A DNA stretch of 64,000 bases. Source: Desulfolutivibrio sulfoxidireducens (GTDB taxonomy: Bacteria; Desulfobacterota; Desulfovibrionia; Desulfovibrionales; Desulfovibrionaceae). Below, in pieces: positions 1 to 64,000 of the stretch. The position numbers were made by a program, and so were the translations under genes. The notes beneath the pieces were generated by a model. The model made no database searches. It was not told the DNA's origin and saw only the letters and a program-made list of their open reading frames with translations. Positions within the stretch are counted from its first letter, which is position 1, and every line of letters begins with the position of its first letter. The stretch spans positions 2,702,001 through 2,766,000 of the forward strand of contig NZ_CP045508.1 of NCBI RefSeq assembly GCF_013376475.1, in the 5' to 3' direction.

Positions 1-3000
1 GCTTGCGCAGGATGGAGTCCGGGATGCCGATCTTGCCCACGTCGTGCAGGGGCGCGGCCTGGCGCACCAGTTCCGCGTCATCGGGCGAAAGGCCCACAAG
101 CGAGGCCAGAAGGCCGCAGTATTCCCCGATGCGTTCGGTGTGCCGGGCGGTCTGCTCGTCCTTGAACTCCGCCGCCGCCGACAGGCACAAGATGGCCTCC
201 TGCTGGGCCACAAGCGCGCACTCCCCAAGCTCGCGCAGGTTGTCCACGGCCCGGCGCAACTCCTCGGTGCGCTCCCGGACCACGTCCTCCAACCCCGCCT
301 GACAGAATCTGGCCCGGTCGAAGGATTCCTTCATGCGCAAAAGCGAGGTCATGCGCAGGGACAACTCGCTTTTGTCCACAGGCTTGACGATGAAGTCGCT
401 CGCCCCGCATTCCCAGGCCGCCCGACGGTCCGCCTCGTCCGAGAGGGCCGTGATCATGACCACCGGGACATCGGCATAATCCCTCTCGCCGCGCATGCGT
501 CGCACCAGATCGAAACCGCTTATGCCCGGCAGCATCACGTCGGCCAAAACGATATCCACGCCCGAGGGCAGAAGCGTAAGGGCATCCTCACCGGAACGGG
601 CCGTGACGGCCTCGTGTCCCAGGTCCCGGACCAGCTTTTCCAAAAGCTTGAGGTTTATGGCCTCGTCCTCGACGATAAGCACCCGCCGCCCCCTGGGACC
701 GGCCGGTGGCAACGGCGCCTGTTCGTCCGGGGCAAGGCCGTTCCCCGGCCGTTTTTCCGGGACTCGGGCATCCGCATCGGCCCCGGCCAGGAAACGTTCG
801 ACCTCTTTTTGGACCGTGACGACGCCCGAGGCGGTCTGGGGCAAAAGCCAGGCCACGCCTTCCCCGTCGCCGTTTTTGGCCGCCGTCTCCAGAAGCGCCG
901 CCTGATCCCTGACGGCAAGCGCCCCCACAGCCCCCAGGGCGCCCTTGAGAATATGGGCCAATGCGGCCACCTCGACCAAGGTCCCGAGGGAAGCGGCGCG
1001 TTGCAGCTTTTCCAGGGCGACCGGGGTCTCTTCCAAAAAGATGCCGCACAGATCGCGGTACAACGCGCGGTCGCCGTCCAGGCGCTCCAGCACCCCGTCC
1101 ACGTCCACCAGGCCCGTCCCGTCCTCGTTCGCCGGGTCCTCGGCCCCGTCAGGCCCCTTGCCCCCCCGCGCCTCGGCCGCGCCCCGGGCGCCCGGAAGGA
1201 CACGCGCCCCGCCCGGGCCATCCGGGGCCGCGGGCCGGGAACCGGTCTGACCCACCAGGGCGACCAGTTCCTTGAAATCAAGAGGCTTGGCCACAAAGGC
1301 GTTCATCCCGGCCTCGAGACAGGACGTCTGGTATCCGGACAGGGCATGGGCCGTGGCGGCGATGATCGGGATATCCCGGTTGCGCTCCCCGGCCCGGCCC
1401 TCGCGGATGGCCCGGGCGGCGGCGATGCCGTCCATCTCGGGCATCTCCAGGTCCATAAGCACCAGATCGAAGGCCTCGCGGGAAAGGATCTCCAGGACCT
1501 CTGTCCCTGTGCCGGTGCGCACGACGGTGTGCCCCAACCGCCGCAGAAAAATCTCGGCCACCTTGGCGTTGATCGCGTTGTCCTCGGCCACCAGCACCCG
1601 AAGCGGCTCGCCCGGCACGCGGGCCTCGTCCACGGCCCGGCGCTCGCCCACGGCCTTCACCGGATCGCCCGGGGCCAGACACACGGCGAAAAAAAAGACG
1701 CTGCCCCGGCCCTCGACGCTTTCCACCCACAGGCTGCCGCCCATGAGTTCCACCAACTGGCGACAGATGGCCAATCCCAGCCCCGTGCCGCCGTGACGTC
1801 GGGTGACCGACCCGTCGGCCTGGCGGAAGGGTTCGAAAATCATGTCCAGTTTGTCCGGCGCGATGCCCCGGCCGGTGTCGCGCACGGAAAAAAGAAACGG
1901 CACGCTGTCGTGGCGGGTCACCCTGTGGCGCATGGCCAGGGGCAGGGGCTCGACATCCAGGAGCACCTCGCCGGAATCGGTGAACTTGATGGCGTTGCCC
2001 ACCAGGTTGATGATGACCTGCCGCAGGCGCAGGGGATCCCCCCGGACGTAGCGCGGAGTCTTCTTGGCGGTTGCGGCGGCCAGATGCAGCCCCTTTTTGT
2101 TGGCCTGGACCTTCATGGACTTAATGGCCGCCCCGATCACCCGGGGCAGGCTGAAGTCCACATCCTCCAGGGCCAGGGCCGCGGCTTCGATTTTCGAAAG
2201 GTCGAGGATATCGTTGATGAGCGCAAGCAGGGACAGGGAGGATTCCAGCACGGTTTCCAGATAATCGCGCTGCTCGTCATCCAACCTCGATTGCAACGTG
2301 ATCTTGGTCAGCCCGATGATGGAATTCATGGGGGTGCGAATCTCGTGGCTCATCTTGGCCAGAAACTCGCTCTTGGCCCGGCTGGCATCTTCCGCCCGCT
2401 CCTTGGCCGCCACCAACTCGTTTTCCATGGCCCGCAGTTCGGAGATGTCCGTGGCGACGACGCACACCCGGTCCGGTATTCCGGACGCGTCGAAAAGCGG
2501 GAATTTGGTGGCCGCGAAGGGACGCCACTGCCCGCGCACCGGGATGTCCCGGAAAAAGGTGTGCGGCGTGGCGGTGCTCAAAACCAGCTCATCCTCCTGG
2601 CGGGTCGTTTCCGCCGCCGCGTCCACGAGATGAGCATAGCTGTCCATGCCGAAGATCTCCGCCGCGTCGAATCCCTGGGCCTCGATGTAGGGTTTGTTGG
2701 CCAAAAGGATGCGCCCCTGCCGGTCCTTGAGGACGATAAACGAGGGGGAATGGTCCAGGATGCCCTGGAGCTGTTCATGCTGGCGACGCAGAGCCTGCGC
2801 AATTTCGCGACGTTCGCTGATGTCCGTGGCGAAACCCTCGCAGGCCACCACAGCCCCGGATTCGTCGCGAACCAGGCGCGAGTTGACAGAGCCCCAGCCC
2901 AAGCTGCCGTCGCGACGCCGGGAGCGTATCTCGAAATCGGACACACTGCCCTTTTCCAGAAGCATCGCCAGAACCCTCTCGCGAGACCCGGGTTCGGCAT

Positions 3001-4255
3001 AGATTTCCCGGCCGATGTCCGTGACCTTGGCCATGAGTTCCTCGGCCGAATCGTAGCCGAGCATGCGGGCCAGGGCCGGGTTGGCGTCCAGGAACCGGCC
3101 TTCCAGGGTGACGCGGAAAATGCCCTCCTGGGCGTTCTCGAAAAGCCCCCGGTACTTGGCCTCGGCCTGCCGCAACAGGCGGGTGTGTTCGGCCAATGCC
3201 CCGGCCATGTCGTCGAAGGATCGGGACAGTTCCCCGAATTCCCCCTTGTCCCGGGTAGGGCCGATGCGAAACTCCAGATCCCCCCCGGCGATGCGCCGGG
3301 TGGCCCGAAGCAGGACCTCGGCGGGCTTGAGGATGAACGCGCCGCCGTAATAAAACGTCCCCACCAGAGCCAGGATGGCCACCAACCCGAAAAGGATGAC
3401 GTTGCGGGCCATGAGCTTCTCGGCCGAGGCATAGGCCACGGCGGCCGGGATGCCGATACGCACGTAGTATTCGTTGCCGGGGTCGGAGATAAGCGGGGCG
3501 AAGGCATAGAGGCGGGCCACCCCATCCAGACCGTCGGCCTCCACGGCGTCGATGCCCTTCACGAGCAGCGAATCCAGGATGTCCCCGGCCTTGGGGATGG
3601 ACACGTCGAGCCACCCCCCGTTTTCGGGATAGCGGCTCAGGATGGACCCGGCCCGATCCACGATGGACACCGTGGTCCCTGACGGCAATGGCAGGGAGGC
3701 CACCAGTTCGTGCATCCAGCGCATGTGCAGGGCCACGGCCACCACGGCCTCCAGGCCGCCGCCATTGCGCACGGGATAGGCCAGAAACATGACCGGCTGG
3801 CCCGTGAGCCGGCTGACCACGGGCTCGCCCACGGTGAAGCCGCCCCGGTCCACGGTCTTTTTGAACCACTCCCGGTCCGATACGTCGACGGTCGTGGACT
3901 GCCCCTGGGCGCCGCACAGCACGCGCCCGTCCGGACTGACGGCGAGGATGTCGGAATACCCGGGGTAGTCCCTGATGATCTGGGAGAAATACAGGCTGCA
4001 CCCGGCCACGTCGTGGCGGCGCAGTTCCGGGAGTCTGGCCACGGCGAAGAGCAGATGCCGGCCGCCCTCGATCATGGCCTTGCCGTTGCCGGCCACCAGC
4101 AGGGCCAGACGCCGGGCCTGTTCAAAGGCCTCGATGCGGGCGGCGTGGCGATTTTGCCCGCCCATGTAGGCCGTCAGCACCAGGCCTGGGGCGACGACGA
4201 GAAGCACAAGGAGCATGAGGCGAAAACGCAGGCTGTGAAAAAACGCTCCGGCCAT
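1..4255 (-). CDS. Hybrid sensor histidine kinase with C-terminal HD-GYP domain (partial, runs off window start)
   Basis: Membrane signalling protein; 1418 codons are visible and no stop is reached. ATG at 4255 follows GGAGAGGGAGTCGTC. Order seen: TM helix (about 11-32), periplasmic Cache-like sensor (40-280), second TM (280-305), HAMP (305-357), two PAS domains (365-610), HisKA with MSHEIRTP (His637), HATPase with GTGLGLAI, receiver 1 (Asp935 in LMDLEMPEMDG), HPt domain (His1101 in LAHILKG), receiver 2 (Asp1239), then an HD-GYP start with LHDVGKIG (His1404, Asp1405). HD-GYP domains usually degrade cyclic-di-GMP, so the inferred output is c-di-GMP turnover driven by a His-Asp-His-Asp phosphorelay. 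The frame is continuous from 4255 to 2. The HD-GYP active-site remainder lies outside the window, so activity cannot be judged. Confidence 0.9.
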   Translation of the reverse strand, partial: MAGAFFHSLRFRLMLLVLLVVAPGLVLTAYMGGQNRHAARIEAFEQARRLALLVAGNGKAMIEGGRHLLFAVARLPELRRHDVAGCSLYFSQIIRDYPGYSDILAVSPDGRVLCGAQGQSTTVDVSDREWFKKTVDRGGFTVGEPVVSRLTGQPVMFLAYPVRNGGGLEAVVAVALHMRWMHELVASLPLPSGTTVSIVDRAGSILSRYPENGGWLDVSIPKAGDILDSLLVKGIDAVEADGLDGVARLYAFAPLISDPGNEYYVRIGIPAAVAYASAEKLMARNVILFGLVAILALVGTFYYGGAFILKPAEVLLRATRRIAGGDLEFRIGPTRDKGEFGELSRSFDDMAGALAEHTRLLRQAEAKYRGLFENAQEGIFRVTLEGRFLDANPALARMLGYDSAEELMAKVTDIGREIYAEPGSRERVLAMLLEKGSVSDFEIRSRRRDGSLGWGSVNSRLVRDESGAVVACEGFATDISERREIAQALRRQHEQLQGILDHSPSFIVLKDRQGRILLANKPYIEAQGFDAAEIFGMDSYAHLVDAAAETTRQEDELVLSTATPHTFFRDIPVRGQWRPFAATKFPLFDASGIPDRVCVVATDISELRAMENELVAAKERAEDASRAKSEFLAKMSHEIRTPMNSIIGLTKITLQSRLDDEQRDYLETVLESSLSLLALINDILDLSKIEAAALALEDVDFSLPRVIGAAIKSMKVQANKKGLHLAAATAKKTPRYVRGDPLRLRQVIINLVGNAIKFTDSGEVLLDVEPLPLAMRHRVTRHDSVPFLFSVRDTGRGIAPDKLDMIFEPFRQADGSVTRRHGGTGLGLAICRQLVELMGGSLWVESVEGRGSVFFFAVCLAPGDPVKAVGERRAVDEARVPGEPLRVLVAEDNAINAKVAEIFLRRLGHTVVRTGTGTEVLEILSREAFDLVLMDLEMPEMDGIAAARAIREGRAGERNRDIPIIAATAHALSGYQTSCLEAGMNAFVAKPLDFKELVALVGQTGSRPAAPDGPGGARVLPGARGAAEARGGKGPDGAEDPANEDGTGLVDVDGVLERLDGDRALYRDLCGIFLEETPVALEKLQRAASLGTLVEVAALAHILKGALGAVGALAVRDQAALLETAAKNGDGEGVAWLLPQTASGVVTVQKEVERFLAGADADARVPEKRPGNGLAPDEQAPLPPAGPRGRRVLIVEDEAINLKLLEKLVRDLGHEAVTARSGEDALTLLPSGVDIVLADVMLPGISGFDLVRRMRGERDYADVPVVMITALSDEADRRAAWECGASDFIVKPVDKSELSLRMTSLLRMKESFDRARFCQAGLEDVVRERTEELRRAVDNLRELGECALVAQQEAILCLSAAAEFKDEQTARHTERIGEYCGLLASLVGLSPDDAELVRQAAPLHDVGKIGIPDSILRK

Positions 4256-4667
4256 GACGACTCCCTCTCCACTCCAAAACGACCGTTCCAGCCCACGCAT
4301 GACTCCAACGCAAGCCTGAATCACACAAAAATCATATCGATTTCCCGTTGTCAACGCATTCTTCCGTGCGGAGGAAAATCAATGGACCGCTGGGTCCTTC
4401 AACTCCTCCTCCGGAAAGAAATGCACTATCCACGAGGACTTCATCGGCGTCGATGCTCTATGGAACAGATACTCGAGCCTCGTCGAATATCCTTCAAAGA
4501 ATATAATCTATATTGATCACTACATGGGGATACCCATAAAACACCGACTATCAACATGATGTGTTTTGCGTTTCGCCGATGCCGATCCGTCGTGCCCGGG
4601 CCGTTGAGCCGTGTTTTCCCTTCCCCGGACATTGCGCCCCGGCCCGAAAAAATCGTAAGAAGCCCCG
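4256..4667. other. Divergent intergenic region, no gene seen
   Basis: This AT-richer 412-bp stretch separates the minus-strand kinase from the plus-strand LysE-type gene. A perfect TATAAT lies at 4502-4507 on the plus strand, but no good -35 hexamer sits 16-18 bp upstream, so it is only a possible promoter for the exporter. Short frames here show no family resemblance. Confidence 0.4.
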
Positions 4668-5300
4668 ATGACGTTCTACTTCCTCAAAGGCCTGGCCATC
4701 GGCCTGATCATCGCCATGCCGTTTGGTCCTGTGGGGCTTTTGTGCCTGCAGCGGGCCATCACCATGGGGCTTCGGGTGGGGCTTTTAAGCGGCCTGGGCG
4801 CGGGACTGGCCGACACCTTTTACGGGGCCGTGGCCGCCTTCGGCCTGACCTACATTTCGGATTTTCTGACCGCCCACCACATCCTTTTGCAGTCCGTGGG
4901 CGGGGCCTTTCTGGCCGTCATGGGCGTGCGCCTGTACCTGGCCAAAAAGGCCCCGAAACAGATCGAACTCAGCCATTCCCATTTCGCCGGGGCCTTTGCC
5001 TCCATCTTTTTTCTGACCCTGACCAACCCCATGACCTTCGTGGCCTTTCTGGCCATCTTCGCCGGGTTCGGCCTGGGCCAGGCCGAGACCAGGGTGCATC
5101 ACGCCGTGGCCGTGGTGGTGGGGGTGTTTTTCGGGGCCATGGTCTGGTGGGTGGCCATCGCGCTTGGGGGAAAGCTCCTGCGCTTTCGGCTGCTCAACCA
5201 GTTGCCCAAGATCCGCAAAGGCTCCGGGGTGATCATCATCCTCTTCGGCATCTGGGCCGTGCTCGACGCCGTGTTCCGCTTCCCGTCGCTTCTGCCATAA
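4668..5300 (+). CDS. LysE/RhtB-family amino-acid exporter
   Basis: Inner-membrane efflux protein of 210 residues, the usual LysE/RhtB size, with about six hydrophobic segments. The N-terminal MPFGPVGLLCLQ block is the characteristic family start, followed by a Gly-rich helix (SGLGAGLADT) and TLTNPMTFVAF in the middle. Family members export basic amino acids, homoserine or homoserine lactones; the substrate here is unknown. AAGAAG precedes ATG at a suitable distance. It stands alone, converging with galE on a strong shared terminator. Confidence 0.85.
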   Translation: MTFYFLKGLAIGLIIAMPFGPVGLLCLQRAITMGLRVGLLSGLGAGLADTFYGAVAAFGLTYISDFLTAHHILLQSVGGAFLAVMGVRLYLAKKAPKQIELSHSHFAGAFASIFFLTLTNPMTFVAFLAIFAGFGLGQAETRVHHAVAVVVGVFFGAMVWWVAIALGGKLLRFRLLNQLPKIRKGSGVIIILFGIWAVLDAVFRFPSLLP

Positions 5301-5301
5301 G

Positions 5302-5341
5302 AAAAGGCCCCATCGGGACGCGCGTCCCGATGGGGCCTTTT
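5302..5341. terminator. Bidirectional rho-independent terminator
   Basis: AAAAGGCCCCATCGGGACGC and its near-perfect complement form a long GC stem flanked by A-tract and T-tract. It begins two bases after the LysE-type stop codon and can also end galE transcripts from the other strand. Confidence 0.85.
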
Positions 5342-5463
5342 GCCAAAAGCGGTGTCGGCCTCGTGCCGTTTCTTGAAAATCCCCGCTGTGAATATTTAAG
5401 ACAACATCTTAAAATAATTCCTTTTCATAAAAAATACTGTCGTATTTTTTCATGAGCCCCACA

Positions 5464-6444
5464 CTACCGGCCGTGTTTCTCGTGCCAGTTCCAGGCCGTG
5501 GCCACCGTGGCGTCGATGTCCGAAAGGCGCGGCGTCCAGCCGAGAAGCCGCCCGGCACCGCCGGCGTTGGCGAAAAGCGCCGGGGGATCGCCGGCCCGGC
5601 GGGGACCCTCCACAACCGGCACCTTCCGGCCGGAAACCCGCTCCACGGCCTCGATCACCTGCCTGACGGTGTTGCCCACCCCGGTGCCCAGGTTGAGCAT
5701 GACCGAACCAGCCTTGTCCAGAAGCCGCGAAATAGCCGAGACATGGGCGTCGGCCAGGTCCGTGACGTGGATGTAGTCGCGGATGGCCGTGCCGTCCGGG
5801 GTGTCGTAATCCGTGCCGAAGACCTCGATGTGCCCGCGAAGCCCCAGCGCCGCCTTGATGACCAGGGGAATGAGATGGGTCTCGGGATCGTGGTCCTCGC
5901 CGATCTCCCCGTCCGGATCGGCCCCGGCGGCGTTGAAGTAGCGCAGGGCCGCGTGGGTGATGCCGTAGGCCTGTTCGTAGTCGCGAAGGATCTGCTCGAT
6001 CATGAGCTTGGACCAGCCGTAGGGATTGATGGGATGCTGGGGATGGTCCTCGGGGATGGGCAGGACGTTGGGCACCCCGTAGGTGGCGCAGGTGCTGGAG
6101 AAGACGATGTGCCCACAGCCGTGGCGGCGCATGGCGTCGAGAAGCGAAAGCGTCCCGGTGACGTTGTTGTGATAGTATTTGGCCGGATTTTGCACGGACT
6201 CGCCCACGTAGGCGAATGCCGCGAAATGCACCACGGCCGCGGGCTTGTGCGTGGCGAACACCCCGTCCAGGTCGGCGGCGGAAAGGATGTCGCCCCTGAC
6301 CAGCGGTCCCCACTTCACGGCCCAGTCGTGGCCGTAGACCATGTTGTCCAGGGTCACCGGGGTAAATCCGGCCTGCTTCAGGGCCTTGCAGGTGTGCGAG
6401 CCGATGTACCCGGCCCCGCCGGTGACCAGAATCGTTGTGTCCAT
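5464..6444 (-). CDS. galE: UDP-glucose 4-epimerase GalE
   Basis: Cytoplasmic SDR-type epimerase of 326 residues interconverting UDP-glucose and UDP-galactose. Visible features are the NAD-binding GGAGYIGSH at residues 9-17, the SSTCATYG block with catalytic Ser/Thr, the NPYGWSK motif carrying Tyr and Lys, and ALRYFNAAGADPDG in the substrate region. Length and motifs are typical of the family. It lies downstream of, and in the same direction as, the saccharide cluster at 6552-14866 (107-bp gap), so it may supply UDP-galactose for it; that link is inference. Confidence 0.95.
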   Translation of the reverse strand: MDTTILVTGGAGYIGSHTCKALKQAGFTPVTLDNMVYGHDWAVKWGPLVRGDILSAADLDGVFATHKPAAVVHFAAFAYVGESVQNPAKYYHNNVTGTLSLLDAMRRHGCGHIVFSSTCATYGVPNVLPIPEDHPQHPINPYGWSKLMIEQILRDYEQAYGITHAALRYFNAAGADPDGEIGEDHDPETHLIPLVIKAALGLRGHIEVFGTDYDTPDGTAIRDYIHVTDLADAHVSAISRLLDKAGSVMLNLGTGVGNTVRQVIEAVERVSGRKVPVVEGPRRAGDPPALFANAGGAGRLLGWTPRLSDIDATVATAWNWHEKHGR

Positions 6445-6551
6445 GTCGTCTCTCTCCAGATGCTGCGGTGTTTGGTGTGCCTGCGGCGGCCAAAGGGCGC
6501 GTGTCCTCTGGACTCACCCACAAAAAGACATCATGCCCGCCCCGTAGGATT

Positions 6552-8450
6552 TCAGTCCAGAAGCACGAAGGTCCGGGGCAGGCGGGTATTCGCGTCCCGG
6601 GCCAGAAACGAGACCGGGCCGCCATCATAGGTCATGGTCAGCTCCCGGTAGAAGTTGGTCACGAACACCCGGGCCTCGATCTTCTGTTCCGCGGCCAGTT
6701 TTTCGACCCCCAAAAGCCGCGCGGGCAGAAAAAATTCCACGGCCACATGGGGCAACGGCTTGTCCAGGGCTTGGATCAGGCCCGCCGCGTCCAGCCGGTG
6801 ATAGCTTCCGTCCCCCGCCACCTCGTAAAGCCGGGGCTCCAGTTCGAACCGCCCTTCGTAGCGCGAATGGGGCCTTGGCAGAAGATGCGCCGCGAAATGC
6901 CGCTCCTGCCCGCCCACCTTCAGAATCACGTGAATCTGGTACGTCTCGGACAAAGGAAACTCGCCCTGGTAGTCCAGTAAAAACAGATCCACATAGTTCC
7001 CGGCCAGATTGAACAGTGACAATCCTTCCGGGCTCCAGGCCACATGCACGTCGCCAAAAGGGGCATACGGCCTTTTCGTCTCGAACCCCAAAAGCCGCGT
7101 GGCCGCCTTTTCGGGCCAGTCCAGAAGCGAATTGTCGCCGCAATCCGCCGGGCGCGGCAGCCTTCGCACATGCACCGGCGCGGCCTTGTCCAAAACAGTG
7201 TCGAAACGGCTTTGGGCATGGATGGTCGCGGCCCTGGCGTTGACCGTGCCCATGGCCTGGGCCAGCCGCTCATAGGGCCGGTTTGCGATGTCCACCAGCC
7301 CCATGTTGAAGTCCTCGCCGTCGCCCCGGCCTCCTGTGGGCTCGTCGTAATACTGGAACCAGTGCGCGCCCACCACGTTGGGAAAGGCCGCGAAGTTGGC
7401 CTGGGCCGCCGCGGCCCCCCGGGCGCGTTCGTCCTGGGTCGCAACGTGCATCAGATGGCCGTTGTTCTTGTTGCCGCTACGGTTCTCCTGAGCCGCGAAA
7501 AAGTATTCCGTAATCAGGACCGGGGCATCGATCAGCTTCGAGAGCCCCTCGAAATAATACGGGGCCACCCAGCCGTCGGCCTCGTCCACGTTGTAGTTGG
7601 TGGACAACACGTCCACCTTGCCCCGGGCGGCCAACACCGCGTCCTGATGGTAGTACAGCGGCAGCCGGTCGCCCATGACCAGCCTGTCCGGATCAACCTC
7701 CCGCAATGCCGCCCGCGCCAGCTCGTAATACCGCCCGGCGCACAGCCGCGTAAACGCGTCCACCACCTTGATGCCGTGCCCGCCGGGCCTGAGCTTGAGC
7801 CTCGCCCCGCCCTTCTTCAGATCCTCGAAACTCCCCATTCCCTCGCCCGGAACGAAATCGGCGCGCAACCGTTCCCAACGTCCATGATACTGCTCGAACA
7901 AAAGCCGCCACAAGACCTGTTTGGTATAGATCGCCCACTCGTTCGACAGGTACCACGAGAAAAGCGGCGCGTTCCACCAGCCCACCTCGTTGTCCGTGAA
8001 ATAGCCCATGACATCGGGATTTCCTTTATACTTCCCTGTGACCCGCTTCGCCGTCTCGATGGTCGCCTCCAGGGCGTCTGGGGCGAAGGGATCGAACCAG
8101 TGCAGCCGCGCGTTTCTCCCCAGATCGATCTCCGGGATCAGCGGCAAACCCACACCCGGCGCAGGGTCCGACCAGCCGCCCCGGGTGTTGAAGCCCCACC
8201 CGGCCAGCCGTTTCCCCACATCCGCCGCCCACGCGTCCATGCTCCCGTAGAAGTCCTTCCAATAATACCCTTGCCCCTTGGGATGCTCCTGGCCGCCGTT
8301 GACCGTGTTCACGCCCAGACTGTAGAAACGCCCGCCACCGGGCTCCACAAGCCACGCCCGGCCGTTCTCGAACCCAGCGCCCCACTGCCCGGCCACGGCC
8401 TGCGCCGTCGCCAGAAGCCACACGACCACCGCAAAAAAGACTCGTCTCAT
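6552..8450 (-). CDS. Secreted TIM-barrel glycoside hydrolase (agarase/GH42-GH50-like)
   Basis: 632 residues with a signal peptide (about residues 1-21, ending AQAVAG), so periplasmic or secreted. ATG at 8450 follows GAGGTGGTG. The barrel shows two acidic residues at the expected places of a retaining clan-A hydrolase: Glu155 in YFTDNEVGW (acid/base) and Glu315 in LITEYFF (nucleophile). GVNTVN near residue 46 and the WFQYYDEP block also recall agarase-type GH50/GH42 enzymes. The last 170 residues look like a beta-rich accessory domain. It is the last gene of the saccharide cluster before galE. Substrate is not known; agar degradation is unlikely to be the role in this context, and trimming of the cluster's own polymer is an inference. 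Confidence 0.75.
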   Translation of the reverse strand: MRRVFFAVVVWLLATAQAVAGQWGAGFENGRAWLVEPGGGRFYSLGVNTVNGGQEHPKGQGYYWKDFYGSMDAWAADVGKRLAGWGFNTRGGWSDPAPGVGLPLIPEIDLGRNARLHWFDPFAPDALEATIETAKRVTGKYKGNPDVMGYFTDNEVGWWNAPLFSWYLSNEWAIYTKQVLWRLLFEQYHGRWERLRADFVPGEGMGSFEDLKKGGARLKLRPGGHGIKVVDAFTRLCAGRYYELARAALREVDPDRLVMGDRLPLYYHQDAVLAARGKVDVLSTNYNVDEADGWVAPYYFEGLSKLIDAPVLITEYFFAAQENRSGNKNNGHLMHVATQDERARGAAAAQANFAAFPNVVGAHWFQYYDEPTGGRGDGEDFNMGLVDIANRPYERLAQAMGTVNARAATIHAQSRFDTVLDKAAPVHVRRLPRPADCGDNSLLDWPEKAATRLLGFETKRPYAPFGDVHVAWSPEGLSLFNLAGNYVDLFLLDYQGEFPLSETYQIHVILKVGGQERHFAAHLLPRPHSRYEGRFELEPRLYEVAGDGSYHRLDAAGLIQALDKPLPHVAVEFFLPARLLGVEKLAAEQKIEARVFVTNFYRELTMTYDGGPVSFLARDANTRLPRTFVLLD

Positions 8451-8460
8451 CACCACCTCA

Positions 8461-8713
8461 AGATCGGGGAGCAGGCTCCGCCTCCTCCCCGAACCCCTCC
8501 TCCGCCGGGGGGAATCATTCCCCCCGGACCCCCTGTTCCCGGGGCTTTTTCCCCGGCGCGCCGCGCCGGGGAAAAAGCCCCGGAGAGCAGGATGTACGGA
8601 GGAAAGGATGCTCCTCGACGAGAGGGCCGCGAAGCGCGACAAAGTTTTTCGAAAGGGGGTCCAGGGGGGAAACCTTTTTTCAAAAAGGTTTCCCCCCTGG
8701 CCGCCGGAGGCCT
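8461..8713. repeat. Mosaic intergenic hairpin element, copy A
   Basis: Contains several hairpin modules: GGGGAGCAGGCTCCGCCTCCTCCCC, the 11-bp-armed palindrome CCGGGGGGAAT / ATTCCCCCCGG near 8506-8527, a long CCGGGGCTTTTTCCCCGG stem, the GGAAACC/GGTTTCC hairpin at 8661-8700, and the terminal GCCGCCGGAGGC at about 8702-8713. The same modules recur at 9918-10203 and 38370-38560, and the terminus also at about 37242-37256. No coding potential is seen. Confidence 0.7.
8661..8700 (-). terminator. Hairpin following the GT-B glycosyltransferase gene
   Basis: CCAGGGGGGAAACCTTTTT pairs perfectly with its complement around one unpaired base. It starts 18 bp past the stop codon of the gene ending at 8719 and lies before the next gene of the cluster, so it may attenuate read-through or stabilise the upstream mRNA. 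Confidence 0.55.
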
Positions 8714-8718
8714 TCTCC

Positions 8719-9900
8719 CTATCCCAGGGCGTCCTGCAACAGTTTGGCCAGCACCACGTCCGAATCGAAATATCGTTTGGCGAACGCCATGGCCGCCGTG
8801 GCGTGGCGGTCGTAGTCCCGGCGCACGGCCTCGATGCCGGCCAGGGCCCCGGCCTCGTCGGTGAAGGCCAGGACCCCTTCCCCAACGTCGAGGAAGTCGG
8901 AAAATCCCGTGTCCTGCACCACCACGGGGCGTCCCGAGGCCAGGTAGCAGGCGCTGCGGCAGGAGAACCAGCCGCTTTTCGAGGCCACGTAGGCGTTTTT
9001 GGCCGGCGAGAACTCGGCCATGCTCTCCCATATATAGTCCCGGTACCGCCACGGCGTCTGGGACATGGCGAACCCGTCCACCAGCCGCCAGCCTTTCTCT
9101 TCCAAAAGCTCGCGGGGCGGCCGTCCGCCGCCCAGGGCCAGTTCCAGAACCGCGTCGGTCTTGCCCGGCAGATCCATGATCTTCTCGAACTCCATGTTCT
9201 TGCCGCCGTAGCGCACGCCCTCCACCTCCGGCCCTTTCTCCTTGGGCTGCCAGGAAAGCACGGTGGTGAACGCCTCGCGCGCATACCGCCCGGCCCCTTC
9301 CCAGGCCCCAAGCACGATGGGCTGCCGGGTCGGCTTCCAGTCGAAGACCCCCGTGGGGACCAGACATCCGGGCCTGCCCACGTTTTCCCCGAAGGAAAAA
9401 AACACGTCGTGGCGGCGCATGTTCTCGATATTTTTCACGGCGTTCGCATCCGCCTCGCCGCGCAGATACCTGGGGATGTCCGACTGGGTGTACATGGGGT
9501 CGGAATCGATGAGCACCTTGACCGGGATGCGCTCGTATTCCTCGCGAAGCTGGCATGTGGTGGAGATGTTGAAAAATACGTCCGCCCGGGCCACAACCGC
9601 CGCCAGTTCCTCCCGCGAGAGGCCCCAGTGCCGGTCGTCCGGCCCGCGCACGCAAAAGCGCTTCTCCAGCCCCGGCTCCAGCCGTTTCAAAAAATCTTCC
9701 AGATATCCAATGTGATAGGTCAGGTCTTCGACGAAGGTCACATTGAACGGGTCATAGGCCCAGCCGCCCGTGTCCTCCAGATAATAGACGTCGTGGCCGA
9801 GCTTATAAAACCCGTGCAGATACTGCACATAATCCCAGGCCACGCCGCCCAGCGGATACGTGGCCGCCAGACCGGAGACGATGATGGTGCGTTTTTGCAT
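8719..9900 (-). CDS. GT-B-fold glycosyltransferase
   Basis: 393-residue cytoplasmic protein without TM segments; ATG at 9900 has AGGAGAATCTC upstream. The N-terminal Rossmann half opens with a glycine-rich loop (YPLGGVAWDY). The C-terminal half carries the GT-B donor-site pattern, CYLASGRPVVVQDTGFSDFL followed by an acidic EGVLAF segment near residues 325-350. It resembles GT1/GT4-type glycosyltransferases of deltaproteobacteria, but no donor can be assigned. It lies between the ABC exporter and the secreted hydrolase on the same strand, which suggests a role in building the cluster's glycan. Confidence 0.7.
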   Translation of the reverse strand: MQKRTIIVSGLAATYPLGGVAWDYVQYLHGFYKLGHDVYYLEDTGGWAYDPFNVTFVEDLTYHIGYLEDFLKRLEPGLEKRFCVRGPDDRHWGLSREELAAVVARADVFFNISTTCQLREEYERIPVKVLIDSDPMYTQSDIPRYLRGEADANAVKNIENMRRHDVFFSFGENVGRPGCLVPTGVFDWKPTRQPIVLGAWEGAGRYAREAFTTVLSWQPKEKGPEVEGVRYGGKNMEFEKIMDLPGKTDAVLELALGGGRPPRELLEEKGWRLVDGFAMSQTPWRYRDYIWESMAEFSPAKNAYVASKSGWFSCRSACYLASGRPVVVQDTGFSDFLDVGEGVLAFTDEAGALAGIEAVRRDYDRHATAAMAFAKRYFDSDVVLAKLLQDALG

Positions 9901-9917
9901 GAGATTCTCCTGGAGAT

Positions 9918-10203
9918 GATGGGAGTCGTGGGGAGGAACCCCCCTTTTGAAAAAGGGGGGTTCCTCCCCACACCCCTCCTCCCCCGAAAACTTTCAACGG
10001 GCTTCGCCCCGCGCGCGGTTCTTTCGTTGGTGTCCGCCGTGGGGATGCGGCCCGGCGCAAAGCGCCGGGCCGCATCCCCACGGCGATAATCCAAAAAAAC
10101 ATCCCCCAACCAGACCCCCGTTCGGGGGGTCCGGGGGGAATGATTCCCCCCGGTGGTGGAGGGGTCCGGGGAGGAGGCAAAGCCTCCTCCCCGGTCTCCC
10201 CGG
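9918..10203. repeat. Mosaic intergenic hairpin element, copy B
   Basis: Modules in order: GGGGAGGAACCCCCC / GGGGGGTTCCTCCCC hairpin, GGGCTTCGCCC, a long stem of GTGGGGATGCGGCCCGGC with its complement, the CCGGGGGGAAT/ATTCCCCCCGG palindrome near 10131-10152, and GGGGAGGAGGC-AAA-GCCTCCTCCCC. It fills the whole gap between the ABC transporter stop and the glycosyltransferase start. Confidence 0.7.
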
Positions 10204-10204
10204 C

Positions 10205-11986
10205 CTAGGCCGGAACCGGGGTTGTCCCCATCTGGATGCTGTGCAGCCTGGCGAATTCGCCGTTTTTCTCCATCAATGCGTCAAAGGTGCCCATCTCGTG
10301 AATGCGTTTGTCCTTGATGACCAGGATGAGGTCGGCCCGGCGCATCATGGACAGGCGGTGGGCGATGATAAACGTGGTCCGGTTGGCCATGAGCCGTTCC
10401 AGGCCCTGCATGATGAGCGATTCGGTCTCGGCGTCAAGGGCGCTGGTGGGCTCGTCGAGGATCAGAAGCGGCGCGTCCTTGAGCAGGGCCCGGGCGATGG
10501 CCAGGCGTTGGCGCTGGCCGCCGGACAGGGTGGAGCCGCGTTCGCCGAGTTGGGTGTCGTAGCCCTCGGGCAGGGACATGATGAAGTCGTGGGCGTTGGC
10601 CAGCCTGGCGGCCTGGACGACCTCGTCGCGGGTGGCCTTGCGTTTGCCGTAGGCGATGTTTTCGTGGACGGACATGGGGAAGAGCTGGGTTTCCTGGAGC
10701 ACGATGGCGATATGCTGGCGCAGGCTTTTGAGGGTCACCCGGCGCAGGTCCTGGCCGTCGATGGTGATGGAGCCCTTTTGGGGGTCGTAGAAGCGCAGGA
10801 GCAGGCTGACCAGGGAGGTCTTGCCCGCGCCGGTCTGCCCGACCACGGCCACGGTCGAGCCGCCGGGGCAGGCGAAGGAGACGTCGGTGAGCACGGGTTT
10901 GTCCGGCTCGTAGCCGAAGGCCACGTTGTCGAAACGGACCTCGCACCGGGACACGGCCAGGGGGGGGGCGCCCGGGTCCTCGTGGACCGAGGCGTCCATG
11001 GCCATGACGTCGATGACCCGTTTGGCCTGGGCCAGGGACCCCCGGATGCCGGCCACGGTGGTGCTTAAGCTGCTTAGGGGGGTGTAGAGGGTGGCCAGAT
11101 AGGAGATAAAAATGAGCAATTCGCCGGTGGACAGGGTGCCGTCGAGCACGTGAAGGACGCCGACGTAGAGGACCAGGGCCGTGCCCGCGGCGGTGATGCC
11201 GCCGACGAGCCAGCCGTAGATGGTTTGCAGGGCGTAGAGGGACAGCTTGCGGTCGAAGGAATGCTGGGACTCGGCCACGAAGCGTTTTTTCTCCTCCTCC
11301 TCGCGGGCGAAGGCCTGGACCAGGGAGATGGAGGAGAAGATGCGTTCCACGGTGGAATAGACCTGGCTCTCCTTCATGTGGGTCTCGGTGGTCAAATCGC
11401 CGATGCGCCGGCTGACCCGGGAGATGGCCAGAAAGAGGAAGGGAATGATGCACACGGCGTAGATGGTCAGTTCCACGTCCATGCGCAGACAGACCACGAA
11501 CATGCCAAGGAGCATGGCCGAGCTTGTCAGCGTGGTGAACACGCCGTTCATGAGCAGGGTCTGCACGGCGTAGGTGTCGCCCATGATGCGGTAGATGAGG
11601 TCGCCTGTGGGCCATTTCTGGTGAAAGAGCAGGGACTGGCGCTGCAGGTGCTGGAAAAGGTCGCAACGCAGGTCCTGGACCATGTCCTGTCCCATGCGGA
11701 TGGTCAGGTAGTTGTTGAGGAGCTGGACGAAGCCGACCAGGAAGTGGACGGCCAAGAGCAGGCCGACCACGGAGGCCAGTTGCAAGCCCAGGGATATGGT
11801 TTCGGGATCGAGCCGCCAGCCCCACAGCTCCAGGGGGGTTCGGCCGATGATCTGGTCCACGGCGAGCTTGAGCGGCCAGGGTTTGAGCAGCTCCATGGCG
11901 CTGATCAGGCCCACGAGTCCCAGACACAGGACGAAGGTCAGCCTGTAAGGCCGCAGGTAGGCCAGAAGGCGCAGGAATACGGGCAT
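10205..11986 (-). CDS. ABC transporter, fused permease/ATPase (MsbA-like exporter)
   Basis: 593-residue half-transporter acting as a dimer in the inner membrane. A six-helix type-I exporter domain spans residues 1-320. The ATPase has Walker A GQTGAGKT (383-390), Q-loop QETQ, signature LSGGQ (487-491), Walker B LLILDEP with Glu512, and H-loop AHRLS. ATG at 11986 (MPVFLRLL) is preferred because the in-frame extension to 12088 would run through a hairpin at 12042-12083 and gives an atypical N-terminus; its SD (AAGG) is weak, so the longer form cannot be excluded. Its place between two glycosyltransferase genes suggests export of a saccharide or glycolipid. Confidence 0.9.
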   Translation of the reverse strand: MPVFLRLLAYLRPYRLTFVLCLGLVGLISAMELLKPWPLKLAVDQIIGRTPLELWGWRLDPETISLGLQLASVVGLLLAVHFLVGFVQLLNNYLTIRMGQDMVQDLRCDLFQHLQRQSLLFHQKWPTGDLIYRIMGDTYAVQTLLMNGVFTTLTSSAMLLGMFVVCLRMDVELTIYAVCIIPFLFLAISRVSRRIGDLTTETHMKESQVYSTVERIFSSISLVQAFAREEEEKKRFVAESQHSFDRKLSLYALQTIYGWLVGGITAAGTALVLYVGVLHVLDGTLSTGELLIFISYLATLYTPLSSLSTTVAGIRGSLAQAKRVIDVMAMDASVHEDPGAPPLAVSRCEVRFDNVAFGYEPDKPVLTDVSFACPGGSTVAVVGQTGAGKTSLVSLLLRFYDPQKGSITIDGQDLRRVTLKSLRQHIAIVLQETQLFPMSVHENIAYGKRKATRDEVVQAARLANAHDFIMSLPEGYDTQLGERGSTLSGGQRQRLAIARALLKDAPLLILDEPTSALDAETESLIMQGLERLMANRTTFIIAHRLSMMRRADLILVIKDKRIHEMGTFDALMEKNGEFARLHSIQMGTTPVPA

Positions 11987-12041
11987 GTGGGATGAGCCTT
12001 GCTGGATCGTTGGCCGGGTTCCGGCCAGGTTTGAAGCGAAC

Positions 12042-12083
12042 AACGCCTGGAACGCGCCGTCGCTGCGACGCGTCCCAGGCGTT
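12042..12083 (-). promoter_or_regulatory. Intercistronic hairpin between GT2 fusion and ABC exporter
   Basis: AACGCCTGG is repeated in inverse as CCAGGCGTT with further pairing inside, giving a stable imperfect stem-loop in the 111-bp gap. There is no T-run, so it fits an mRNA-stability or attenuation element better than a terminator. Confidence 0.45.
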
Positions 12084-12097
12084 ACCATGGACCGCCC

Positions 12098-14866
12098 CTA
12101 GGCGGCCAGAACGTTCTCGGTCTTGTCTCCGCTTCCAGGCGCGGGAATCAGGCCGCCAAGCTCCTGCCGGGCCGCGATCTCTTCGACGTCGGCCACGTCT
12201 TTGGCCACGACGCGGCGGGAGGGGGCGGCGGCGCGCACGATCAGGCGCTCTTCCACGGGTTCCTCCAGGGAGCCGCCGGGGCCGCGCACCATGAGGTACT
12301 GCACGAGCATGGTCACCAGCGAGGCGGCGCGGAAAAGGCCCCACAACATCCATCCGGCGAACAGGGTGGCGGTGGTGGCGGCGGCCATGGCCGCATAGGC
12401 GGACAGGGGCAGAAGGCCGATGGCGGCGCCGGCCAGGACGGCCAGCAGCAGCACGGCGCGTCCGGTGGGCAGGATGGACCCGGCCAGGCGCACGAACCGC
12501 TTGTGTCCGCCGTGGTTTTCAGCCGTGACCCGAAGCTTCAGGGTGGTAAAGAGGTTGGTCTTGGCCGAAAGGTCCCAGGGCGGCACGGCGGAGATGGAGG
12601 AGAAGCCGGTGTCGGTGGTGAAGGGCAGGTGCAGGCCGGTCAGGACGGCCAGGATATGGGACAAAAGCTGTTCGCGCTCCACGCCCTTGTTGTTCCAGAA
12701 GAAGCGGTGGAAGGTCAGGCGGTGGGAGAACACACCCACGATCTCGGAGGCCTTGCGCACAAAGCCCACGCGGGGCATCTCGCGCTCGTCGTGGGGCATG
12801 TCCTCGGCCAGGGGCACGGGGCACACGCCCTGGGAGGCGCTTTTGCGCAACTGCCACACGGTCTTGTAGCGGGTCCAGCCGCGGCACAGGGGCTGCAGCA
12901 GGGTCAACCCGGTGATGATCAGCCGCGAGCCCAGGTTGTCGTGGCGGGCCGGGAGCTTGGCCTTACCGGCCCGGTGGCCGACGAAGGCCAGGGAGGTTAT
13001 GGCCATGGCCAGTCCGGCGAGCCCGAGCAGGGGCATGAAGGGCGTGGCCACCATGAAGGCCAGGGCCAGGACCATCCATTCCATGGACAGGGGCAGATAG
13101 GCCACCAGGCTTCCCTTGGGCTCGTAGAGGGTCTGGAACAGCCCCATGCCGAAGACGCCGTGGTAGATGATGGGCCGGTTGGCCAAAAGGCAGCCGCCGA
13201 TGTCGCCGTAGATGCGACCGGCCCAGCGGGAGTTGCCGAGCACGTTGAAGCGGTCCTTGTGCTTGGGCAGAAGCAGGGCCTCGGCCCGGCCGTAGCCCTT
13301 CTGCTGCTTGATGTAGGCCGAGACGGTGTTTCTGCGGTGGTGCCAGACCATCATGGCCGCGCAGAAGCCGATCAGGTAGCCCTCGTTCTGGAGTCGCCAG
13401 CACACGTCCACGTCGTCGCCGGCGGCCCGGTAGGTGGCGTCGAACCCGCTGATCTCCATGAGCTTTTCGCGGCGATAGGCCATGTTGCAGCCCGGGATGT
13501 GCTCGGCCACCTCGTCGGTGAGAAGGACGTGGGTGGGCGCGCCCGGGGACACGGCCACGCAGGCCGAGGTGCGGTTGTCCTCGGGCGGGGGCAGGTTGGG
13601 ACCGCCCACGGCCACGAAGCGCGGGTCCATGAAGGCCCAGGCCATGTACGTCAGCCAGTCCGGGTCCACGTAGCAGTCGGAATCGGTGTAGGCCACGATC
13701 TCGCCCCGGGAGGCGTTCATGCCCACGTTGCGGGCCGCGGACAGGCCCAGGTTGGGCTGGTGGATGACGTGGATGTACGGATATTTGGCCGCGTAGCGGT
13801 CGGAGATCTCCCCGGTCGTGTCCGTGGAGCCGTCATCGACCACGATGACCTCGAAATTGGGATAGGCCAGCTTCTGGAACGAGGCCAGGCAGCCGTTCAT
13901 GGTGGACTCGGCGTTGTAGGCGCAAATCACCACGGAGATAAGGGGCGTCTGGGGCGGCAGAAGCGGCAGGCGCTGACGGTAGACCTCGGCCACGGCCTCG
14001 TAGGCCGGCTTGGGATTGCGGTGCGCGTCGACCATGCCGAAGGCCCAGTCCTCGATCAGGTGTCCGCCGGTGTACCATTCGTCGGTCCAGGCGAAGACCA
14101 TGGTGCCGGAGACGCCCAGTTCGAAGGCGGCCCGAAGCTGCCAGGAAAGCGTCTCGGCCACGTGGTCCGCGCCCTGGCGGATGGAGTCCATGCCGAACTC
14201 GGACAAAACCAGGGGCAGATCCCCGGCCACGTTCTGCAACCGTTTGACATAGGCCCGGAAGGCCTTTTCCTCGTGCAGGTAGACGTTGACCGACAGGAAA
14301 TCCAGAAAGGGCAGGCGCAGGTATTCCGTGGACGGATAGTTGGCGTAGGTCACCAGGCCCGTGGGGTCCTGCTCGCGCACGATGGCGGCCAGTTTGGCCA
14401 GAAACTTCTCGATCTTTCTGGCCCCGTGCCAGCGCACGATGTGGGCGGGAATCTCGTTGCCGATAAGCCAGGCCAGGATGGCCGGGTGCCCGGCCAGGGG
14501 CGAAACGGCCTCACGGATGACCTTCTTGATCTCTTCCTTGACCTCCCACTGGTCCAGAAAGCACAGGTGCTGGGGCCAGGGAATGCCCACCATGACTCGC
14601 ACGCCCAGGCTCTGGGCCAGGTCCAGGAACCAGCGGGGGGGAACGTAGTACACGCGGATGGTGTTCACCCCGGCGGCGCGCATCATCTCGAAATCGCGGG
14701 CCACGCGGTCCCGTTCGGGCAGGGGGTCGCCGTTTTCGTTCTCGGGGAAGGGCCCGTAGGTGACGCCCTTGATGAAAAACTTTTCGTCGCCGGCGAACAG
14801 GTAGCGGCCGTGGGTCCGGACGCGTTCCATGGGGGCGGTGGCAAGACCCTCTTCGATCTGGAACAT
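12098..14866 (-). CDS. Fusion of TIM-barrel glycosidase-like domain with GT2 glycosyltransferase and membrane region
   Basis: 922 residues from the ATG at 14866, which has AGGAG upstream. Residues 15-300 form a GH2/GH5-like barrel with the acid/base motif WLIGNEIP (Glu138) and candidate nucleophile LSEFG (Glu223), so both catalytic acids are kept. Residues 308-560 are a GT-A family-2 domain with VVICAYN, VVDDGSTD (Asp344/345), the TDSD metal motif (Asp395/397) and GDD at 483-485. Hydrophobic segments near 595-640 and 800-850 anchor it in the inner membrane. It is the first gene of a four-gene minus-strand saccharide cluster. Polymer synthesis coupled to trimming or transglycosylation is inference; the product is unknown. 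Confidence 0.85.
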   Translation of the reverse strand: MFQIEEGLATAPMERVRTHGRYLFAGDEKFFIKGVTYGPFPENENGDPLPERDRVARDFEMMRAAGVNTIRVYYVPPRWFLDLAQSLGVRVMVGIPWPQHLCFLDQWEVKEEIKKVIREAVSPLAGHPAILAWLIGNEIPAHIVRWHGARKIEKFLAKLAAIVREQDPTGLVTYANYPSTEYLRLPFLDFLSVNVYLHEEKAFRAYVKRLQNVAGDLPLVLSEFGMDSIRQGADHVAETLSWQLRAAFELGVSGTMVFAWTDEWYTGGHLIEDWAFGMVDAHRNPKPAYEAVAEVYRQRLPLLPPQTPLISVVICAYNAESTMNGCLASFQKLAYPNFEVIVVDDGSTDTTGEISDRYAAKYPYIHVIHQPNLGLSAARNVGMNASRGEIVAYTDSDCYVDPDWLTYMAWAFMDPRFVAVGGPNLPPPEDNRTSACVAVSPGAPTHVLLTDEVAEHIPGCNMAYRREKLMEISGFDATYRAAGDDVDVCWRLQNEGYLIGFCAAMMVWHHRRNTVSAYIKQQKGYGRAEALLLPKHKDRFNVLGNSRWAGRIYGDIGGCLLANRPIIYHGVFGMGLFQTLYEPKGSLVAYLPLSMEWMVLALAFMVATPFMPLLGLAGLAMAITSLAFVGHRAGKAKLPARHDNLGSRLIITGLTLLQPLCRGWTRYKTVWQLRKSASQGVCPVPLAEDMPHDEREMPRVGFVRKASEIVGVFSHRLTFHRFFWNNKGVEREQLLSHILAVLTGLHLPFTTDTGFSSISAVPPWDLSAKTNLFTTLKLRVTAENHGGHKRFVRLAGSILPTGRAVLLLAVLAGAAIGLLPLSAYAAMAAATTATLFAGWMLWGLFRAASLVTMLVQYLMVRGPGGSLEEPVEERLIVRAAAPSRRVVAKDVADVEEIAARQELGGLIPAPGSGDKTENVLAA

Positions 14867-15064
14867 GGAAGTTTCGCTCCTGGTGGCGGGGTCGTTTTCC
14901 CCGCTTTTTCGTAAAGTATTCCAGGATGTTTCCTGGACTTGTGATTCCGTTTCCCGGGACGTTGCGGCAAACCCGGCGAGCGCCAATAAGCAATAATCGT
15001 GCCGACAAGGGAAGATATGGCCGGGCGCGGCGTTGGGGGAGAACCGCGGCGGGGTCGGGCGGTT

Positions 15065-15116
15065 CGGACACGAAAATTACCCGTGTCCGGGGATGCCTGG
15101 TTACGATTTCGTAACC
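15065..15116. promoter_or_regulatory. Two adjacent dyad-symmetric operator candidates
   Basis: CGGACACG-N9-CGTGTCCG at 15065-15089 and GGTTACGA-TT-TCGTAACC at 15099-15116 are both perfect 8-bp dyads, nine bases apart, in a divergent intergenic region. The second has the compact geometry of a dimeric repressor site. No cognate regulator can be named. Confidence 0.5.
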
Positions 15117-15469
15117 GGCGCAAAAAAGACGGACATGGCGGGAACCAACGGAACCCCGCGCCGCATGGAAAGCCGTGCCGCGCAAGCAATGGCTGACGCC
15201 GCCCGAGGCGTCGGGAGTGGCGCATCCAGGCTCGCCCCGGGAGGCGGAAATGAGGCCATGCCCCAGGGGACGACTCCCGTGGGGCATGGCCGACGATGGG
15301 GTGGAAAATCGAACAAGCGCGGATACGGCCGGGGCCGGCATCTCACGCCCTTCCTCAATGTGCTCTGTAACCTTGCCTGGAAGGAGATCGCTCCATGCCG
15401 ATCCTCTTCGCACAGAACTGTCGGCATCGGGCATTTAATATGCTCGCGACACCCAGCACCAGCCGGACA

Positions 15470-15498
15470 TTGCCACATAAACCGCATGAGGGTATGGT
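15470..15498 (+). promoter_or_regulatory. Sigma-70-type promoter for the SBP-symporter gene
   Basis: TTGCCA at 15470-15475, a 17-bp spacer and TATGGT at 15493-15498 lie about 37 bp before the ATG at 15535. Confidence 0.5.
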
Positions 15499-15534
15499 AA
15501 AATATTCCCTGGAACGCCTTCCCTGGAGCAGGAT

Positions 15535-17799
15535 ATGCGGCATGTGGTCCGGATCGTCAGCCTGGCGTTTGTGATGTTCCTTGTCGCGTTGCCCTGCCTT
15601 GGAGCCGGGCCGCATGCGTCGGCCATGCCGGACGATATCCGAGATATCCAGCAATCCGGGGTCTTGAGGATCGGGGTCATCGAGGCCCAGGCGCCCCCCT
15701 TCATCTTCGAACAAGACGGACGCCTGACGGGCTTTGACGTGGACTTGGCCCGCCAACTGGCGGTGGCCCTCGGCGTTCGGCCGGAGTTCGTCAGGATTCC
15801 CGGAGGCTGGGACGGGCTTGTGGACGCCGTGGCCGCCATGACCGTGGACATCGGCCTGAGTGAGCTGACCAAAAACATGGCCCGCACGCAACGGGCATAC
15901 TTCAGCCGCCCGTATTTCCTCTCCCATGCCGTCTTCATAGCCAACCGGCTGGCCATGGCCCAAAACCGCATCGACGCCGCCGACCTGGATTCGGTGCAGG
16001 CTGTGGCGCGCCATTTCGACGCGCCCGGCCTCCGGATCGCCACCATGGCCCGCTCCGCCCTGGAGCCGCTGGTCCGGGAGCTCTTCCCCAGGGCCGAGAT
16101 CGTGCCCGCCCCGTCCTCCCAGGCGGCCATCGCCATGGTTTACGAAGGCCAGGCCGACTTGGTCATGGTCGGAGAGGCCGCCTTCGAGATCGCCGTGCAT
16201 GCCGACCCGGGGCTGCTCTACAAGATCGACCGCCTTGCCCCGAGCCTGGACGATCCGTGCGCCATTGCGGTCAGCCCGGGCAAGCCGGACCTTTTGCGCT
16301 TCATCAACGACTATTTGGAAGTCCATCCCTTGCGCCCCAGGGCGACGCTGCGGGAGATCATCGACCGGTACCTGGGACCGACAGATCCGGCTCCAGGGGA
16401 GGATGTCCCCGCCGTGGCCGAGCCCGGGCCCCAGGACGAACGCGTGGACATGCACGACATCGCCCTGGTCGTCGGGCTGCATATCCTGGCGCTCGGCGTC
16501 CTGTGGGCGACGGTGGTGCGCAGGCCTTCCGCCCAGCACTGGCTCTTGTCGCCCTGGACAGTGCTGGCGGCCATGGGGCTTGGCGGCCTGGCCGGCATGT
16601 ACCTTCCTTTTCTGGCCGCCTACCTCTCCCGCCCGGCCGGGCTGTACATGGGATTCTGGCGCATGTGCGTCCTGCCGATCATGGTCGCGGCCATCGTCAC
16701 CAGCACCTACAGGCTGTTGGCCTGCGGCGGCAACGCCAGGCTCCTTAAGCGCCTGCTGGTGTGGACGCCGCTTTTACTGCTCGGCGCGGCGCTCCTTGGC
16801 GTCGGCATCGGCATCGTGGGCAGGCCCGGAGCGGATTTTTCAAAGGAGGCGCAGGGACTCCTGGCCTCCATGAACAAGGGGATGCAGACGGCTACGCCCG
16901 GCGGCGGCCTGTACGATCAGCTCATGGACATGGTGGACACCATCGTCCCCGACAACCTGCTGGCCCCCATGGTCAACAACGAGAATCTGGCCGTGCTCTT
17001 CGTGGCGATATTTTTCGGGGTCGCGGTGGCGGTGGGGAAGAAAAAGGCCAGGACGACCCTGATCGACATCATGGACACCATCCTGGAGTCCTTCACGACC
17101 ATGATCCGCATGTCCCTCTACCTTTTGCCCTTCGCCCTCTACGCCCTTTCCCTCGATTTCATCGCCTCGACCGGCCTCGAACTCATGCTGGCCATCCTGC
17201 GCCTGGTGGTGTGCCTGACCCTGGCGTTTATTCCCGGCGGCCTGCTGAGCCTGGCCTTCCTGCGCATACGGCTTAAGATTCCGCTGGCGGCCATCTGGAG
17301 GGATTTCGGGCCGATCTTTCTTTTGTCCTTTTCAACCCGCAGCAGCGTCATCTCCATGCCCATCGGGCTGGAGAGGCTGCAAAACTATCCGCAGATCGAC
17401 CGGGCGCAGATCACGGCCGCCTATCCCTTCGCCCTTTTGGTGTGCCATTACGCCTACGCGGCGTTTTTCGCCCTGACCCCGGTCTTCGTGGGCCAGGCCT
17501 TCGGCGTGTCGTTCACGCCGGGGCAATATATCGCCATCGCCTTTCTGGCGCTTCTGTGCGTGGTGTCGGCCATCGGCACCATCGGCCTGTCCTATGTCCT
17601 GCTCCTGGCCATCATCTGCGGCCCCCTGGGATTGCCGCTGGAACCGGCGGTGGTGGTGGGCATGGCCGCGGTCTCCATCGTGGACCCGATCATATCGGGG
17701 GTCCAGGCCCTTTTTGGATGCGGGGTGGCGACGTTGGTGGTGGACAAGGCGAATCCGGCATCAGACGCATGCGGCGATACGGAAATGCCTGCCGGATAA
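15535..17799 (+). CDS. Solute-binding protein fused to a DAACS-type (dicarboxylate/amino acid:cation) symporter
   Basis: 754 residues; SD GGAGCAGG precedes the ATG. After a signal peptide (1-24), residues 38-285 form a family-3 periplasmic binding domain (VLRIGVIEAQAPPF, then GFDVDLARQLA). A TM helix at 308-328 leads into a symporter domain of about 400 residues (340-740). The re-entrant HP1-type serine motif is present as SFSTRSSVISMP (598-609), and the HP2/TM8 region shows SAIGTIGL and SIVDPIISG. The NMDGT sodium-site motif expected in TM7 is missing; CHYAYA occupies the approximate place. Binding proteins normally serve ABC or TRAP systems, so covalent joining to a DAACS porter is unusual. 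A periplasmic amino-acid or dicarboxylate uptake role is inferred; ligand and coupling ion are unknown. Confidence 0.8.
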   Translation: MRHVVRIVSLAFVMFLVALPCLGAGPHASAMPDDIRDIQQSGVLRIGVIEAQAPPFIFEQDGRLTGFDVDLARQLAVALGVRPEFVRIPGGWDGLVDAVAAMTVDIGLSELTKNMARTQRAYFSRPYFLSHAVFIANRLAMAQNRIDAADLDSVQAVARHFDAPGLRIATMARSALEPLVRELFPRAEIVPAPSSQAAIAMVYEGQADLVMVGEAAFEIAVHADPGLLYKIDRLAPSLDDPCAIAVSPGKPDLLRFINDYLEVHPLRPRATLREIIDRYLGPTDPAPGEDVPAVAEPGPQDERVDMHDIALVVGLHILALGVLWATVVRRPSAQHWLLSPWTVLAAMGLGGLAGMYLPFLAAYLSRPAGLYMGFWRMCVLPIMVAAIVTSTYRLLACGGNARLLKRLLVWTPLLLLGAALLGVGIGIVGRPGADFSKEAQGLLASMNKGMQTATPGGGLYDQLMDMVDTIVPDNLLAPMVNNENLAVLFVAIFFGVAVAVGKKKARTTLIDIMDTILESFTTMIRMSLYLLPFALYALSLDFIASTGLELMLAILRLVVCLTLAFIPGGLLSLAFLRIRLKIPLAAIWRDFGPIFLLSFSTRSSVISMPIGLERLQNYPQIDRAQITAAYPFALLVCHYAYAAFFALTPVFVGQAFGVSFTPGQYIAIAFLALLCVVSAIGTIGLSYVLLLAIICGPLGLPLEPAVVVGMAAVSIVDPIISGVQALFGCGVATLVVDKANPASDACGDTEMPAG

Positions 17800-18044
17800 T
17801 GCCCAGCGCCGGGAATGGGCCACCAAAGAGCCCGTCGGAGGCGGCGGGACGACGGCGGTGCGCGGCCAGCGTTCTGGAACTGGTGTCCGGTGTAACGGGG
17901 GCAACTCCATCGCCCCCTTCCCTCTTGCCTGTCGTCCCGCCCAGCCGTTCCCCTTGCCTTTTCCCGAAAACACGCCCATGCAATCGGGGTTTTTCGTGCC
18001 TGGCCGTGTGCGCCCAACCGTTCACCCCCATTCAGGAATCACCC

Positions 18045-19856
18045 ATGAACGCCTTCACCCTGGTCTTCGCCGCCCTGTGCCTTTTCGCCCTGGGCTACCG
18101 TTTCTACGGCCTTTTTATCGCCACCCGCGTGCTGCGGCTCGATCCCGGCCGCCCCACCCCGGCCGTGGCCATGGCCGACGGGGTGGACTACGTAAAGACC
18201 GACAGGTTCGTGCTCTTCGGCCACCATTTCGCGGCCATCGCCGCCGCGGGCCCTCTCCTGGGGCCGGTTCTGGCCGCCCAGTACGGCTATCTTCCCGGGG
18301 CCTTGTGGATTCTCATCGGCTGCGTGCTGGCCGGGGCGGTGCACGACATGGTGGTGCTCTTCTGCTCCGTGCGCCACAAAGGCCGCGGCCTGGCCCGCAT
18401 CGCGCGTCTGGAGATCGGCTCGACGGCCGGGGGGGCGGCCTCCGTGGCCGTGCTTTTCATCCTGGTCCTGACCTTGGCGGGATTGAGTCTGGCCGTGGTC
18501 GGGGCCATGCACGACAGCCCCTGGGGCACCTTCACGGTGGCGGCCACCATCCCCATCGCCCTTCTCATGGGACTGTACCTGCACGTCTGGCGGCGCGGGG
18601 ACGTGCGCGGGGCCAGTCTTCTGGGCGCGGCGCTCCTGTTTTTGACCATCCTGGCCGGTCCCTTCGTGGCCGAAAATCCGGATCTGGCCAAGTGGTTCAC
18701 CTTCTCCCGCAAGGAGCTGTCCATCTTCATTCCGGCCTACGGCCTGGTGGCCTCGATACTTCCGGTCTGGCTGCTGTTGTGTCCGCGCGACTACCTGTCG
18801 ACGTACCTGAAGATCGGCACCATCGGACTTCTGGCCTTGGGCATCCTGTGGGTGCGCCCGGACCTGTCCATGCCGGCCCTGACACCGTTCATCCACGGCG
18901 GCGGCCCGATCATCCCCGGCGCGGTCTATCCCTTCGTGTTCATCACCATCGCCTGCGGCGCCCTGTCCGGGTTTCACGCCATCATCGGCACGGGCACCAC
19001 GCCGAAAATGATCGGCAGCGAGCGCGACATCCTGTTTGTGGGCTACGGGGCCATGCTGGTGGAGGGGCTGGTGGCGATCATGGCGCTGATTGCGGCCTGC
19101 GTGCTGGTCCCGGCGGACTATTTCGCCATCAACGCGGCTCCGGAGGTCTTCGCGAGGATGGGCCTTTCCACGGTCAACCTGGACGGGTTGTCCCGAGCCG
19201 TGGGCGAGAACATCCAGGGGCGCACGGGCGGGGCCGTGTCCCTGGCCGTGGGCATGGCCCACATCTTTTCGGCCCTGCCGTTTATGAAGGGCCTTACGGC
19301 CTATTGGTACCACTTCGCCATCATGTTCGAGGCCGTGTTCATCCTGACGGCCGTGGACACGGGCACCCGGGTGGGGCGATTCTTCGTGCAGGAGATGCTC
19401 GCCCGGGTCTGGCCCCGTTTCGGCCGGGAGAAGTGGTGGCCGGGCATCGCCATAAGCGGCTCGCTCTTCACCCTGGCCTGGGGATATCTGGTCTATACCG
19501 GGGACATCGGCACCATCTGGCCCCTTTTCGGCATGTCCAACCAGCTTCTGGCCGCCTGCGGCCTGATCATCGCCACCACCATGCTCATCCGCCTGGACAG
19601 GGCCGGATACGCCTGGATGACGGCCGTACCCGGGATTTTCATGGCCGTCACGACCATGGTCGCCGGGTATCAAGGCATCATGGGCAACTACCTGCCCAAG
19701 GGCCGATACCTCCTGGCCACCCTTGGTGTGACGGTCATGGTCCTCATGGCGGTGGTCATGGTCATGGCCGTGCGGCGCTGGATGGAGCTTTTGCGGCGGC
19801 AGCCGCGTATGGTCGACGAGTATGGCGACACACTCCGGGCCGTCGTGCCGGAGTGA
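18045..19856 (+). CDS. cstA: Carbon starvation protein CstA family transporter
   Basis: 603-residue polytopic membrane protein of the CstA/BtsT family, whose members take up pyruvate or peptides. ATG at 18045 follows AGGAAT. The N-terminus MNAFTLVFAALCLFALGYRF, the DGVDYVKTDRFVLFGHHFAAIAAAGPLLGP block (given here in parts: DGVDY at about 45, FGHHFAAIAA, GPLLGP), GALSGFHA and the late SNQLLAACG motif are family hallmarks. It is slightly shorter than E. coli CstA. A 245-bp gap separates it from the upstream symporter fusion, so co-transcription is possible but not shown. No regulator lies next to it. Confidence 0.92.
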   Translation: MNAFTLVFAALCLFALGYRFYGLFIATRVLRLDPGRPTPAVAMADGVDYVKTDRFVLFGHHFAAIAAAGPLLGPVLAAQYGYLPGALWILIGCVLAGAVHDMVVLFCSVRHKGRGLARIARLEIGSTAGGAASVAVLFILVLTLAGLSLAVVGAMHDSPWGTFTVAATIPIALLMGLYLHVWRRGDVRGASLLGAALLFLTILAGPFVAENPDLAKWFTFSRKELSIFIPAYGLVASILPVWLLLCPRDYLSTYLKIGTIGLLALGILWVRPDLSMPALTPFIHGGGPIIPGAVYPFVFITIACGALSGFHAIIGTGTTPKMIGSERDILFVGYGAMLVEGLVAIMALIAACVLVPADYFAINAAPEVFARMGLSTVNLDGLSRAVGENIQGRTGGAVSLAVGMAHIFSALPFMKGLTAYWYHFAIMFEAVFILTAVDTGTRVGRFFVQEMLARVWPRFGREKWWPGIAISGSLFTLAWGYLVYTGDIGTIWPLFGMSNQLLAACGLIIATTMLIRLDRAGYAWMTAVPGIFMAVTTMVAGYQGIMGNYLPKGRYLLATLGVTVMVLMAVVMVMAVRRWMELLRRQPRMVDEYGDTLRAVVPE

Positions 19857-19922
19857 CGCGCCACGTGTCGGCCAAACGTCCGGACCGGAGGGGAGCGGAA
19901 AAAAAGGGGGGGCGTCCGGGGG

Positions 19923-20291
19923 CTAGGCCCCGACGCGTCCATTTCGAAATTCGTCGGAAAGATACTCGGTCAACGCCTCCAGCGTGGCCAAAAGCCGCGG
20001 CACGAGATCATCCACCACCTTCGCATCCCCGGCGCGAGCCGCCATCTCCACCCGGTAGCATATCTCCCGTAGCGGTTCGGCGTGCATGGTGCCGCACACG
20101 CCCTTGAGGGAATGCGCCAGCCGCACAAGCTGTTCCAGATCATGGGCCGCAAAGGCCCGCGCGATCTTCCGGGACCGCTCCGGCGTCTCGGCGATAAAGA
20201 CAAAAACAACCTCGCGCAGCAGCTCGCGGTCATTCTCAAAACGCGCCAGGGTTTTTTCCAGATCGATCAGGTCATTGGCCACGGGCGGCAT
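19923..20291 (-). CDS. Stand-alone HPt phosphotransfer protein
   Basis: 122 residues, a single histidine-phosphotransfer helical bundle. The phosphorylated His60 sits in LAHSLKGVCGT. ATG at 20291 follows GGGAG. HPt proteins shuttle phosphate between receivers of hybrid kinases and response regulators; two hybrid kinases lie in this window (1-4255 and 32433-35762), and the second has no HPt domain of its own, so it is one possible partner. The gene follows rsmI on the same strand and converges with cstA. Confidence 0.85.
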   Translation of the reverse strand: MPPVANDLIDLEKTLARFENDRELLREVVFVFIAETPERSRKIARAFAAHDLEQLVRLAHSLKGVCGTMHAEPLREICYRVEMAARAGDAKVVDDLVPRLLATLEALTEYLSDEFRNGRVGA

Positions 20292-20482
20292 GGCTACACT
20301 CCCAGCTCAACGAGCCGCATCGACACAATCCGATGAAAAAAGGTACTCCAGCACCATACACGGCGAAACGAACCTATCCGACACGCCCGGTTTGCGCAAC
20401 GCCCCATGTTTCCGGCAATACGGGGAAAAAGCGTCAGGGAACGTTCCCGCCGCGCCATATTCCCGCATGCGCGGCGCGGCCG

Positions 20483-21325
20483 TCACGAGCCGGAGGAGGC
20501 CACGAGGTCATAGACCTCGGCCACGCTCCAGCCCCGCACCCTGGCCGCCGTGCGTCTGGCCGTCTCCCTGGGACGAAGGCCCGCCCGGGCCTCCTCGGCG
20601 GCGATGCGCAGGACCTCCTCGGCCGAACTCGCCTCTCCCCCGCACGCCCCCGGCCCCACCACCACGGTGACTTCGCCCAGGACCTCCGGAGGCGCCGCCG
20701 CAAGCTCGGAGAGCCGTCCTCCAAGGAACTCCTCGAAGGTCTTGGTCATCTCCCTGGCGATGACGCATTCCCGCTCGCCAAGGGCGTCCAGGGCCGCCCC
20801 GAGGGCCTTGCCCAGACGGGTTTTGCGCTCGAAAAAGACCAGCGTTGCCCCGGTATCGGCGTGTTTGGCGAAGAGGCGGCGGATGTCCGATGTCTTTCGC
20901 GGCAAAAATCCCAAGAACGTGAAGGGGTACGGGGGCACCCCGGCGGCGGACAGGGCGGCGGTCACGGCCGACGGCCCCGGGACCGGCGAGACGGCATATC
21001 CGGCCTGGCGGCAGGCCCGCACCAGACGGTAGCCGGGATCGGACACAAGGGGCGTCCCGGCGTCGGAGACCAGGGCCAGGGTCAGCCCCTGTGACAAGAG
21101 CCCCAGGACCCGGTCCTGGCGGGCCTCCTCGTTATGCTCGTGCAGGCTTGAAAAGCCGCGCGCGGCGATCCCCAGCCGCTTGAGCAAAAGCCCGGTGCGC
21201 CTGGTGTCCTCGGCCAGGACCAGATCGGCCCCGGCCAGGATACGCGCGGCCCGGGGCGAGAGGTCGTCCGCATTGCCAAGGGGCGTGGCCACGACGTATA
21301 ATTTTCCTTTTTTTCCCTCGTCCAC
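20483..21325 (-). CDS. rsmI: 16S rRNA (cytidine(1402)-2'-O)-methyltransferase RsmI
   Basis: Cytoplasmic tetrapyrrole-methylase-fold enzyme that methylates the ribose of C1402 in 16S rRNA with S-adenosylmethionine. Seen are LYVVATPLGN near the start, LAEDTRRT, the SDAGTPLVSDPGY loop, PVPGPSA and FLGFLPRK. The GTG at 21325 is chosen because GGGGAGGGGGAGC lies just upstream and the protein (280 residues) then begins as relatives do; upstream ATGs at 21349 and 21361 lack ribosome sites. Confidence 0.93.
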   Translation of the reverse strand: MDEGKKGKLYVVATPLGNADDLSPRAARILAGADLVLAEDTRRTGLLLKRLGIAARGFSSLHEHNEEARQDRVLGLLSQGLTLALVSDAGTPLVSDPGYRLVRACRQAGYAVSPVPGPSAVTAALSAAGVPPYPFTFLGFLPRKTSDIRRLFAKHADTGATLVFFERKTRLGKALGAALDALGERECVIAREMTKTFEEFLGGRLSELAAAPPEVLGEVTVVVGPGACGGEASSAEEVLRIAAEEARAGLRPRETARRTAARVRGWSVAEVYDLVASSGS

Positions 21326-21454
21326 GCTCCCCCTCCCCGATCCCCCCATAGCATGGGCCACACGGCCCGTGAAGCAAAACGGGCATGCGGCCCGCGGCCC
21401 CGCCCGCCCGGACCGCCTCGTGGCCGCACGGCGCGACGGCCCGGGCGCAAAGGA

Positions 21455-22858
21455 TCACGCGCCCTTCGTCGCCTCCGCCAGCCTGGAGACCATATCCAGG
21501 CACATGAGGCGGCTTTCCCGGGAAAAATCCGCGTTGTGCAGGCACATGTGCGCATATCCGGTAAAAGGACGCAGAAACGGTGGGAACCCGGCCCAAAACG
21601 ACTCCTCGAAAAGGCCCCCGCGTCCCAATATCCCTTCCTTGAACTCCGCTCCCAGCCGCGCCAGCCCCCTTGTGAACGCCTTGGCCAGTTTCGGCGAGGC
21701 CAGGGCCAGGCGCTCCCACGCGGCCCTGGCCCGATCCGGGCCGGAGAGGCCGAAAAAATGTCCGAAGGCCTCGGCCCAAAAATCCCCCACAAGGTCCTGA
21801 GCCCCGGGCCGATCGCCGGACAGGCCTTCGAGCCGGTACACTCCCCGATCGTCCCGGGCCGTGCGGTACACATCCAAACCCGAAAGCGCGGCCCCAAAAA
21901 GCCGCGCACTCTCGCCGCGCACGATGCGCCAGCAGGCGTAGGCCACCCGGGCCGGATCAAACGCCCGACGGCAGGGCATGTCCGGTCGCGAACACTCCCA
22001 GCACCCCCGGCAGCTCACCGCGCCGCGAAGCACGTAATGCCCCGGCTGATACGGTCCCGTCTCCCAGGGATTCACCGGCCCCATGGACAGATTGAGCACC
22101 CGGCATCCGGTCCAGGCCGCCAGATGCATGGGTCCCGTGTCCGGGGTGACGAACAGGTTGAAGGTCTGGGCCACCCGCGCCAGTTCCGCCAGCCCCAAAC
22201 GGCCGCACATGTTCAACGCGCCACGGCGGCAACGGGCCATGACCTCCCGGCCAAGCCCCACCTCCGCCGGCCCGCCGAGCAGAACCGGACGCAGCCCCCG
22301 CCGGGCCAATTCCCCGGCCAATCGCCCCCAAAAATCCGCATCCGGCCTCTTCTCCGGCTGGCTGGCCCCCAGAAAAAGGGCCACCCGGCCGTTGCCGTCC
22401 CCCAGGTGCCGGGGCGCGTCCCAGCGCGTCGCCGCCATATCCCTGGGCCCGATCACGTCCAGGGCGTTTAGGTCCGCCCAATGATACCGGTTGTGGCGGT
22501 TGTTGCGCACCACCGAGGCCCTATACAACTGCCACGCCCCGTGCACCCGCAACACGCCGTCATCCTCCATGACCGGTCCCACCTTCCGGGCGGCCGCCAC
22601 CCGCCCGGCCAGAACCGCCGCCTCGCTCCGGTGGCTCAGATTGATCACCAGCCCATAGGCATCGGACATCACCCGCCCGGTCCCGGCCCAGCCGACATAC
22701 TCCACCCCCGGTCCGACCGCCGCCAGCGGCTCGAAAAACATGGGCTCGGCCACCACCCGCACCCGGGCGCCCGGGAACGCCCGCTTGAGCCATAAAAAAA
22801 GCGGAAAGGACAGGATCAGGTCGCCCATCCGCTGCATCTGCAGCACCAGAATCGTCAC
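21455..22858 (-). CDS. Glycosyltransferase family 9 (heptosyltransferase-like) protein
   Basis: About 467 residues from a GTG at 22858, preceded by GGAGGGGAAT; an ATG at 22918 would add 20 residues without an SD. The N-terminus ILVLQMQRMGDLILSFPL and the TPDTGPMHLAAWTG motif with GASQPEKRPD in between are characteristic of GT9 enzymes such as WaaC/WaaF, which add heptose to lipopolysaccharide core. A cysteine cluster (SCRGCWECSRPDMPC) follows the GT domain, then an extra 150-residue helical C-terminus of unknown role. LPS or surface-glycan assembly is likely; donor and acceptor are not known. Confidence 0.8.
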   Translation of the reverse strand: MTILVLQMQRMGDLILSFPLFLWLKRAFPGARVRVVAEPMFFEPLAAVGPGVEYVGWAGTGRVMSDAYGLVINLSHRSEAAVLAGRVAAARKVGPVMEDDGVLRVHGAWQLYRASVVRNNRHNRYHWADLNALDVIGPRDMAATRWDAPRHLGDGNGRVALFLGASQPEKRPDADFWGRLAGELARRGLRPVLLGGPAEVGLGREVMARCRRGALNMCGRLGLAELARVAQTFNLFVTPDTGPMHLAAWTGCRVLNLSMGPVNPWETGPYQPGHYVLRGAVSCRGCWECSRPDMPCRRAFDPARVAYACWRIVRGESARLFGAALSGLDVYRTARDDRGVYRLEGLSGDRPGAQDLVGDFWAEAFGHFFGLSGPDRARAAWERLALASPKLAKAFTRGLARLGAEFKEGILGRGGLFEESFWAGFPPFLRPFTGYAHMCLHNADFSRESRLMCLDMVSRLAEATKGA

Positions 22859-23158
22859 ATTCCCCTCCACGGCGGGACTCGCCAGCACCCGGACCACCAG
22901 GATACGCAAAGCAGCCACGCGCAGGCAAGGGCATCCTCGCCCGCGACGGGGCTCGGCCCCATGTCCCGGAGGCGTTCGACGAGGACGACGGCGTGCGGGC
23001 GCGGGCCTTGCCCGGTGTCGCTACGCTTCCTGAACCAACCCCGGGCCGGGAAATCCGCGTCCGGCCCATGAAACACCGGACTCGCCCCCCCGCGCCGTTT
23101 GCCAGGGTCCCGCCTTTCGGCTAGAGGCCTTGTTGGACCTCAACAAGGCGAAACGCCC
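22859..23158. other. Divergent intergenic region
   Basis: 300 bp of GC-rich DNA between the GT9 gene and the DUF202 gene. Apart from the hairpin at 23127-23149, no promoter hexamers or credible short gene are visible. Confidence 0.4.
23127..23149 (+). promoter_or_regulatory. RNA hairpin overlapping the ribosome-binding site of the DUF202 gene
   Basis: GCCTTGTTG and CAACAAGGC form a perfect 9-bp stem with a 5-base loop. The AAGGCG ribosome site of the ATG at 23159 starts inside the 3' arm, so folding would hide it. This fits a translational switch or thermosensor, though that is inference. Confidence 0.45.
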
Positions 23159-23584
23159 ATGAAACGCCGCACCATCCCGACCACGGCCTACGACCTGTCC
23201 AATCCCCAGGTGCTTTTGGCCTGGCAACGCAACCACTTAGCCAACGAGCGCACCTTTTTGGCCTGGTGCCGCACCGGGCTGGCCCTTTTCGCCTTCAGCT
23301 TCGTCATCGAACGCTTCGATTTCTTCATCCGCCAGATGCAGGCCCTGCCCCTGTTCGACGGCCTGACCCGCAGGCATCTGCACACCGAGCTGATCAGCCT
23401 GACCACCTTTACTGTGGGCGTGGCGGTCATCCTCATGGCCGGATGGCGCTTCATCTACGTGCGGCGCCTGATCAACCGGGGAGAGCAACAGTTCTCGGCC
23501 CTGCCGGATCTTCTTTTCATCCTCTCGGTCATGGGCATCATCATCAGCCTTTTCGGGGTGTTCTGGTTCCTGGTGGTCAGCTAG
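23159..23584 (+). CDS. DUF202 (YidH-like) small membrane protein
   Basis: 141 residues. The family signature [22 protein letters not shown] occurs in two parts near residues 24-45 ([12 protein letters not shown], then RTGLALFAF). Three TM helices follow, at about 35-52, 78-97 and 118-139. DUF202 proteins are inner-membrane proteins without a proven reaction. The ribosome site AAGGCG is embedded in a hairpin. The next gene (CobD-CobQ fusion) begins 32 bp downstream on the same strand, so they may share a transcript. Confidence 0.85.
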
Positions 23585-23616
23585 CCGGGGCCGCGCCGAG
23601 CCCCTTTTTTTGCCCC

Positions 23617-26253
23617 ATGCGCCCCCTTCCCCTCCCCTCCCACGGCGGCCACCTTCAGGCCCTGGCCCGGGCCGCCGGACGCGATCCGGCGGACATCCTG
23701 GACTTCTCGGCCAGCATGAATCCCTTGGGGCCGCCGGACGGCCTTCGGGCCATCATCAGCCGGACCGTGTCCGAGGTGGTCCATTATCCCGATCCGGACT
23801 GCTCCGGGCTCGTCACCGCCGCAAGCCGGCGCTACGGCCTGCCGCCTGAGGAACTCGTGGCCGGAAACGGCACCAGCGACCTGCTCTTCGCCCTGGCCCG
23901 GGCCGCGCGCCCGGACCCCGGGACGCGGCGCGCCCCATCCTGGTCCCGGGCCATCCTGGCCGCGCCCTGCTATGTGGACTACCGTCGGGCCTGCGCCCGG
24001 GCCGGGATCGAGGCCACGGCGGTCCTCCTCGACCCGGACCACGATTTTTCACTGGATTGGGACCGGCTCTTGGCGGGTCTTCCCCGGAAACCGGCCCTGG
24101 TCTTTCTGGGCCGGCCCCAGAATCCCACGGGCCGGTCCTTTCCGGACGCCCCCCTGCGGGAGTTGGCCGCGTTTCGCCCGGACTGCCTGTTCGTGATCGA
24201 TGAGGCCTTTGCCGACTTCGTGCCGGACTTTGCCAGCCTGACCCGCAACCGCCCGGACAACGTGGCCGTCTTCTTGTCCCTGACCAAGTCCTTTGCCGTG
24301 CCGGGCCTGCGCCTGGGGCTTTTGGCCGCCGAGGCGCGGCTTGTGGCCCGGGTCCGGGACGAGCTGGCGCCGTGGGCGGTCAACGCCATGGCCCAGGCCG
24401 TGGGCCAGGCCTTTCTTGGCGACGAGGCGTATCTTTCGCGCACCCGGTCCGAGACCGGGCGGCTTCGCCGGGACTTGGCCGCGTCCCTTGCGGCGTTGCC
24501 CGGGGTGCGCGTCTTTCCCGGCGAGGCCAACTTCCTGCTGTGCCGCCTTGAGGGCCAGGCCGACGGTGCCGTTCGCCTGGGCCACCGGCTGCTTCTGGAA
24601 CACGGGCTGGCCATCCGGGTCTGCGCCGACTTCGCGGGCCTTGACGGGCGATATTTCCGGGTGGCCGTACGCCGTGACGCGGACAACGCCCGCCTGCTCT
24701 CGGCCCTGGCCGCCGTGCTCGGCCAAGGCCGCCCGCGCCCCGCCAGACCGCGCCCAACCCCGGCCCTCATGTTCCAGGGCGCGTCCTCCAACGCCGGCAA
24801 AAGCGTCCTGGCCGCGGCCCTGTGCCGCATCCTGCGCCAGGACGGATACGCCGTGGCCCCTTTCAAGGCCCAGAACATGTCGCTCAATTCCGGGGTGACC
24901 CCGGACGGCCTGGAGATGGGCCGGGCCCAGATCCTCCAGGCCCGGGCCTGCGGCCTGGCCCCGGAGGCGGCCATGAACCCGGTGCTGCTCAAGCCCTCCT
25001 CGGAGACCGGCTCCCAGGTGGTGGTCATGGGCCGGCCCGTGGGCAACATGGACGCCCGGACCTATTTCGCCCGCAAGAGGGATTTTTTCGCCACGGTCAC
25101 GGCGGCCTACGACGATCTGGCCGCCCGGCACGAGGTCATGGTCATCGAGGGGGCCGGAAGTCCGGCCGAGGTCAACCTCATGGCCCACGACATCGTGAAC
25201 ATGGCCATGGCCGCCCATGCCGGGGCCCGGGTGCTCCTGGTGGCGGACATCGACCGGGGCGGGGCGTTCGCGGCCCTGGCCGGGACCATGGAGCTTCTGC
25301 CCGAGCGGGACCGGGCCAGGGTCGTCGGGTACGTACTCAACCGCTTCCGGGGCGACCCGGGGCTTCTGGGCGACGCCCCGGACTTTGTATTCCGGATGAC
25401 CGGCCGCGCGGTCCTTGGGGTGGTGCCCAACATCGTGGGCCTGGGGCTGCCCGAGGAGGACTCGGTGTCGCTCAAGGCCGGGGGGCTTTTCGCGGCCCGC
25501 CCCGGGGCCGCACTGGACCTGGCCGTGATCGACCTGCCCCACATCTCCAATTTCACGGACTGCGATGCCCTGGTGGCCGAACCGGACGTGGGCCTGCGCC
25601 TGGTCCGCTCCCCGGGGGAGGTGGCCGGACCGCGCCGGCCCGACGCGCTGATCCTGCCAGGGAGCAAGAACACCCTGGCCGATCTGCGCTGGTTGCGGGA
25701 AACGGGTCTTGACCGGTCCATCGTGGACCTGGCGGCAACGGGCCGCTGCGAGGTGGTGGGGATCTGCGCCGGGTTCCAGATGCTCGGGGAGGTGGTGGCC
25801 GATCCGCTTTGCCTGGAGTCGAAGAAACAACGCGAGTCCGGGCTTGGCCTTTTGCCCCTTTTCACGGAGCTTCTGGCCGAAAAAACCCTGCGTCTGGTCT
25901 CGGCCGGGCATACCCGAAGCGGTCTCGCCATTCGGGGCTACGAGATCCACCACGGGACCACGCGTCCGGCCGAGGGCGGCGCGACCGGGTTGGAGATCGC
26001 CCTTGCCCGCGAGGACGGCACGCCCGTGGGCTACGCCCGGCCGGACGGTCTGGTATGGGGGGGCTACCTGCACGGGCTGTTCGACGCCGACGCCTTCCGG
26101 CGCGCCTGGCTTGACGGGCTTCGGGTCAAGAAGGGGCTTGCGCCCGTCGGAACGCCGACGCCCTACGACCTGGAGCCGGCCCTGGACCGCCTGGCCGATG
26201 TGGTCCGCACGGCCCTGGACATGGACGCGGTACGGGCCATGCTCGGCATTTAG
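23617..26253 (+). CDS. cobQ: CobD-CobQ fusion: threonine-phosphate decarboxylase / cobyric acid synthase
   Basis: 878-residue bifunctional cobalamin-synthesis enzyme. Residues 1-375 are a PLP-dependent fold-I decarboxylase making aminopropanol phosphate, with [12 protein letters not shown], the aspartate in VIDEAFADF, and Lys224 in [10 protein letters not shown] as the PLP lysine. Residues 382-878 are adenosylcobyric acid synthase: P-loop GASSNAGKS (388-396), GSPAEVNL, and a glutaminase domain with Cys717 in [10 protein letters not shown] and His819 in GGYLHGLF. All key residues are present, so both halves should work. The ATG at 23617 lacks a clear SD and may be translated by coupling to the DUF202 gene. 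The fusion joins a side-chain enzyme with one that amidates the ring. Confidence 0.93.
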
Positions 26254-26358
26254 GGCCTCCGGGCTCCGGCCAAGCGCCAACAGGTTGCGGCCTAGCCGTG
26301 CCGCCAGTGAGGGATTTTCGTGCCTTTCCGCCCGACGGCTCCGCCGTCGCTGGCGGCG

Positions 26359-26391
26359 CAAAGCCCCTGTTTCTTCAAAACAGGGGCTTTG
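26359..26391. terminator. Bidirectional rho-independent terminator
   Basis: CAAAGCCCCTGTTT pairs with AAACAGGGGCTTTG across a short loop. It lies between the convergent CobD-CobQ and FmdB genes and can serve both. Confidence 0.8.
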
Positions 26392-26442
26392 TCATCAGTC
26401 TGAACCCTGGGCAACGAAAGGCGTATGTCGTTGCGGGGAAGG

Positions 26443-26802
26443 CTATTTGGCGGCGACGTCGCAGGTGGCGCCGCACCCCTTGGCTGCGCAGGATGGGGAG
26501 GCCGCCGGCTTTTCAACGGCCGCCCCGGACCCGGCGGATTTGGGCGCGGGCGCGTCGGCCTTGGCCCCGTTGCCGCCGTTGTCGCCACTGCCGCCGCTTT
26601 TCGCGCTCTCGGCCCCGCTGTTTCTGTTGCAGTAGTCGGTCACGTACCATCCCGACCCCTTGAGCACGAACGAGGTGTTGGACATGATCCGTCCGGCCCG
26701 CCCGCCGCATTGGGGACAGGATTCCGGGTGCTCGTCAAACCCCTTCTGGATTTTTTCAAACACCGTACCGCAACCTTCGCACCGGTATTCATAAATCGGC
26801 AT
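26443..26802 (-). CDS. FmdB-family zinc-ribbon protein
   Basis: 119 residues. The N-terminus MPIYEYRCEGCG and paired cysteines Cys8, Cys11, Cys29 and Cys32 form the zinc ribbon of the FmdB family, first linked to regulation of formamidase/amidase genes. The ribbon is followed by the usual FVLKGSGWYVTDY segment. A Gly/Ala/Pro-rich linker then leads to a C-terminal tail with three more cysteines (C-x4-C-x3-C pattern). ATG at 26802 follows GGAGATGCGAC; upstream ATG at 26886 has no ribosome site. Function in this organism is unknown. Confidence 0.88.
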   Translation of the reverse strand: MPIYEYRCEGCGTVFEKIQKGFDEHPESCPQCGGRAGRIMSNTSFVLKGSGWYVTDYCNRNSGAESAKSGGSGDNGGNGAKADAPAPKSAGSGAAVEKPAASPSCAAKGCGATCDVAAK

Positions 26803-27239
26803 GTCGCATCTCCACAAAAAGGCACTAGGATCAAGCGTGTTCCCAACCATGCCCGGCTTGGGCCGGGGAAACACGGCATCACACAAGGGGGTCCGAAATG
26901 GGACCGCCCGGCCAGCCGCGCCGCCAGGGAGCGGCCTTTCTCGACAACCTCTCGATATCGTTCACAATATCAAAAAAAATTAGCACTTGGCGCCTGCGAG
27001 CGCCAATATAGATAATCGATGAATCCCCCCAGTCAAGGGGCGAAAACCCCCTGTTTTCCGTGGAAATTCATGATATCCCGGAGAGTTATGGATTATTTCA
27101 GGACTGGTCCAAAAACATGCGCGCGGGTGTCGGCGCTGTTTGGGCACACCCCTTCCCACACTCCGATGGGCGGAAACGGACCGCTCCGCCCACCGGGGCG
27201 CGACTCCAGGACATGGCAGGACTCAGGAAGACCGGAACG
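26803..27239. other. Intergenic region between MucR-like and FmdB genes
   Basis: 437 bp with an AT-rich core near 26945-27070 that probably carries the FmdB promoter on the minus strand. Inverted repeats seen are TTGGCGC-N6-GCGCCAA at 26987-27006 and TGGGCGGA-N10-TCCGCCCA at 27167-27192. The second lies 48 bp past the mucR-like stop and may act as its terminator, though it has no T-run. Confidence 0.4.
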
Positions 27240-27638
27240 CTATTTCTTGATCCGCTTTTCCCACAGCTTCATCTCTTTCATCTTCTTGCGGCGCTCGCGT
27301 TGCAGTTCCTTGCAGACCAGGGGCAGCCCCTTGGCGTAGCCCCATTTTTCCCTGTATTCGGCCGGGGTCAAGCCGTATTTGGCCAGATGACGCTTGGTCA
27401 GTATCTTGAAGGATTTTCCCGACTCCAGACACACGATGCTTTTCTCCCTGATGGCCTTTTTGGGGTCAACGGGAGGAGCCTTTTCCTCGGTCTCCACCTC
27501 CGGGACCACGCCGCCGCTGATGTTTTTGATTCCATCGGCCAGCTTCGTGACCATGGAAGTGATCTCCTCCTCGGTCATGGTACGCACGCTGGCCTGAGCC
27601 TTGACGATCTCCAGGGCCTGTTTCAAATAATCATCCAT
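27240..27638 (-). CDS. MucR/Ros-family transcriptional regulator with degenerate zinc finger
   Basis: 132-residue DNA-binding protein. The C-terminal half carries the family core: SIVCLESGKSFKIL, the HLAKYGLTPAEYREKWG helix (84-100), and a basic tail. Classical Ros has C-x2-C-x9-H-x4-H; here only Cys70 and His84 are clear, with Ser73 and no second histidine at the expected places, so zinc is bound differently or not at all. Some MucR relatives work without zinc. ATG at 27638 follows the strong SD GGAGGACATC. Members control exopolysaccharide and motility genes; targets here are unknown. Confidence 0.85.
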   Translation of the reverse strand: MDDYLKQALEIVKAQASVRTMTEEEITSMVTKLADGIKNISGGVVPEVETEEKAPPVDPKKAIREKSIVCLESGKSFKILTKRHLAKYGLTPAEYREKWGYAKGLPLVCKELQRERRKKMKEMKLWEKRIKK

Positions 27639-28084
27639 GATGTCCTCCAGTCGCGAGATTATGTTCTATACGCAGACTAACTTCGATTGTAAAAAATCAT
27701 TTTCCATTCCGTTGTCAAGAAAAATGTGTGCATGACGCACATGAAGTTGCTCGTGTACGTCCCTTGAGATACCGCATGCGCCTCTTCTCATGAAAGGGCG
27801 TCTCGCAAAATATTCGCGGTGCCGCCCGCCGGGCTTGCGGCGGGAAGGACCTCACGGGCGAGGTCCTGGACTGATTCCGGCATGTTATGCGTGCCAGCCC
27901 AACCCCGGAAAACAAAGGGCGGGGCCAGGCGAACCGGTTTGCGGATGGCCGGCGAACCTTTCCCGAAAAAAAGGGGACGGGGCCGGCCCAGAGACGCGAC
28001 GTCTTTGGAAAGCGTTGTTGACAGACGGGAGGCTTTACGAAAAAGTGCCGTGTTTGTTCACACCATATAAGACGGAGAAATCGC
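27639..28084. other. Divergent region upstream of mucR-like and lipoprotein genes
   Basis: 446 bp. On the minus strand a TTGACA at 27713-27718 is followed by an A/T-rich stretch, but no convincing -10 at 16-18 bp. A dyad TGTGC-N5-GCACA lies at 27727-27741, just upstream of that TTGACA, and could be a regulator site. No gene is seen between 27780 and 28070. Confidence 0.35.
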
Positions 28085-28390
28085 TTGAAACTGCTTCCAG
28101 CGGCCTTGTTGGCCGCCTTTTTTCTGGCCGGGTGCGTCCCCCGGTGGGTCAATCCGCAGATCACCGACCCGGCCGAGGCCAGCCGACGCCTGTCCAGCGA
28201 CAATTCCTATTGCCGGCAGATCGAGGACATGTTCGAGGACCGGGTCAACATCCAGGACCGCATCTCCTTCGATCCCACGCCGGTGGGACAGATGGCCAAC
28301 TACTACCACAATTACACGACCGACCAGAACCGGGTGAACCTGTACGACAAGTGCATGCGGGGACGCGGCTGGTCCCGGCCGCAGCCGTAA
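28085..28390 (+). CDS. Small lipoprotein, TTG start
   Basis: 101 residues beginning with TTG; GGAGAAAT lies at proper spacing and no upstream ATG exists in frame. Residues 1-17 are a lipoprotein signal (Lys, hydrophobic run, lipobox FLAGC), so Cys17 should be lipidated and the protein membrane-attached. The mature part is short, with two further cysteines (DNSYCRQI and YDKCMRGRGW) that could form a disulfide. The YDKCMRGRGW ending is common in small outer-membrane lipoproteins of proteobacteria. No function is known. Confidence 0.75.
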   Translation: MKLLPAALLAAFFLAGCVPRWVNPQITDPAEASRRLSSDNSYCRQIEDMFEDRVNIQDRISFDPTPVGQMANYYHNYTTDQNRVNLYDKCMRGRGWSRPQP

Positions 28391-28456
28391 AACCGGCCGG
28401 GCGCATTTTTCCCGTCGCGGCATAACGCGCGACGAGGCCCTCGCGGGACGTTCCGG

Positions 28457-28981
28457 TCAATGCACCGCGCCCTGGCTTGGCGTCTCCGGGTTGCCGGACC
28501 CGGCCAGGCTGGCGGCAAAACGGCGCACCTGTTCGCTGCCGCGCCATCCCTCATAGTACTCGAACCATTCCTCCAGATCGCGCCGGCGCTCATCCAAAAT
28601 TCCCTCGTGGCTGGACAGCCACATGGAAAAAAGCCGGGTCTCGATCTTGAACGCGTCGCTGTCAAAGGCCTGGGACAGGATGCCCGAGGCGTACCGGCTG
28701 ACCTCGAAGACCCGAAACACGAATTCCCCCACGCAACGGCGGGAGGTTTCGTAGTCCGTGGGCTTGCCGTTTATCTCCTTGAGGAATTCGGCCAAAAGGG
28801 GCTGGGTCTTTTCCACGGCCAGGAGACTCTCCCCGGGGATGGCCACGACCACCTCGCCGTCGCGGTCCTCGGCGAAATAAAAACGCGCCCAGTGCTCGGC
28901 GGCCAGCACCCGGAAGATGTCCCGCACGGCCGCGTTGACGTCCTTGGAGGCATCCTTTTGGTTCTCGATGGGGCAATTCAT
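28457..28981 (-). CDS. Conserved-type hypothetical cytoplasmic protein
   Basis: 174 residues, acidic and mainly helical, with no signal or TM segment. I do not recognise a family. Its ATG (28979-28981) overlaps the TGA of the upstream DppF-like gene as ATGA, so translation is probably coupled. Tryptophan- and tyrosine-rich stretches (EEWFEYYEGWRG) lie near the C-terminus. Its role may relate to the two transport ATPases it follows, but nothing in the sequence proves that. Confidence 0.65.
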   Translation of the reverse strand: MNCPIENQKDASKDVNAAVRDIFRVLAAEHWARFYFAEDRDGEVVVAIPGESLLAVEKTQPLLAEFLKEINGKPTDYETSRRCVGEFVFRVFEVSRYASGILSQAFDSDAFKIETRLFSMWLSSHEGILDERRRDLEEWFEYYEGWRGSEQVRRFAASLAGSGNPETPSQGAVH

Positions 28982-29943
28982 GGGCTCTCCTTAAGGCAAC
29001 GGACGAAATGTCCGGGTGATGTTTCACGCAGTTGCGGGACCATGGCCGCGCACTCGGGACTTTTCTCCGGGCACCGGGGATGGAAGACGCACCCCCCGGG
29101 CGGGGAAAAAAGGCTCGGGGCGTCGCCGGACAGGACCGTTCTTCGCGCCTGCCGCCTGGCCGGGTCGGGGACCGGGGCCGCGGCCAGAAGCGCCCGCGTA
29201 TAGGGATGGGCCGGACGGGCCATGAGTTCGGCCGTTGGGGCCAGTTCCATGATCCGCCCCAGGTACATGACCGCCGTCCGGTCACTTATGTGCCCGACCA
29301 CGGCCAGATCGTGGGAGATGAACAGGTACGAAAGGCCCAGACGGGCCTTGAGGTCGTCCAGAAGATTGATGACCTGGGCCTGAATGGACACGTCCAGGGC
29401 CGAGACCGGCTCGTCGCAGACAACCAGGGCCGGGCTCGTGGCCAGGGCCCGGGCGATGGCCACCCGCTGCCTTTGGCCCCCTGAGAACTGATGGGGGTAG
29501 CGCCCGGCGTGTTCGGGCAAAAGCCCCACCTGGGCCAGAAGCTCCGCAACCCGCTCCCGCCTGGCGGCCCGGTCCATGCCCCCCAGGGCCGCCAGCCCCT
29601 CGGCCACGCTCCAGCCCACGCTACGGCGCGGATTGAGGGAGGAAAAGGGGTCCTGAAAGATCATCTGGACCAGGCGTGGCAGCCTTTTTCCCATGTCCGG
29701 GTCCCGGATGTCCCGGCCATCCGCCAGCACCGTCCCGGCGCTTGGCCGTTCAAGCCCGACCACGCACCGGGCCAGGGTGGACTTGCCGCACCCGGATTCG
29801 CCCACAAGGCCCACGGTCTCGGCCCTGCCCACGGTCAGATCCACCCCGTCCACGGCCGTGACCGTACGCACGGCCGTGCCCAGGATGCCCCCCCTGACCA
29901 CGTAGCGCCGGGTGACGCCCCTGACGTCGAGCAGCGCGCTCAC
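28978..29943 (-). CDS. Oligopeptide/dipeptide ABC transporter ATPase, DppF/OppF-like
   Basis: 321 residues from GTG at 29943, which overlaps the previous gene's TGA (GTGA) and has GGGAGCGAGGC upstream. Walker [11 protein letters not shown]-loop [11 protein letters not shown], signature FSGGQRQR, Walker [14 protein letters not shown] and the H-loop ISHDLAVV are all present. The C-terminal [14 protein letters not shown] matches the oligopeptide-type cysteine region. It would energise peptide or nickel uptake with the partner ATPase at 29940-30926. An in-frame ATG at 30075 would add 44 poorly conserved residues over the preceding gene and is rejected. Confidence 0.9.
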
Positions 29944-30926
29944 GCCTCGCTCCCCACAGCCGCGTCGGCCAGGAGCCAACACCGCGCCCCCCGGCCGGAG
30001 GCCATGCGGAAAAAGGGCGGGGCCTGGGCGCGGCAACGGTCGAAAACCTCGGGACAGCGGGGATGGAAACGGCACCCCGCAGGCAACCGGGTCAGGCTCG
30101 GGACCGTGCCCGGGATGGCCTCCAGGCGCTTTTTGGCGCCGGGCCGGGGCAGGGAGCGGATGAGCCCGGCGGTGTAGGGATGCAGGGGTTTTTCAAAAAG
30201 GGAGGGCACGTCGGCGTATTCGGCCACCTGCCCGGAATACATGACCGCGGCGTTGTCGCAGGTCTCGGCCACCACCCCCAGGTTGTGGGTGATCAGCGCG
30301 ATGGCCGTGCCCTTGGCCGCCGCCAGATCGAGCATCAGGTCCAGGATCTGCTTCTGGATGGTCACGTCCAGGGCCGTGGTGGGCTCGTCGGCGATGAGCA
30401 GGTCCGGGGAGAGGCACAGGGCCATGGCGATCATCACCCGCTGGCGCATGCCGCCGGAAAGCTCGTGGGGATAGCTGGACAACCGGCCCGCCGCGTCGGC
30501 GATGCCCACCAGGGAGAGCATCTCCCGGGCCGCCTCCAGGGCCTGACGCCTCGATTTTCCCCTGTGCAGGCGGATGGCCTCGGCGATCTGCTCCCCGATG
30601 CGCAGGACGGGATTGAGTGAAGTCATGGGCTCCTGGAAAATCATGGAGATGCGGTTGCCGCGCACGGCGCGCATCCTGTCCGGGGAAAGGCCGAGCAGGT
30701 CCTGGCCGTCAAAGATCACCCGGCCCGAGTCGATGCGCCCCGGCGGCGTCACCAATCCCAGAATGGACAGCCCCAGGACCGTCTTGCCGCAGCCGGACTC
30801 GCCGACCACGGCCAGGGTCTCGCCCCGCGCCAGGGCCAGGCTCACGCCGTCCACGGCCACGGCCTGGCCTTCGGCGGTATGGAAGGCGGTGCGCAGGTTG
30901 TTCACGGAAAGGAGGGTGTCGGGCAT
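29940..30926 (-). CDS. Oligopeptide/dipeptide ABC transporter ATPase, DppD/OppD-like
   Basis: 328 residues with Walker A GESGCGKT (42-49), [11 protein letters not shown]-loop, signature LSGGMRQR, Walker [13 protein letters not shown] and H-loop ITHNLGVV. The C-terminal [14 protein letters not shown] is the cysteine region typical of the peptide/nickel subfamily. AAGG precedes the ATG. It is first in the order dppD - dppF - hypothetical, all overlapping. No permease or binding-protein gene adjoins it, so the membrane partners must be encoded elsewhere. Confidence 0.92.
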
Positions 30927-31105
30927 GCGTATGACCTTTACGGGGATCGCGTCTGTCCGTGAAGGGTACGTGTTTTGGGGCCGGGTTTCAAGGGCGCATC
31001 GCCCGCCCCCGCGACCAGCCGCGTCTCCCCATCCCGGGGAGAATCCCGGGCCCGGTGATTCTGTTCGCGAAAGGACATGCCAAATTGAAGGGGAACAGGC
31101 GACAC

Positions 31106-31279
31106 ATGCGGCGCGGCGGTCATCGAACGCCTGCGGGACATCGCCCCGGACATGGACCGCCGGAGGTTGTGGAAGTCATGATCCAGGCGGCCGAAGAAGC
31201 CGGATTTCCGGCGGCCCTCGACGCGCTTTTCACCGCCGAGCGCGTCATTGCCGAACCAGGCGCCCAGTGGATGGCCTAG
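31106..31279 (+). pseudogene. Possible frameshifted gene remnant
   Basis: Two short frames read like one protein interrupted by a frameshift near 31160: one gives [18 protein letters not shown], the next gives [20 protein letters not shown] and continues to a TAG at 31279. Both are alanine/acid-rich and protein-like, but no family is recognised and no ribosome site is seen. Confidence 0.25.
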
Positions 31280-31389
31280 CCGCTTTCAAACACCCTGGCG
31301 GCGCGCGAAGGAGGGGACGGGGCGGGAGGCAACACGTGCATATCAAAACGTGAAACGCGTTTCATTTTCTAACAGCCTTAAAACCCGGC

Positions 31390-31479
31390 CTAGCCCCGGC
31401 CCCACCGCTCGGCATATTTGGAGAGAAGCAACACCGCCAAAACAAAGGGGATCACCAGCAGGCATTTGGTCAAGAACAT
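31390..31479 (-). CDS. 29-residue single-helix membrane peptide
   Basis: ATG at 31479 follows a near-perfect AAGGAGA ribosome site seven bases upstream, and the frame ends at TAG 31390-31392. The peptide starts MFLTKC, continues with one strongly hydrophobic helix (LLVIPFVLAVLLLS), and ends with a charged tail KYAERWGRG. Such a layout is typical of small inner-membrane proteins that attach to larger complexes. No partner adjoins it; it lies alone between the dppD-like gene and greA. Confidence 0.6.
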   Translation of the reverse strand: MFLTKCLLVIPFVLAVLLLSKYAERWGRG

Positions 31480-31867
31480 ACGCGTCTCCTTTTCTTCTCG
31501 ACCAAGCAAAACCGATGCCGTTTTCCCCTGATCTCGGATCGTCGCCGCGCGGCGCGGACGTTTCCCTCCAGTCCGGGCCTGGCGACGCCCGGCCGAAAAA
31601 AAAGCCTGGCGAGCCCGTCGGCCGCATGCGGCCCCACAGGCCGCGTCTTTCCTCGGCCGCGGCGCGGCGCGGCGGGGAATCCCAAAAAATGCCGCTTCCC
31701 GGCGGGGCGCGGGGCGTTTGACGATCTTGACCCGCCAGGGACTTTCTTTTACCTATGCATACCGCTTCATGCGGTTTTTTATCTTTTCAACGGCGCGGCA
31801 TCCACCCACCAATCGGCGCGACAACCCCGCGGTTCCCCGGCTTCGGGGGCACGCCAGGAACGTTATT
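31480..31867. other. Intergenic region upstream of greA
   Basis: 388 bp. It contains the greA promoter candidate at 31727-31755 and otherwise GC-rich sequence without a plausible gene. Confidence 0.4.
31727..31755 (+). promoter_or_regulatory. Candidate sigma-70-type promoter of greA
   Basis: TTGACC at 31727-31732, a 17-bp spacer and TACCTA at 31750-31755 lie about 110 bp before the greA ATG. Confidence 0.4.
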
Positions 31868-32359
31868 ATGGAAAACATACCCATCTCCGTCCAAGGCTAC
31901 AGGAAGCTCGAAAGCGAACTGGAACGGCTCAAACGCGAACGCCCCGAGGTCATCCAGGCCATCAAGGAGGCCAGGGAGGAAGGCGACCTCAGCGAAAACG
32001 CGGGGTACGACGCGGCCCGGGAACGCCAGGGACTGCTCGAGGCGCGCATCAACTATATCGAATCACGCATGGCCCGGGCCAACGTCATCGACCTGGACAC
32101 CCTCAGCGGCACCCGGATCATCTACGGAGCCACAGTGGAACTCGAGGACATGGATACCGGGGACATGAAAAAATACACCCTGCTCGGGCCCGACGAGGCC
32201 GATCCGATCAAGGGCAGCATCTCCATCCTTTCGCCCGTGGGCCAGGCCCTGCTCGGCAAGGAGGAGGGGGACGACATCGTGGTGGACGCGCCGCGCGGCA
32301 AGATCAACTACGAGATCATCGCCGTGGATTTCCTGGGCTCGGCCGGACTGCGTCTCTAA
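31868..32359 (+). CDS. greA: Transcription elongation factor GreA
   Basis: 163 residues. GreA enters the RNA polymerase secondary channel and stimulates transcript cleavage in stalled complexes. The N-terminal coiled coil (about 8-75) carries the acidic tip in AREEGDLSENAGYDAARE, split here as REEGDLSENAGYD, with the two essential acidic residues. The C-terminal half has the FKBP-like fold with the typical SPVGQALLGKEEGD motif. ATG at 31868 has AGGAA upstream. It ends in a terminator shared with the convergent kinase. Confidence 0.97.
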   Translation: MENIPISVQGYRKLESELERLKRERPEVIQAIKEAREEGDLSENAGYDAARERQGLLEARINYIESRMARANVIDLDTLSGTRIIYGATVELEDMDTGDMKKYTLLGPDEADPIKGSISILSPVGQALLGKEEGDDIVVDAPRGKINYEIIAVDFLGSAGLRL

Positions 32360-32397
32360 AAGGGACACCGCGCCGACGTTTCGTTTCGGACCTTCGG

Positions 32398-32423
32398 AAG
32401 GCGTCTTGCGAAAAAGACGCCTT
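32398..32423. terminator. Terminator between convergent greA and hybrid kinase genes
   Basis: AAGGCGTCTT and AAGACGCCTT form a perfect 10-bp stem with a six-base loop, followed on the plus strand by a C/T-rich tract. Confidence 0.75.
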
Positions 32424-32432
32424 CCTTTCTTT

Positions 32433-35400
32433 TCATGCCGCGCCGAGCCTCCGGCCCAGGCGCCTGCCAAGAGCCTGGGCCAGGGACTGCGAATCCACGG
32501 GCTTTGCCAGATGATCGTCGAATCCCGAGGCCAGAAAACGCTCCCGCTCCTCGGCCATGGCATAGGCCGTCAGGGCCACCAGGGGGAGCCGGGGCAGGCC
32601 CAGGCGTTTCTCGCGCTCCCGAATGGCCCTGGCCGCCTCCACCCCGTCCATTTCCGGCATCTGGATATCCATGAGCACCGCGTCCACCCCGCCCCGCTCC
32701 AGGATGCGCAGGCATTCCCGGCCGTTTTCGGCCTCGATGACCGTAAGTCCCATCTTGCGCAACAGCCCGCGCGCGGCGAAGCGGTTGATGGCGTCGTCCT
32801 CGACCAGAAGGATTCGCGCCCCCGAGGCGAATGTCCCCCCCTGGGGAGGCGCGTCCGGGGGCGGGTGGGATGCGGCCTCTTGCGGCGACGGCACGGCCAG
32901 GGGCAGGGCGAAGGAGACCGTGGTTCCCTGGCCCGGCCGGCTCTCCACCAGAAGCGACCCGTCCATGAGCTCCACCAGCCGCTTGACGATGGCCAACCCC
33001 AGGCCGGCCCCTTGGTATTCGCGGGTGTAGGTGCCCTCCACCTGGGTGAAGGACTCGAAAATGGAGTCGATCTTGGCCTCGGCGATGCCGATGCCCGTAT
33101 CCGACACGCACACCACCAGGGTGACTCTTTCCGGCTCCACCCGAGGCACGGCCCAGGCATCGAGCCGCACCTCCCCGGCCGGGGTGAACTTGATGGCGTT
33201 TCCCAACAGATTAACGAGGATCTGACGGATGCGCACCTCGTCGCCGATCAGGCGCCCGGGGACCGAGGCGTCGATTTCCCAGACCAGGGACAATCCCCTG
33301 TCCCGCCAGGCCGACGCCAAAACGTCCACCACATTTTTCACCGCCATGGCCACGTCAAAGGGTTCCTGAGCCAGGGTCAGCTTCCCCGACTCCACCCGGG
33401 CCAGATCCAGGATGTCGGATAAAAGCCCGGTCAGACGCCTGCCCGCGCGCAAGGCGGCTTCCACATACTCCATCTGCTCGCCGCCAAGGGGCATGCCGTG
33501 CAGAAGCTGCAACATCCCCAGAAGTCCATTGAGCGGGGTCCTGATCTCATGGCTCATGTTGGCCAGAAACTCCGATTTGGACCTGTTGGCCGCCTCGGCG
33601 GCGGTCTTGGCCGCCAGGAGGTTGTCCTCGGCGGCCTTGCGCTCGGTGATGAACCGGGCCTGCTGCACGTTTTGCACGGCCATCTTGGAAAGCTGCCCGG
33701 CGATCACGTAAAGGGCCTGGCAGATGGCCTCGAAACGCGCCCGGGGCATGCGCGGCGCCTCGGCCAGGGCCTGGCGGAAGGCTTCCTCGTCAGCCCCGAT
33801 CTCCCGGGCGTAGGCCATCATGCCCGCCATGTCCGCCGATTCGTCCAGAACCTGTCCCACCAGCCAGTTGGCCACCACCCGATCCCCCACCCGGATGCAC
33901 GTCCCCCCGTCCAGAAGCCCTCCCGAGAGACATGGCCGCACGCAGGGGCCATTCTGGGCCATGGCCCCCAAAAGGGCGTCCGACCGCTTGCAGTTGGCGC
34001 GCCCCTTTGGCGTGCCCCGGATGATCTTTTCGCACAGGCGGCAGAAGTTGCTCGGCCGGGTCAGGGGCGTGCCGTCCGCATCGGTGATCATCGAGGCCAC
34101 CCCGGCCGCCTGGGAAAAGGCGTCCTGGAGCCGCTGCACCTCGGCCAGGTCGAAAATATCCGCCAGACGCAGGCTGGAGGTATCGCCCATGGGCTGGGTC
34201 AGGGCCAGAAGCTTGGTCTCCAGGCCGGCGTTGATGGCCCTGACATTCTCCTGGGCCTGCCGCTTCTCCGTGATGTCGGAGACGAAGAGCAGGTACCGAT
34301 CCTGGCCGATGAAAACGCCGCTGAAGAAAAACCACCGGCGTGGCCCGGTCAACGTCTCGATCTCGATGTCCCCCTCGGCGTGGCCCTCCTCCCGCAGGAC
34401 GGCCAAATGCTTCATGACCATGGACCTGGACCGGGGGGCCAGCCTGTCCGGAAACGACGTTCCCAGAATTTCCCGGGCATCCCTGCCGGCCAAGAGGCAG
34501 GCCGCCGGATTCGCCTCCAGGTATCGGCCGTCCCTGTCGAGGACGATCACCCCCATGGGCGCGTTGTCCACATAGCCCTGATATTTGGCCTCGCTGGCCC
34601 GCAGGGCCCGTTCCGCCCGACGCGAACGCCTGACCTGTTCCCATAGGACCACGATAAGCACGGTTTGCAGGGCCAGAAGCGCCATGCCGCCCACGATCCA
34701 TCCCCTGTACCGGGCATACACCGAGGCCGGCCGGTTGATCACCGTACTTCCGGGAGGAAGCCGGTCCTCGTCGATCCCGAAACGATCCATCTGTTCGTAA
34801 TCGAAAAGCGTCCGGGGTCGGCTTTCCCGGACCGGAACGGTCGCCGGGTCCTCGCCGGCGAGCACGCGAAGCGCCATCTCCCCGGCCTGGACGCCGTCGG
34901 CGCGGCCGGAAATCAGGCTGCCGCCCACGCTGCCGTGACCGAAACGGGTTTCCTGGACCGCGAAAACCGGCACAGGGCTGGCGACGGAGAGAAGATGCGT
35001 GCTTTCATCCCGGGGATATACCGCCCCGGCGGCATCCGTGGCGTAGCTGAGAAGCAGGATCACCGTGTCAGCGGGCAGTTGCGCGACCAGCGTCAGCAAC
35101 TGCCCCATGGGGACCTCCGGGGCATAGTCCGCCCGCAGTCTGTCCGCGAAGACCGGCATGGCCCGCTTCACCTCCATGCGCGAGGCCAGACCGCTTTGGG
35201 TGTGATCCGAAACCACATAGATCCCCTTTGTAGAGGGCAACAGCCGCAGGATCAGGTTCAGGGTGCCCACCGCGTCCAAGGCCTCGAACACTCCAGTATA
35301 CCCCATCTGAACCGCCCGGGTCACCAGGGAAGGATCATTGATTCCGGAAAACACCACGCGTGCGCCGGGAAAAACCGGGGGATCGGCGTCAACCAGCATC

Positions 35401-35762
35401 GTGAGAGCCGGATCGTCCAAGGCGATGACCACGTCCACCGGCTGATCGCGGTATTTCTCGGCCAGAAAGCGCTGTTGCCGGGCCAGATCGGTCTGGTCCG
35501 GAAAACGCTTGGCATCAAGGCGTTCGATGGAGGGCACGAGCTTTGGGTGGACCGTGCGCAGGGCCTCCTGGACCCCCAGGACCTCGTCGTCGGACCAGGC
35601 GTCTCCCTGGTGGTAGGAATCCAGGATGACCACCCGGGGAAAGGATTCGGCTGGGGAAAAATCCGGAAAAAGAAGCGACAAGACCATGGCCACGATCAAA
35701 AGTGGCATCCGGCCGTTGCTTGGTCTCCAAACGGCTGCCCAAAACGGCGCCGGTATCGGCAT
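32433..35762 (-). CDS. Hybrid sensor kinase with ABC-substrate-binding-like sensor, PAS and PocR domains
   Basis: 1109 residues from ATG at 35762. After an N-terminal membrane anchor/signal (17-35), residues 42-330 resemble the ABC_sub_bind periplasmic fold ([20 protein letters not shown]). A TM helix (352-377) leads to a PAS domain (395-510) and a PocR ligand-binding domain (about 535-690) with conserved cysteines ([22 protein letters not shown]). HisKA has His738 in MSHEIRTP; the ATPase shows NLLGNAIKF and [12 protein letters not shown]; the receiver has Asp1032 in [11 protein letters not shown]. It probably senses a periplasmic small molecule plus a second cytoplasmic ligand. There is no HPt domain, so a separate HPt such as 19923-20291 would be needed. 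The exact start is uncertain (AAGG is 12 bases away). Confidence 0.9.
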
Positions 35763-35874
35763 GGGTGGTTCGCCCTTGTCCGGTATGGCGGGAATGCTTA
35801 AGCCGGGGAAGCATCCCGGGATGACTCCATGATAGTACCAATTTTTTCGAGATTCAGGCAAGAGGCAGCTCTCT

Positions 35875-35936
35875 ACCGGGCAAAAGCGGCCAAGGCCCGG
35901 CGCATGCCAGGCGCGCCCCGGCCGCTTTTGCCCGGT
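35875..35936. repeat. Perfect 17-bp inverted repeat in a divergent promoter region
   Basis: ACCGGGCAAAAGCGGCC at 35875-35891 is exactly complementary to 35920-35936, with a 28-base loop. The CAAAAGC...GCTTTTG ends resemble a bidirectional terminator, but the flanking genes diverge, so its job is unclear. Confidence 0.7.
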
Positions 35937-36030
35937 TGACCAGGCGGCCCGCCTTTGGCATGGCCGTGTGGCGGCGACAGCATGGATCAACGCCGACAAA
36001 ACGGCCAACGCGGCGCATAGGGGGGAAGAC

Positions 36031-36288
36031 ATGAAAGGCGTATGGGACGGACTGGACAAGGAGCGGATAGGAAAAGCGGTGGTCACCGCCTACATGAGCG
36101 ACGAATACCTGGAGATTCTGGCCGAGATCAACAACGCCGAGGCCGCAACCGGGGTACGGCTGGCCCAGGACCGCATCAAGGAAATCATGGCCGTGTGGCG
36201 GGAGGAATGCCCGGACTACGCCTTCATGGTGGACTGCCTGTACCTTTTCGCGGAAAAACGGATCCGGGACTTCACCGGCCAGGAGTGA
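36031..36288 (+). CDS. Small hypothetical protein
   Basis: 85 residues, acidic and helical, beginning [18 protein letters not shown] at 36031 follows GGGGGGAAG. No signal peptide, TM segment or recognised motif. It reads convincingly as a real protein (balanced composition, [14 protein letters not shown] near the end). It diverges from the hybrid kinase and converges with prmC, 16 bp away. An ATG at 35968 would add 21 residues without an SD. Confidence 0.6.
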
Positions 36289-36304
36289 CCCCGGACGGCC
36301 TTTT

Positions 36305-37165
36305 TCAGGACCGAACCTCGAGCACCCGGTCCAGTCCGGCCAGATCCTTGATCACCTCGACATGGTCGAACGCCGCGAAGGCCCGCCTGGCCGCGTCCGC
36401 CTGGGTCCAGCCCATCTCCATGAGAAAGACCCCGCCCGGGGACAGGCATTCCCGGGCCACCTGGGCCAGGACCGGAAAACACTCGCCGCCCGTCTCCCCC
36501 CGGGGATGCGGCACCAGCGCCGAAACCGGCTCGTACCGGGAGACCTCCGGGCTTAAGGAGGCATATTCGGCCCGGCTCACGTACGGAGGATTGGACACCA
36601 GGCACCCGAACCGCTCCCCGCGTCCGCTCAAGACCGAAAAATCCCCGGCCACGAACTCGATACGCTCCGACACCCCGTGCCGCCGGGCATTCTCCCGGGC
36701 CACGCCAAGGGCCGCCGGGCTTACGTCCACGGCCAACCCGCTCCACCCCGGAAACCTCACGGCCAGGGTCACCGCCAGACACCCGGAACCCGTGCCCAGA
36801 TCCGCGAACCGCTCAAGCCCATCCCGGGGGAAACGCGCCTCCACGCGCTCCACGACACACTCCGTCTCCGGCCGGGGAATGAGCACATCCGGGGTGACGC
36901 GAAACGACAGCCCGTAAAACTCCCGCTCCCCCACCAGATACGCCGCCGGTTCCCCCTTGCCCCGCCGCGCCACCAGTTCCCGGCACCGGGCCAGCTCGGC
37001 CTCCGAAAGCGGCCGGTCCATGTCCAAAAAAAGACCCAGCCGCTCGAGCCCAAGCACGTGGGCCAGAAGCATCTGGGCCGAAAGCCTGGGGGAATCCACG
37101 CCCTTGCCCGCCAGGTAGTCTTCGGATTTGGTCAGGATGTCCCGGACCGTGGGTCTTTTTTCCAT
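36305..37165 (-). CDS. prmC: Peptide chain release factor N5-glutamine methyltransferase PrmC
   Basis: 286-residue cytoplasmic enzyme that methylates the glutamine of the GGQ motif in release factors. The N-terminal helical domain (1-85) is followed by IPRPETE, the SAM loop DLGTGSGCLAV (122-132) and the catalytic NPPY motif at 192-195, all canonical. The substrate gene prfA lies directly upstream on the same strand. The 124-bp gap holds part of a mosaic repeat element. Length is normal. Confidence 0.96.
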   Translation of the reverse strand: MEKRPTVRDILTKSEDYLAGKGVDSPRLSAQMLLAHVLGLERLGLFLDMDRPLSEAELARCRELVARRGKGEPAAYLVGEREFYGLSFRVTPDVLIPRPETECVVERVEARFPRDGLERFADLGTGSGCLAVTLAVRFPGWSGLAVDVSPAALGVARENARRHGVSERIEFVAGDFSVLSGRGERFGCLVSNPPYVSRAEYASLSPEVSRYEPVSALVPHPRGETGGECFPVLAQVARECLSPGGVFLMEMGWTQADAARRAFAAFDHVEVIKDLAGLDRVLEVRS

Positions 37166-37199
37166 GCCGGGCCTTTCGTCAAAAAAACGCGCCCAAAAA

Positions 37200-37256
37200 A
37201 GGACCGCCCCCCTCCGGGGATTCCAAGGGGGCTGTGCCCCCTTTGGCCGCCGGAGG
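37200..37256. repeat. Mosaic intergenic hairpin element, short copy C
   Basis: Between prfA and prmC lies CCCCCTCCGGGGATTCC, a hairpin AAGGGGGC-TGT-GCCCCCTT, and the shared terminus GGCCGCCGGAGGC also present in copies A and D. Confidence 0.6.
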
Positions 37257-37289
37257 CATTCCCCACAACGGTTTTGTCGCCGCGCCGCC

Positions 37290-38363
37290 TTACGCCGCGT
37301 CGGCCTGGGCCTTCAAGGCCTCGGCCTGGTAATGGGCGGAAAGGGCCTCCAGAATCTCCGCGATGTCCCCGTCCAGGATCGTATCCAGCCGGTACAGGGT
37401 CAGGTTGATGCGGTGGTCCGTGACCCGGCTTTGGGGGAAATTGTAGGTCCGAATCCGCTCGGAACGGTCTCCGCTGCCCACCTGGGAGCGCCGGTTGGCC
37501 TCCTGCTCCAGGCGCTGCTCCTCCTGTTTGAGCTGCAACAGCCGCGACCGGAGCACCTTGAGGGCCTTGGCCCGATTTTTGTGCTGCGACTTTTCGTCCT
37601 GGCAGATCACCACCAGCCCGGACGGGATATGCGTCACTCGCACGGCCGAGTCCGTGGTGTTCACGCTCTGGCCGCCTGGGCCGCTGGAACGGTACACGTC
37701 GATCCGCAACTCACCCGGATCGATGGCCACGTCCACCTCCTCGGCCTCGGGCATGATGGCCACGGTCACCGCCGAGGTATGTATCCGGCCCTGGGACTCG
37801 GTCACCGGAACCCGCTGCACCCGGTGCGTCCCGGACTCGTATTTAAGCCGGCTGTACACCCGGTCCCCGGAGATGCTGGCGATCACTTCCTTGAATCCGC
37901 CGCCGCCGGTCTCGCTTGCGCTCATGATCTCCACCTTCCAGCGCATCCGCTCGGCGTAGCGGCAATACATCCGAAACAGGTCCCCGGCGAATAACGCGGC
38001 CTCGTCGCCGCCCGTGCCCGCCCTGATCTCCAAAAGAATGTCCTTTTCGTCCAGGGGGTCCTTGGGCAGCAGCAGGACCCGCAACTCCGCCTCCACCCCG
38101 GGCAAGGCCTCCCTCAGGGCGCGCACCTCGGCCTGGGCCAGCTCGCGCATCTCCGGATCGGCGTCCTGCAAAAGTTCCTGGTTCTCCTCGATATCCCGGA
38201 GCATTTGCTTGTACGTGCGAAAGACCCCGACCACCTCGCCCAGATCGGCATGGGCCTTGGCCAGCTTGCGATACCGCTCCTGGTCGTCGAAAATCCCGGG
38301 TTCGCTGAGTTGCCGTTCCAACTCCTCGTGCCGGCGCTGTATGCTTTCAAGTTTCGCGAACAT
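37290..38363 (-). CDS. prfA: Peptide chain release factor 1
   Basis: 357 residues. RF1 reads UAA and UAG and triggers peptide release. The codon-reading PxT motif is PVT (186-188) in [17 protein letters not shown], and the catalytic GGQ is at 230-232 in [11 protein letters not shown] at 38363 (MFAKLES) has GGAGG eight bases upstream; that SD lies in the terminal GCCGCCGGAGGC of the adjoining mosaic repeat. Upstream in-frame codons (to 38507) translate the repeat and are rejected. Confidence 0.96.
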
Positions 38364-38369
38364 GTATTT

Positions 38370-38560
38370 TGCCTCCGGCGGCCAGGGAGGAAACCTTTTG
38401 AAAAAGGTTTCCTCCCTGGACCCTCCTTCGAAAACTTTTGTCGGCTTCGCCCCGCGTGCGACACGCCGTCCGGGACAACAACGCCGAGGGGGTCCGGGGG
38501 GAATCATTCCCCCCGGGCAGGGGTGTGGTCCGGGGAGGGGGCGTCGCCCCCTCCCCGGGA
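38370..38560. repeat. Mosaic intergenic hairpin element, copy D
   Basis: Modules from 38370: terminus GCCTCCGGCGGCC, hairpin CCAGGGAGGAAACC / GGTTTCCTCCCTGG, the CTTCGCCCCGCG stretch, palindrome CCGGGGGGAAT / ATTCCCCCCGG near 38494-38515, and CCGGGGAGGGGGC / GCCCCCTCCCCGG. It fills the prfA - DUF1385 gap. Confidence 0.7.
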
Positions 38561-38561
38561 T

Positions 38562-39512
38562 CTACCCTTCCTGGGCCTTCTGGGTCGCGCCTTTCAGGGC
38601 GGCGATGGCGACTTCGAGTTGTTTCTCGTCGGGTTCGTGGGTGGTGAGCAACTGCATGAAGAGTCCCGGCCCGGAGAGGACGCGGCACAGGGGTTTTTCG
38701 TGGTGTTTTCCGGCGTATTTGACGATTTCGTAGGCCACGGCGCTGATGGGGATCATGAGCACGAGTTTGAGGCCGACGATGTAGGCGTGTTTGAGGATGG
38801 TGCTTTCGGGGGAAAACACGGAGAGAAGCGCCGGCACGAGCACGGCGTAGAGGGCGATGGACACGGCCAGGACGAACAGGACGAACGCGGTGCCGCACCG
38901 GGGGTGCAGGCGCGAGAAGGGCTTGGCGCCCTCCGGGGTCAGGGGTTGTCCTTTTTCGTGGGCCCAGATCACCTTGTGTTCGGCGCCATGATATTGAAAC
39001 ACGCGGCGGATGTCGGGCAAAAGGGAAATGGCGCCGATATAGCCGATGAACACGGCCATTTTGAACAGGCCGTCCCAGGCGTGAAAGGAGAGGTCCTCGA
39101 CGCCGCCGGACAGGCCCAGGGCCTTGACGCCCAGGGTGAACAGGTGCGGCACGACGACAAACAGGAACAGGGCGAAGGCGATGGAACCGGCGAGGGTCAG
39201 GGTCATGGCCCAGGGCTTGAGTTCCTGGTTTTCTTCCTCGAGGGCCTTTTGGGCGGAGAAATTCAGGGCCGAGATGCCGTTGACCAGGGTTTCCAGCAGA
39301 ATGGGGAAACCACGCATGAAGGGTTTTTTGAGCACGGGGGAGGACGTCAGGCTGAACCAGGGGCGGTTTTGGACCTCAATGGCCCCGTCGGGCTTGCGCA
39401 CGGCAATGGCCAGCCGGTCGTCGGCCCGGATCATGACGCCTTCCATGACGGCCTGTCCGCCCACGGCGGAGGCGGCATGGCACAGGAAACGCAGGGCAAG
39501 GCCAGAAATCAT
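38562..39512 (-). CDS. DUF1385 membrane protein
   Basis: 316 residues. The VGGQAVMEGVMIR block near the N-terminus defines DUF1385, and FQYHGAEHK (about 192-200), then HPRCGTAFVL, are its other conserved parts. About four TM helices are seen at roughly 102-125, 143-165, 215-240 and 250-275. Some homologues have been linked to a metal-dependent membrane enzyme role because of the His/Cys motifs, but the reaction is not established. ATG at 39512 follows GAGGTAATCCC. It sits between rpmE and prfA, an order common in related genomes. Confidence 0.88.
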   Translation of the reverse strand: MISGLALRFLCHAASAVGGQAVMEGVMIRADDRLAIAVRKPDGAIEVQNRPWFSLTSSPVLKKPFMRGFPILLETLVNGISALNFSAQKALEEENQELKPWAMTLTLAGSIAFALFLFVVVPHLFTLGVKALGLSGGVEDLSFHAWDGLFKMAVFIGYIGAISLLPDIRRVFQYHGAEHKVIWAHEKGQPLTPEGAKPFSRLHPRCGTAFVLFVLAVSIALYAVLVPALLSVFSPESTILKHAYIVGLKLVLMIPISAVAYEIVKYAGKHHEKPLCRVLSGPGLFMQLLTTHEPDEKQLEVAIAALKGATQKAQEG

Positions 39513-39636
39513 GGGATTACCTCAGTCGGCCTTCTCGCTTCCGTCCGTGAGGCTTGGGCGGCGTAGCCCACGCTGCGGGCATGCGGACGAAGCCGGGCCG
39601 CGCTCCAAAAGGGCGCGGCCGGCGAGGGGGGGGCGA

Positions 39637-39855
39637 TCAGGCCGTTTTCTGTTCGAATTTGGCGTACTTTTTCCGGAAGCGGTCGATGCGCCCGGCGGTG
39701 TCCACGAAGCGCTGCTTGCCGGTGTAAAACGGGTGACAATTGGAGCAGATTTCGACCAGGACCTCTTCGCCCTTGGTGGAGAGGGCCTCGATTTCCGCGC
39801 CGCAGTTGCAGCGAATCTTGGCCTTGTAGACTTTGGGATGGATATCTTTTTTCAT
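39637..39855 (-). CDS. rpmE: 50S ribosomal protein L31 (zinc-binding type)
   Basis: 72 residues. Four cysteines for zinc are present: Cys16, Cys18, Cys37 and Cys40, so this is the C+ form rather than the zinc-independent paralogue. A perfect GGAGGT precedes the ATG at 39855. First gene of the rpmE - DUF1385 - prfA - prmC group. Confidence 0.97.
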
Positions 39856-39887
39856 GGCGACCTCCGTGTATTCCGGGAAAGCGGAAT

Positions 39888-39916
39888 CAATTAATTCTTT
39901 TTGAAGCGCATGGCAA
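39888..39916 (-). promoter_or_regulatory. Candidate promoter of the rpmE operon
   Basis: On the minus strand TTGCCA (39911-39916), a 17-bp spacer and TAATTG (39888-39893) lie about 33 bp before rpmE, in the short AT-rich gap after cheA. Confidence 0.35.
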
Positions 39917-39944
39917 GGGGCAAAGTCAGGGAAATCCCTCCTCC

Positions 39945-42900
39945 CTACTTCCCGCCCCGGACCCCGGCGGTGGTCATCATGTAGATCTCGTGGGGGTCGA
40001 GGATGAGCACCACGGACCCGTCGCCCATGATCGTGGCCCCGGAGATGCCGCGCATGTCGAATTCGCTTAGGTAGCTGCCCAGGGGTTTGATCACGATCTC
40101 CTGGCGCTCCAGAAGCTTGTCCACGATCAGCCCCAGACGGCGCTCGTTGTCCTGGAGGATGACCACGGGCACGATGTCCCGCTTCTCGGTGTTTTTTGGC
40201 AGTTCGAGAATCTCGGCCAGTTCCACGATGCCCAACACCTCTCCCCGAAGCGTCACGGCCTTGCGCTTGTTGACCTCGGTCATGCGCTTGACCTCGATCT
40301 TGGTGGTCTCGGACACCGAATCGAGAGGCAGGGCGTACATGGCCCCGTTGACCACGACCATCAGCGCGTCGATGATGGCCAGGGTCAGCGGCAAGGCCAG
40401 GGTGAACTTGGTGCCCTTGCCCACCTCGCTGACCACGCTGACCGTGCCCTTGAGATTTTTGATGTTGGTGCGCACCACGTCCATGCCCACGCCCCGGCCG
40501 GAGATGTCGGTGATCTTTTCGGCCGAGGAAAATCCCGGCGCGAAGATAAGGTCAATGGCGTCGCGGTCATCCAGGAGCTTGGCCTCCTCGGGGGTGATGA
40601 TGCCCTTTCTGACCGCCACCTCGCGCATCTTGGCCGGATCGATGCCCCGGCCGTCGTCCTCCACCTCGATGGCCACGGAATTGCCCCGGTGGTAGGCCCG
40701 AAGCCACACATGGCCGATTGTCGGCTTGCCCGCCGCGAGGCGGCCGTCCTCGGTCTCCAGGCCGTGGTCCAGGCTGTTTCGGATCAGATGCACCAGGGGA
40801 TCGCCGATGACCTCCACCACGCTTTTGTCCAGTTCGGTCTCCTCGCCCTCGGTGACGAGGTTCACCTCCTTGCCGGATTTGCGGCTTAAGTCCCGCACCA
40901 GCCGGGGAAAACGGGAGAAGACCGTGGACACGGGCACCATGCGCACCTTCATGATGGTGTCCTGGAGATCGTCGGAGATGCGGGCCATGGCGTAGGTGCT
41001 CTCGGTGAGCTGCTGGGCGATGTGCACCACCTCTTCCTTGCCCTCCTCCAGGGACCGGGCCAGCATGGCGAAGCGGTTGCGGTTGATGATCAGCTCGCCG
41101 ATGAGGTTCATGAGGTGGTCGAGCTTTTCGTGGTCCACCCGGATGGTGGCCGAGACCTTGGGCTTTCCGGCGTCGGCCTGGGCGGTGGCGGCCGGGGTCG
41201 GGGCCGCCGTTTTTGGCGGGGCCGGCGGGGCCTTGGGCTTTGCTTCCGGCGCGGGCGCGGCCGGGGCCGGCGGGGCCTTGGGCTCGGGTTTCGGCGCGGG
41301 CGCGGCCGGGGCCGGCGGGGCCTTGGGCTCGGGTTTCGGCGCGGGCGCGGGCGTGGGCGTTGGTTCCGGGGCGGCCGGGGTCGGGGCCGCCGTTTTTGGC
41401 GGGGCCGGCGGGGCCTTGGGCTTTGCTTCCGGCGCGGGCGCGGGCGTGGACGTTGGTTCCGGGGCGGCCGGGGCCGGGGTCGCCGGCCTGGGCGGGGCCT
41501 TGGGCTCGGGTTTCGGCGCGGGCGCGGCGGATGTCGCCTCGGGCAGGACCGGCTTTTGAACCGGCGCGGCCCCGGCCTCCGCGCTTCGCAGCTTGACAAT
41601 GGCCGAGGCCACCATGTCGGCCAGGATGGAACACTCCTGGCGCAGGATGTCCAGGAGCAGATCGAAGGGCATGTCCGTCTTGCGGCCCTGATCCACCAGC
41701 CCGGCGGTACGCTCGGCGTAGGTCTTGACCTCATCGAGGCCCATGTAGGCCGAGGAATTCTGGATCGTGACCAGGGTGCGGAACAGGCCGTCCACCAGGT
41801 CCTTGGAGGAGGCGTCCTTGGAAAGCCCCTCCAGGGCGATATGCATGTTTTCGAGCTGCTGGGAGATGGTGCGCTCGAAGATGGCCACGTCCTCGGTGTC
41901 ATAGGCGGCGGTGGACGGCGTGGCCGGGACCGCGTCGAGGGGTTTCTCGCCGGGGATGTCCGGGGGGGAATCCTCGGGAAGGGCCGCGTCGGCCTCGGGG
42001 GGTGGCGGCGCCTGCTCCCGTCCGAAAGCCTCGCCCAACTCGGCGGCCCGCTGGAGACGGTCCGTCAGGGGAAGGATGTCCAGGGGGACGGCCGTGCTCT
42101 TGGCCTGATCGATGCCGTCGATCAGGGCCTCGATAAAGTCCACGGTGGACAAAAGAAGGTCGATCATGGCCCGCGAGGTGCCGATTTCCCCCTTGCGCAC
42201 CCGATTGAGCAGGGTTTCGGCCTCATGGGTCAGGGCGTTTAATTCCTTGTGCCCGATGATGCCGCTGTTGCCCTTGAGGTTGTGGAAATAGCGGAAGATG
42301 TCGTTCACCAGTTCCGAACCGTCGCTGGCCCCGGTCTCCAGTTCGAGCAGGGCGCCGTTTAGGCGCTCCACGATCTCCCTGGCCTCCTCGAGAAAATCCG
42401 CCAGATGCCCCTCGCCGATGGACGTCAGGGCATAGGGGTCGCCCACCACCACCGGGGTCATGGGTTCGTTGTCCACGGCGGCCTGTTCCGGCCTCTGGCC
42501 CGGCCCCTGGGACGCCTGGGGTTGCGCATGGTGTGCCGGGGAAACGGGATCTCCCGCCTGGGGCGCCTGGGGCGCCTGGGGAGGGGCCGGGATGGGTTCG
42601 GATTTGGGCGCGACATGGGCCGGAGCGCCGCCGGAAAGGATGCCCGCGATGTGGGCGATGACCGGGGCGGTGTCCACATCCCCCTCGGCCCCCGTGGATT
42701 CGAGATTGTCGATCATGGTCCGCAGGTTGTCGGTGGCGGCCAGGATCACGTCCATGATCTCGGCGGTGACGGCCAGATTGCCCTTGCGCAATTCGTCGAG
42801 GATGTTCTCGGCCTTGTGGGCCAACCCGTTGATGTGGTTGAGGCCCAAGAAGCCCGACGCGCCCTTGAGCGAGTGCATGGGGCGGAAGATTTCGTTTAGA

Positions 42901-43022
42901 AGTCCAAGGTTTCCAGGATTTTTTTCCAGTTCGAGCAGGTTGGGCTCGATGGTCTCCAGGTGTTCCTTGGCCTCGACGATAAAATCCGCGAACAGTTCCG
43001 GATCCATGAAATCTTGCGACAT
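39945..43022 (-). CDS. cheA: Chemotaxis histidine kinase CheA with three HPt-like modules
   Basis: 1025 residues, much longer than E. coli CheA. HPt1 has His50 in [12 protein letters not shown] and HPt2 has His247 in [13 protein letters not shown] third module (about 376-480) aligns, but Val418 replaces the histidine. A Pro/Ala/Lys linker (500-620) with internal repeats follows, then the dimerisation helices ([16 protein letters not shown]), the ATPase domain ([27 protein letters not shown]) and a CheW-like P5 domain. There is no separate CheY-binding P2 domain. It is the last gene of the chemotaxis operon and would phosphorylate CheY and CheB. Confidence 0.95.
41188..41443. repeat. Tandem and direct repeats in the cheA linker
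   Basis: A 73-bp stretch at 41188-41260 recurs identically at 41371-41443, and between them a 45-bp unit is repeated perfectly in tandem (41251-41295 and 41296-41340). All periods are multiples of three where they duplicate the Pro/Ala linker, so the frame is kept. Recent slippage or recombination is the likely cause. Confidence 0.85.
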
Positions 43023-43069
43023 TGGCGCTCCTTGCGGGCCGCGCGCCCCTTATGGACGCGAGAAAGCGG

Positions 43070-43438
43070 TCATCCCAAAAGCATCTTGATGTTTTTGACC
43101 ATCATCTCCGGCTGGGCGGGTTTGACCAGATAGAGGTTCGCACCGATGCTCAAGCCCTTTTGGATGTCGTTTTCCTGGCCTTCCGTGGACAGCACCACGA
43201 TGGGGATGTCCCGGTAGGCGTCCTGCTCGCGCACGGTCTTGATGAAGGTGATGCCGTCCATGCGGGGCATGTTGATGTCGGAGATGATCAGGTCGATCTT
43301 CTGCTCGGAATACAGCTTTTCGAGTCCGTCCAGACCGTCCTCGGCCGCCGTCACCTTGAAGCCTTCCTTTTTCATGATGAAGGCCACCAGATTGCGCACC
43401 GTCTTGGAATCGTCGACGATGAGGATATGCTTGGCCAT
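43070..43438 (-). CDS. cheY: CheY-type response regulator
   Basis: Single receiver domain of 122 residues with acidic pocket IVDDS (Asp9/Asp10), phosphoacceptor Asp54 in IISDINMPRMDG, Ser/Thr switch in VVLSTEG and Lys in YLVKPAQ. ATG at 43438 follows GGAGGACAACGGC; an ATG at 43471 would add 11 residues. It lies between cheW and cheA, so CheA is the natural phosphodonor. Confidence 0.93.
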   Translation of the reverse strand: MAKHILIVDDSKTVRNLVAFIMKKEGFKVTAAEDGLDGLEKLYSEQKIDLIISDINMPRMDGITFIKTVREQDAYRDIPIVVLSTEGQENDIQKGLSIGANLYLVKPAQPEMMVKNIKMLLG

Positions 43439-43467
43439 GCCGTTGTCCTCCAGGCGCGGACGCGCCT

Positions 43468-44160
43468 TCAACTCTTCAAAACCTTTTGAAAAAGGCTGTC
43501 AATGGAGATGATCTTGATCAGCTTGTCTTCGTGTTTGAGAAGACCCGCCAGGTACCGCGCCCCCACCCCGACCTGGGTCTCGATGCCCCACTCCACCCGA
43601 TCCCCCGAGGCCCGATGCATGGCCGCTATGGCCCCGACCATAAGCCCCAGGTGCATCCCGCCGGCCCGGCAGACGATGACGAAACGGTCCTCGTCCGGCC
43701 CATCCCCCGGGACGTCGAGCAGGGCCCCCAGCCTGACCAGGGGGGTCACCCGGCCGCGCAGGTTCATGATCCCGGCCAGGTAGGAAGGAGCCGCGGGCAG
43801 TTTGGTCGGCGTGGCCCCCCGGATGACCTCCTGCACCTGTTCGATGGGCACGGCGTAATCCTGGCCGCCCACCACGAACCCCACCAGTTGCAGGTCGGCG
43901 GCCTGGCGCATGCCGGCCTCGAACCGGGCCGTCCCGGGCGGGAAAGGCTCACCCGTTGAGTCTCCCCCCGGGGCCGGCCCGGAAACCGTCTCCACCTTGG
44001 CCGGCACGGACAGCCCCGTGGCGTCGAGTGCCGATTCATACTCCATGCCCAGGTATTTTTCCAGAAAAGCCCGTTCGGATTCCGTAAACCCGTCCCGGGC
44101 GTCTTTTTCGCCGGGAACGACCACGCTGTCCTTGAAATAGTGCTCCAGTTTTTTGCTCAT
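43468..44160 (-). CDS. cheW: CheW-domain coupling protein
   Basis: 230 residues. Residues 1-80 are an extra N-terminal region including a predicted helix (SERAFLEKYLGM), and residues 90-228 are a CheW beta-barrel (LVGFVVGGQDYAVPIEQVQEV; MNLRGRVTPLVRLG, each given in part). CheW links receptors to CheA. Its start overlaps the ParA-like gene's stop as ATGA, indicating translational coupling. The extended N-terminus may be a docking region for the ParA-like ATPase, by analogy with ParP-type proteins; this is inference. Confidence 0.88.
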   Translation of the reverse strand: MSKKLEHYFKDSVVVPGEKDARDGFTESERAFLEKYLGMEYESALDATGLSVPAKVETVSGPAPGGDSTGEPFPPGTARFEAGMRQAADLQLVGFVVGGQDYAVPIEQVQEVIRGATPTKLPAAPSYLAGIMNLRGRVTPLVRLGALLDVPGDGPDEDRFVIVCRAGGMHLGLMVGAIAAMHRASGDRVEWGIETQVGVGARYLAGLLKHEDKLIKIISIDSLFQKVLKS

Positions 44161-45059
44161 GTTCGCAGCATCTCATCGGCAAGTTGCAGATATTCCCTGG
44201 CCCCCCGGCTGTCCGGGGCCACCTCGAAGATGACCTTGCCGTCGGCGCTGGCCTCCCGAAACTGGGTGTCCAGCCCGATGACCGTGGTGAAAAGCCGGGC
44301 CCCAAGCTTTCGCCGCAGCAGGTTGAGCACCCGCACGCAGGCCCCGGCCCGGCGATCGTACATGGTGGCCAGGGCCATAAAGGCCATGGGCCGCGGCAGC
44401 ACGCGATTGATCGTGCGGATGGAATCGAAGATCAGCCGCAGCCCGTGCAGGGCCAAAAAATCCGTTTGGATGGGGATGATAAGCAGATCCGAGGCCACCA
44501 TGGCGTTGGCCAGAAGCACCCCCATGTGCGGCGGACAGTCCATGATCATAAAGTCGTAGCGATCGGCCACGGTGGCCAGGGCCTCCTTGAGGATGAGCCC
44601 CTTGCGCGGCCGCCCGCGCAGATCCACGTCCAGTTCCGAGAGCCGGTAATGCCCGGGCACGAAGTCAAACCCCGACATCCCGGCCGGGACCACGGTGGCC
44701 ATGAAGGCCGCCGCGTCCACCTGACGGGCCAAAAACAGATCCAGGGCCGAATGGGAGACGTTTTCCGGAAAAAGCCCCAGATGCGCCGAGGCGCAGTTGT
44801 GGGGGTCCAGGTCCATGACCAGCACCCGCCTGCCGCGCCTGGACAGGGCCGCCCCCAGGGACAGGGCCGTGGTGGTCTTGCCCACCCCGCCCTTCTGGTT
44901 GGCCACGACCAGGACCCGGGCCGGGCCGGACGCCGGAAACGGAGGCCTCGCTTCCCGGCGGGGGGAGGGCGCGGCCGTGGCGGGCCCGTTTCCCCCGTAG
45001 CGGGCCGTCCCTCCGGTCGGCACGCCGCCGCCGATGCCTTCCGTCCCGGGCGCGCGCAT
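44157..45059 (-). CDS. ParA/MinD-family ATPase in chemotaxis operon
   Basis: 300 residues. A 45-residue Pro/Gly-rich N-terminus precedes the deviant Walker A KGGVGKTTT (57-65). The MDLDPH switch, DCPPHMG motif and IPIQTDFLALHG follow as in ParA/Soj proteins. Its ATG overlaps the cheR stop and its stop overlaps the cheW start (both ATGA). ParA homologues within che operons (for example ParC of Vibrio) position and segregate chemotaxis arrays, so a similar array-placing role is likely here. No ParB or parS is nearby, arguing against plasmid partition. Confidence 0.88.
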   Translation of the reverse strand: MRAPGTEGIGGGVPTGGTARYGGNGPATAAPSPRREARPPFPASGPARVLVVANQKGGVGKTTTALSLGAALSRRGRRVLVMDLDPHNCASAHLGLFPENVSHSALDLFLARQVDAAAFMATVVPAGMSGFDFVPGHYRLSELDVDLRGRPRKGLILKEALATVADRYDFMIMDCPPHMGVLLANAMVASDLLIIPIQTDFLALHGLRLIFDSIRTINRVLPRPMAFMALATMYDRRAGACVRVLNLLRRKLGARLFTTVIGLDTQFREASADGKVIFEVAPDSRGAREYLQLADEMLRT

Positions 45060-45937
45060 CACTCCTCCTTGCGATAGAGGATCGCGCCTGGATAGTGTTT
45101 GGGTCTGAAAGCCCGGGAGATGTTGTGCAGGGATTCGGAATGGCCGATGAACATATATCCCCCGGGAAGCAGGTTGTCGTAGAAGGCCCCGATGACGTTT
45201 TTTTTCATCTCGTCGTCGAAATAGATGATCACGTTGCGGCAAAACACGATCTGGGAGCGTTCCACCCGTTTGAGTTGGCCGCGGTCGCTCAGATTGATCT
45301 GCCCGAACCCCACCAGACGCTTGACCTCGGGGCGAATGGAAAACCTGGGGCCGTCCTGGAGGAAATACCGGGAGACGATCTCGTTGGGCGTGGTGCGCAG
45401 GGAATACTCGTTGTACTGGCCCTGCCTGGCGGCCATGAGCACGGCCTCGGACAGGTCGTTGGCGGTGATGCGGATGTCCCAGGAGGCCAGTTCGGAACGC
45501 AGGACCTCCATGAGGATGATGGCCAGGGTATAGGGCTCCTCCCCGGTGGAGCACCCGGCGGACCAGATGCGCAGCCGTTTCTGACGCTGGGCCCGGAGCC
45601 GGTCCAGAACCTCGGGAAGCACGCTGTCCTGGAACACCTTGAGCTGGGGCGGATTGCGGTAGAAACTGGTCTCGTTGGTGGTGATGACCTCGAAGAGGCG
45701 GTTTAATTCCTGACGGCGACCGGGGTCGTATTGCAGAAAATAGTGGTATTCGGCGAAGCTGTTGAGGTTGAGGTCCTTGAGCCTGGCCGCCAGACGGTTC
45801 TCCACGAGATACTTGCGGGAATCGGCCACATAGATGCCGCTTTGGGAATAGATGAAATCCCGAAGCTGGATGAACTCCGTATCCGAAATCTTCAAATCCT
45901 TTCGCAAGGAGCTGGTTTTCGAAAAAAGGGAAGACAT
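45059..45937 (-). CDS. cheR: Chemotaxis protein methyltransferase CheR
   Basis: 292 residues. The N-terminal helical domain (YVADSRKYLVENRLAARL) is followed by a SAM-binding domain with TTNETSFYRNP, WSAGCSTGEEPYTLA and FCRNVIIYFD, all standard for CheR. It methylates glutamates of chemoreceptors, opposing CheB. No receptor gene adjoins it. Overlaps the ParA-like gene by ATGA and follows the HEAT-repeat gene by six bases. Confidence 0.96.
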   Translation of the reverse strand: MSSLFSKTSSLRKDLKISDTEFIQLRDFIYSQSGIYVADSRKYLVENRLAARLKDLNLNSFAEYHYFLQYDPGRRQELNRLFEVITTNETSFYRNPPQLKVFQDSVLPEVLDRLRAQRQKRLRIWSAGCSTGEEPYTLAIILMEVLRSELASWDIRITANDLSEAVLMAARQGQYNEYSLRTTPNEIVSRYFLQDGPRFSIRPEVKRLVGFGQINLSDRGQLKRVERSQIVFCRNVIIYFDDEMKKNVIGAFYDNLLPGGYMFIGHSESLHNISRAFRPKHYPGAILYRKEE

Positions 45938-45943
45938 TACGCG

Positions 45944-47869
45944 CTACCTGTCTCCTTGCCGGTCTTGAATCCTGGCGATGGCCTCCTCGGAGGCGGCCTG
46001 CATCTCCGGGTCCTCGTTCCCAAGCGTCTCGAGCAGCGCCCGAAAGGCGCTCTCGCCGCCGATATCGCCCAGGGCCTGCGCGGCCTTGAGGGCCACCAGC
46101 TTGGAGGCGTCGCCCAGAAGCGGAATCAGCCTGGGCACCGCCTCGGCCGCCCGCAAAACGCCAAGGGCCTCCACGGCCCGCACCCGGACCCAGTCGTCCG
46201 GATCGGCCAGGGCCCGGGACAGGTAGGGCGCCCCCAGGCCCCTCGGGCAGCGGCCCAGAAGCTCGACCACGGTGCGCCGCACCTCCGGGGCCTCGTCGTC
46301 CAGCCGGGACACGATCAGTTCCAGTCCCTTTTCGTCCTCGCCGCAGAACTCCAGGGCGGCCTCCAGGGCGATCTTGCGAATGTCCGAGACCTCGTCCAGC
46401 AGGGCCTTGGAGATCAGTTCCAGATTGTCCGGCCCGCCGATCCGGCCCAGGGCGTACACGGCCATAAGCCTGTTGACCGGATCGGGATCCCCGGCCAGGG
46501 CTTGAAAGCGCTTGCGCATGTCCTCGCCGCCGATCTCGGTTAAGGCCTCCAGGGCCGCCTCCTTGACGTCGTCGCGGGGATCGGACAGCAGGGTGAAGAT
46601 CCGCTCCCCGGCCGCCTCCACGCGCATCTTGCGGCCCAGATAGGAAAGCGCGGCCTTGAGCACGGCCTCGTCCCGGGCCTGGTCCACAAGGCCGAGGAAA
46701 AAGTCGCCGGCCTCGGGGCCGGCCACCTGGCCCAGCGCCGCCGCGATGTTCCGGCGAAGCTCCGCGTCGGCCCCGGGATAGGCCGAAATCAAGAGTTCCG
46801 AAGTCTTTTCGCCGCCGATGCGCGAAAGCGCCGTGACCGCGATGCGCCGCACCCCCGGGTCGGCGTGGGAAAGTCCGGCCCGGAGATTGTCCGAAAGGCC
46901 GATGGCGGCCAGGGCGCCCACGGCCGCCTCCAGACGCTCGGGCTCGGCATCCGGGTCCATGCCCGCGGCCATCCGCAGGATGTCCCCCGAGGCGGCGGCG
47001 TCGCCCATAAACGTCAGGCCCCGTATGGCCGCGTCCTGGATCTCCGTATCGTCGTCGGACAGGGCCGCCAGCAGGTAGTCCCGAAACTTGCCCCGATCCT
47101 TGGCCGGAAGGAGCGTCAGGGACTTGCCGCCCAGAATATGCAACACGGCCTTGACGATCTTGTTGCGCAAAACGGCCGGCGAGGCGTCCATGCGCCGGAT
47201 CAGCATGGCCACGGCCTTGATGTTGCCGATCTCGCCCAGGGCCTCGACGATCATGGAGGCCACCAGGTCGGAACTTTTGTCCAGGGCCTTGACCAGGGCG
47301 CCCACCGAGGAGGCGTCGCGGAGCTTGGCCAGGGCCTCGATGACCGCGAACTGGACCCACTCGTCGTCCTCCATGGCCTTGCCCAGGCATTTGGCCGCCG
47401 CGCCCTGCCCGAGTTCCCCCAGGCTCACGGCGGCCTGGTAGCGCACGTTGACCTCGGGGTCCTTCAACAGGGCGTCGCACAGGGGAACCACGGCCAGACG
47501 GTTGCCTGTAGAACCCAGGATGTCCGTGCCGAAGATGCGGATGTCCGCATCGGGGTCGTGCAAAAGGGCCACCAGGGAGGAAAAGTCGTCCCCGCCCACC
47601 TGGCGCAGGATGTCCATGGACAGGTTGCGCACCGGGGCCTCATCGGAACGCAGAAGCGGCAACACGGCGGTCACCACCTCTTTTCCCCCGATCTTGCGCA
47701 GGGCGAAATCGGCGGCCTCCTGCACCCCCAGGCTGGCCGAGGCCAAGAGAGCGGCCAAACGCGGCACAGCCTGGACGCATCCCATCTCTCCGGCTTCGTA
47801 GGCGGCCTCGCGAAGCGCGTCGATGTCCTCGGCCGAAAGCTTCGTTACGATCTCTTTGCAGTCCGTCAT
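45944..47869 (-). CDS. HEAT-repeat protein in chemotaxis operon
   Basis: 641 residues made almost entirely of tandem alpha-helical HEAT/PBS-lyase-type repeats of about 31 residues (patterns such as DPEVNVRYQAAVSLGELG and DPDDWVRVRAVEALGVL). No catalytic motif, signal or TM segment. Such repeats make protein-binding superhelices. ATG at 47869 has GAGGATGGC upstream. Position between cheB and cheR suggests a scaffold for the adaptation enzymes or array; this is inference. Confidence 0.88.
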   Translation of the reverse strand: MTDCKEIVTKLSAEDIDALREAAYEAGEMGCVQAVPRLAALLASASLGVQEAADFALRKIGGKEVVTAVLPLLRSDEAPVRNLSMDILRQVGGDDFSSLVALLHDPDADIRIFGTDILGSTGNRLAVVPLCDALLKDPEVNVRYQAAVSLGELGQGAAAKCLGKAMEDDEWVQFAVIEALAKLRDASSVGALVKALDKSSDLVASMIVEALGEIGNIKAVAMLIRRMDASPAVLRNKIVKAVLHILGGKSLTLLPAKDRGKFRDYLLAALSDDDTEIQDAAIRGLTFMGDAAASGDILRMAAGMDPDAEPERLEAAVGALAAIGLSDNLRAGLSHADPGVRRIAVTALSRIGGEKTSELLISAYPGADAELRRNIAAALGQVAGPEAGDFFLGLVDQARDEAVLKAALSYLGRKMRVEAAGERIFTLLSDPRDDVKEAALEALTEIGGEDMRKRFQALAGDPDPVNRLMAVYALGRIGGPDNLELISKALLDEVSDIRKIALEAALEFCGEDEKGLELIVSRLDDEAPEVRRTVVELLGRCPRGLGAPYLSRALADPDDWVRVRAVEALGVLRAAEAVPRLIPLLGDASKLVALKAAQALGDIGGESAFRALLETLGNEDPEMQAASEEAIARIQDRQGDR

Positions 47870-47929
47870 GCCATCCTCGCTTGCGCGACGGCCCCCGAGG
47901 GGAACACGGCCGCCCGCCGCCCGGCTTGT

Positions 47930-49015
47930 TTATTTGTAGAGGTTGGTGATGATGGCCTCGCCCATATCGTCGATATCCACGATCTCGTCGGCAAGCCCCG
48001 CGTCCACAACGGCCTTGGGCATGCCGTAGACCACGCAGGTGGCGTCGCTCTGGGCCAGGGCCCGGCCTCCCCTGCCCTTGAGGGCGCGTACCCCCTCCAT
48101 ACCGTCGCTGCCCATACCCGTCAAAATGACGCCCAGCCCCCTGCGGCCCACGCCCTGGGCCACGGATTCGATCATCACGTTGGCCGAGGGCTTGTACAGG
48201 GCCTCTTTGGGCTCGTCGGTGACCGAGATGTCGATGCGGCTGACCTTTTGCTCGATGCGCAGATGCCGGCCTCCCGGGGAGATATAGGCCACCCCGGGCA
48301 CAAGCCGCTCGCCGTGTTCGGCCTCCTTGACGGTGATGGCGCACACCCCGTCCAGGCGTTTGGCGAAGGGTCCGGTGAACGCGGCGGGCATGTGCTGGGC
48401 GATGACGATGCCCGCCGGAAAATCCTTGGGCAGGCGGGAGAGGACCTTTTGCACGGCCGGCGGACCGCCCGTGGACACGCCGATGGCCACCAGGTCGTGA
48501 AGCTGGGGACCCGAGCTCTTTTGGAGCGGACGGCGCGCGGCGGGACGTTCGGAAACGGTCTGGCGGGCCAGGGCCGCGGCCTGGGCGGTCAGGGACCTGG
48601 CCGACGAGGGCGAACGGACCTTGCGCTTGGCGATGAGCTTGACCTTGGCCCGCAAGTCGTCCTCGATCTTGACGATATCCAGGGAGACCTTGGAGAGTTG
48701 TTTGGGGATGAAATCCACGGCCCCGAGTTCCATGGCCTTCAGCGTGGCCTCGGCCCCCTCGGCGGTAAGAGAGCTGACCATGAGCACCGGCCTTGGCATC
48801 TCCATCATGATGTGCCTAAGCGCCGTCAGGCCGTCCATGCGGGGCATCTCGATATCCAGGGTGACCACGTCGGGGTTGAGCCTTCGGACAAGTTCCAACC
48901 CCTCCTCGCCGTCGCGGCCCGTGCCCACCACCTTGATGTCCGGGTCCTTCTCCAGCATGGTGCTTATGGCCTTGCGCATGAACGCGGAATCATCGACCAC
49001 GACGACGTGTATCAC
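47930..49015 (-). CDS. cheB: Protein-glutamate methylesterase CheB
   Basis: 361 residues from GTG at 49015, with AAGGAG seven bases upstream. Receiver domain with Asp54 in VTLDIEMPRMDG; esterase/deamidase domain with catalytic Ser181 (GVSTGGPP), His208 (AQHMPAAFT) and Asp304 (GMGSDGMEG). It demethylates and deamidates receptor glutamates when phosphorylated by CheA. First gene of the seven-gene operon ending at cheA. Confidence 0.96.
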   Translation of the reverse strand: MIHVVVVDDSAFMRKAISTMLEKDPDIKVVGTGRDGEEGLELVRRLNPDVVTLDIEMPRMDGLTALRHIMMEMPRPVLMVSSLTAEGAEATLKAMELGAVDFIPKQLSKVSLDIVKIEDDLRAKVKLIAKRKVRSPSSARSLTAQAAALARQTVSERPAARRPLQKSSGPQLHDLVAIGVSTGGPPAVQKVLSRLPKDFPAGIVIAQHMPAAFTGPFAKRLDGVCAITVKEAEHGERLVPGVAYISPGGRHLRIEQKVSRIDISVTDEPKEALYKPSANVMIESVAQGVGRRGLGVILTGMGSDGMEGVRALKGRGGRALAQSDATCVVYGMPKAVVDAGLADEIVDIDDMGEAIITNLYK

Positions 49016-49291
49016 CGAAAGCTCCTTGTCGGTTACGGAAAAAAAAGCCCGACGCGGCGAATCTCTGGCGCGGGAAAAGCCGGCATGCCCGTGCGGTTTG
49101 GTCCTTCCTTGGCCCGGGCCGGACAGTCCGTGCGTCCGGACGCCGGACGCGGCGCGTCGGGGGAAATGTCCCGTCCGGACGCGGCACGGCCGAATCGGAC
49201 GTTTTTAAGGGACTTGCGCCGGAAAGACAACCGCGACGAAACTTCTTGCCAAGCCCGCTTCGGTTGTGTAGGTAGGCTGTCTTCCATTTGT

Positions 49292-49369
49292 CGGGATGTG
49301 GCTCAGTCTGGCTAGAGCGCTGCGTTCGGGACGCAGAGGCCGGTGGTTCGAATCCACTCATCCCGACCA
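49292..49369 (+). tRNA. tRNA-Pro (anticodon CGG)
   Basis: A full cloverleaf is visible: acceptor CGGGATG/CATCCCG, D arm GCTC...GAGC, anticodon stem CTGCG/CGCAG with loop TTCGGGA, T arm GGTGG-TTCGAAT-CCACT, and an encoded CCA end. Confidence 0.97.
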
Positions 49370-49380
49370 GACACTTCAAA

Positions 49381-49411
49381 GGGTCGCGACGATCACGTTG
49401 CGGCCCTTTTT
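49381..49411 (+). terminator. Terminator of the tRNA-Pro transcript
   Basis: GGGTCGCGACG and CGTTGCGGCCC pair (two G-U pairs) around ATCA and are followed by TTTTT, 11 bp after the tRNA. Confidence 0.85.
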
Positions 49412-49758
49412 CATTTTCCGGGCCGGGGCGGCGGCACGGATTCAGGCAAGTTTTTTCCGACCCGGCCCGCTGCATCCCGCCTTTCCCCATCCTTTTCGCC
49501 GCGCTAGGGTACGGCTCCACGGCCGCATCCGCCCCAAAATACGCCTCCCACAGCCTTGCGTCACGTTACGGACCTACCTGCCCACTTCTCGCGACAATGC
49601 CCTCGAAACTCCATGCCGTCAACGAGTATGGAGGTCTCGGCCCCGGTCGGGGCCGGCGGGGGGGCTCCGATCACGAACCCGGACCCCACAGCCGGGGAAC
49701 CTCCCCTGGCGGTGGGGCCAGGACTTGCCCTTTTTCCCGTCTGGGGTAAAAAAGTCCC
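49412..49758. other. Region between tRNA-Pro and copA
   Basis: No gene is seen. An inverted repeat CTCCAT...ATGGAG occurs near 49610-49635. No sequence of the CueR-operator type could be recognised, so the copper response of copA is unresolved. Confidence 0.35.
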
Positions 49759-52317
49759 ATGAAAGACTCACCAAATCCTACCGGAAAACGCGTGGCCCTG
49801 CCTGTTTCGGGCATGCATTGCGCGGCCTGCGCCGCGCGCATCGAAAAAACCGTTTCCGCCATGCCCGGGGTCAATGCGGTCTCGGTCAACCTGGCCGACG
49901 AATCCATGCGCCTGTCCTTCGATCCGGCCGCGGTGGACCTGTCCGCGGTGATCGAACGGGTGGCGGACCTGGGGTTCACGGCCACCCCGCCTCCGACCGA
50001 GGCCGCCCTGGAACTGGCCATCACCGGCATGCACTGCGCGGCCTGCTCCGGGCGCATCGAGCGGGTGGTCGCGGCCCTGCCGGGCGTTTCCAAGGCCACG
50101 GTGAACCTGGCCGCCGAAACCGGAAAATTCGTCTTCGACCCGGATAAAACCACTCCCCGGGACATCCGCCGGACCATCCGCGACCTGGGCTTCGGCTCCG
50201 AGGCCCTGACGACCACGGACTTCTTCAAGAAAAAACGCGAGGAGGCCGAAAAAAACCTCTCTCGCCTGCGCCGGGAGCTCATTCCGGCCCTGATCCTGGC
50301 CGGCCTTCTGCTCTACGTGTCCATGGGCCACATGCTGGGCCTGCCCCTGCCGGCCATGATCGACCCCCACCACTCCCCGGCCGGGTTCGCCCTGGCCCAA
50401 TTCTTCCTGGTCGTGCCCATCATGTGGGCCGGACGTCGTTTTTACCTGGTCGGCATCCCGAGCCTTTTTCGCGGCGGCCCGACCATGGACTCCCTGGTGG
50501 CCGTGGGCACGGGCGCGGCTTTTTTGCACAGCCTGTGGAACCTCATCGAGATCCTTCTCGGCGTGGACCCGGCGGCCAGGGCCATGGACCTCTATTTCGA
50601 GTCCGCCGGCGTGCTTATCGCCATGATCTCCCTGGGCAAGTACCTGGAGGCCGGGGCCAAATACAAGACCTCCGACGCCATCGCGGCGCTGATGCGCCTG
50701 ACCCCGGACATGGCCACCCTGGTCCGGGACGGGGAACACGTCAAAATCCCCCTGGACGAGGTGGTGGCCGGGGATATCCTTTTGGTGCGCCCGGGGGAGC
50801 GCGTGCCCACGGACGGCGAGGTGGTGGAGGGTCTCTCGGGCGTGGACGAGTCCATGCTCACGGGCGAGCCCCTGCCCGTGACCAAACGCCCCGGCGATCC
50901 GGTCACGGGGGGGACCCTGAACACCACCGGGGCGCTTGTGGTGCGCGCCCTGCGGGTGGGCGCGGACACCACCCTGTCGCGCATCGTGGCCCTGGTGCGC
51001 GAGGCCCAGGGGTCCAAGGCCCCCATCGCCGATCTGGCCGACCGGGTCAGCTTCTATTTCGTGCCCGCGGTCATGGCCTGCGCCATGACGGCCGCCCTGG
51101 CCTGGTATTTCTTTGGCGGCGCGACGTACACCTTTTCACTGCGCATCTTCACCGCGGTCCTGGTCATCGCCTGCCCCTGCGCCATGGGTCTGGCCACCCC
51201 GACCTCGATCATGGTCGGCACGGGCCGGGGGGCCAGGCTCGGCATCCTGGTCAAAAGCGGCGCGGCCCTTCAGGCGGCCGGGGGACTGACAGCCATGGTC
51301 TTCGACAAGACCGGCACCCTGACCCACGGACGGCCGTCCCTGGAGGAGGTCATGCTCCGCGCCGGACCGGCCACAGGCGCGGCCCTGGACGAAAACGCGA
51401 CCCTGGCCCTGGCCGCCTCGGCCGAAAGCCTCTCGGAGCACCCCCTGGCCCTGGCCGTGGTCCGGGCCGCGGCCGAACGGGGCCTGCGCCTGACCAGACC
51501 CGACGCCTTCGAGGCCGTGCCCGGCAAGGGCGTGGTGGCCCTGATCGCGGACCACAAGGTACTGGCGGGCAACCAGGAATTTCTGGCCGAAAACGGGGCC
51601 ACGGGCCTGGACGAGGCCCTGGCGGCGGCCGCCGGGCTGGCCGACCAGGGCAAGACCCCGGTCTATCTGGCTGTGGACGGAACGTTTTCGGCGGTTCTGG
51701 CCGTATCCGACCAGTTGCGGCCCGAGGCCGCGGCCGTGGTGGCCGAACTCGCGAAACGGGGAATCACGGTGGTCATGCTCACCGGCGACGCCGAGCGCAC
51801 GGCCAGGGCCGTGGCCCACGCCGCCGGGATCGAACGGGTGGTGGCCGGGGTCCTGCCGGACCGCAAGGCCGAGGAGATCGAAAAGATTCAGGCCGAGGGA
51901 TTCCGGGCGGGCATGGTGGGTGACGGCATCAACGACGCCCCGGCCCTGGCCCGGGCCGACCTGGGCGTGGCCATGGGTTCGGGCATCGACGTGGCCCTGG
52001 AATCCTGCGACGTGGTGCTCATGCGCAACGACCTGCGCGGGGTGCTGGCCGCGTTGGACCTAAGCCGCGCGGTCATGGGCAACATCAAGCAGAACCTGTT
52101 CTGGGCCTTCGCCTTCAACACCATCGGCATCCCGGTGGCCGCCGGGGTCCTGCACCTTTTTGGCGGCCCGACCTTAAATCCCATGCTGGCCGGAACGGCC
52201 ATGGCCTTAAGTTCCTTTACCGTGGTCAGCAACGCCCTGCGGCTGAGGTTTTTCACGCCCAAGGGTCTGGCGGCCCATCCGCCAACGGGGTCGACGCCGC
52301 GAACCGCCCCGGCGTGA
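49759..52317 (+). CDS. copA: Copper-exporting P1B-type ATPase CopA
   Basis: 852-residue inner-membrane pump exporting Cu+. Two N-terminal heavy-metal-binding domains have [10 protein letters not shown] (Cys21/Cys24) and [10 protein letters not shown] (Cys93/Cys96). Eight TM helices are expected; the transport-site CPC is at 472-474, actuator TGE at 368-370, phosphorylation Asp516 in DKTGT, an SEHPLA motif in the nucleotide domain and GDGINDAP in the hinge. All are canonical for Cu+ pumps. The ATG has a weak ribosome site. Its last 65 bp overlap the convergent AraC gene. Confidence 0.96.
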
Positions 52318-53077
52318 CCCCCACGGCCCGCCGAAAATGGCGCGTGAAATGGCTCTGGTCCACGAACCCGGCCCAGGCCGCCGCCCCGGCCGGGCTCTCG
52401 CCCGCTTCCAGGGCCATCAGCGCCAGCCTGAGCCGCTCGCGGATCACGAAGGCGTGAGGGGGAAGGCCGAAACGGGCCACGAACAGGCGATGCAGATGCG
52501 AGGGGCTCAGCCCGGCGTGCCGGGCCGCCTCGTCCAGGCTGGGATTGTCCCGGGCATTTCCGGCCAGGTAGCGCGCGGCCCGCTCCACCTCGACCCGGCG
52601 GTTCCGCGTTTCCAGTTCATCCCCATGATCGCCGGCCAGTTCGGCCAGCCCGGGCACGGCCCGCAGGGCTCGGGACAGGGCCTCGCGCCTGTCCGCATCG
52701 GCGGCGTCAACGTCGACCAGGGCGAAATACCGGCCAAGGAGCATGGCCGCGTGGCCGGACCGGCCGGCTGGCCCCTGGCGGACCATGGCCCGCAGGGTCC
52801 GATCCGGCAGGCACACGGCCCGGTGGGCATGGGGCGGCGGACCGAGGGGCGCGCAGGCGTGAGGGGTGTCGGGGGGGATGACGAAGATCCCGCCCTCGTT
52901 CACGTCACGGCGCGCGCCGGAAACCTCCATGCGCCGACCGCCCCGTAGCGCCAGGCCGATGATCCAGCTTTGGTGGGCGTGCCGGGCGAAATCGGGACGC
53001 ACGTCCCGGGCCGTGACCGTGCGCACCCCGTCGGTCCCGGGTTCCCGCGCGAAACGCACCGTTCCCCTGGCGTCCAT
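52253..53077 (-). CDS. AraC-family transcriptional regulator
   Basis: 274 residues from ATG at 53077 (SD GGAG). N-terminal cupin-like sensor ([20 protein letters not shown] in part; [10 protein letters not shown]), then a double helix-turn-helix domain at about 175-270 with [19 protein letters not shown] and the second-helix motif [21 protein letters not shown] (given in part). It is probably co-transcribed with the cupin gene 20 bp upstream. The 3' end is antisense to the end of copA. An ATG at 53269 would overlap the cupin gene and is rejected. Confidence 0.9.
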
Positions 53078-53097
53078 GCCTTTCTCCAGAAACGGAT

Positions 53098-53484
53098 TTA
53101 CATCAGGGCCGGGACAAACTCGGCATAAAGCAAAAGCCCCGTCTCCCCGGCCCGAACCTCGTGCCGGTCCCCCTTGGGGATGACGGCCGCCACCCCGGGC
53201 CGATACTCCGCCCGCCGGTCCCCAAAAAAGGCCTGGCCTTCCCCGGCCGCCACATGATGCACCTCCCATTGCCCCTCGTGGACATGCGCGTCAAGACGGC
53301 ACCCCGGATCCACCCGGACCAGATGGATGCTCATGGTCCCAGCCGTGTCCCGGCCGCACACCAGATGTTTCAGAAAAACCCCCGGGAAAGCCGGATGGGG
53401 ATTCCAGGGCAGGTCCGGAAACAAAACCGGACGACCGGCCAGCACGAGACCGGCCTCCTCGACTCCCGCGTCGGGTGTGTTCAT
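53098..53484 (-). CDS. Cupin-domain protein
   Basis: 128 residues with one double-stranded beta-helix. Metal-ligand-like residues are seen in DAHVHEGQWEVHHVAAGEG (His pair plus Glu) and IPKGDRHEVRAGE (late His). ATG at 53484 follows GAGGAGGAT; the in-frame ATG at 53604 is without support. It shares a transcript with the AraC gene and could be an enzyme or sensor for the same ligand. No specific function is evident. Confidence 0.8.
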   Translation of the reverse strand: MNTPDAGVEEAGLVLAGRPVLFPDLPWNPHPAFPGVFLKHLVCGRDTAGTMSIHLVRVDPGCRLDAHVHEGQWEVHHVAAGEGQAFFGDRRAEYRPGVAAVIPKGDRHEVRAGETGLLLYAEFVPALM

Positions 53485-53507
53485 GGATGATCCTCCTCGG
53501 TGTTTTC

Positions 53508-53522
53508 CTGGCACCGTGCCAG
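53508..53522. promoter_or_regulatory. Dyad operator candidate upstream of cupin-araC
   Basis: CTGGCAC-C-GTGCCAG is a perfect 7-bp dyad, 23 bp before the cupin ATG. The spacing fits a site for autoregulation, but AraC proteins usually bind direct repeats, so another regulator is possible. Confidence 0.4.
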
Positions 53523-53770
53523 ACCACGTGGGCGGGGTCTTGTACGATCCCGCTTTTCCCGGACCGGACAGGAGGGGAGACGCGAGGAGGAAACCCGTTT
53601 TCACAAAAAGTTCGTGAGAAAAATAACAAACGCCCCGCCAAACGCCTTCAAAAAATCCCGGACATCGTATAACGTGCCGTGCAAAGAGGCGGTTCCCCCG
53701 GCCCGGGTCCTTCCGGGCGTCGTGAGGGCCGGCGCAACAGCAACCTCAACCCAGGCACGACACTCCCGCT

Positions 53771-54232
53771 ATGAAAGTCTCGGACCTCATGCGCACGAAC
53801 CTCATCAAGGTCAGGCCGCAGGCCCACATCGGCCATGTGCTCATCTGGTACAACGGCATGACCAATACCTCCCGCAACACCTATGTGGTGGACGACAAGG
53901 GGGGGCTTTTGGGCGTGGTCACCATCTTCGATTTCCTGTACATGATCGTGCCCCAGCCGGTCATCACGGCCAGCCTGGAAGGGAGCGTCCAGGGCCGCGA
54001 CGGCCTGTTGCGGACACTGCGGCGCAACATGGCGGCCATCGCGGACACCGAGGTGGGCAGCATCATGGACACCCGGTTTCCCATGGCCCGGGCCGACGAT
54101 CTGTTCGTGACGGCCCACGCGCTGATCATGGAACGGCGGGCCAACGCCGTGCCCGTGCTGGACGCAAAGGGCCTTTTGGTGGGGGAGATTTCGCGCCGGA
54201 TGATCCTGGGCTTTCTGGTGCAAAACCTCTAA
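53771..54232 (+). CDS. CBS-domain pair protein
   Basis: 153 residues forming two CBS motifs: MKVSDLMRTNLIKV with VVDDKGGLLGVVTIFDF, and VGSIMDTRFPMA with VPVLDAKGLLVGEISRRMIL (each in parts). CBS pairs bind adenosine nucleotides and act as energy or redox sensors. A TATAAC at 53668-53673 could be its -10. No SD is obvious before the ATG; a different start is possible. It stands alone. Confidence 0.85.
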   Translation: MKVSDLMRTNLIKVRPQAHIGHVLIWYNGMTNTSRNTYVVDDKGGLLGVVTIFDFLYMIVPQPVITASLEGSVQGRDGLLRTLRRNMAAIADTEVGSIMDTRFPMARADDLFVTAHALIMERRANAVPVLDAKGLLVGEISRRMILGFLVQNL

Positions 54233-54387
54233 GGGGCCAAAGCGGCCCCCATCCCCCTCCGAGACCTCGGCCCGGACTTTTTTCCGTCTTTTCGCCGGGC
54301 GCCTTATTTCTTGTTTTTCACCCCGAGCGCCGGCATAGACACGGCATCGCTCCATCAGTTCCCGTCGAAGCGGGACCGGCACGCCCC

Positions 54388-55245
54388 ATGAACATCCCTT
54401 TTTTCTTCCTGCACATCCCCCGCACCGCCGGGACGACCATCAATTCGGTGCTCAAAAACACTTTCCAGCCGAAGGAGATCCTGTCCGTCTACCGGGACAG
54501 CGACTACAAGGCATTCCACGAACTCGATCCGGCCTTCCTCGACCACATCAAACTGATCCAGGGGCATCTGCTGCTGCACAGCTATGACCCGCCCCAAATC
54601 TATTCCCGGGAGGTGCGTCCCTTCACGTTTCTCAGAAACCCCGTCGATCGCCTCGTCTCCGAATACCTTTTCCTGAAATCCTGGCCTGACAATCATCTCT
54701 ACCGCTATCTGAACGAAGGCGACGTTTCATTTCGCGAATACATCCAAAGCGACGCGAAGGAACTGCGGTTTCGCGGCAAGAATTTCATGACCCGGGCCGT
54801 CTCCGGGATGGACTTCGATGTGTTCCGCTTTCCCCGCCAGGCCCTGGAGACGGCAAAACACCATATCGAGCATGTCTTCGGATTCGTCGGAATCCAGGAG
54901 CGGTTTGACGAGAGCCTTTTGCTGCTGCGGGAATTCCTCGGCCTGCGCTCCATCTTCTACGAAGCGATGAATTCCATCCGCAAGGATTTGAAACAGAGCA
55001 TCGGCAAGGCCGATATGGAACTCGCCCTCGAATGCAACGCGGCGGACATGGAACTCCACGCCTTCGCCGTCTCCGTGTTCGAGGCCAAAATCGCGGAACG
55101 CGGCCGGGACTTCGCGCGGAAACTCAAGGCATTTCAAAAAATCAACGCGAAGTTCGGCCACGTGTGCGCCTTGATATCCAAAAGAACCGGGCTCAAAACG
55201 GACATCCCCATCGAGATGCCGAAAAACCTCCTCTTCCGGTCGTAA
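54388..55245 (+). CDS. Sulfotransferase-family protein (Sulfotransfer_2-like)
   Basis: 285 residues. The 5'-phosphosulfate-binding loop is seen as [11 protein letters not shown] (7-17), and the 3'-phosphate motif as [15 protein letters not shown] with Arg83 and Ser91. These match PAPS-dependent carbohydrate sulfotransferases. No signal or TM segment, so probably cytoplasmic, acting on a lipid- or nucleotide-linked glycan or small molecule. Codon use is less GC-biased than in neighbours (more A-ending and AT-rich codons), which hints at acquisition from elsewhere. No ribosome site is evident at the ATG. The acceptor is unknown. Confidence 0.8.
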
Positions 55246-55332
55246 GGGCCCGGATCGGACCGCCGGGCGCACCCGCGAAAAAGGCGGACCAAACGGCCCG
55301 CCTTTCGCTGATGCGACCACCGGCTCACCTGG

Positions 55333-57612
55333 CTACGTCGCGGCCAGGCACTCGGCCCGCACCAGGCGCGCCGCCTCCACCATGTTGGCCAACGAGGCCA
55401 TGGTCTCCGGCCAGTCCCGCGTCTTTAGGCCGCAATCCGGATTGATCCACAGCCGCCCGGCCGGGACCACCGCCAGGGCCTTGCGCACAAGTCCGGCCAT
55501 CTCCTCCACGCCCGGAACACGGGGGCTGTGGATGTCGTAGATTCCGGGGCCGATGTCGTTTGGGTATTCGTATTCCCGAAACGCCTCCAGAAGCTCCATC
55601 TTGCTGCGGCTGGACTCGATGCTGACCACGTCCGCGTCCATGGCCGCGATCCAGCGGATGATGGCCCCGAACTCGCTGTAGCACATGTGGGAATGGATCT
55701 GGGTCTGGTCGCCCACCCCCGAGGCCGTAAGCCGGAAGCACTCCACGGCCCAGGTCAGGTAGGCCTCCTGATCGGCCCGGGCCAGGGGCAATCCCTCCCG
55801 GAAGGCGGCCTCGTCGATCTGGATGATGGGCACTCCAGAGCGCTCCAGGTCCAGCACCTCGTCGCGCACGGCCAGGGCGATCTGGCGGCAGACCTCGCTT
55901 CGCGGCAAATCGTCGCGCACGAAGCTCCAGTTGAGGATGGTCACCGGCCCGGTAAGCATGCCCTTGACCGGCTTTTTCGTCAGGGATTGGGCAAAAGAGA
56001 TCCAGGACACGGTCATGGGCCGTGGCCGGGAGACGTCGGCATAAATGACTGGCGGCTTCACGCACCGGCTGCCGTAGCTCTGGACCCAGCCGTTCCCGGT
56101 GAAGGCGAACCCCCGCAGCATCTGTCCGAAGTATTCCACCATGTCGTTGCGCTCGGGCTCGCCGTGGACCAGGACGTCCAGGCCGAGTTCCTCCTGTCTG
56201 GCCACCACGTCGGCGATGACCCCCTTGATGCTCGCCTCGTAGGCCGCCTGGTCCATTTCCCCGCGCCGCAGGGCCAGCCGGGCGGCCCGAATCTCGGCGG
56301 TCTGGGGAAAGGAGCCGATGGTGGTGGTGGGCAGAAGCGGCAGGGAAAGCGCCGCGTTCTGGAGTTTCTTGCGCTCGGCGAAGGGGCTTTTACGCGAGAG
56401 CATCTCCGGCGTGACCCCCTCCAGGCGGCGGCGCACCTCGGAATCGCACACGCCCGCCCCCGCCCGCCGGGCCGTGAGGCAGGCGGCGTTCTCCCGCAAC
56501 GCCTCCGTGCGGTCCCCGCCGTCCAGGACCGCGCCGATGACTCCGATCTCGCGGCATTTCTGCACGGCGAAGGCCATGGCCCCGCGAAGCGTGGGATCAA
56601 GCCCGGTCTCCAGGTCCACGTCCACCGGGGAATGCAGCAGGGAGCACCCCGAGGCCGCAAACACCCGGTCCCGGCCCAGACGATCGGCCACGCCCCAGGC
56701 GGTCCCGACGGCCCGGGCCAGATCGGTTTTCCAGATGTTGCGGCCATCGACCAATCCAAGCGACAGGGCCATGTTCTCCGGAAGACGCCCGACCACGGCC
56801 TCAAGTTCCTGGCCGGCCCGGGTCAGATCCAGGTGCAGGGCGTCGAACCCGCAGGCCAGGGCCAGGTCCAGATTGTCCCCGAGGCCGCCGAAAAAGGTGC
56901 CCAGGATCAGACGCGCCCCCTCGGCCGCCGTGCGCAGCATGGCGCAGACGGGCAGGAAGGAGGCCTTGGCCGCCAGGGGCATGTCCGTGCACAGGATGGG
57001 CTCGTCGATCTCGATCCATTCGCACAGCGGGGCCAGTTGCCTTAGGACTTCCCGGTAAGCCGAGGCCACCTCCGACAGGAGTTCGAATCGCTCCATCCCG
57101 CCGTATTCCTTGCACAGGGACAGGAAGGTGACCGGACCCAGCAGCACGGCCTTTGGGCGATAGCCCAGGTCCCTGGCCAGCCGGGCGTCGTCGATCACCG
57201 CCTGGCACGACAGGCGGGGGACCATGCCCGGGGTCAGTTCCGGCACGAGAAAGTGATAGTTGGTGTCGAACCACTTGGTCATTTCCATGGCCGGGACATT
57301 TCTGTGCGCGTCACCCCGGGCCATGCGGAAATACCGGTCCGGAAAGGCCGGGGCGTCCCCGTCCGCGAAGCGTTCGGGGGTGAGGCCAAGCATGACGGCC
57401 GTGTCCAGGACGTGGTCGTAGAAGGAAAAATCCCCCACCGCGACCAGGGACAGCCCGGCGTCGGCCTGGATCTTCCAGTGTCGGGTCTTGAGGTCCCGGC
57501 CCAGGCCAAGCAGTTCTTCGGCGGACAACTCGCCCCGCCAGTGCCGTTCCAGGGCGAACTTGAGTTCCCGCGCCGATCCGACGCGGGGGAAACCGAGGAT
57601 GTGCGATTCCAT
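55333..57612 (-). CDS. metE: Cobalamin-independent methionine synthase MetE
   Basis: 759 residues. MetE transfers the methyl group of methyltetrahydrofolate triglutamate to homocysteine. Zinc ligands are His642, Cys644, Glu666 and Cys727, one off the E. coli numbering. The start [20 protein letters not shown] (in part) is typical, and ATG at 57612 has AAAGGAGCC upstream. A cobalamin riboswitch in the leader indicates repression when B12 is present. Confidence 0.97.
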
Positions 57613-57744
57613 GCGAGAGGCTCCTTTCAGGCGAATGTTCGTGAAAAGGAGCGGGGACAAACCCAGGCTACAGCATGCGGGGAACAAAAGCACGCAAGAT
57701 AGGACGCAAAAGGGGCGCCCGGCGGGACCATGCTTTTTTTCACA

Positions 57745-57945
57745 CGCCTGTCTGTTACGCGAGACAGCCCTGCTCCCGGGACAGGGCGTCTTCTGGCTTC
57801 CGGCCCCCATGCATGCCCGGCCTTCCCGTTTCGCGTGCGAAACAGTGGCCCAGGCGGGGATCATGCCGGTTACAGCGGCGCGTCCGCGACGGATTTCCAC
57901 CGTCTTCCGTTTCCCGTCCGAGTGGGAAGGCGCACTACCCGACCA
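57745..57945 (-). promoter_or_regulatory. Cobalamin (B12) riboswitch controlling metE
   Basis: Read on the minus strand the aptamer shows the AdoCbl/MeCbl-class core in order: GGTGGAAATCCGTC, GCTGTAACCGG, the B12-box-side GCCACTG, GGGAAGGCCGGGC, and GAAGCCAGAAGACGCCC. The expression platform follows with hairpin CCCTG...CAGGG (57768-57786) and CTGTCT-N8-AGACAG just before a run of A residues. The leader ends about 130 bases before metE. B12 binding should switch off this B12-independent enzyme, as known for metE in other bacteria. Boundaries are approximate. Confidence 0.92.
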
Positions 57946-58040
57946 CAGCGGAAAAGTCAAAAGGGGCGACGGCGCCGTGCGCCACCTCGCTTCCGCCGCC
58001 GTCCCGACCAGCCCGTGATCGGGACGGCGGCCGCATCCGA

Positions 58041-59342
58041 TTACCCCAATCCCACCTCGGCCAGATCCGGACCAAGATACGAACGTTCGTTTTCCCCAAG
58101 CACCCCCAGGCTCAGGCACAGGATGGTCCACAGATGCACCGTGCGCCAGTCCCCGTGATAGTGCTCGGAAAGCTCCTCGATCTGGGCGTGGCAGTTGTGG
58201 CAGGGGGTAATGACATAATCCGCCTTCGTCGCCTGAATCTGTCCAACCTTGACCCGGCCGTAGTTGAGCCGGGCATCCTTGTATCCGGACTGCAAAAATC
58301 CGCCTCCACCGCCACAGCAATAATTGTTGGAGCGGTTCGGAAACATGTCCACGAAATTCTCCTCACCCACGCAGGCCTTGACGACAAACCGCAGCTCCTC
58401 GGCAAAGGAATTGCCCATGGATTTCCGGACGGCCATGCACGGATCCTGCACCGTAAAACGCAACTTGAGATCCTTGTTCCAGTCCGAACTCGGGCGCAGC
58501 TTGCCCTCGCGGATCCACCGGGCGTACCAGTTCACGACATGGTCGAACGTAACCCCGGGATCGATGTGGAAGCGCTTGAACCCGGCCCAGATGGAATAGA
58601 AGGAATGGCCGCATTCGATGTTGATCCACGAGGAACAGCCCAGCTTTTTCACCCCGTCCGCCTGCTTTTGCAGCACCTCGCGCCAGTGGTCGTCCTCGGC
58701 CGCGAACATGCAGTAGTTTTCCGCGCCCCAGCCGGTCGAGCCGTACGTCCAGTCCGCCCCGGCCAGATGCAGGATCTTCCACAACGGAACCATCTCGTCA
58801 GGCTCCTGCTGCGGCTCCCGGGAGTTCTGATTGACGAAGAAGAAGGCCCCTTTCTTGTCGATGGGGGCTTGCAGGTCCGCAAATCCGGGCTGGGACTCCC
58901 GGACCTCCTCCAGGACGTCCCCGACCACGAACCGGAAGTCGTCGCTGGAGATGCCCACGGCGCTGGCGCCCTCGGTGCGCAAGGCCTGGTTGCAGGACCC
59001 GATGATCCCTTTGGGCTTTTTGTCGCGAGGCCAACTGGCCCGCAACTGGTAAACCAGACTGGGGATATCCACCTGCATGGGGCAGACCGTGGAGCACCGA
59101 AAGCACATGGTGCACATCCAGACCCACGGGGTGGACGTGATCTCCTCGTCCAGGCCCATGGCGGCCATGCGCAGCAGCTTGCGCGGGTCCATGTCCTCCA
59201 GGCCCGCGGCGGGACACCCGCTCACGCACAGGCCGCAGGTGAGGCAGAGATTCAAGTTTCCGCCGTTGGGCAGCAACTCCGCCACCTTGCCGATGAATTC
59301 CCCTCTTCGCTTGCCGTCAATACGGATCGCTGGTTCGCTCAT
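58041..59342 (-). CDS. TmcB/HmcF-like iron-sulfur protein with CCG domains (heterodisulfide-reductase type)
   Basis: 433 residues from ATG at 59342 (SD GAGGAG). Two ferredoxin-type 4Fe-4S motifs: Cys33/36/39/43 (CLTCGLCVSGC) and Cys77/80/83/87 (CTMCFRCSTVC). The C-terminal half has cysteine-rich CCG-type regions, with GCSSWINIECGH and NNYCCGGGGG. This is the layout of the cytoplasmic Fe-S subunits of Hmc, Tmc and Dsr membrane redox complexes in sulfate reducers. The other complex subunits are not adjacent, so it is either an orphan copy or pairs with subunits encoded elsewhere. Confidence 0.85.
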   Translation of the reverse strand: MSEPAIRIDGKRRGEFIGKVAELLPNGGNLNLCLTCGLCVSGCPAAGLEDMDPRKLLRMAAMGLDEEITSTPWVWMCTMCFRCSTVCPMQVDIPSLVYQLRASWPRDKKPKGIIGSCNQALRTEGASAVGISSDDFRFVVGDVLEEVRESQPGFADLQAPIDKKGAFFFVNQNSREPQQEPDEMVPLWKILHLAGADWTYGSTGWGAENYCMFAAEDDHWREVLQKQADGVKKLGCSSWINIECGHSFYSIWAGFKRFHIDPGVTFDHVVNWYARWIREGKLRPSSDWNKDLKLRFTVQDPCMAVRKSMGNSFAEELRFVVKACVGEENFVDMFPNRSNNYCCGGGGGFLQSGYKDARLNYGRVKVGQIQATKADYVITPCHNCHAQIEELSEHYHGDWRTVHLWTILCLSLGVLGENERSYLGPDLAEVGLG

Positions 59343-59494
59343 GACCCACTCCTCGATTTGTGGTTCTCCGCCCTTTCCGGTCATCCGTCTCCTCCCAGGC
59401 CAACGCTGGGTTCGTTCCCGGAGGCCAACGAAAACATCGCCTGTTGCCGATCACATATCTCATTGACATTTAACAATTTTTATATCTATTTGAA

Positions 59495-59523
59495 AAACTA
59501 ATCCTATCAAGTGGATTTGTCAA
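59495..59523 (-). promoter_or_regulatory. Promoter of the iron-sulfur protein gene
   Basis: On the minus strand TTGACA (59518-59523), a 17-bp spacer and TAGTTT (59495-59500) lie in an AT-rich block about 150 bp before the ATG. Confidence 0.5.
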
Positions 59524-59641
59524 TACCACATCCGCCAAAAAATGTTCAATTATTTATGATTGTTATTCCTTGACGCCACATACCGGGTGCGACGCCAGCC
59601 ATCACCGGGACATTCAAGGGATGGGGCGTCCGCGTCGGATG

Positions 59642-59873
59642 ATCCACGGGGATTGACCACAGGGGCCTTAAGAAAAGGGGCGAAACCGCTCGAGAGAGAG
59701 GTCCGAGACCGGCTATCCACAGGGATTGACCGCAGGGTCTTGAGAAGAGGGGCGAAACCGCTCGAAAGAGAGGTCCGAGGCCGGCTATCCACAGGGGTTG
59801 ACCACAGGGGACTTGAAAAAGGGGGCGAAACCGCTCGAAAGAGAGGTCCGAGGCCGGCTATCGACGGGGTTGA
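59642..59873. repeat. 73-bp tandem repeat array, three full units plus a partial
   Basis: Units begin ATCCAC at 59642, 59715 and 59787 (lengths 73, 72, 73 bp); a partial unit starts at 59860. Each unit holds ACCGCTC-GNRA-GAGAGGT, which on the plus strand folds into a hairpin closed by a GNRA tetraloop (GAGA in unit 1, GAAA in units 2 and 3). The mixed period breaks any reading frame, so the array is not coding. The whole block lies between the stop of the 545-residue protein and the promoter of the iron-sulfur gene. No spacers of CRISPR type are present. Confidence 0.85.
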
Positions 59874-59903
59874 AGGTGTGAAACGCGCGGCGTGGCCCGA
59901 TCC

Positions 59904-61541
59904 CTACCCCGTATCCCCAAGCCTGCGGAAAAGCTCGCGGGCGTCGTCGATCACGAGTTCCACCTCCGCGCCCATGCCCGAAGAGGCCGCATTGGCCTCG
60001 CTGTCCACATCCTCCAGGGAGATTTCCCGTGTGCCGAACAGGGACTCGACATCGGCTCCAACCCCGGCCTCGCCCTGGTAGTGCGTATACAGGCCGTACA
60101 CGCCCCGATCATCCTTTTTCACGAATTCACGCATGGAGACCTGGCCCTGGGCCGTGACCACCCCGTCCTCATAGGCCGTTTCCTCGTGGCCGCTCGATCG
60201 CAGCCTGGACGGGAACTCGTCCTCGGTCAGGCCCTTGCCGGTCTGAAAACCGCCGCTCTTGAGAAGCAGGTTCTTCCTGACCTCCTCCGTGTCCGTGGAC
60301 ACGGCGGCAAGCTCGCCGTCGCGGTAGGTCCGGCTGGTGAAGCTTATCTGATACGGATTGTCCGCATCGCGGTATTTCGCCAACTGATCAGCCAGGTTGA
60401 AGCCCCCGGCGGCCATGTCCGAGTCCAGGCCGTTCACGAAGGTATCGGCCGCCCCGGCGTTCTCCTCGCGGCTGGCGGCGAGAAGACCGTCGGCCGATAG
60501 CGGGGTACCGCCGCTGAAGGTCTCCCGGGCGATGCCGAAGGTTTCCAGGATGCCCGGCCGCTCCGGCAGCTTCTGCCCTTCGCCCGGCACCAGCTCCATG
60601 GTCAGGGTTCCCTCCTGCTGGCGCACCAGTTCCCCCTTGTTGTACCAGGACACGGCCACCGTCTGGGTCAGGTCCGTCCCCTGTTGTACCTGGTCCGTGA
60701 GGTTGGACTGGACCAGTACGTCGCCGTCCGCGTCATAGCTGGTAAACTGCATGGTCAGGGCGTTGGTGTTGGCCAGTTCCGCGGTGGACCAGGCCGCCAG
60801 GCCGTTTACGGCCGAGCTTGTCCGGTTGGTCGTATTTTCGGCCTCCAGGCGGTTGTGGATGGAGGCGGTCTGGGACACCTTGCCGTTTTCATATTCCACG
60901 ATATCGGCCTGATAGTCGCTGTTGACGTAGTCCCGGGTCAGGGTTCCGGCCATGTCCTCCAGGGTGGCGGCCTCGCCCAGTTCACCGCCGCCAACGAGCG
61001 AGGCGCTTACGGAGGAGGCCTGGACGGACATGCCGTCATGCAATTCCCGCACGACCTTGCCATTTTCGAACCACTGCACGTCCCGGCGCAGGGAGGCCAG
61101 GGTTTCGGCGTCCGTGCCGCCAAGGCCGGTCAGTTCGGCATGGGCCTTCTGGGTGACCTTGCCGGCGACATCATAATATTCCGTATCCCAGACGGCCCGG
61201 TCGCCGGTAATGGAGCCGGTTTCCTTCCTGGCCAGCACGCCGTTGTCATATTCGAGACGCTCCATCTTCGCGCCGTCGATGGTCGTGACCTGGGTGTTGC
61301 CATTGGCAAGGCGCGTGGTGCCGCTCTCAAGGTCGAACAGACTCGTCCAGGAATTGACCGTGAACGTGGCCTGGCTCTGGGACGCGGCCTGCTTCCGGTA
61401 GGCCGCGGCGGAGATGCTCACCGTATCCGAGGCGGCCGTGGACGCGACGCGCTGGGCGCTGGTGGTGACGGTCTGGGTGTCGTAGACGGAAATGCCCAGG
61501 CTTGCGGAGACAAGGGACGCGGAGGAAACGCTCAAGGCCAT
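59904..61541 (-). CDS. Unknown 545-residue protein with recurring YxNG motifs, sigma-28-controlled
   Basis: Not recognised as a known family. The N-terminus (MALSVSSASLVSASLGISV, then Ser/Thr/Ala-rich to about 60) is like the polar starts of flagellar or secreted proteins and has no classical signal peptide. The body repeats a short motif Y/F-x-N/D/K-G-x-V/L at residues 98 (YDNGVL), 158 (FENGKV), 217 (YENGKV), 300 (YNKGEL), 406 (YRDGEL) and 457 (YEDGVV), suggesting tandem beta units. ATG at 61541 follows GGAG, and a sigma-28 promoter lies upstream. A flagellum-associated or flagellum-exported role is inferred. Confidence 0.8.
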   Translation of the reverse strand: MALSVSSASLVSASLGISVYDTQTVTTSAQRVASTAASDTVSISAAAYRKQAASQSQATFTVNSWTSLFDLESGTTRLANGNTQVTTIDGAKMERLEYDNGVLARKETGSITGDRAVWDTEYYDVAGKVTQKAHAELTGLGGTDAETLASLRRDVQWFENGKVVRELHDGMSVQASSVSASLVGGGELGEAATLEDMAGTLTRDYVNSDYQADIVEYENGKVSQTASIHNRLEAENTTNRTSSAVNGLAAWSTAELANTNALTMQFTSYDADGDVLVQSNLTDQVQQGTDLTQTVAVSWYNKGELVRQQEGTLTMELVPGEGQKLPERPGILETFGIARETFSGGTPLSADGLLAASREENAGAADTFVNGLDSDMAAGGFNLADQLAKYRDADNPYQISFTSRTYRDGELAAVSTDTEEVRKNLLLKSGGFQTGKGLTEDEFPSRLRSSGHEETAYEDGVVTAQGQVSMREFVKKDDRGVYGLYTHYQGEAGVGADVESLFGTREISLEDVDSEANAASSGMGAEVELVIDDARELFRRLGDTG

Positions 61542-61623
61542 GGTGAGACTCCAGGATACAGCGTGCTGCTCGAAACCATATCGTCCGTGGGTGCGGAGAT
61601 TTTCCCCACCCCCTTGGGAATAT

Positions 61624-61650
61624 GTATCGGCTATCCCGGAATGATCTTTA
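61624..61650 (-). promoter_or_regulatory. Sigma-28 (FliA) flagellar promoter
   Basis: On the minus strand TAAA (61647-61650), exactly 15 bp, then GCCGATAC (61624-61631) match the sigma-28 consensus TAAA-N15-GCCGATAA at 11 of 12 positions. It lies about 80 bp before the 545-residue protein gene. Confidence 0.8.
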
Positions 61651-61756
61651 GGGACAAAGGATTATTCCAGTTATGAAAACATGCCATCAGGTCAATCCGG
61701 CAGAAGGAGATCGTTTTCCCTCCCCCGGGGGGCTTATGGCTCCGGACCGCAGTGGT

Positions 61757-63850
61757 TCACGACGCGTTTGGCAACCCGCACCGTTGCTCGGCCCGGTGCA
61801 CCTCGCAAGGGAAAAGACGGTTCGGCGTACCCCCGGAGACAGGGTCGAAATATCCATCATTGGACAGGATGTTGATGTTGGCCTTTCTGTCCGAGGGATT
61901 GCCCCAGCCGAAGTCTATCCAAACCAGCCCCCGTCGCGTCTGTTCGCTGAGTCTGGCCCTGACCGATATCATCCCTTGAGGCGACCTCACCGTCACCTCA
62001 TCCCCCTCGCCAATGTTTCTCGCTGCGGCATCACCCGGATGAATATACACCAAGGGATCAGGATACGTTTTGACAATGTTCACGAGGTTTTTAAATTTGG
62101 TATGCACGAACTGGGAAGGCCGACGGCTTGTACCAAGCAGGGAAAAACCATTCTCCGCAAAAATGTCGAGCGACAATGACTCGCCAGCCGGATTCTCATA
62201 CACCGGCATGGGCCGCACGCCAGCGCTTGCAAACCACTGGGAAAAAAACTCCACTTTCCCGGATGGCGTGTCGAATCCATTTTCAATATACTTCCGATAC
62301 CGGACTTTCGGCGTGGCGTAGACGATCTGCTCCTCTTCCAGCCGCTGCAAGGTCACGCCGTTGGCCCTGACCATGTAGTCGACCCACCCCCTGTCGTCCT
62401 GAAACGGATAATCCCGGTGCAGACCCATTTTTTTGGCCAGTGCGTATTCGACATCAAAAACCGTCCGCGCCTCGCCGACAGGGTCCACGATGGGACGCGC
62501 CAAGGCGACAAAACCGCCCTCAACACTCGAATACGCCCGGTATCCATAGCTTTCAAAGGTGGAAGCCATGGGAAGGACCAGATCGGCGAGTTCCGTGGTG
62601 GCTGTGGGGAAGATGTCGGTGACCAGCAGGAAATCCAGCTTTCCCAAGGCCATTCTGGTCCGTCTTTCGTTGGCCTGCACCAGGACGGGATTGCCGTGGT
62701 GGACGATCATGGCTCTGGGCCGGCCGTGCTCCTCGCCAAGAAGGGCCTCTTTGATGGCCGGAAAGGGGACGTGGGGCAACAGGGGGAAACGTTCAAACCA
62801 CACCCGTTGCCTGGTCGGCAAGGGCTTGGTGGGGAGGATCGAGGGCTGCGGGAACGGCATGAACACGTTCCCTCCCGGGACATCCAAATTCCCCGTAAGA
62901 CAGATCAACATGGCGATGGTGCGCACCGCATCCACGCCGTTGACATACATGTCCAGTCCGTTGCCTTCGTAGAGCGCCGCCGGCTTGGCGGCAGCGTAGG
63001 TTCTGGCCAGGGATTCGATGGTTCCCGCCGGGATCCCCGTCAGCCCCTCGGCCCATTCCGGAGTACAGGCCCGCACATGCCCGGCCAGTTCCGCAAGGCC
63101 GGTGGAATATCCGGCCACAAACTCTTTTTCGTACAACTCCTCCTTCACGATGACATGGATCATGGCCAGCCCAAGCGCGGCATCCGTACCCGGGTTGATG
63201 CGTATCCACTCGTCGGCCTCCCGCACCGTCGCCGAGAAGAAGGGGTCGATGCAGACGATTCTCACGCCGCGCTTTTTGAGTCGGGGAAGGATCGTCTTCA
63301 GGCCGTCGTGAGCCGCATAGGAGGCGAACCGTTCCACGCCAACGGGGTTGCTGCCCCAGAATATGACCAGTTTGGTGCGGTCGTAGTCGGGTTCGGTCCG
63401 CACTCCCCCGGTGACCGCCTTGAAGGCCGTCATCCGGGGGGCCATGCAGATGTTCCCTATCCCGGTGAGATTCGGAGACCCGAATTCCCCCATGAATTGG
63501 AGAAAACCGTCCCGGGCATGATAGGAAACCGGGGCTCCCGTGCAGCGCGCCAGGCTCAACGGACCATGCGTGTCGCGTATCTCCGTCAGTTTTTCGGCCG
63601 CGATGTCCAGGGCCTCGTCCCAGGATATCCGCTGAAAGCCTGTGGACGTTTTCAGCAATGGATACCTGAGCCGGTCCCCGGCCCGGACGATCTCCGCATT
63701 GGCCGCCGCCTTTGGACAGCAGCGCCCCCTGTTGACGGGATGTTCGGGATCCCCTTGTATGAACAGACGTCCGGTGGCGCTTTTGCGGACCACGAGGCCA
63801 CAGTTGGTGTGGCAAAATTGACAAAGAGTACGGACTGCTTGATCACCCAT
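61757..63850 (-). CDS. Molybdopterin-dependent oxidoreductase, catalytic subunit (DMSO-reductase family)
   Basis: 697 residues from ATG at 63850 (AGGAG 12 bases upstream; ATGs at 63892 and 63922 are alternatives). The N-terminal 4Fe-4S site has Cys10, Cys13, Cys17 and Cys45 (CQFCHTNC; CCPKA). The likely Mo/W ligand is Cys135 in GNICMAPRM, as in the Cys-ligated branch that includes thiosulfate/polysulfide reductases, Nap and acetylene hydratase. The C-terminal dinucleotide-binding domain is seen (VYIHPGDAAARNIGEGDEV in part). No Tat signal and no electron-transfer or anchor subunit nearby, so probably cytoplasmic. Substrate is not assignable. Confidence 0.88.
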   Translation of the reverse strand: MGDQAVRTLCQFCHTNCGLVVRKSATGRLFIQGDPEHPVNRGRCCPKAAANAEIVRAGDRLRYPLLKTSTGFQRISWDEALDIAAEKLTEIRDTHGPLSLARCTGAPVSYHARDGFLQFMGEFGSPNLTGIGNICMAPRMTAFKAVTGGVRTEPDYDRTKLVIFWGSNPVGVERFASYAAHDGLKTILPRLKKRGVRIVCIDPFFSATVREADEWIRINPGTDAALGLAMIHVIVKEELYEKEFVAGYSTGLAELAGHVRACTPEWAEGLTGIPAGTIESLARTYAAAKPAALYEGNGLDMYVNGVDAVRTIAMLICLTGNLDVPGGNVFMPFPQPSILPTKPLPTRQRVWFERFPLLPHVPFPAIKEALLGEEHGRPRAMIVHHGNPVLVQANERRTRMALGKLDFLLVTDIFPTATTELADLVLPMASTFESYGYRAYSSVEGGFVALARPIVDPVGEARTVFDVEYALAKKMGLHRDYPFQDDRGWVDYMVRANGVTLQRLEEEQIVYATPKVRYRKYIENGFDTPSGKVEFFSQWFASAGVRPMPVYENPAGESLSLDIFAENGFSLLGTSRRPSQFVHTKFKNLVNIVKTYPDPLVYIHPGDAAARNIGEGDEVTVRSPQGMISVRARLSEQTRRGLVWIDFGWGNPSDRKANINILSNDGYFDPVSGGTPNRLFPCEVHRAEQRCGLPNAS

Positions 63851-63957
63851 GGCAACGACCGTCTCCTCACACTTCAAGTGTCCATGCGTCATGCCCAGGG
63901 ATAAAGAACTCTCCAGGGCCACAAGATCACGCCCGCCGCGAGCGGGCGCGGGATCGA

Positions 63958-63999
63958 ACGGCCCTGGCCGGGCGCGTCGAGCGACCCGGCCAGGGCCGT
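63958..63999. terminator. Strong inverted repeat at window end
   Basis: ACGGCCCTGGCCGGG is perfectly complementary to CCCGGCCAGGGCCGT across a 12-base loop. It probably terminates a gene beyond the window and insulates the oxidoreductase gene. Confidence 0.6.
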
Positions 64000-64000
64000 G

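Follow-up and report, generated by a model that had tools for sequence, protein, structure and literature searches.

A predicted beta-repeat protein family of the Desulfovibrionaceae with a sigma-28-type promoter and a FlgM-like N-terminal motif: a candidate substrate of flagellar export

We analysed a stretch of 64,000 nucleotides of the Desulfolutivibrio sulfoxidireducens genome (contig NZ_CP045508.1, positions 2,702,001 to 2,766,000), referred to here as the window. The reading of an open reading frame for a 545-residue protein on its reverse strand, made in a first-pass annotation, was confirmed (Table 1). The frame opens with an ATG, preceded about 9 nt upstream by GGAG, and is adjoined by a molybdopterin-oxidoreductase-like gene that ends at 61757 and by an iron-sulfur heterodisulfide-reductase-like gene at 59384-58041, both labels coming from a reading of the sequence only. 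Around the ORF we found no intrinsic terminator on the strand of the gene and no sigma-70 promoter. Directly downstream of it, at 59642-59873, there is a tandem repeat with a 72-bp unit (3.2 copies, 89% matches). Every locus in which the core of this repeat was found comes from this one genome position, and no match to an Rfam family was obtained.

Table 1. Features of the gene and its product, listed in the direction of transcription (window positions).
Feature	Position	Strand	Basis
Sigma-28-type promoter, TAAA (61650-61647) - N15 - GCCGATAC (61631-61624)	61624..61650	(-)	Pattern and ortholog conservation
ORF of the 545-aa protein, unnamed Desulfovibrionaceae family	59904..61541	(-)	ORF reading and 29-member alignment
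Ser/Thr/Ala-rich disordered N-terminus, residues 1-38; proposed export signal region	61428..61541	(-)	pLDDT, composition
DTVSISAAA, residues 39-47, motif D-x-V-x-I/L-S-x-x-A	61401..61427	(-)	Present in 29/29 members; shared with FlgM
Predicted beta strands, long hairpins with Y-x-N-G-type turns, MORN_2-like, residues 74-316	60594..61322	(-)	AlphaFold2, Pfam, motif count
Predicted short helices joining the two beta regions, residues 331-389	60375..60551	(-)	AlphaFold2
Predicted second beta-hairpin block, residues 397-505	60027..60353	(-)	AlphaFold2
Predicted C-terminal helix, residues 518-541	59919..59990	(-)	AlphaFold2

Full-length orthologs of the protein (28-73% identity) were found in 27 of 199 Desulfovibrionaceae genomes and nowhere else that was searched. 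An alignment of 29 members has 15 invariant columns and 19 that are nearly invariant. We used a profile made from these members to search the 348 order genomes and 395 genomes drawn across the phylum. It matched in 41 of the 348 order genomes, all of them Desulfovibrionaceae, a few of the matches being short and N-terminal only, and it gave no match in other families among the 395 phylum-wide genomes; these counts describe a sample of genomes. A scan of the genome contigs gave a single locus, in a Halodesulfovibrio MAG. One genome carries three family copies in tandem (G156:C1:687214-692866, locus L080), two of which (L024 and L031) have a TTAA-type -35 element with CCGATAC upstream.

Flagellin is present in all 27 carriers and absent from 24 of the 199 genomes, a weak co-occurrence (P = 0.024) by a statistic that ignores phylogeny. 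Since most flagellated relatives do without the family protein, it appears to be accessory and not a core part of the motor. No gene is kept beside the family across genera, so its function cannot be read from genomic context. Neither the family nor a FliA regulon of Desulfovibrio was the subject of any paper that our literature search returned.

Upstream of the gene lies a sequence that resembles a promoter for sigma-28 (FliA). The E. coli sigma-28 consensus is TAAAGTTT-N11-GCCGATAA. The box found here scores 11/12 against TAAA/GCCGATAA and its -10 element ends 82 nt 5' of the ATG, which bears out the first-pass description of a nearly perfect and correctly placed promoter. The pattern TAAA-N15-GCCGATA occurs once in the window, where shuffles give an expectation of 0.00. 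In the whole 4.16-Mb genome it occurs three times, as does a reversed-pattern control. When one mismatch was allowed, there were 16 matches compared with 13 for the reversed control at a spacing of 15 nt, and 12 compared with 11 at a spacing of 16 nt. Thus, the box alone is not decisive, and we rejected such whole-genome counts as proof of a regulon.

It is the conservation of the box in the orthologs that makes it convincing. We scored TAAA-N15/16-GCCGATAA within 150 bp of the start with a threshold of at least 10/12, and used as controls 277 neighbouring genes of the same loci, these being mechanical ORFs. A box was present at 20 of the 29 family genes, compared with 2 of the 277 neighbours (Fisher P 2e-22). 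One member (L017) has a 12/12 box, and orthologs that keep the box are as low as about 30% identical. The other nine members have a box of 9/12 or worse near a start whose position is, for several orthologs, uncertain. In one case (L006) the start had been set too far downstream; the ATG that matches the N-terminus of our protein adds its 10/12 box, which raises the count to 21/29 and leaves eight members with a poorer box. Of the 21 best sites, 19 also have the E. coli-type G at position 5 of the -35 element, a position that did not enter the score. Because the gene neighbours are not conserved, the box has stayed attached to the gene while its surroundings were rearranged.

The genome encodes FliA (TIGR02479, 236 bits; cut-off 189.6), together with six flagellins and FlgL. 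Similar boxes precede its genes for flagellins, FliD (L154), FlgM (L145, L176) and FlaG (L169; Pfam FlaG, PF03646), as well as an MCP-like gene (L162). These patterns suggest that the gene of the 545-aa protein is very probably controlled by sigma-28, as had been proposed at first pass.

A beta-repeat fold is predicted for the body of the protein. The AlphaFold2 model, based on the 29-member alignment, has a mean pLDDT of 82, with 301 residues at 90 or above, and its body is almost entirely beta, the longest strands of the hairpins reaching 19 residues. The first-pass annotation had noted at least six recurrences of Y/F-x-N/D/K-G-x-V/L; six strict copies were found, at residues 98, 158, 217, 300, 406 and 457, compared with 0.06 in shuffles. 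In the model these repeats are the turns of the hairpins, and their glycines are 76-100% conserved, except in the first repeat (45%).

The protein cannot be assigned to a named family, because its MORN_2-like repeats stay below the Pfam cut-off. It scores 19.7 bits against Pfam MORN_2 (PF07661), for which the cut-off is 29.6, and weak matches to this model (E <= 1) occur in 14 of the 29 members. Searches of Pfam, NCBIfam, PHROGs and PDB sequences gave nothing above threshold, and neither Pfam nor NCBIfam gave a match to Flagellin_N or another named axial domain, or to the YD/RHS repeat models. We rejected a phage origin, for which the PHROG search returned no match. Foldseek found no close solved structure in the PDB; the matches listed there had TM-scores of about 0.2 or less, most being outer-membrane barrels and one a Teneurin, and were set aside as generic beta-sheet likeness. 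In the viral library it returned MORN-repeat proteins, one with a probability of 1.00, at low TM-scores. The first-pass view that the family is an unrecognised one holds after both HMM and structure searches.

The N-terminus differs from the body. Residues 1-41 are disordered in the AlphaFold2 model (pLDDT below 50), and the share of S+T+A+N+Q is 63% in residues 1-38 and 37% in the remainder. There is no sign of a signal peptide: over the first 60 residues, the hydropathy of a 15-residue stretch peaks at 1.54 (family median 0.55). The earlier observation of a Ser/Thr/Ala-rich N-terminus without a signal peptide is thus upheld, and an unstructured N-terminus without a Sec signal is what was expected of a flagellar type III export substrate. 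In all 29 members this segment is followed by D-x-V-x-I-S-x-x-A. It is 16-53 residues long (median 39; the value of 16 reflects a start misplaced downstream), rich in Ser, Thr, Ala, Asn and Gln, and without a hydrophobic core. Among 301 other neighbouring ORFs, two family paralogs being set aside, only one has the motif in its first 110 residues. In the order, the majority of FlgM orthologs also have the motif, about equally far from the start; in this genome it reads SDTVTLSGDA. No match to the Pfam FlgM model (PF04316) was found in any of the 29 family members.

The family is also depleted of cysteine: it has 0.03 per 100 residues, whereas control proteins from these loci have 1.32, and cysteine is lacking altogether in 25 of the 29 members but in only 1 of 97 controls. 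A low cysteine content is typical of flagellar axial proteins. In this genome, FlgM contains none, nor does the readable part of FliD, and the flagellins contain 0-2.

We searched three genomes with a DNA pattern for the N-terminal motif. It matched FlgM, the family, a 139-aa gene and a coiled-coil protein, and the remaining matches look like chance. The 139-aa gene (L168, G000:C1 2815369-2815844) lies just upstream of flgM behind a perfect TAAA-N16-GCCGATAA, has DEVTISREA near its N-terminus and gave no convincing Pfam match. The coiled-coil protein, in another genome (L149), joins the motif to an 11/12 box. It resembles a 161-aa Ser-rich coiled-coil protein (L152, G000:C1 311766 onward) that came independently from a promoter search of our own genome and that has GDTVTISAEG, a sigma-28-type box and a weak FlxA-like Pfam match below the cut-off. 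In several unrelated proteins, a FlgM-like N-terminus thus goes together with a FliA-type box. Directly behind sigma-28 boxes of 11-12/12 there are three ORFs of 63-65 aa (L167, L170 and L173; G000:C1 304747, 656132 and 1866726), for which Pfam gave no convincing match. There is also a second, shortened FlgM-like gene, which lies behind TAAA-N16-TCCGATAA (L138, L172; G000:C1:1002581-1002817), and the two congeners have similar weak FlgM matches.

We propose, with a probability of roughly 0.6, that the 545-aa protein is a late, FliA-dependent substrate of flagellar type III export that acts as an extracellular beta-repeat protein. Transcription by FliA from TAAA-N15-GCCGATAC, with the gene as a unit of its own, would begin after completion of the hook-basal body and the export of FlgM. 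The protein would then cross the flagellar type III export apparatus in an unfolded state, directed by its disordered N-terminus of about 38 residues together with the FlgM-like motif. Outside, the cysteine-free, MORN_2-like hairpins would fold into a long sheet-like repeat protein, whose place may be the filament, the cell surface or the medium. There it probably serves as an accessory factor, in adhesion, at the surface or in biofilms, and not as a motor part. We infer the export step, which we hold with the same confidence, from the FlgM-like motif, the disordered N-terminus and the depletion of cysteine, all of which support it indirectly. As the front end resembles that of a flagellum-exported protein, the repeat protein probably leaves the cell through the flagellum.

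The main rival to export is a role inside the cell. The protein could be FliA-controlled but cytoplasmic, its motif contacting FliA, FlgM or the export gate and so tuning late flagellar gene expression or export. This is the main rival because the FlgM domain match opens with the motif: in FlgM, the alignment to PF04316 begins at these very positions (DTVTLS in this genome), so the motif could serve in binding sigma-28 rather than in export. However, the region of FlgM that follows the motif is absent from the family and the remainder is a large beta-repeat protein, a near-absence of cysteine is unusual among the proteins of these genomes, and the motif is also found in unrelated coiled-coil proteins behind sigma-28 boxes. 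We therefore consider a cytoplasmic role unlikely.

Less likely still, the protein may be timed by FliA and act at the envelope or outside, but exit by another route, the shared N-terminus being a convergent flexible linker. Its composition has a surface or export character that would suit this explanation, as would the absence of conserved flagellar gene neighbours and the fact that MORN_2-like repeats are not specific to flagella; however, the family has no Sec signal peptide, and its motif lies about as far from the start as it does in FlgM, a known flagellar substrate. Last, a chance promoter match in a protein unrelated to flagella would fit the similar genome-wide frequency of the box and its reversed control, but it is very improbable given how the box is kept in distant family members and how rarely it precedes control genes.

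The export of the 545-aa protein may be part of a wider arrangement, which we put forward tentatively. Desulfovibrionaceae may possess modular FliA-controlled export substrates, in which one FlgM-like N-terminal address, composed of the disordered segment and the motif, stands before cargos unrelated to one another (a MORN_2-like beta sheet, coiled coils and small proteins) and the motif is a flagellar export tag. If this is true, the flagellum of environmental bacteria would double as a late secretion system of general use. To our knowledge, flagellum-secreted non-motility proteins come mostly from pathogens, and there is no agreed sequence rule for flagellar export signals. D-x-V-x-I/L-S-x-x-A is a short candidate whose role in export is directly testable. 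Through the family itself, environmental sulfate reducers would possess an exported protein whose timing follows the flagellum and whose promoter and motif are of the FlgM type.

The family can be compared with several known systems. Like FlgM, it has the motif about 35-45 residues in, a FliA-type promoter and little or no cysteine, and the Ser/Gly-rich N-terminal stretch of FlgM can be likened to its N-terminus; however, the family protein is five times longer and lacks the C-terminal region of FlgM. MORN_2 (PF07661) shares with it the Y/F-x-N-G-x-V/L turns between beta strands, but has tight repeats of about 22 residues, whereas the turns of the family are spaced by 25-106 residues and its strands reach 19. 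FlxA and FlaG are likewise sigma-28-dependent accessory flagellar proteins behind FliA-type boxes, but are unrelated in sequence and fold. In Campylobacter, the flagellum exports FlgM, among other non-structural proteins, by means of an N-terminal sequence (PMC2764114). The Fed, Cia and FspA proteins of C. jejuni are non-structural and not required for motility, their N-termini direct flagellar export, and the Feds are co-expressed with flagellar genes (PMC12445086, PMC2764114). We liken our family to these proteins by analogy, with export inferred in our case: its members are proteins of about 570 aa, built of predicted MORN_2-like beta hairpins, in sulfate reducers.
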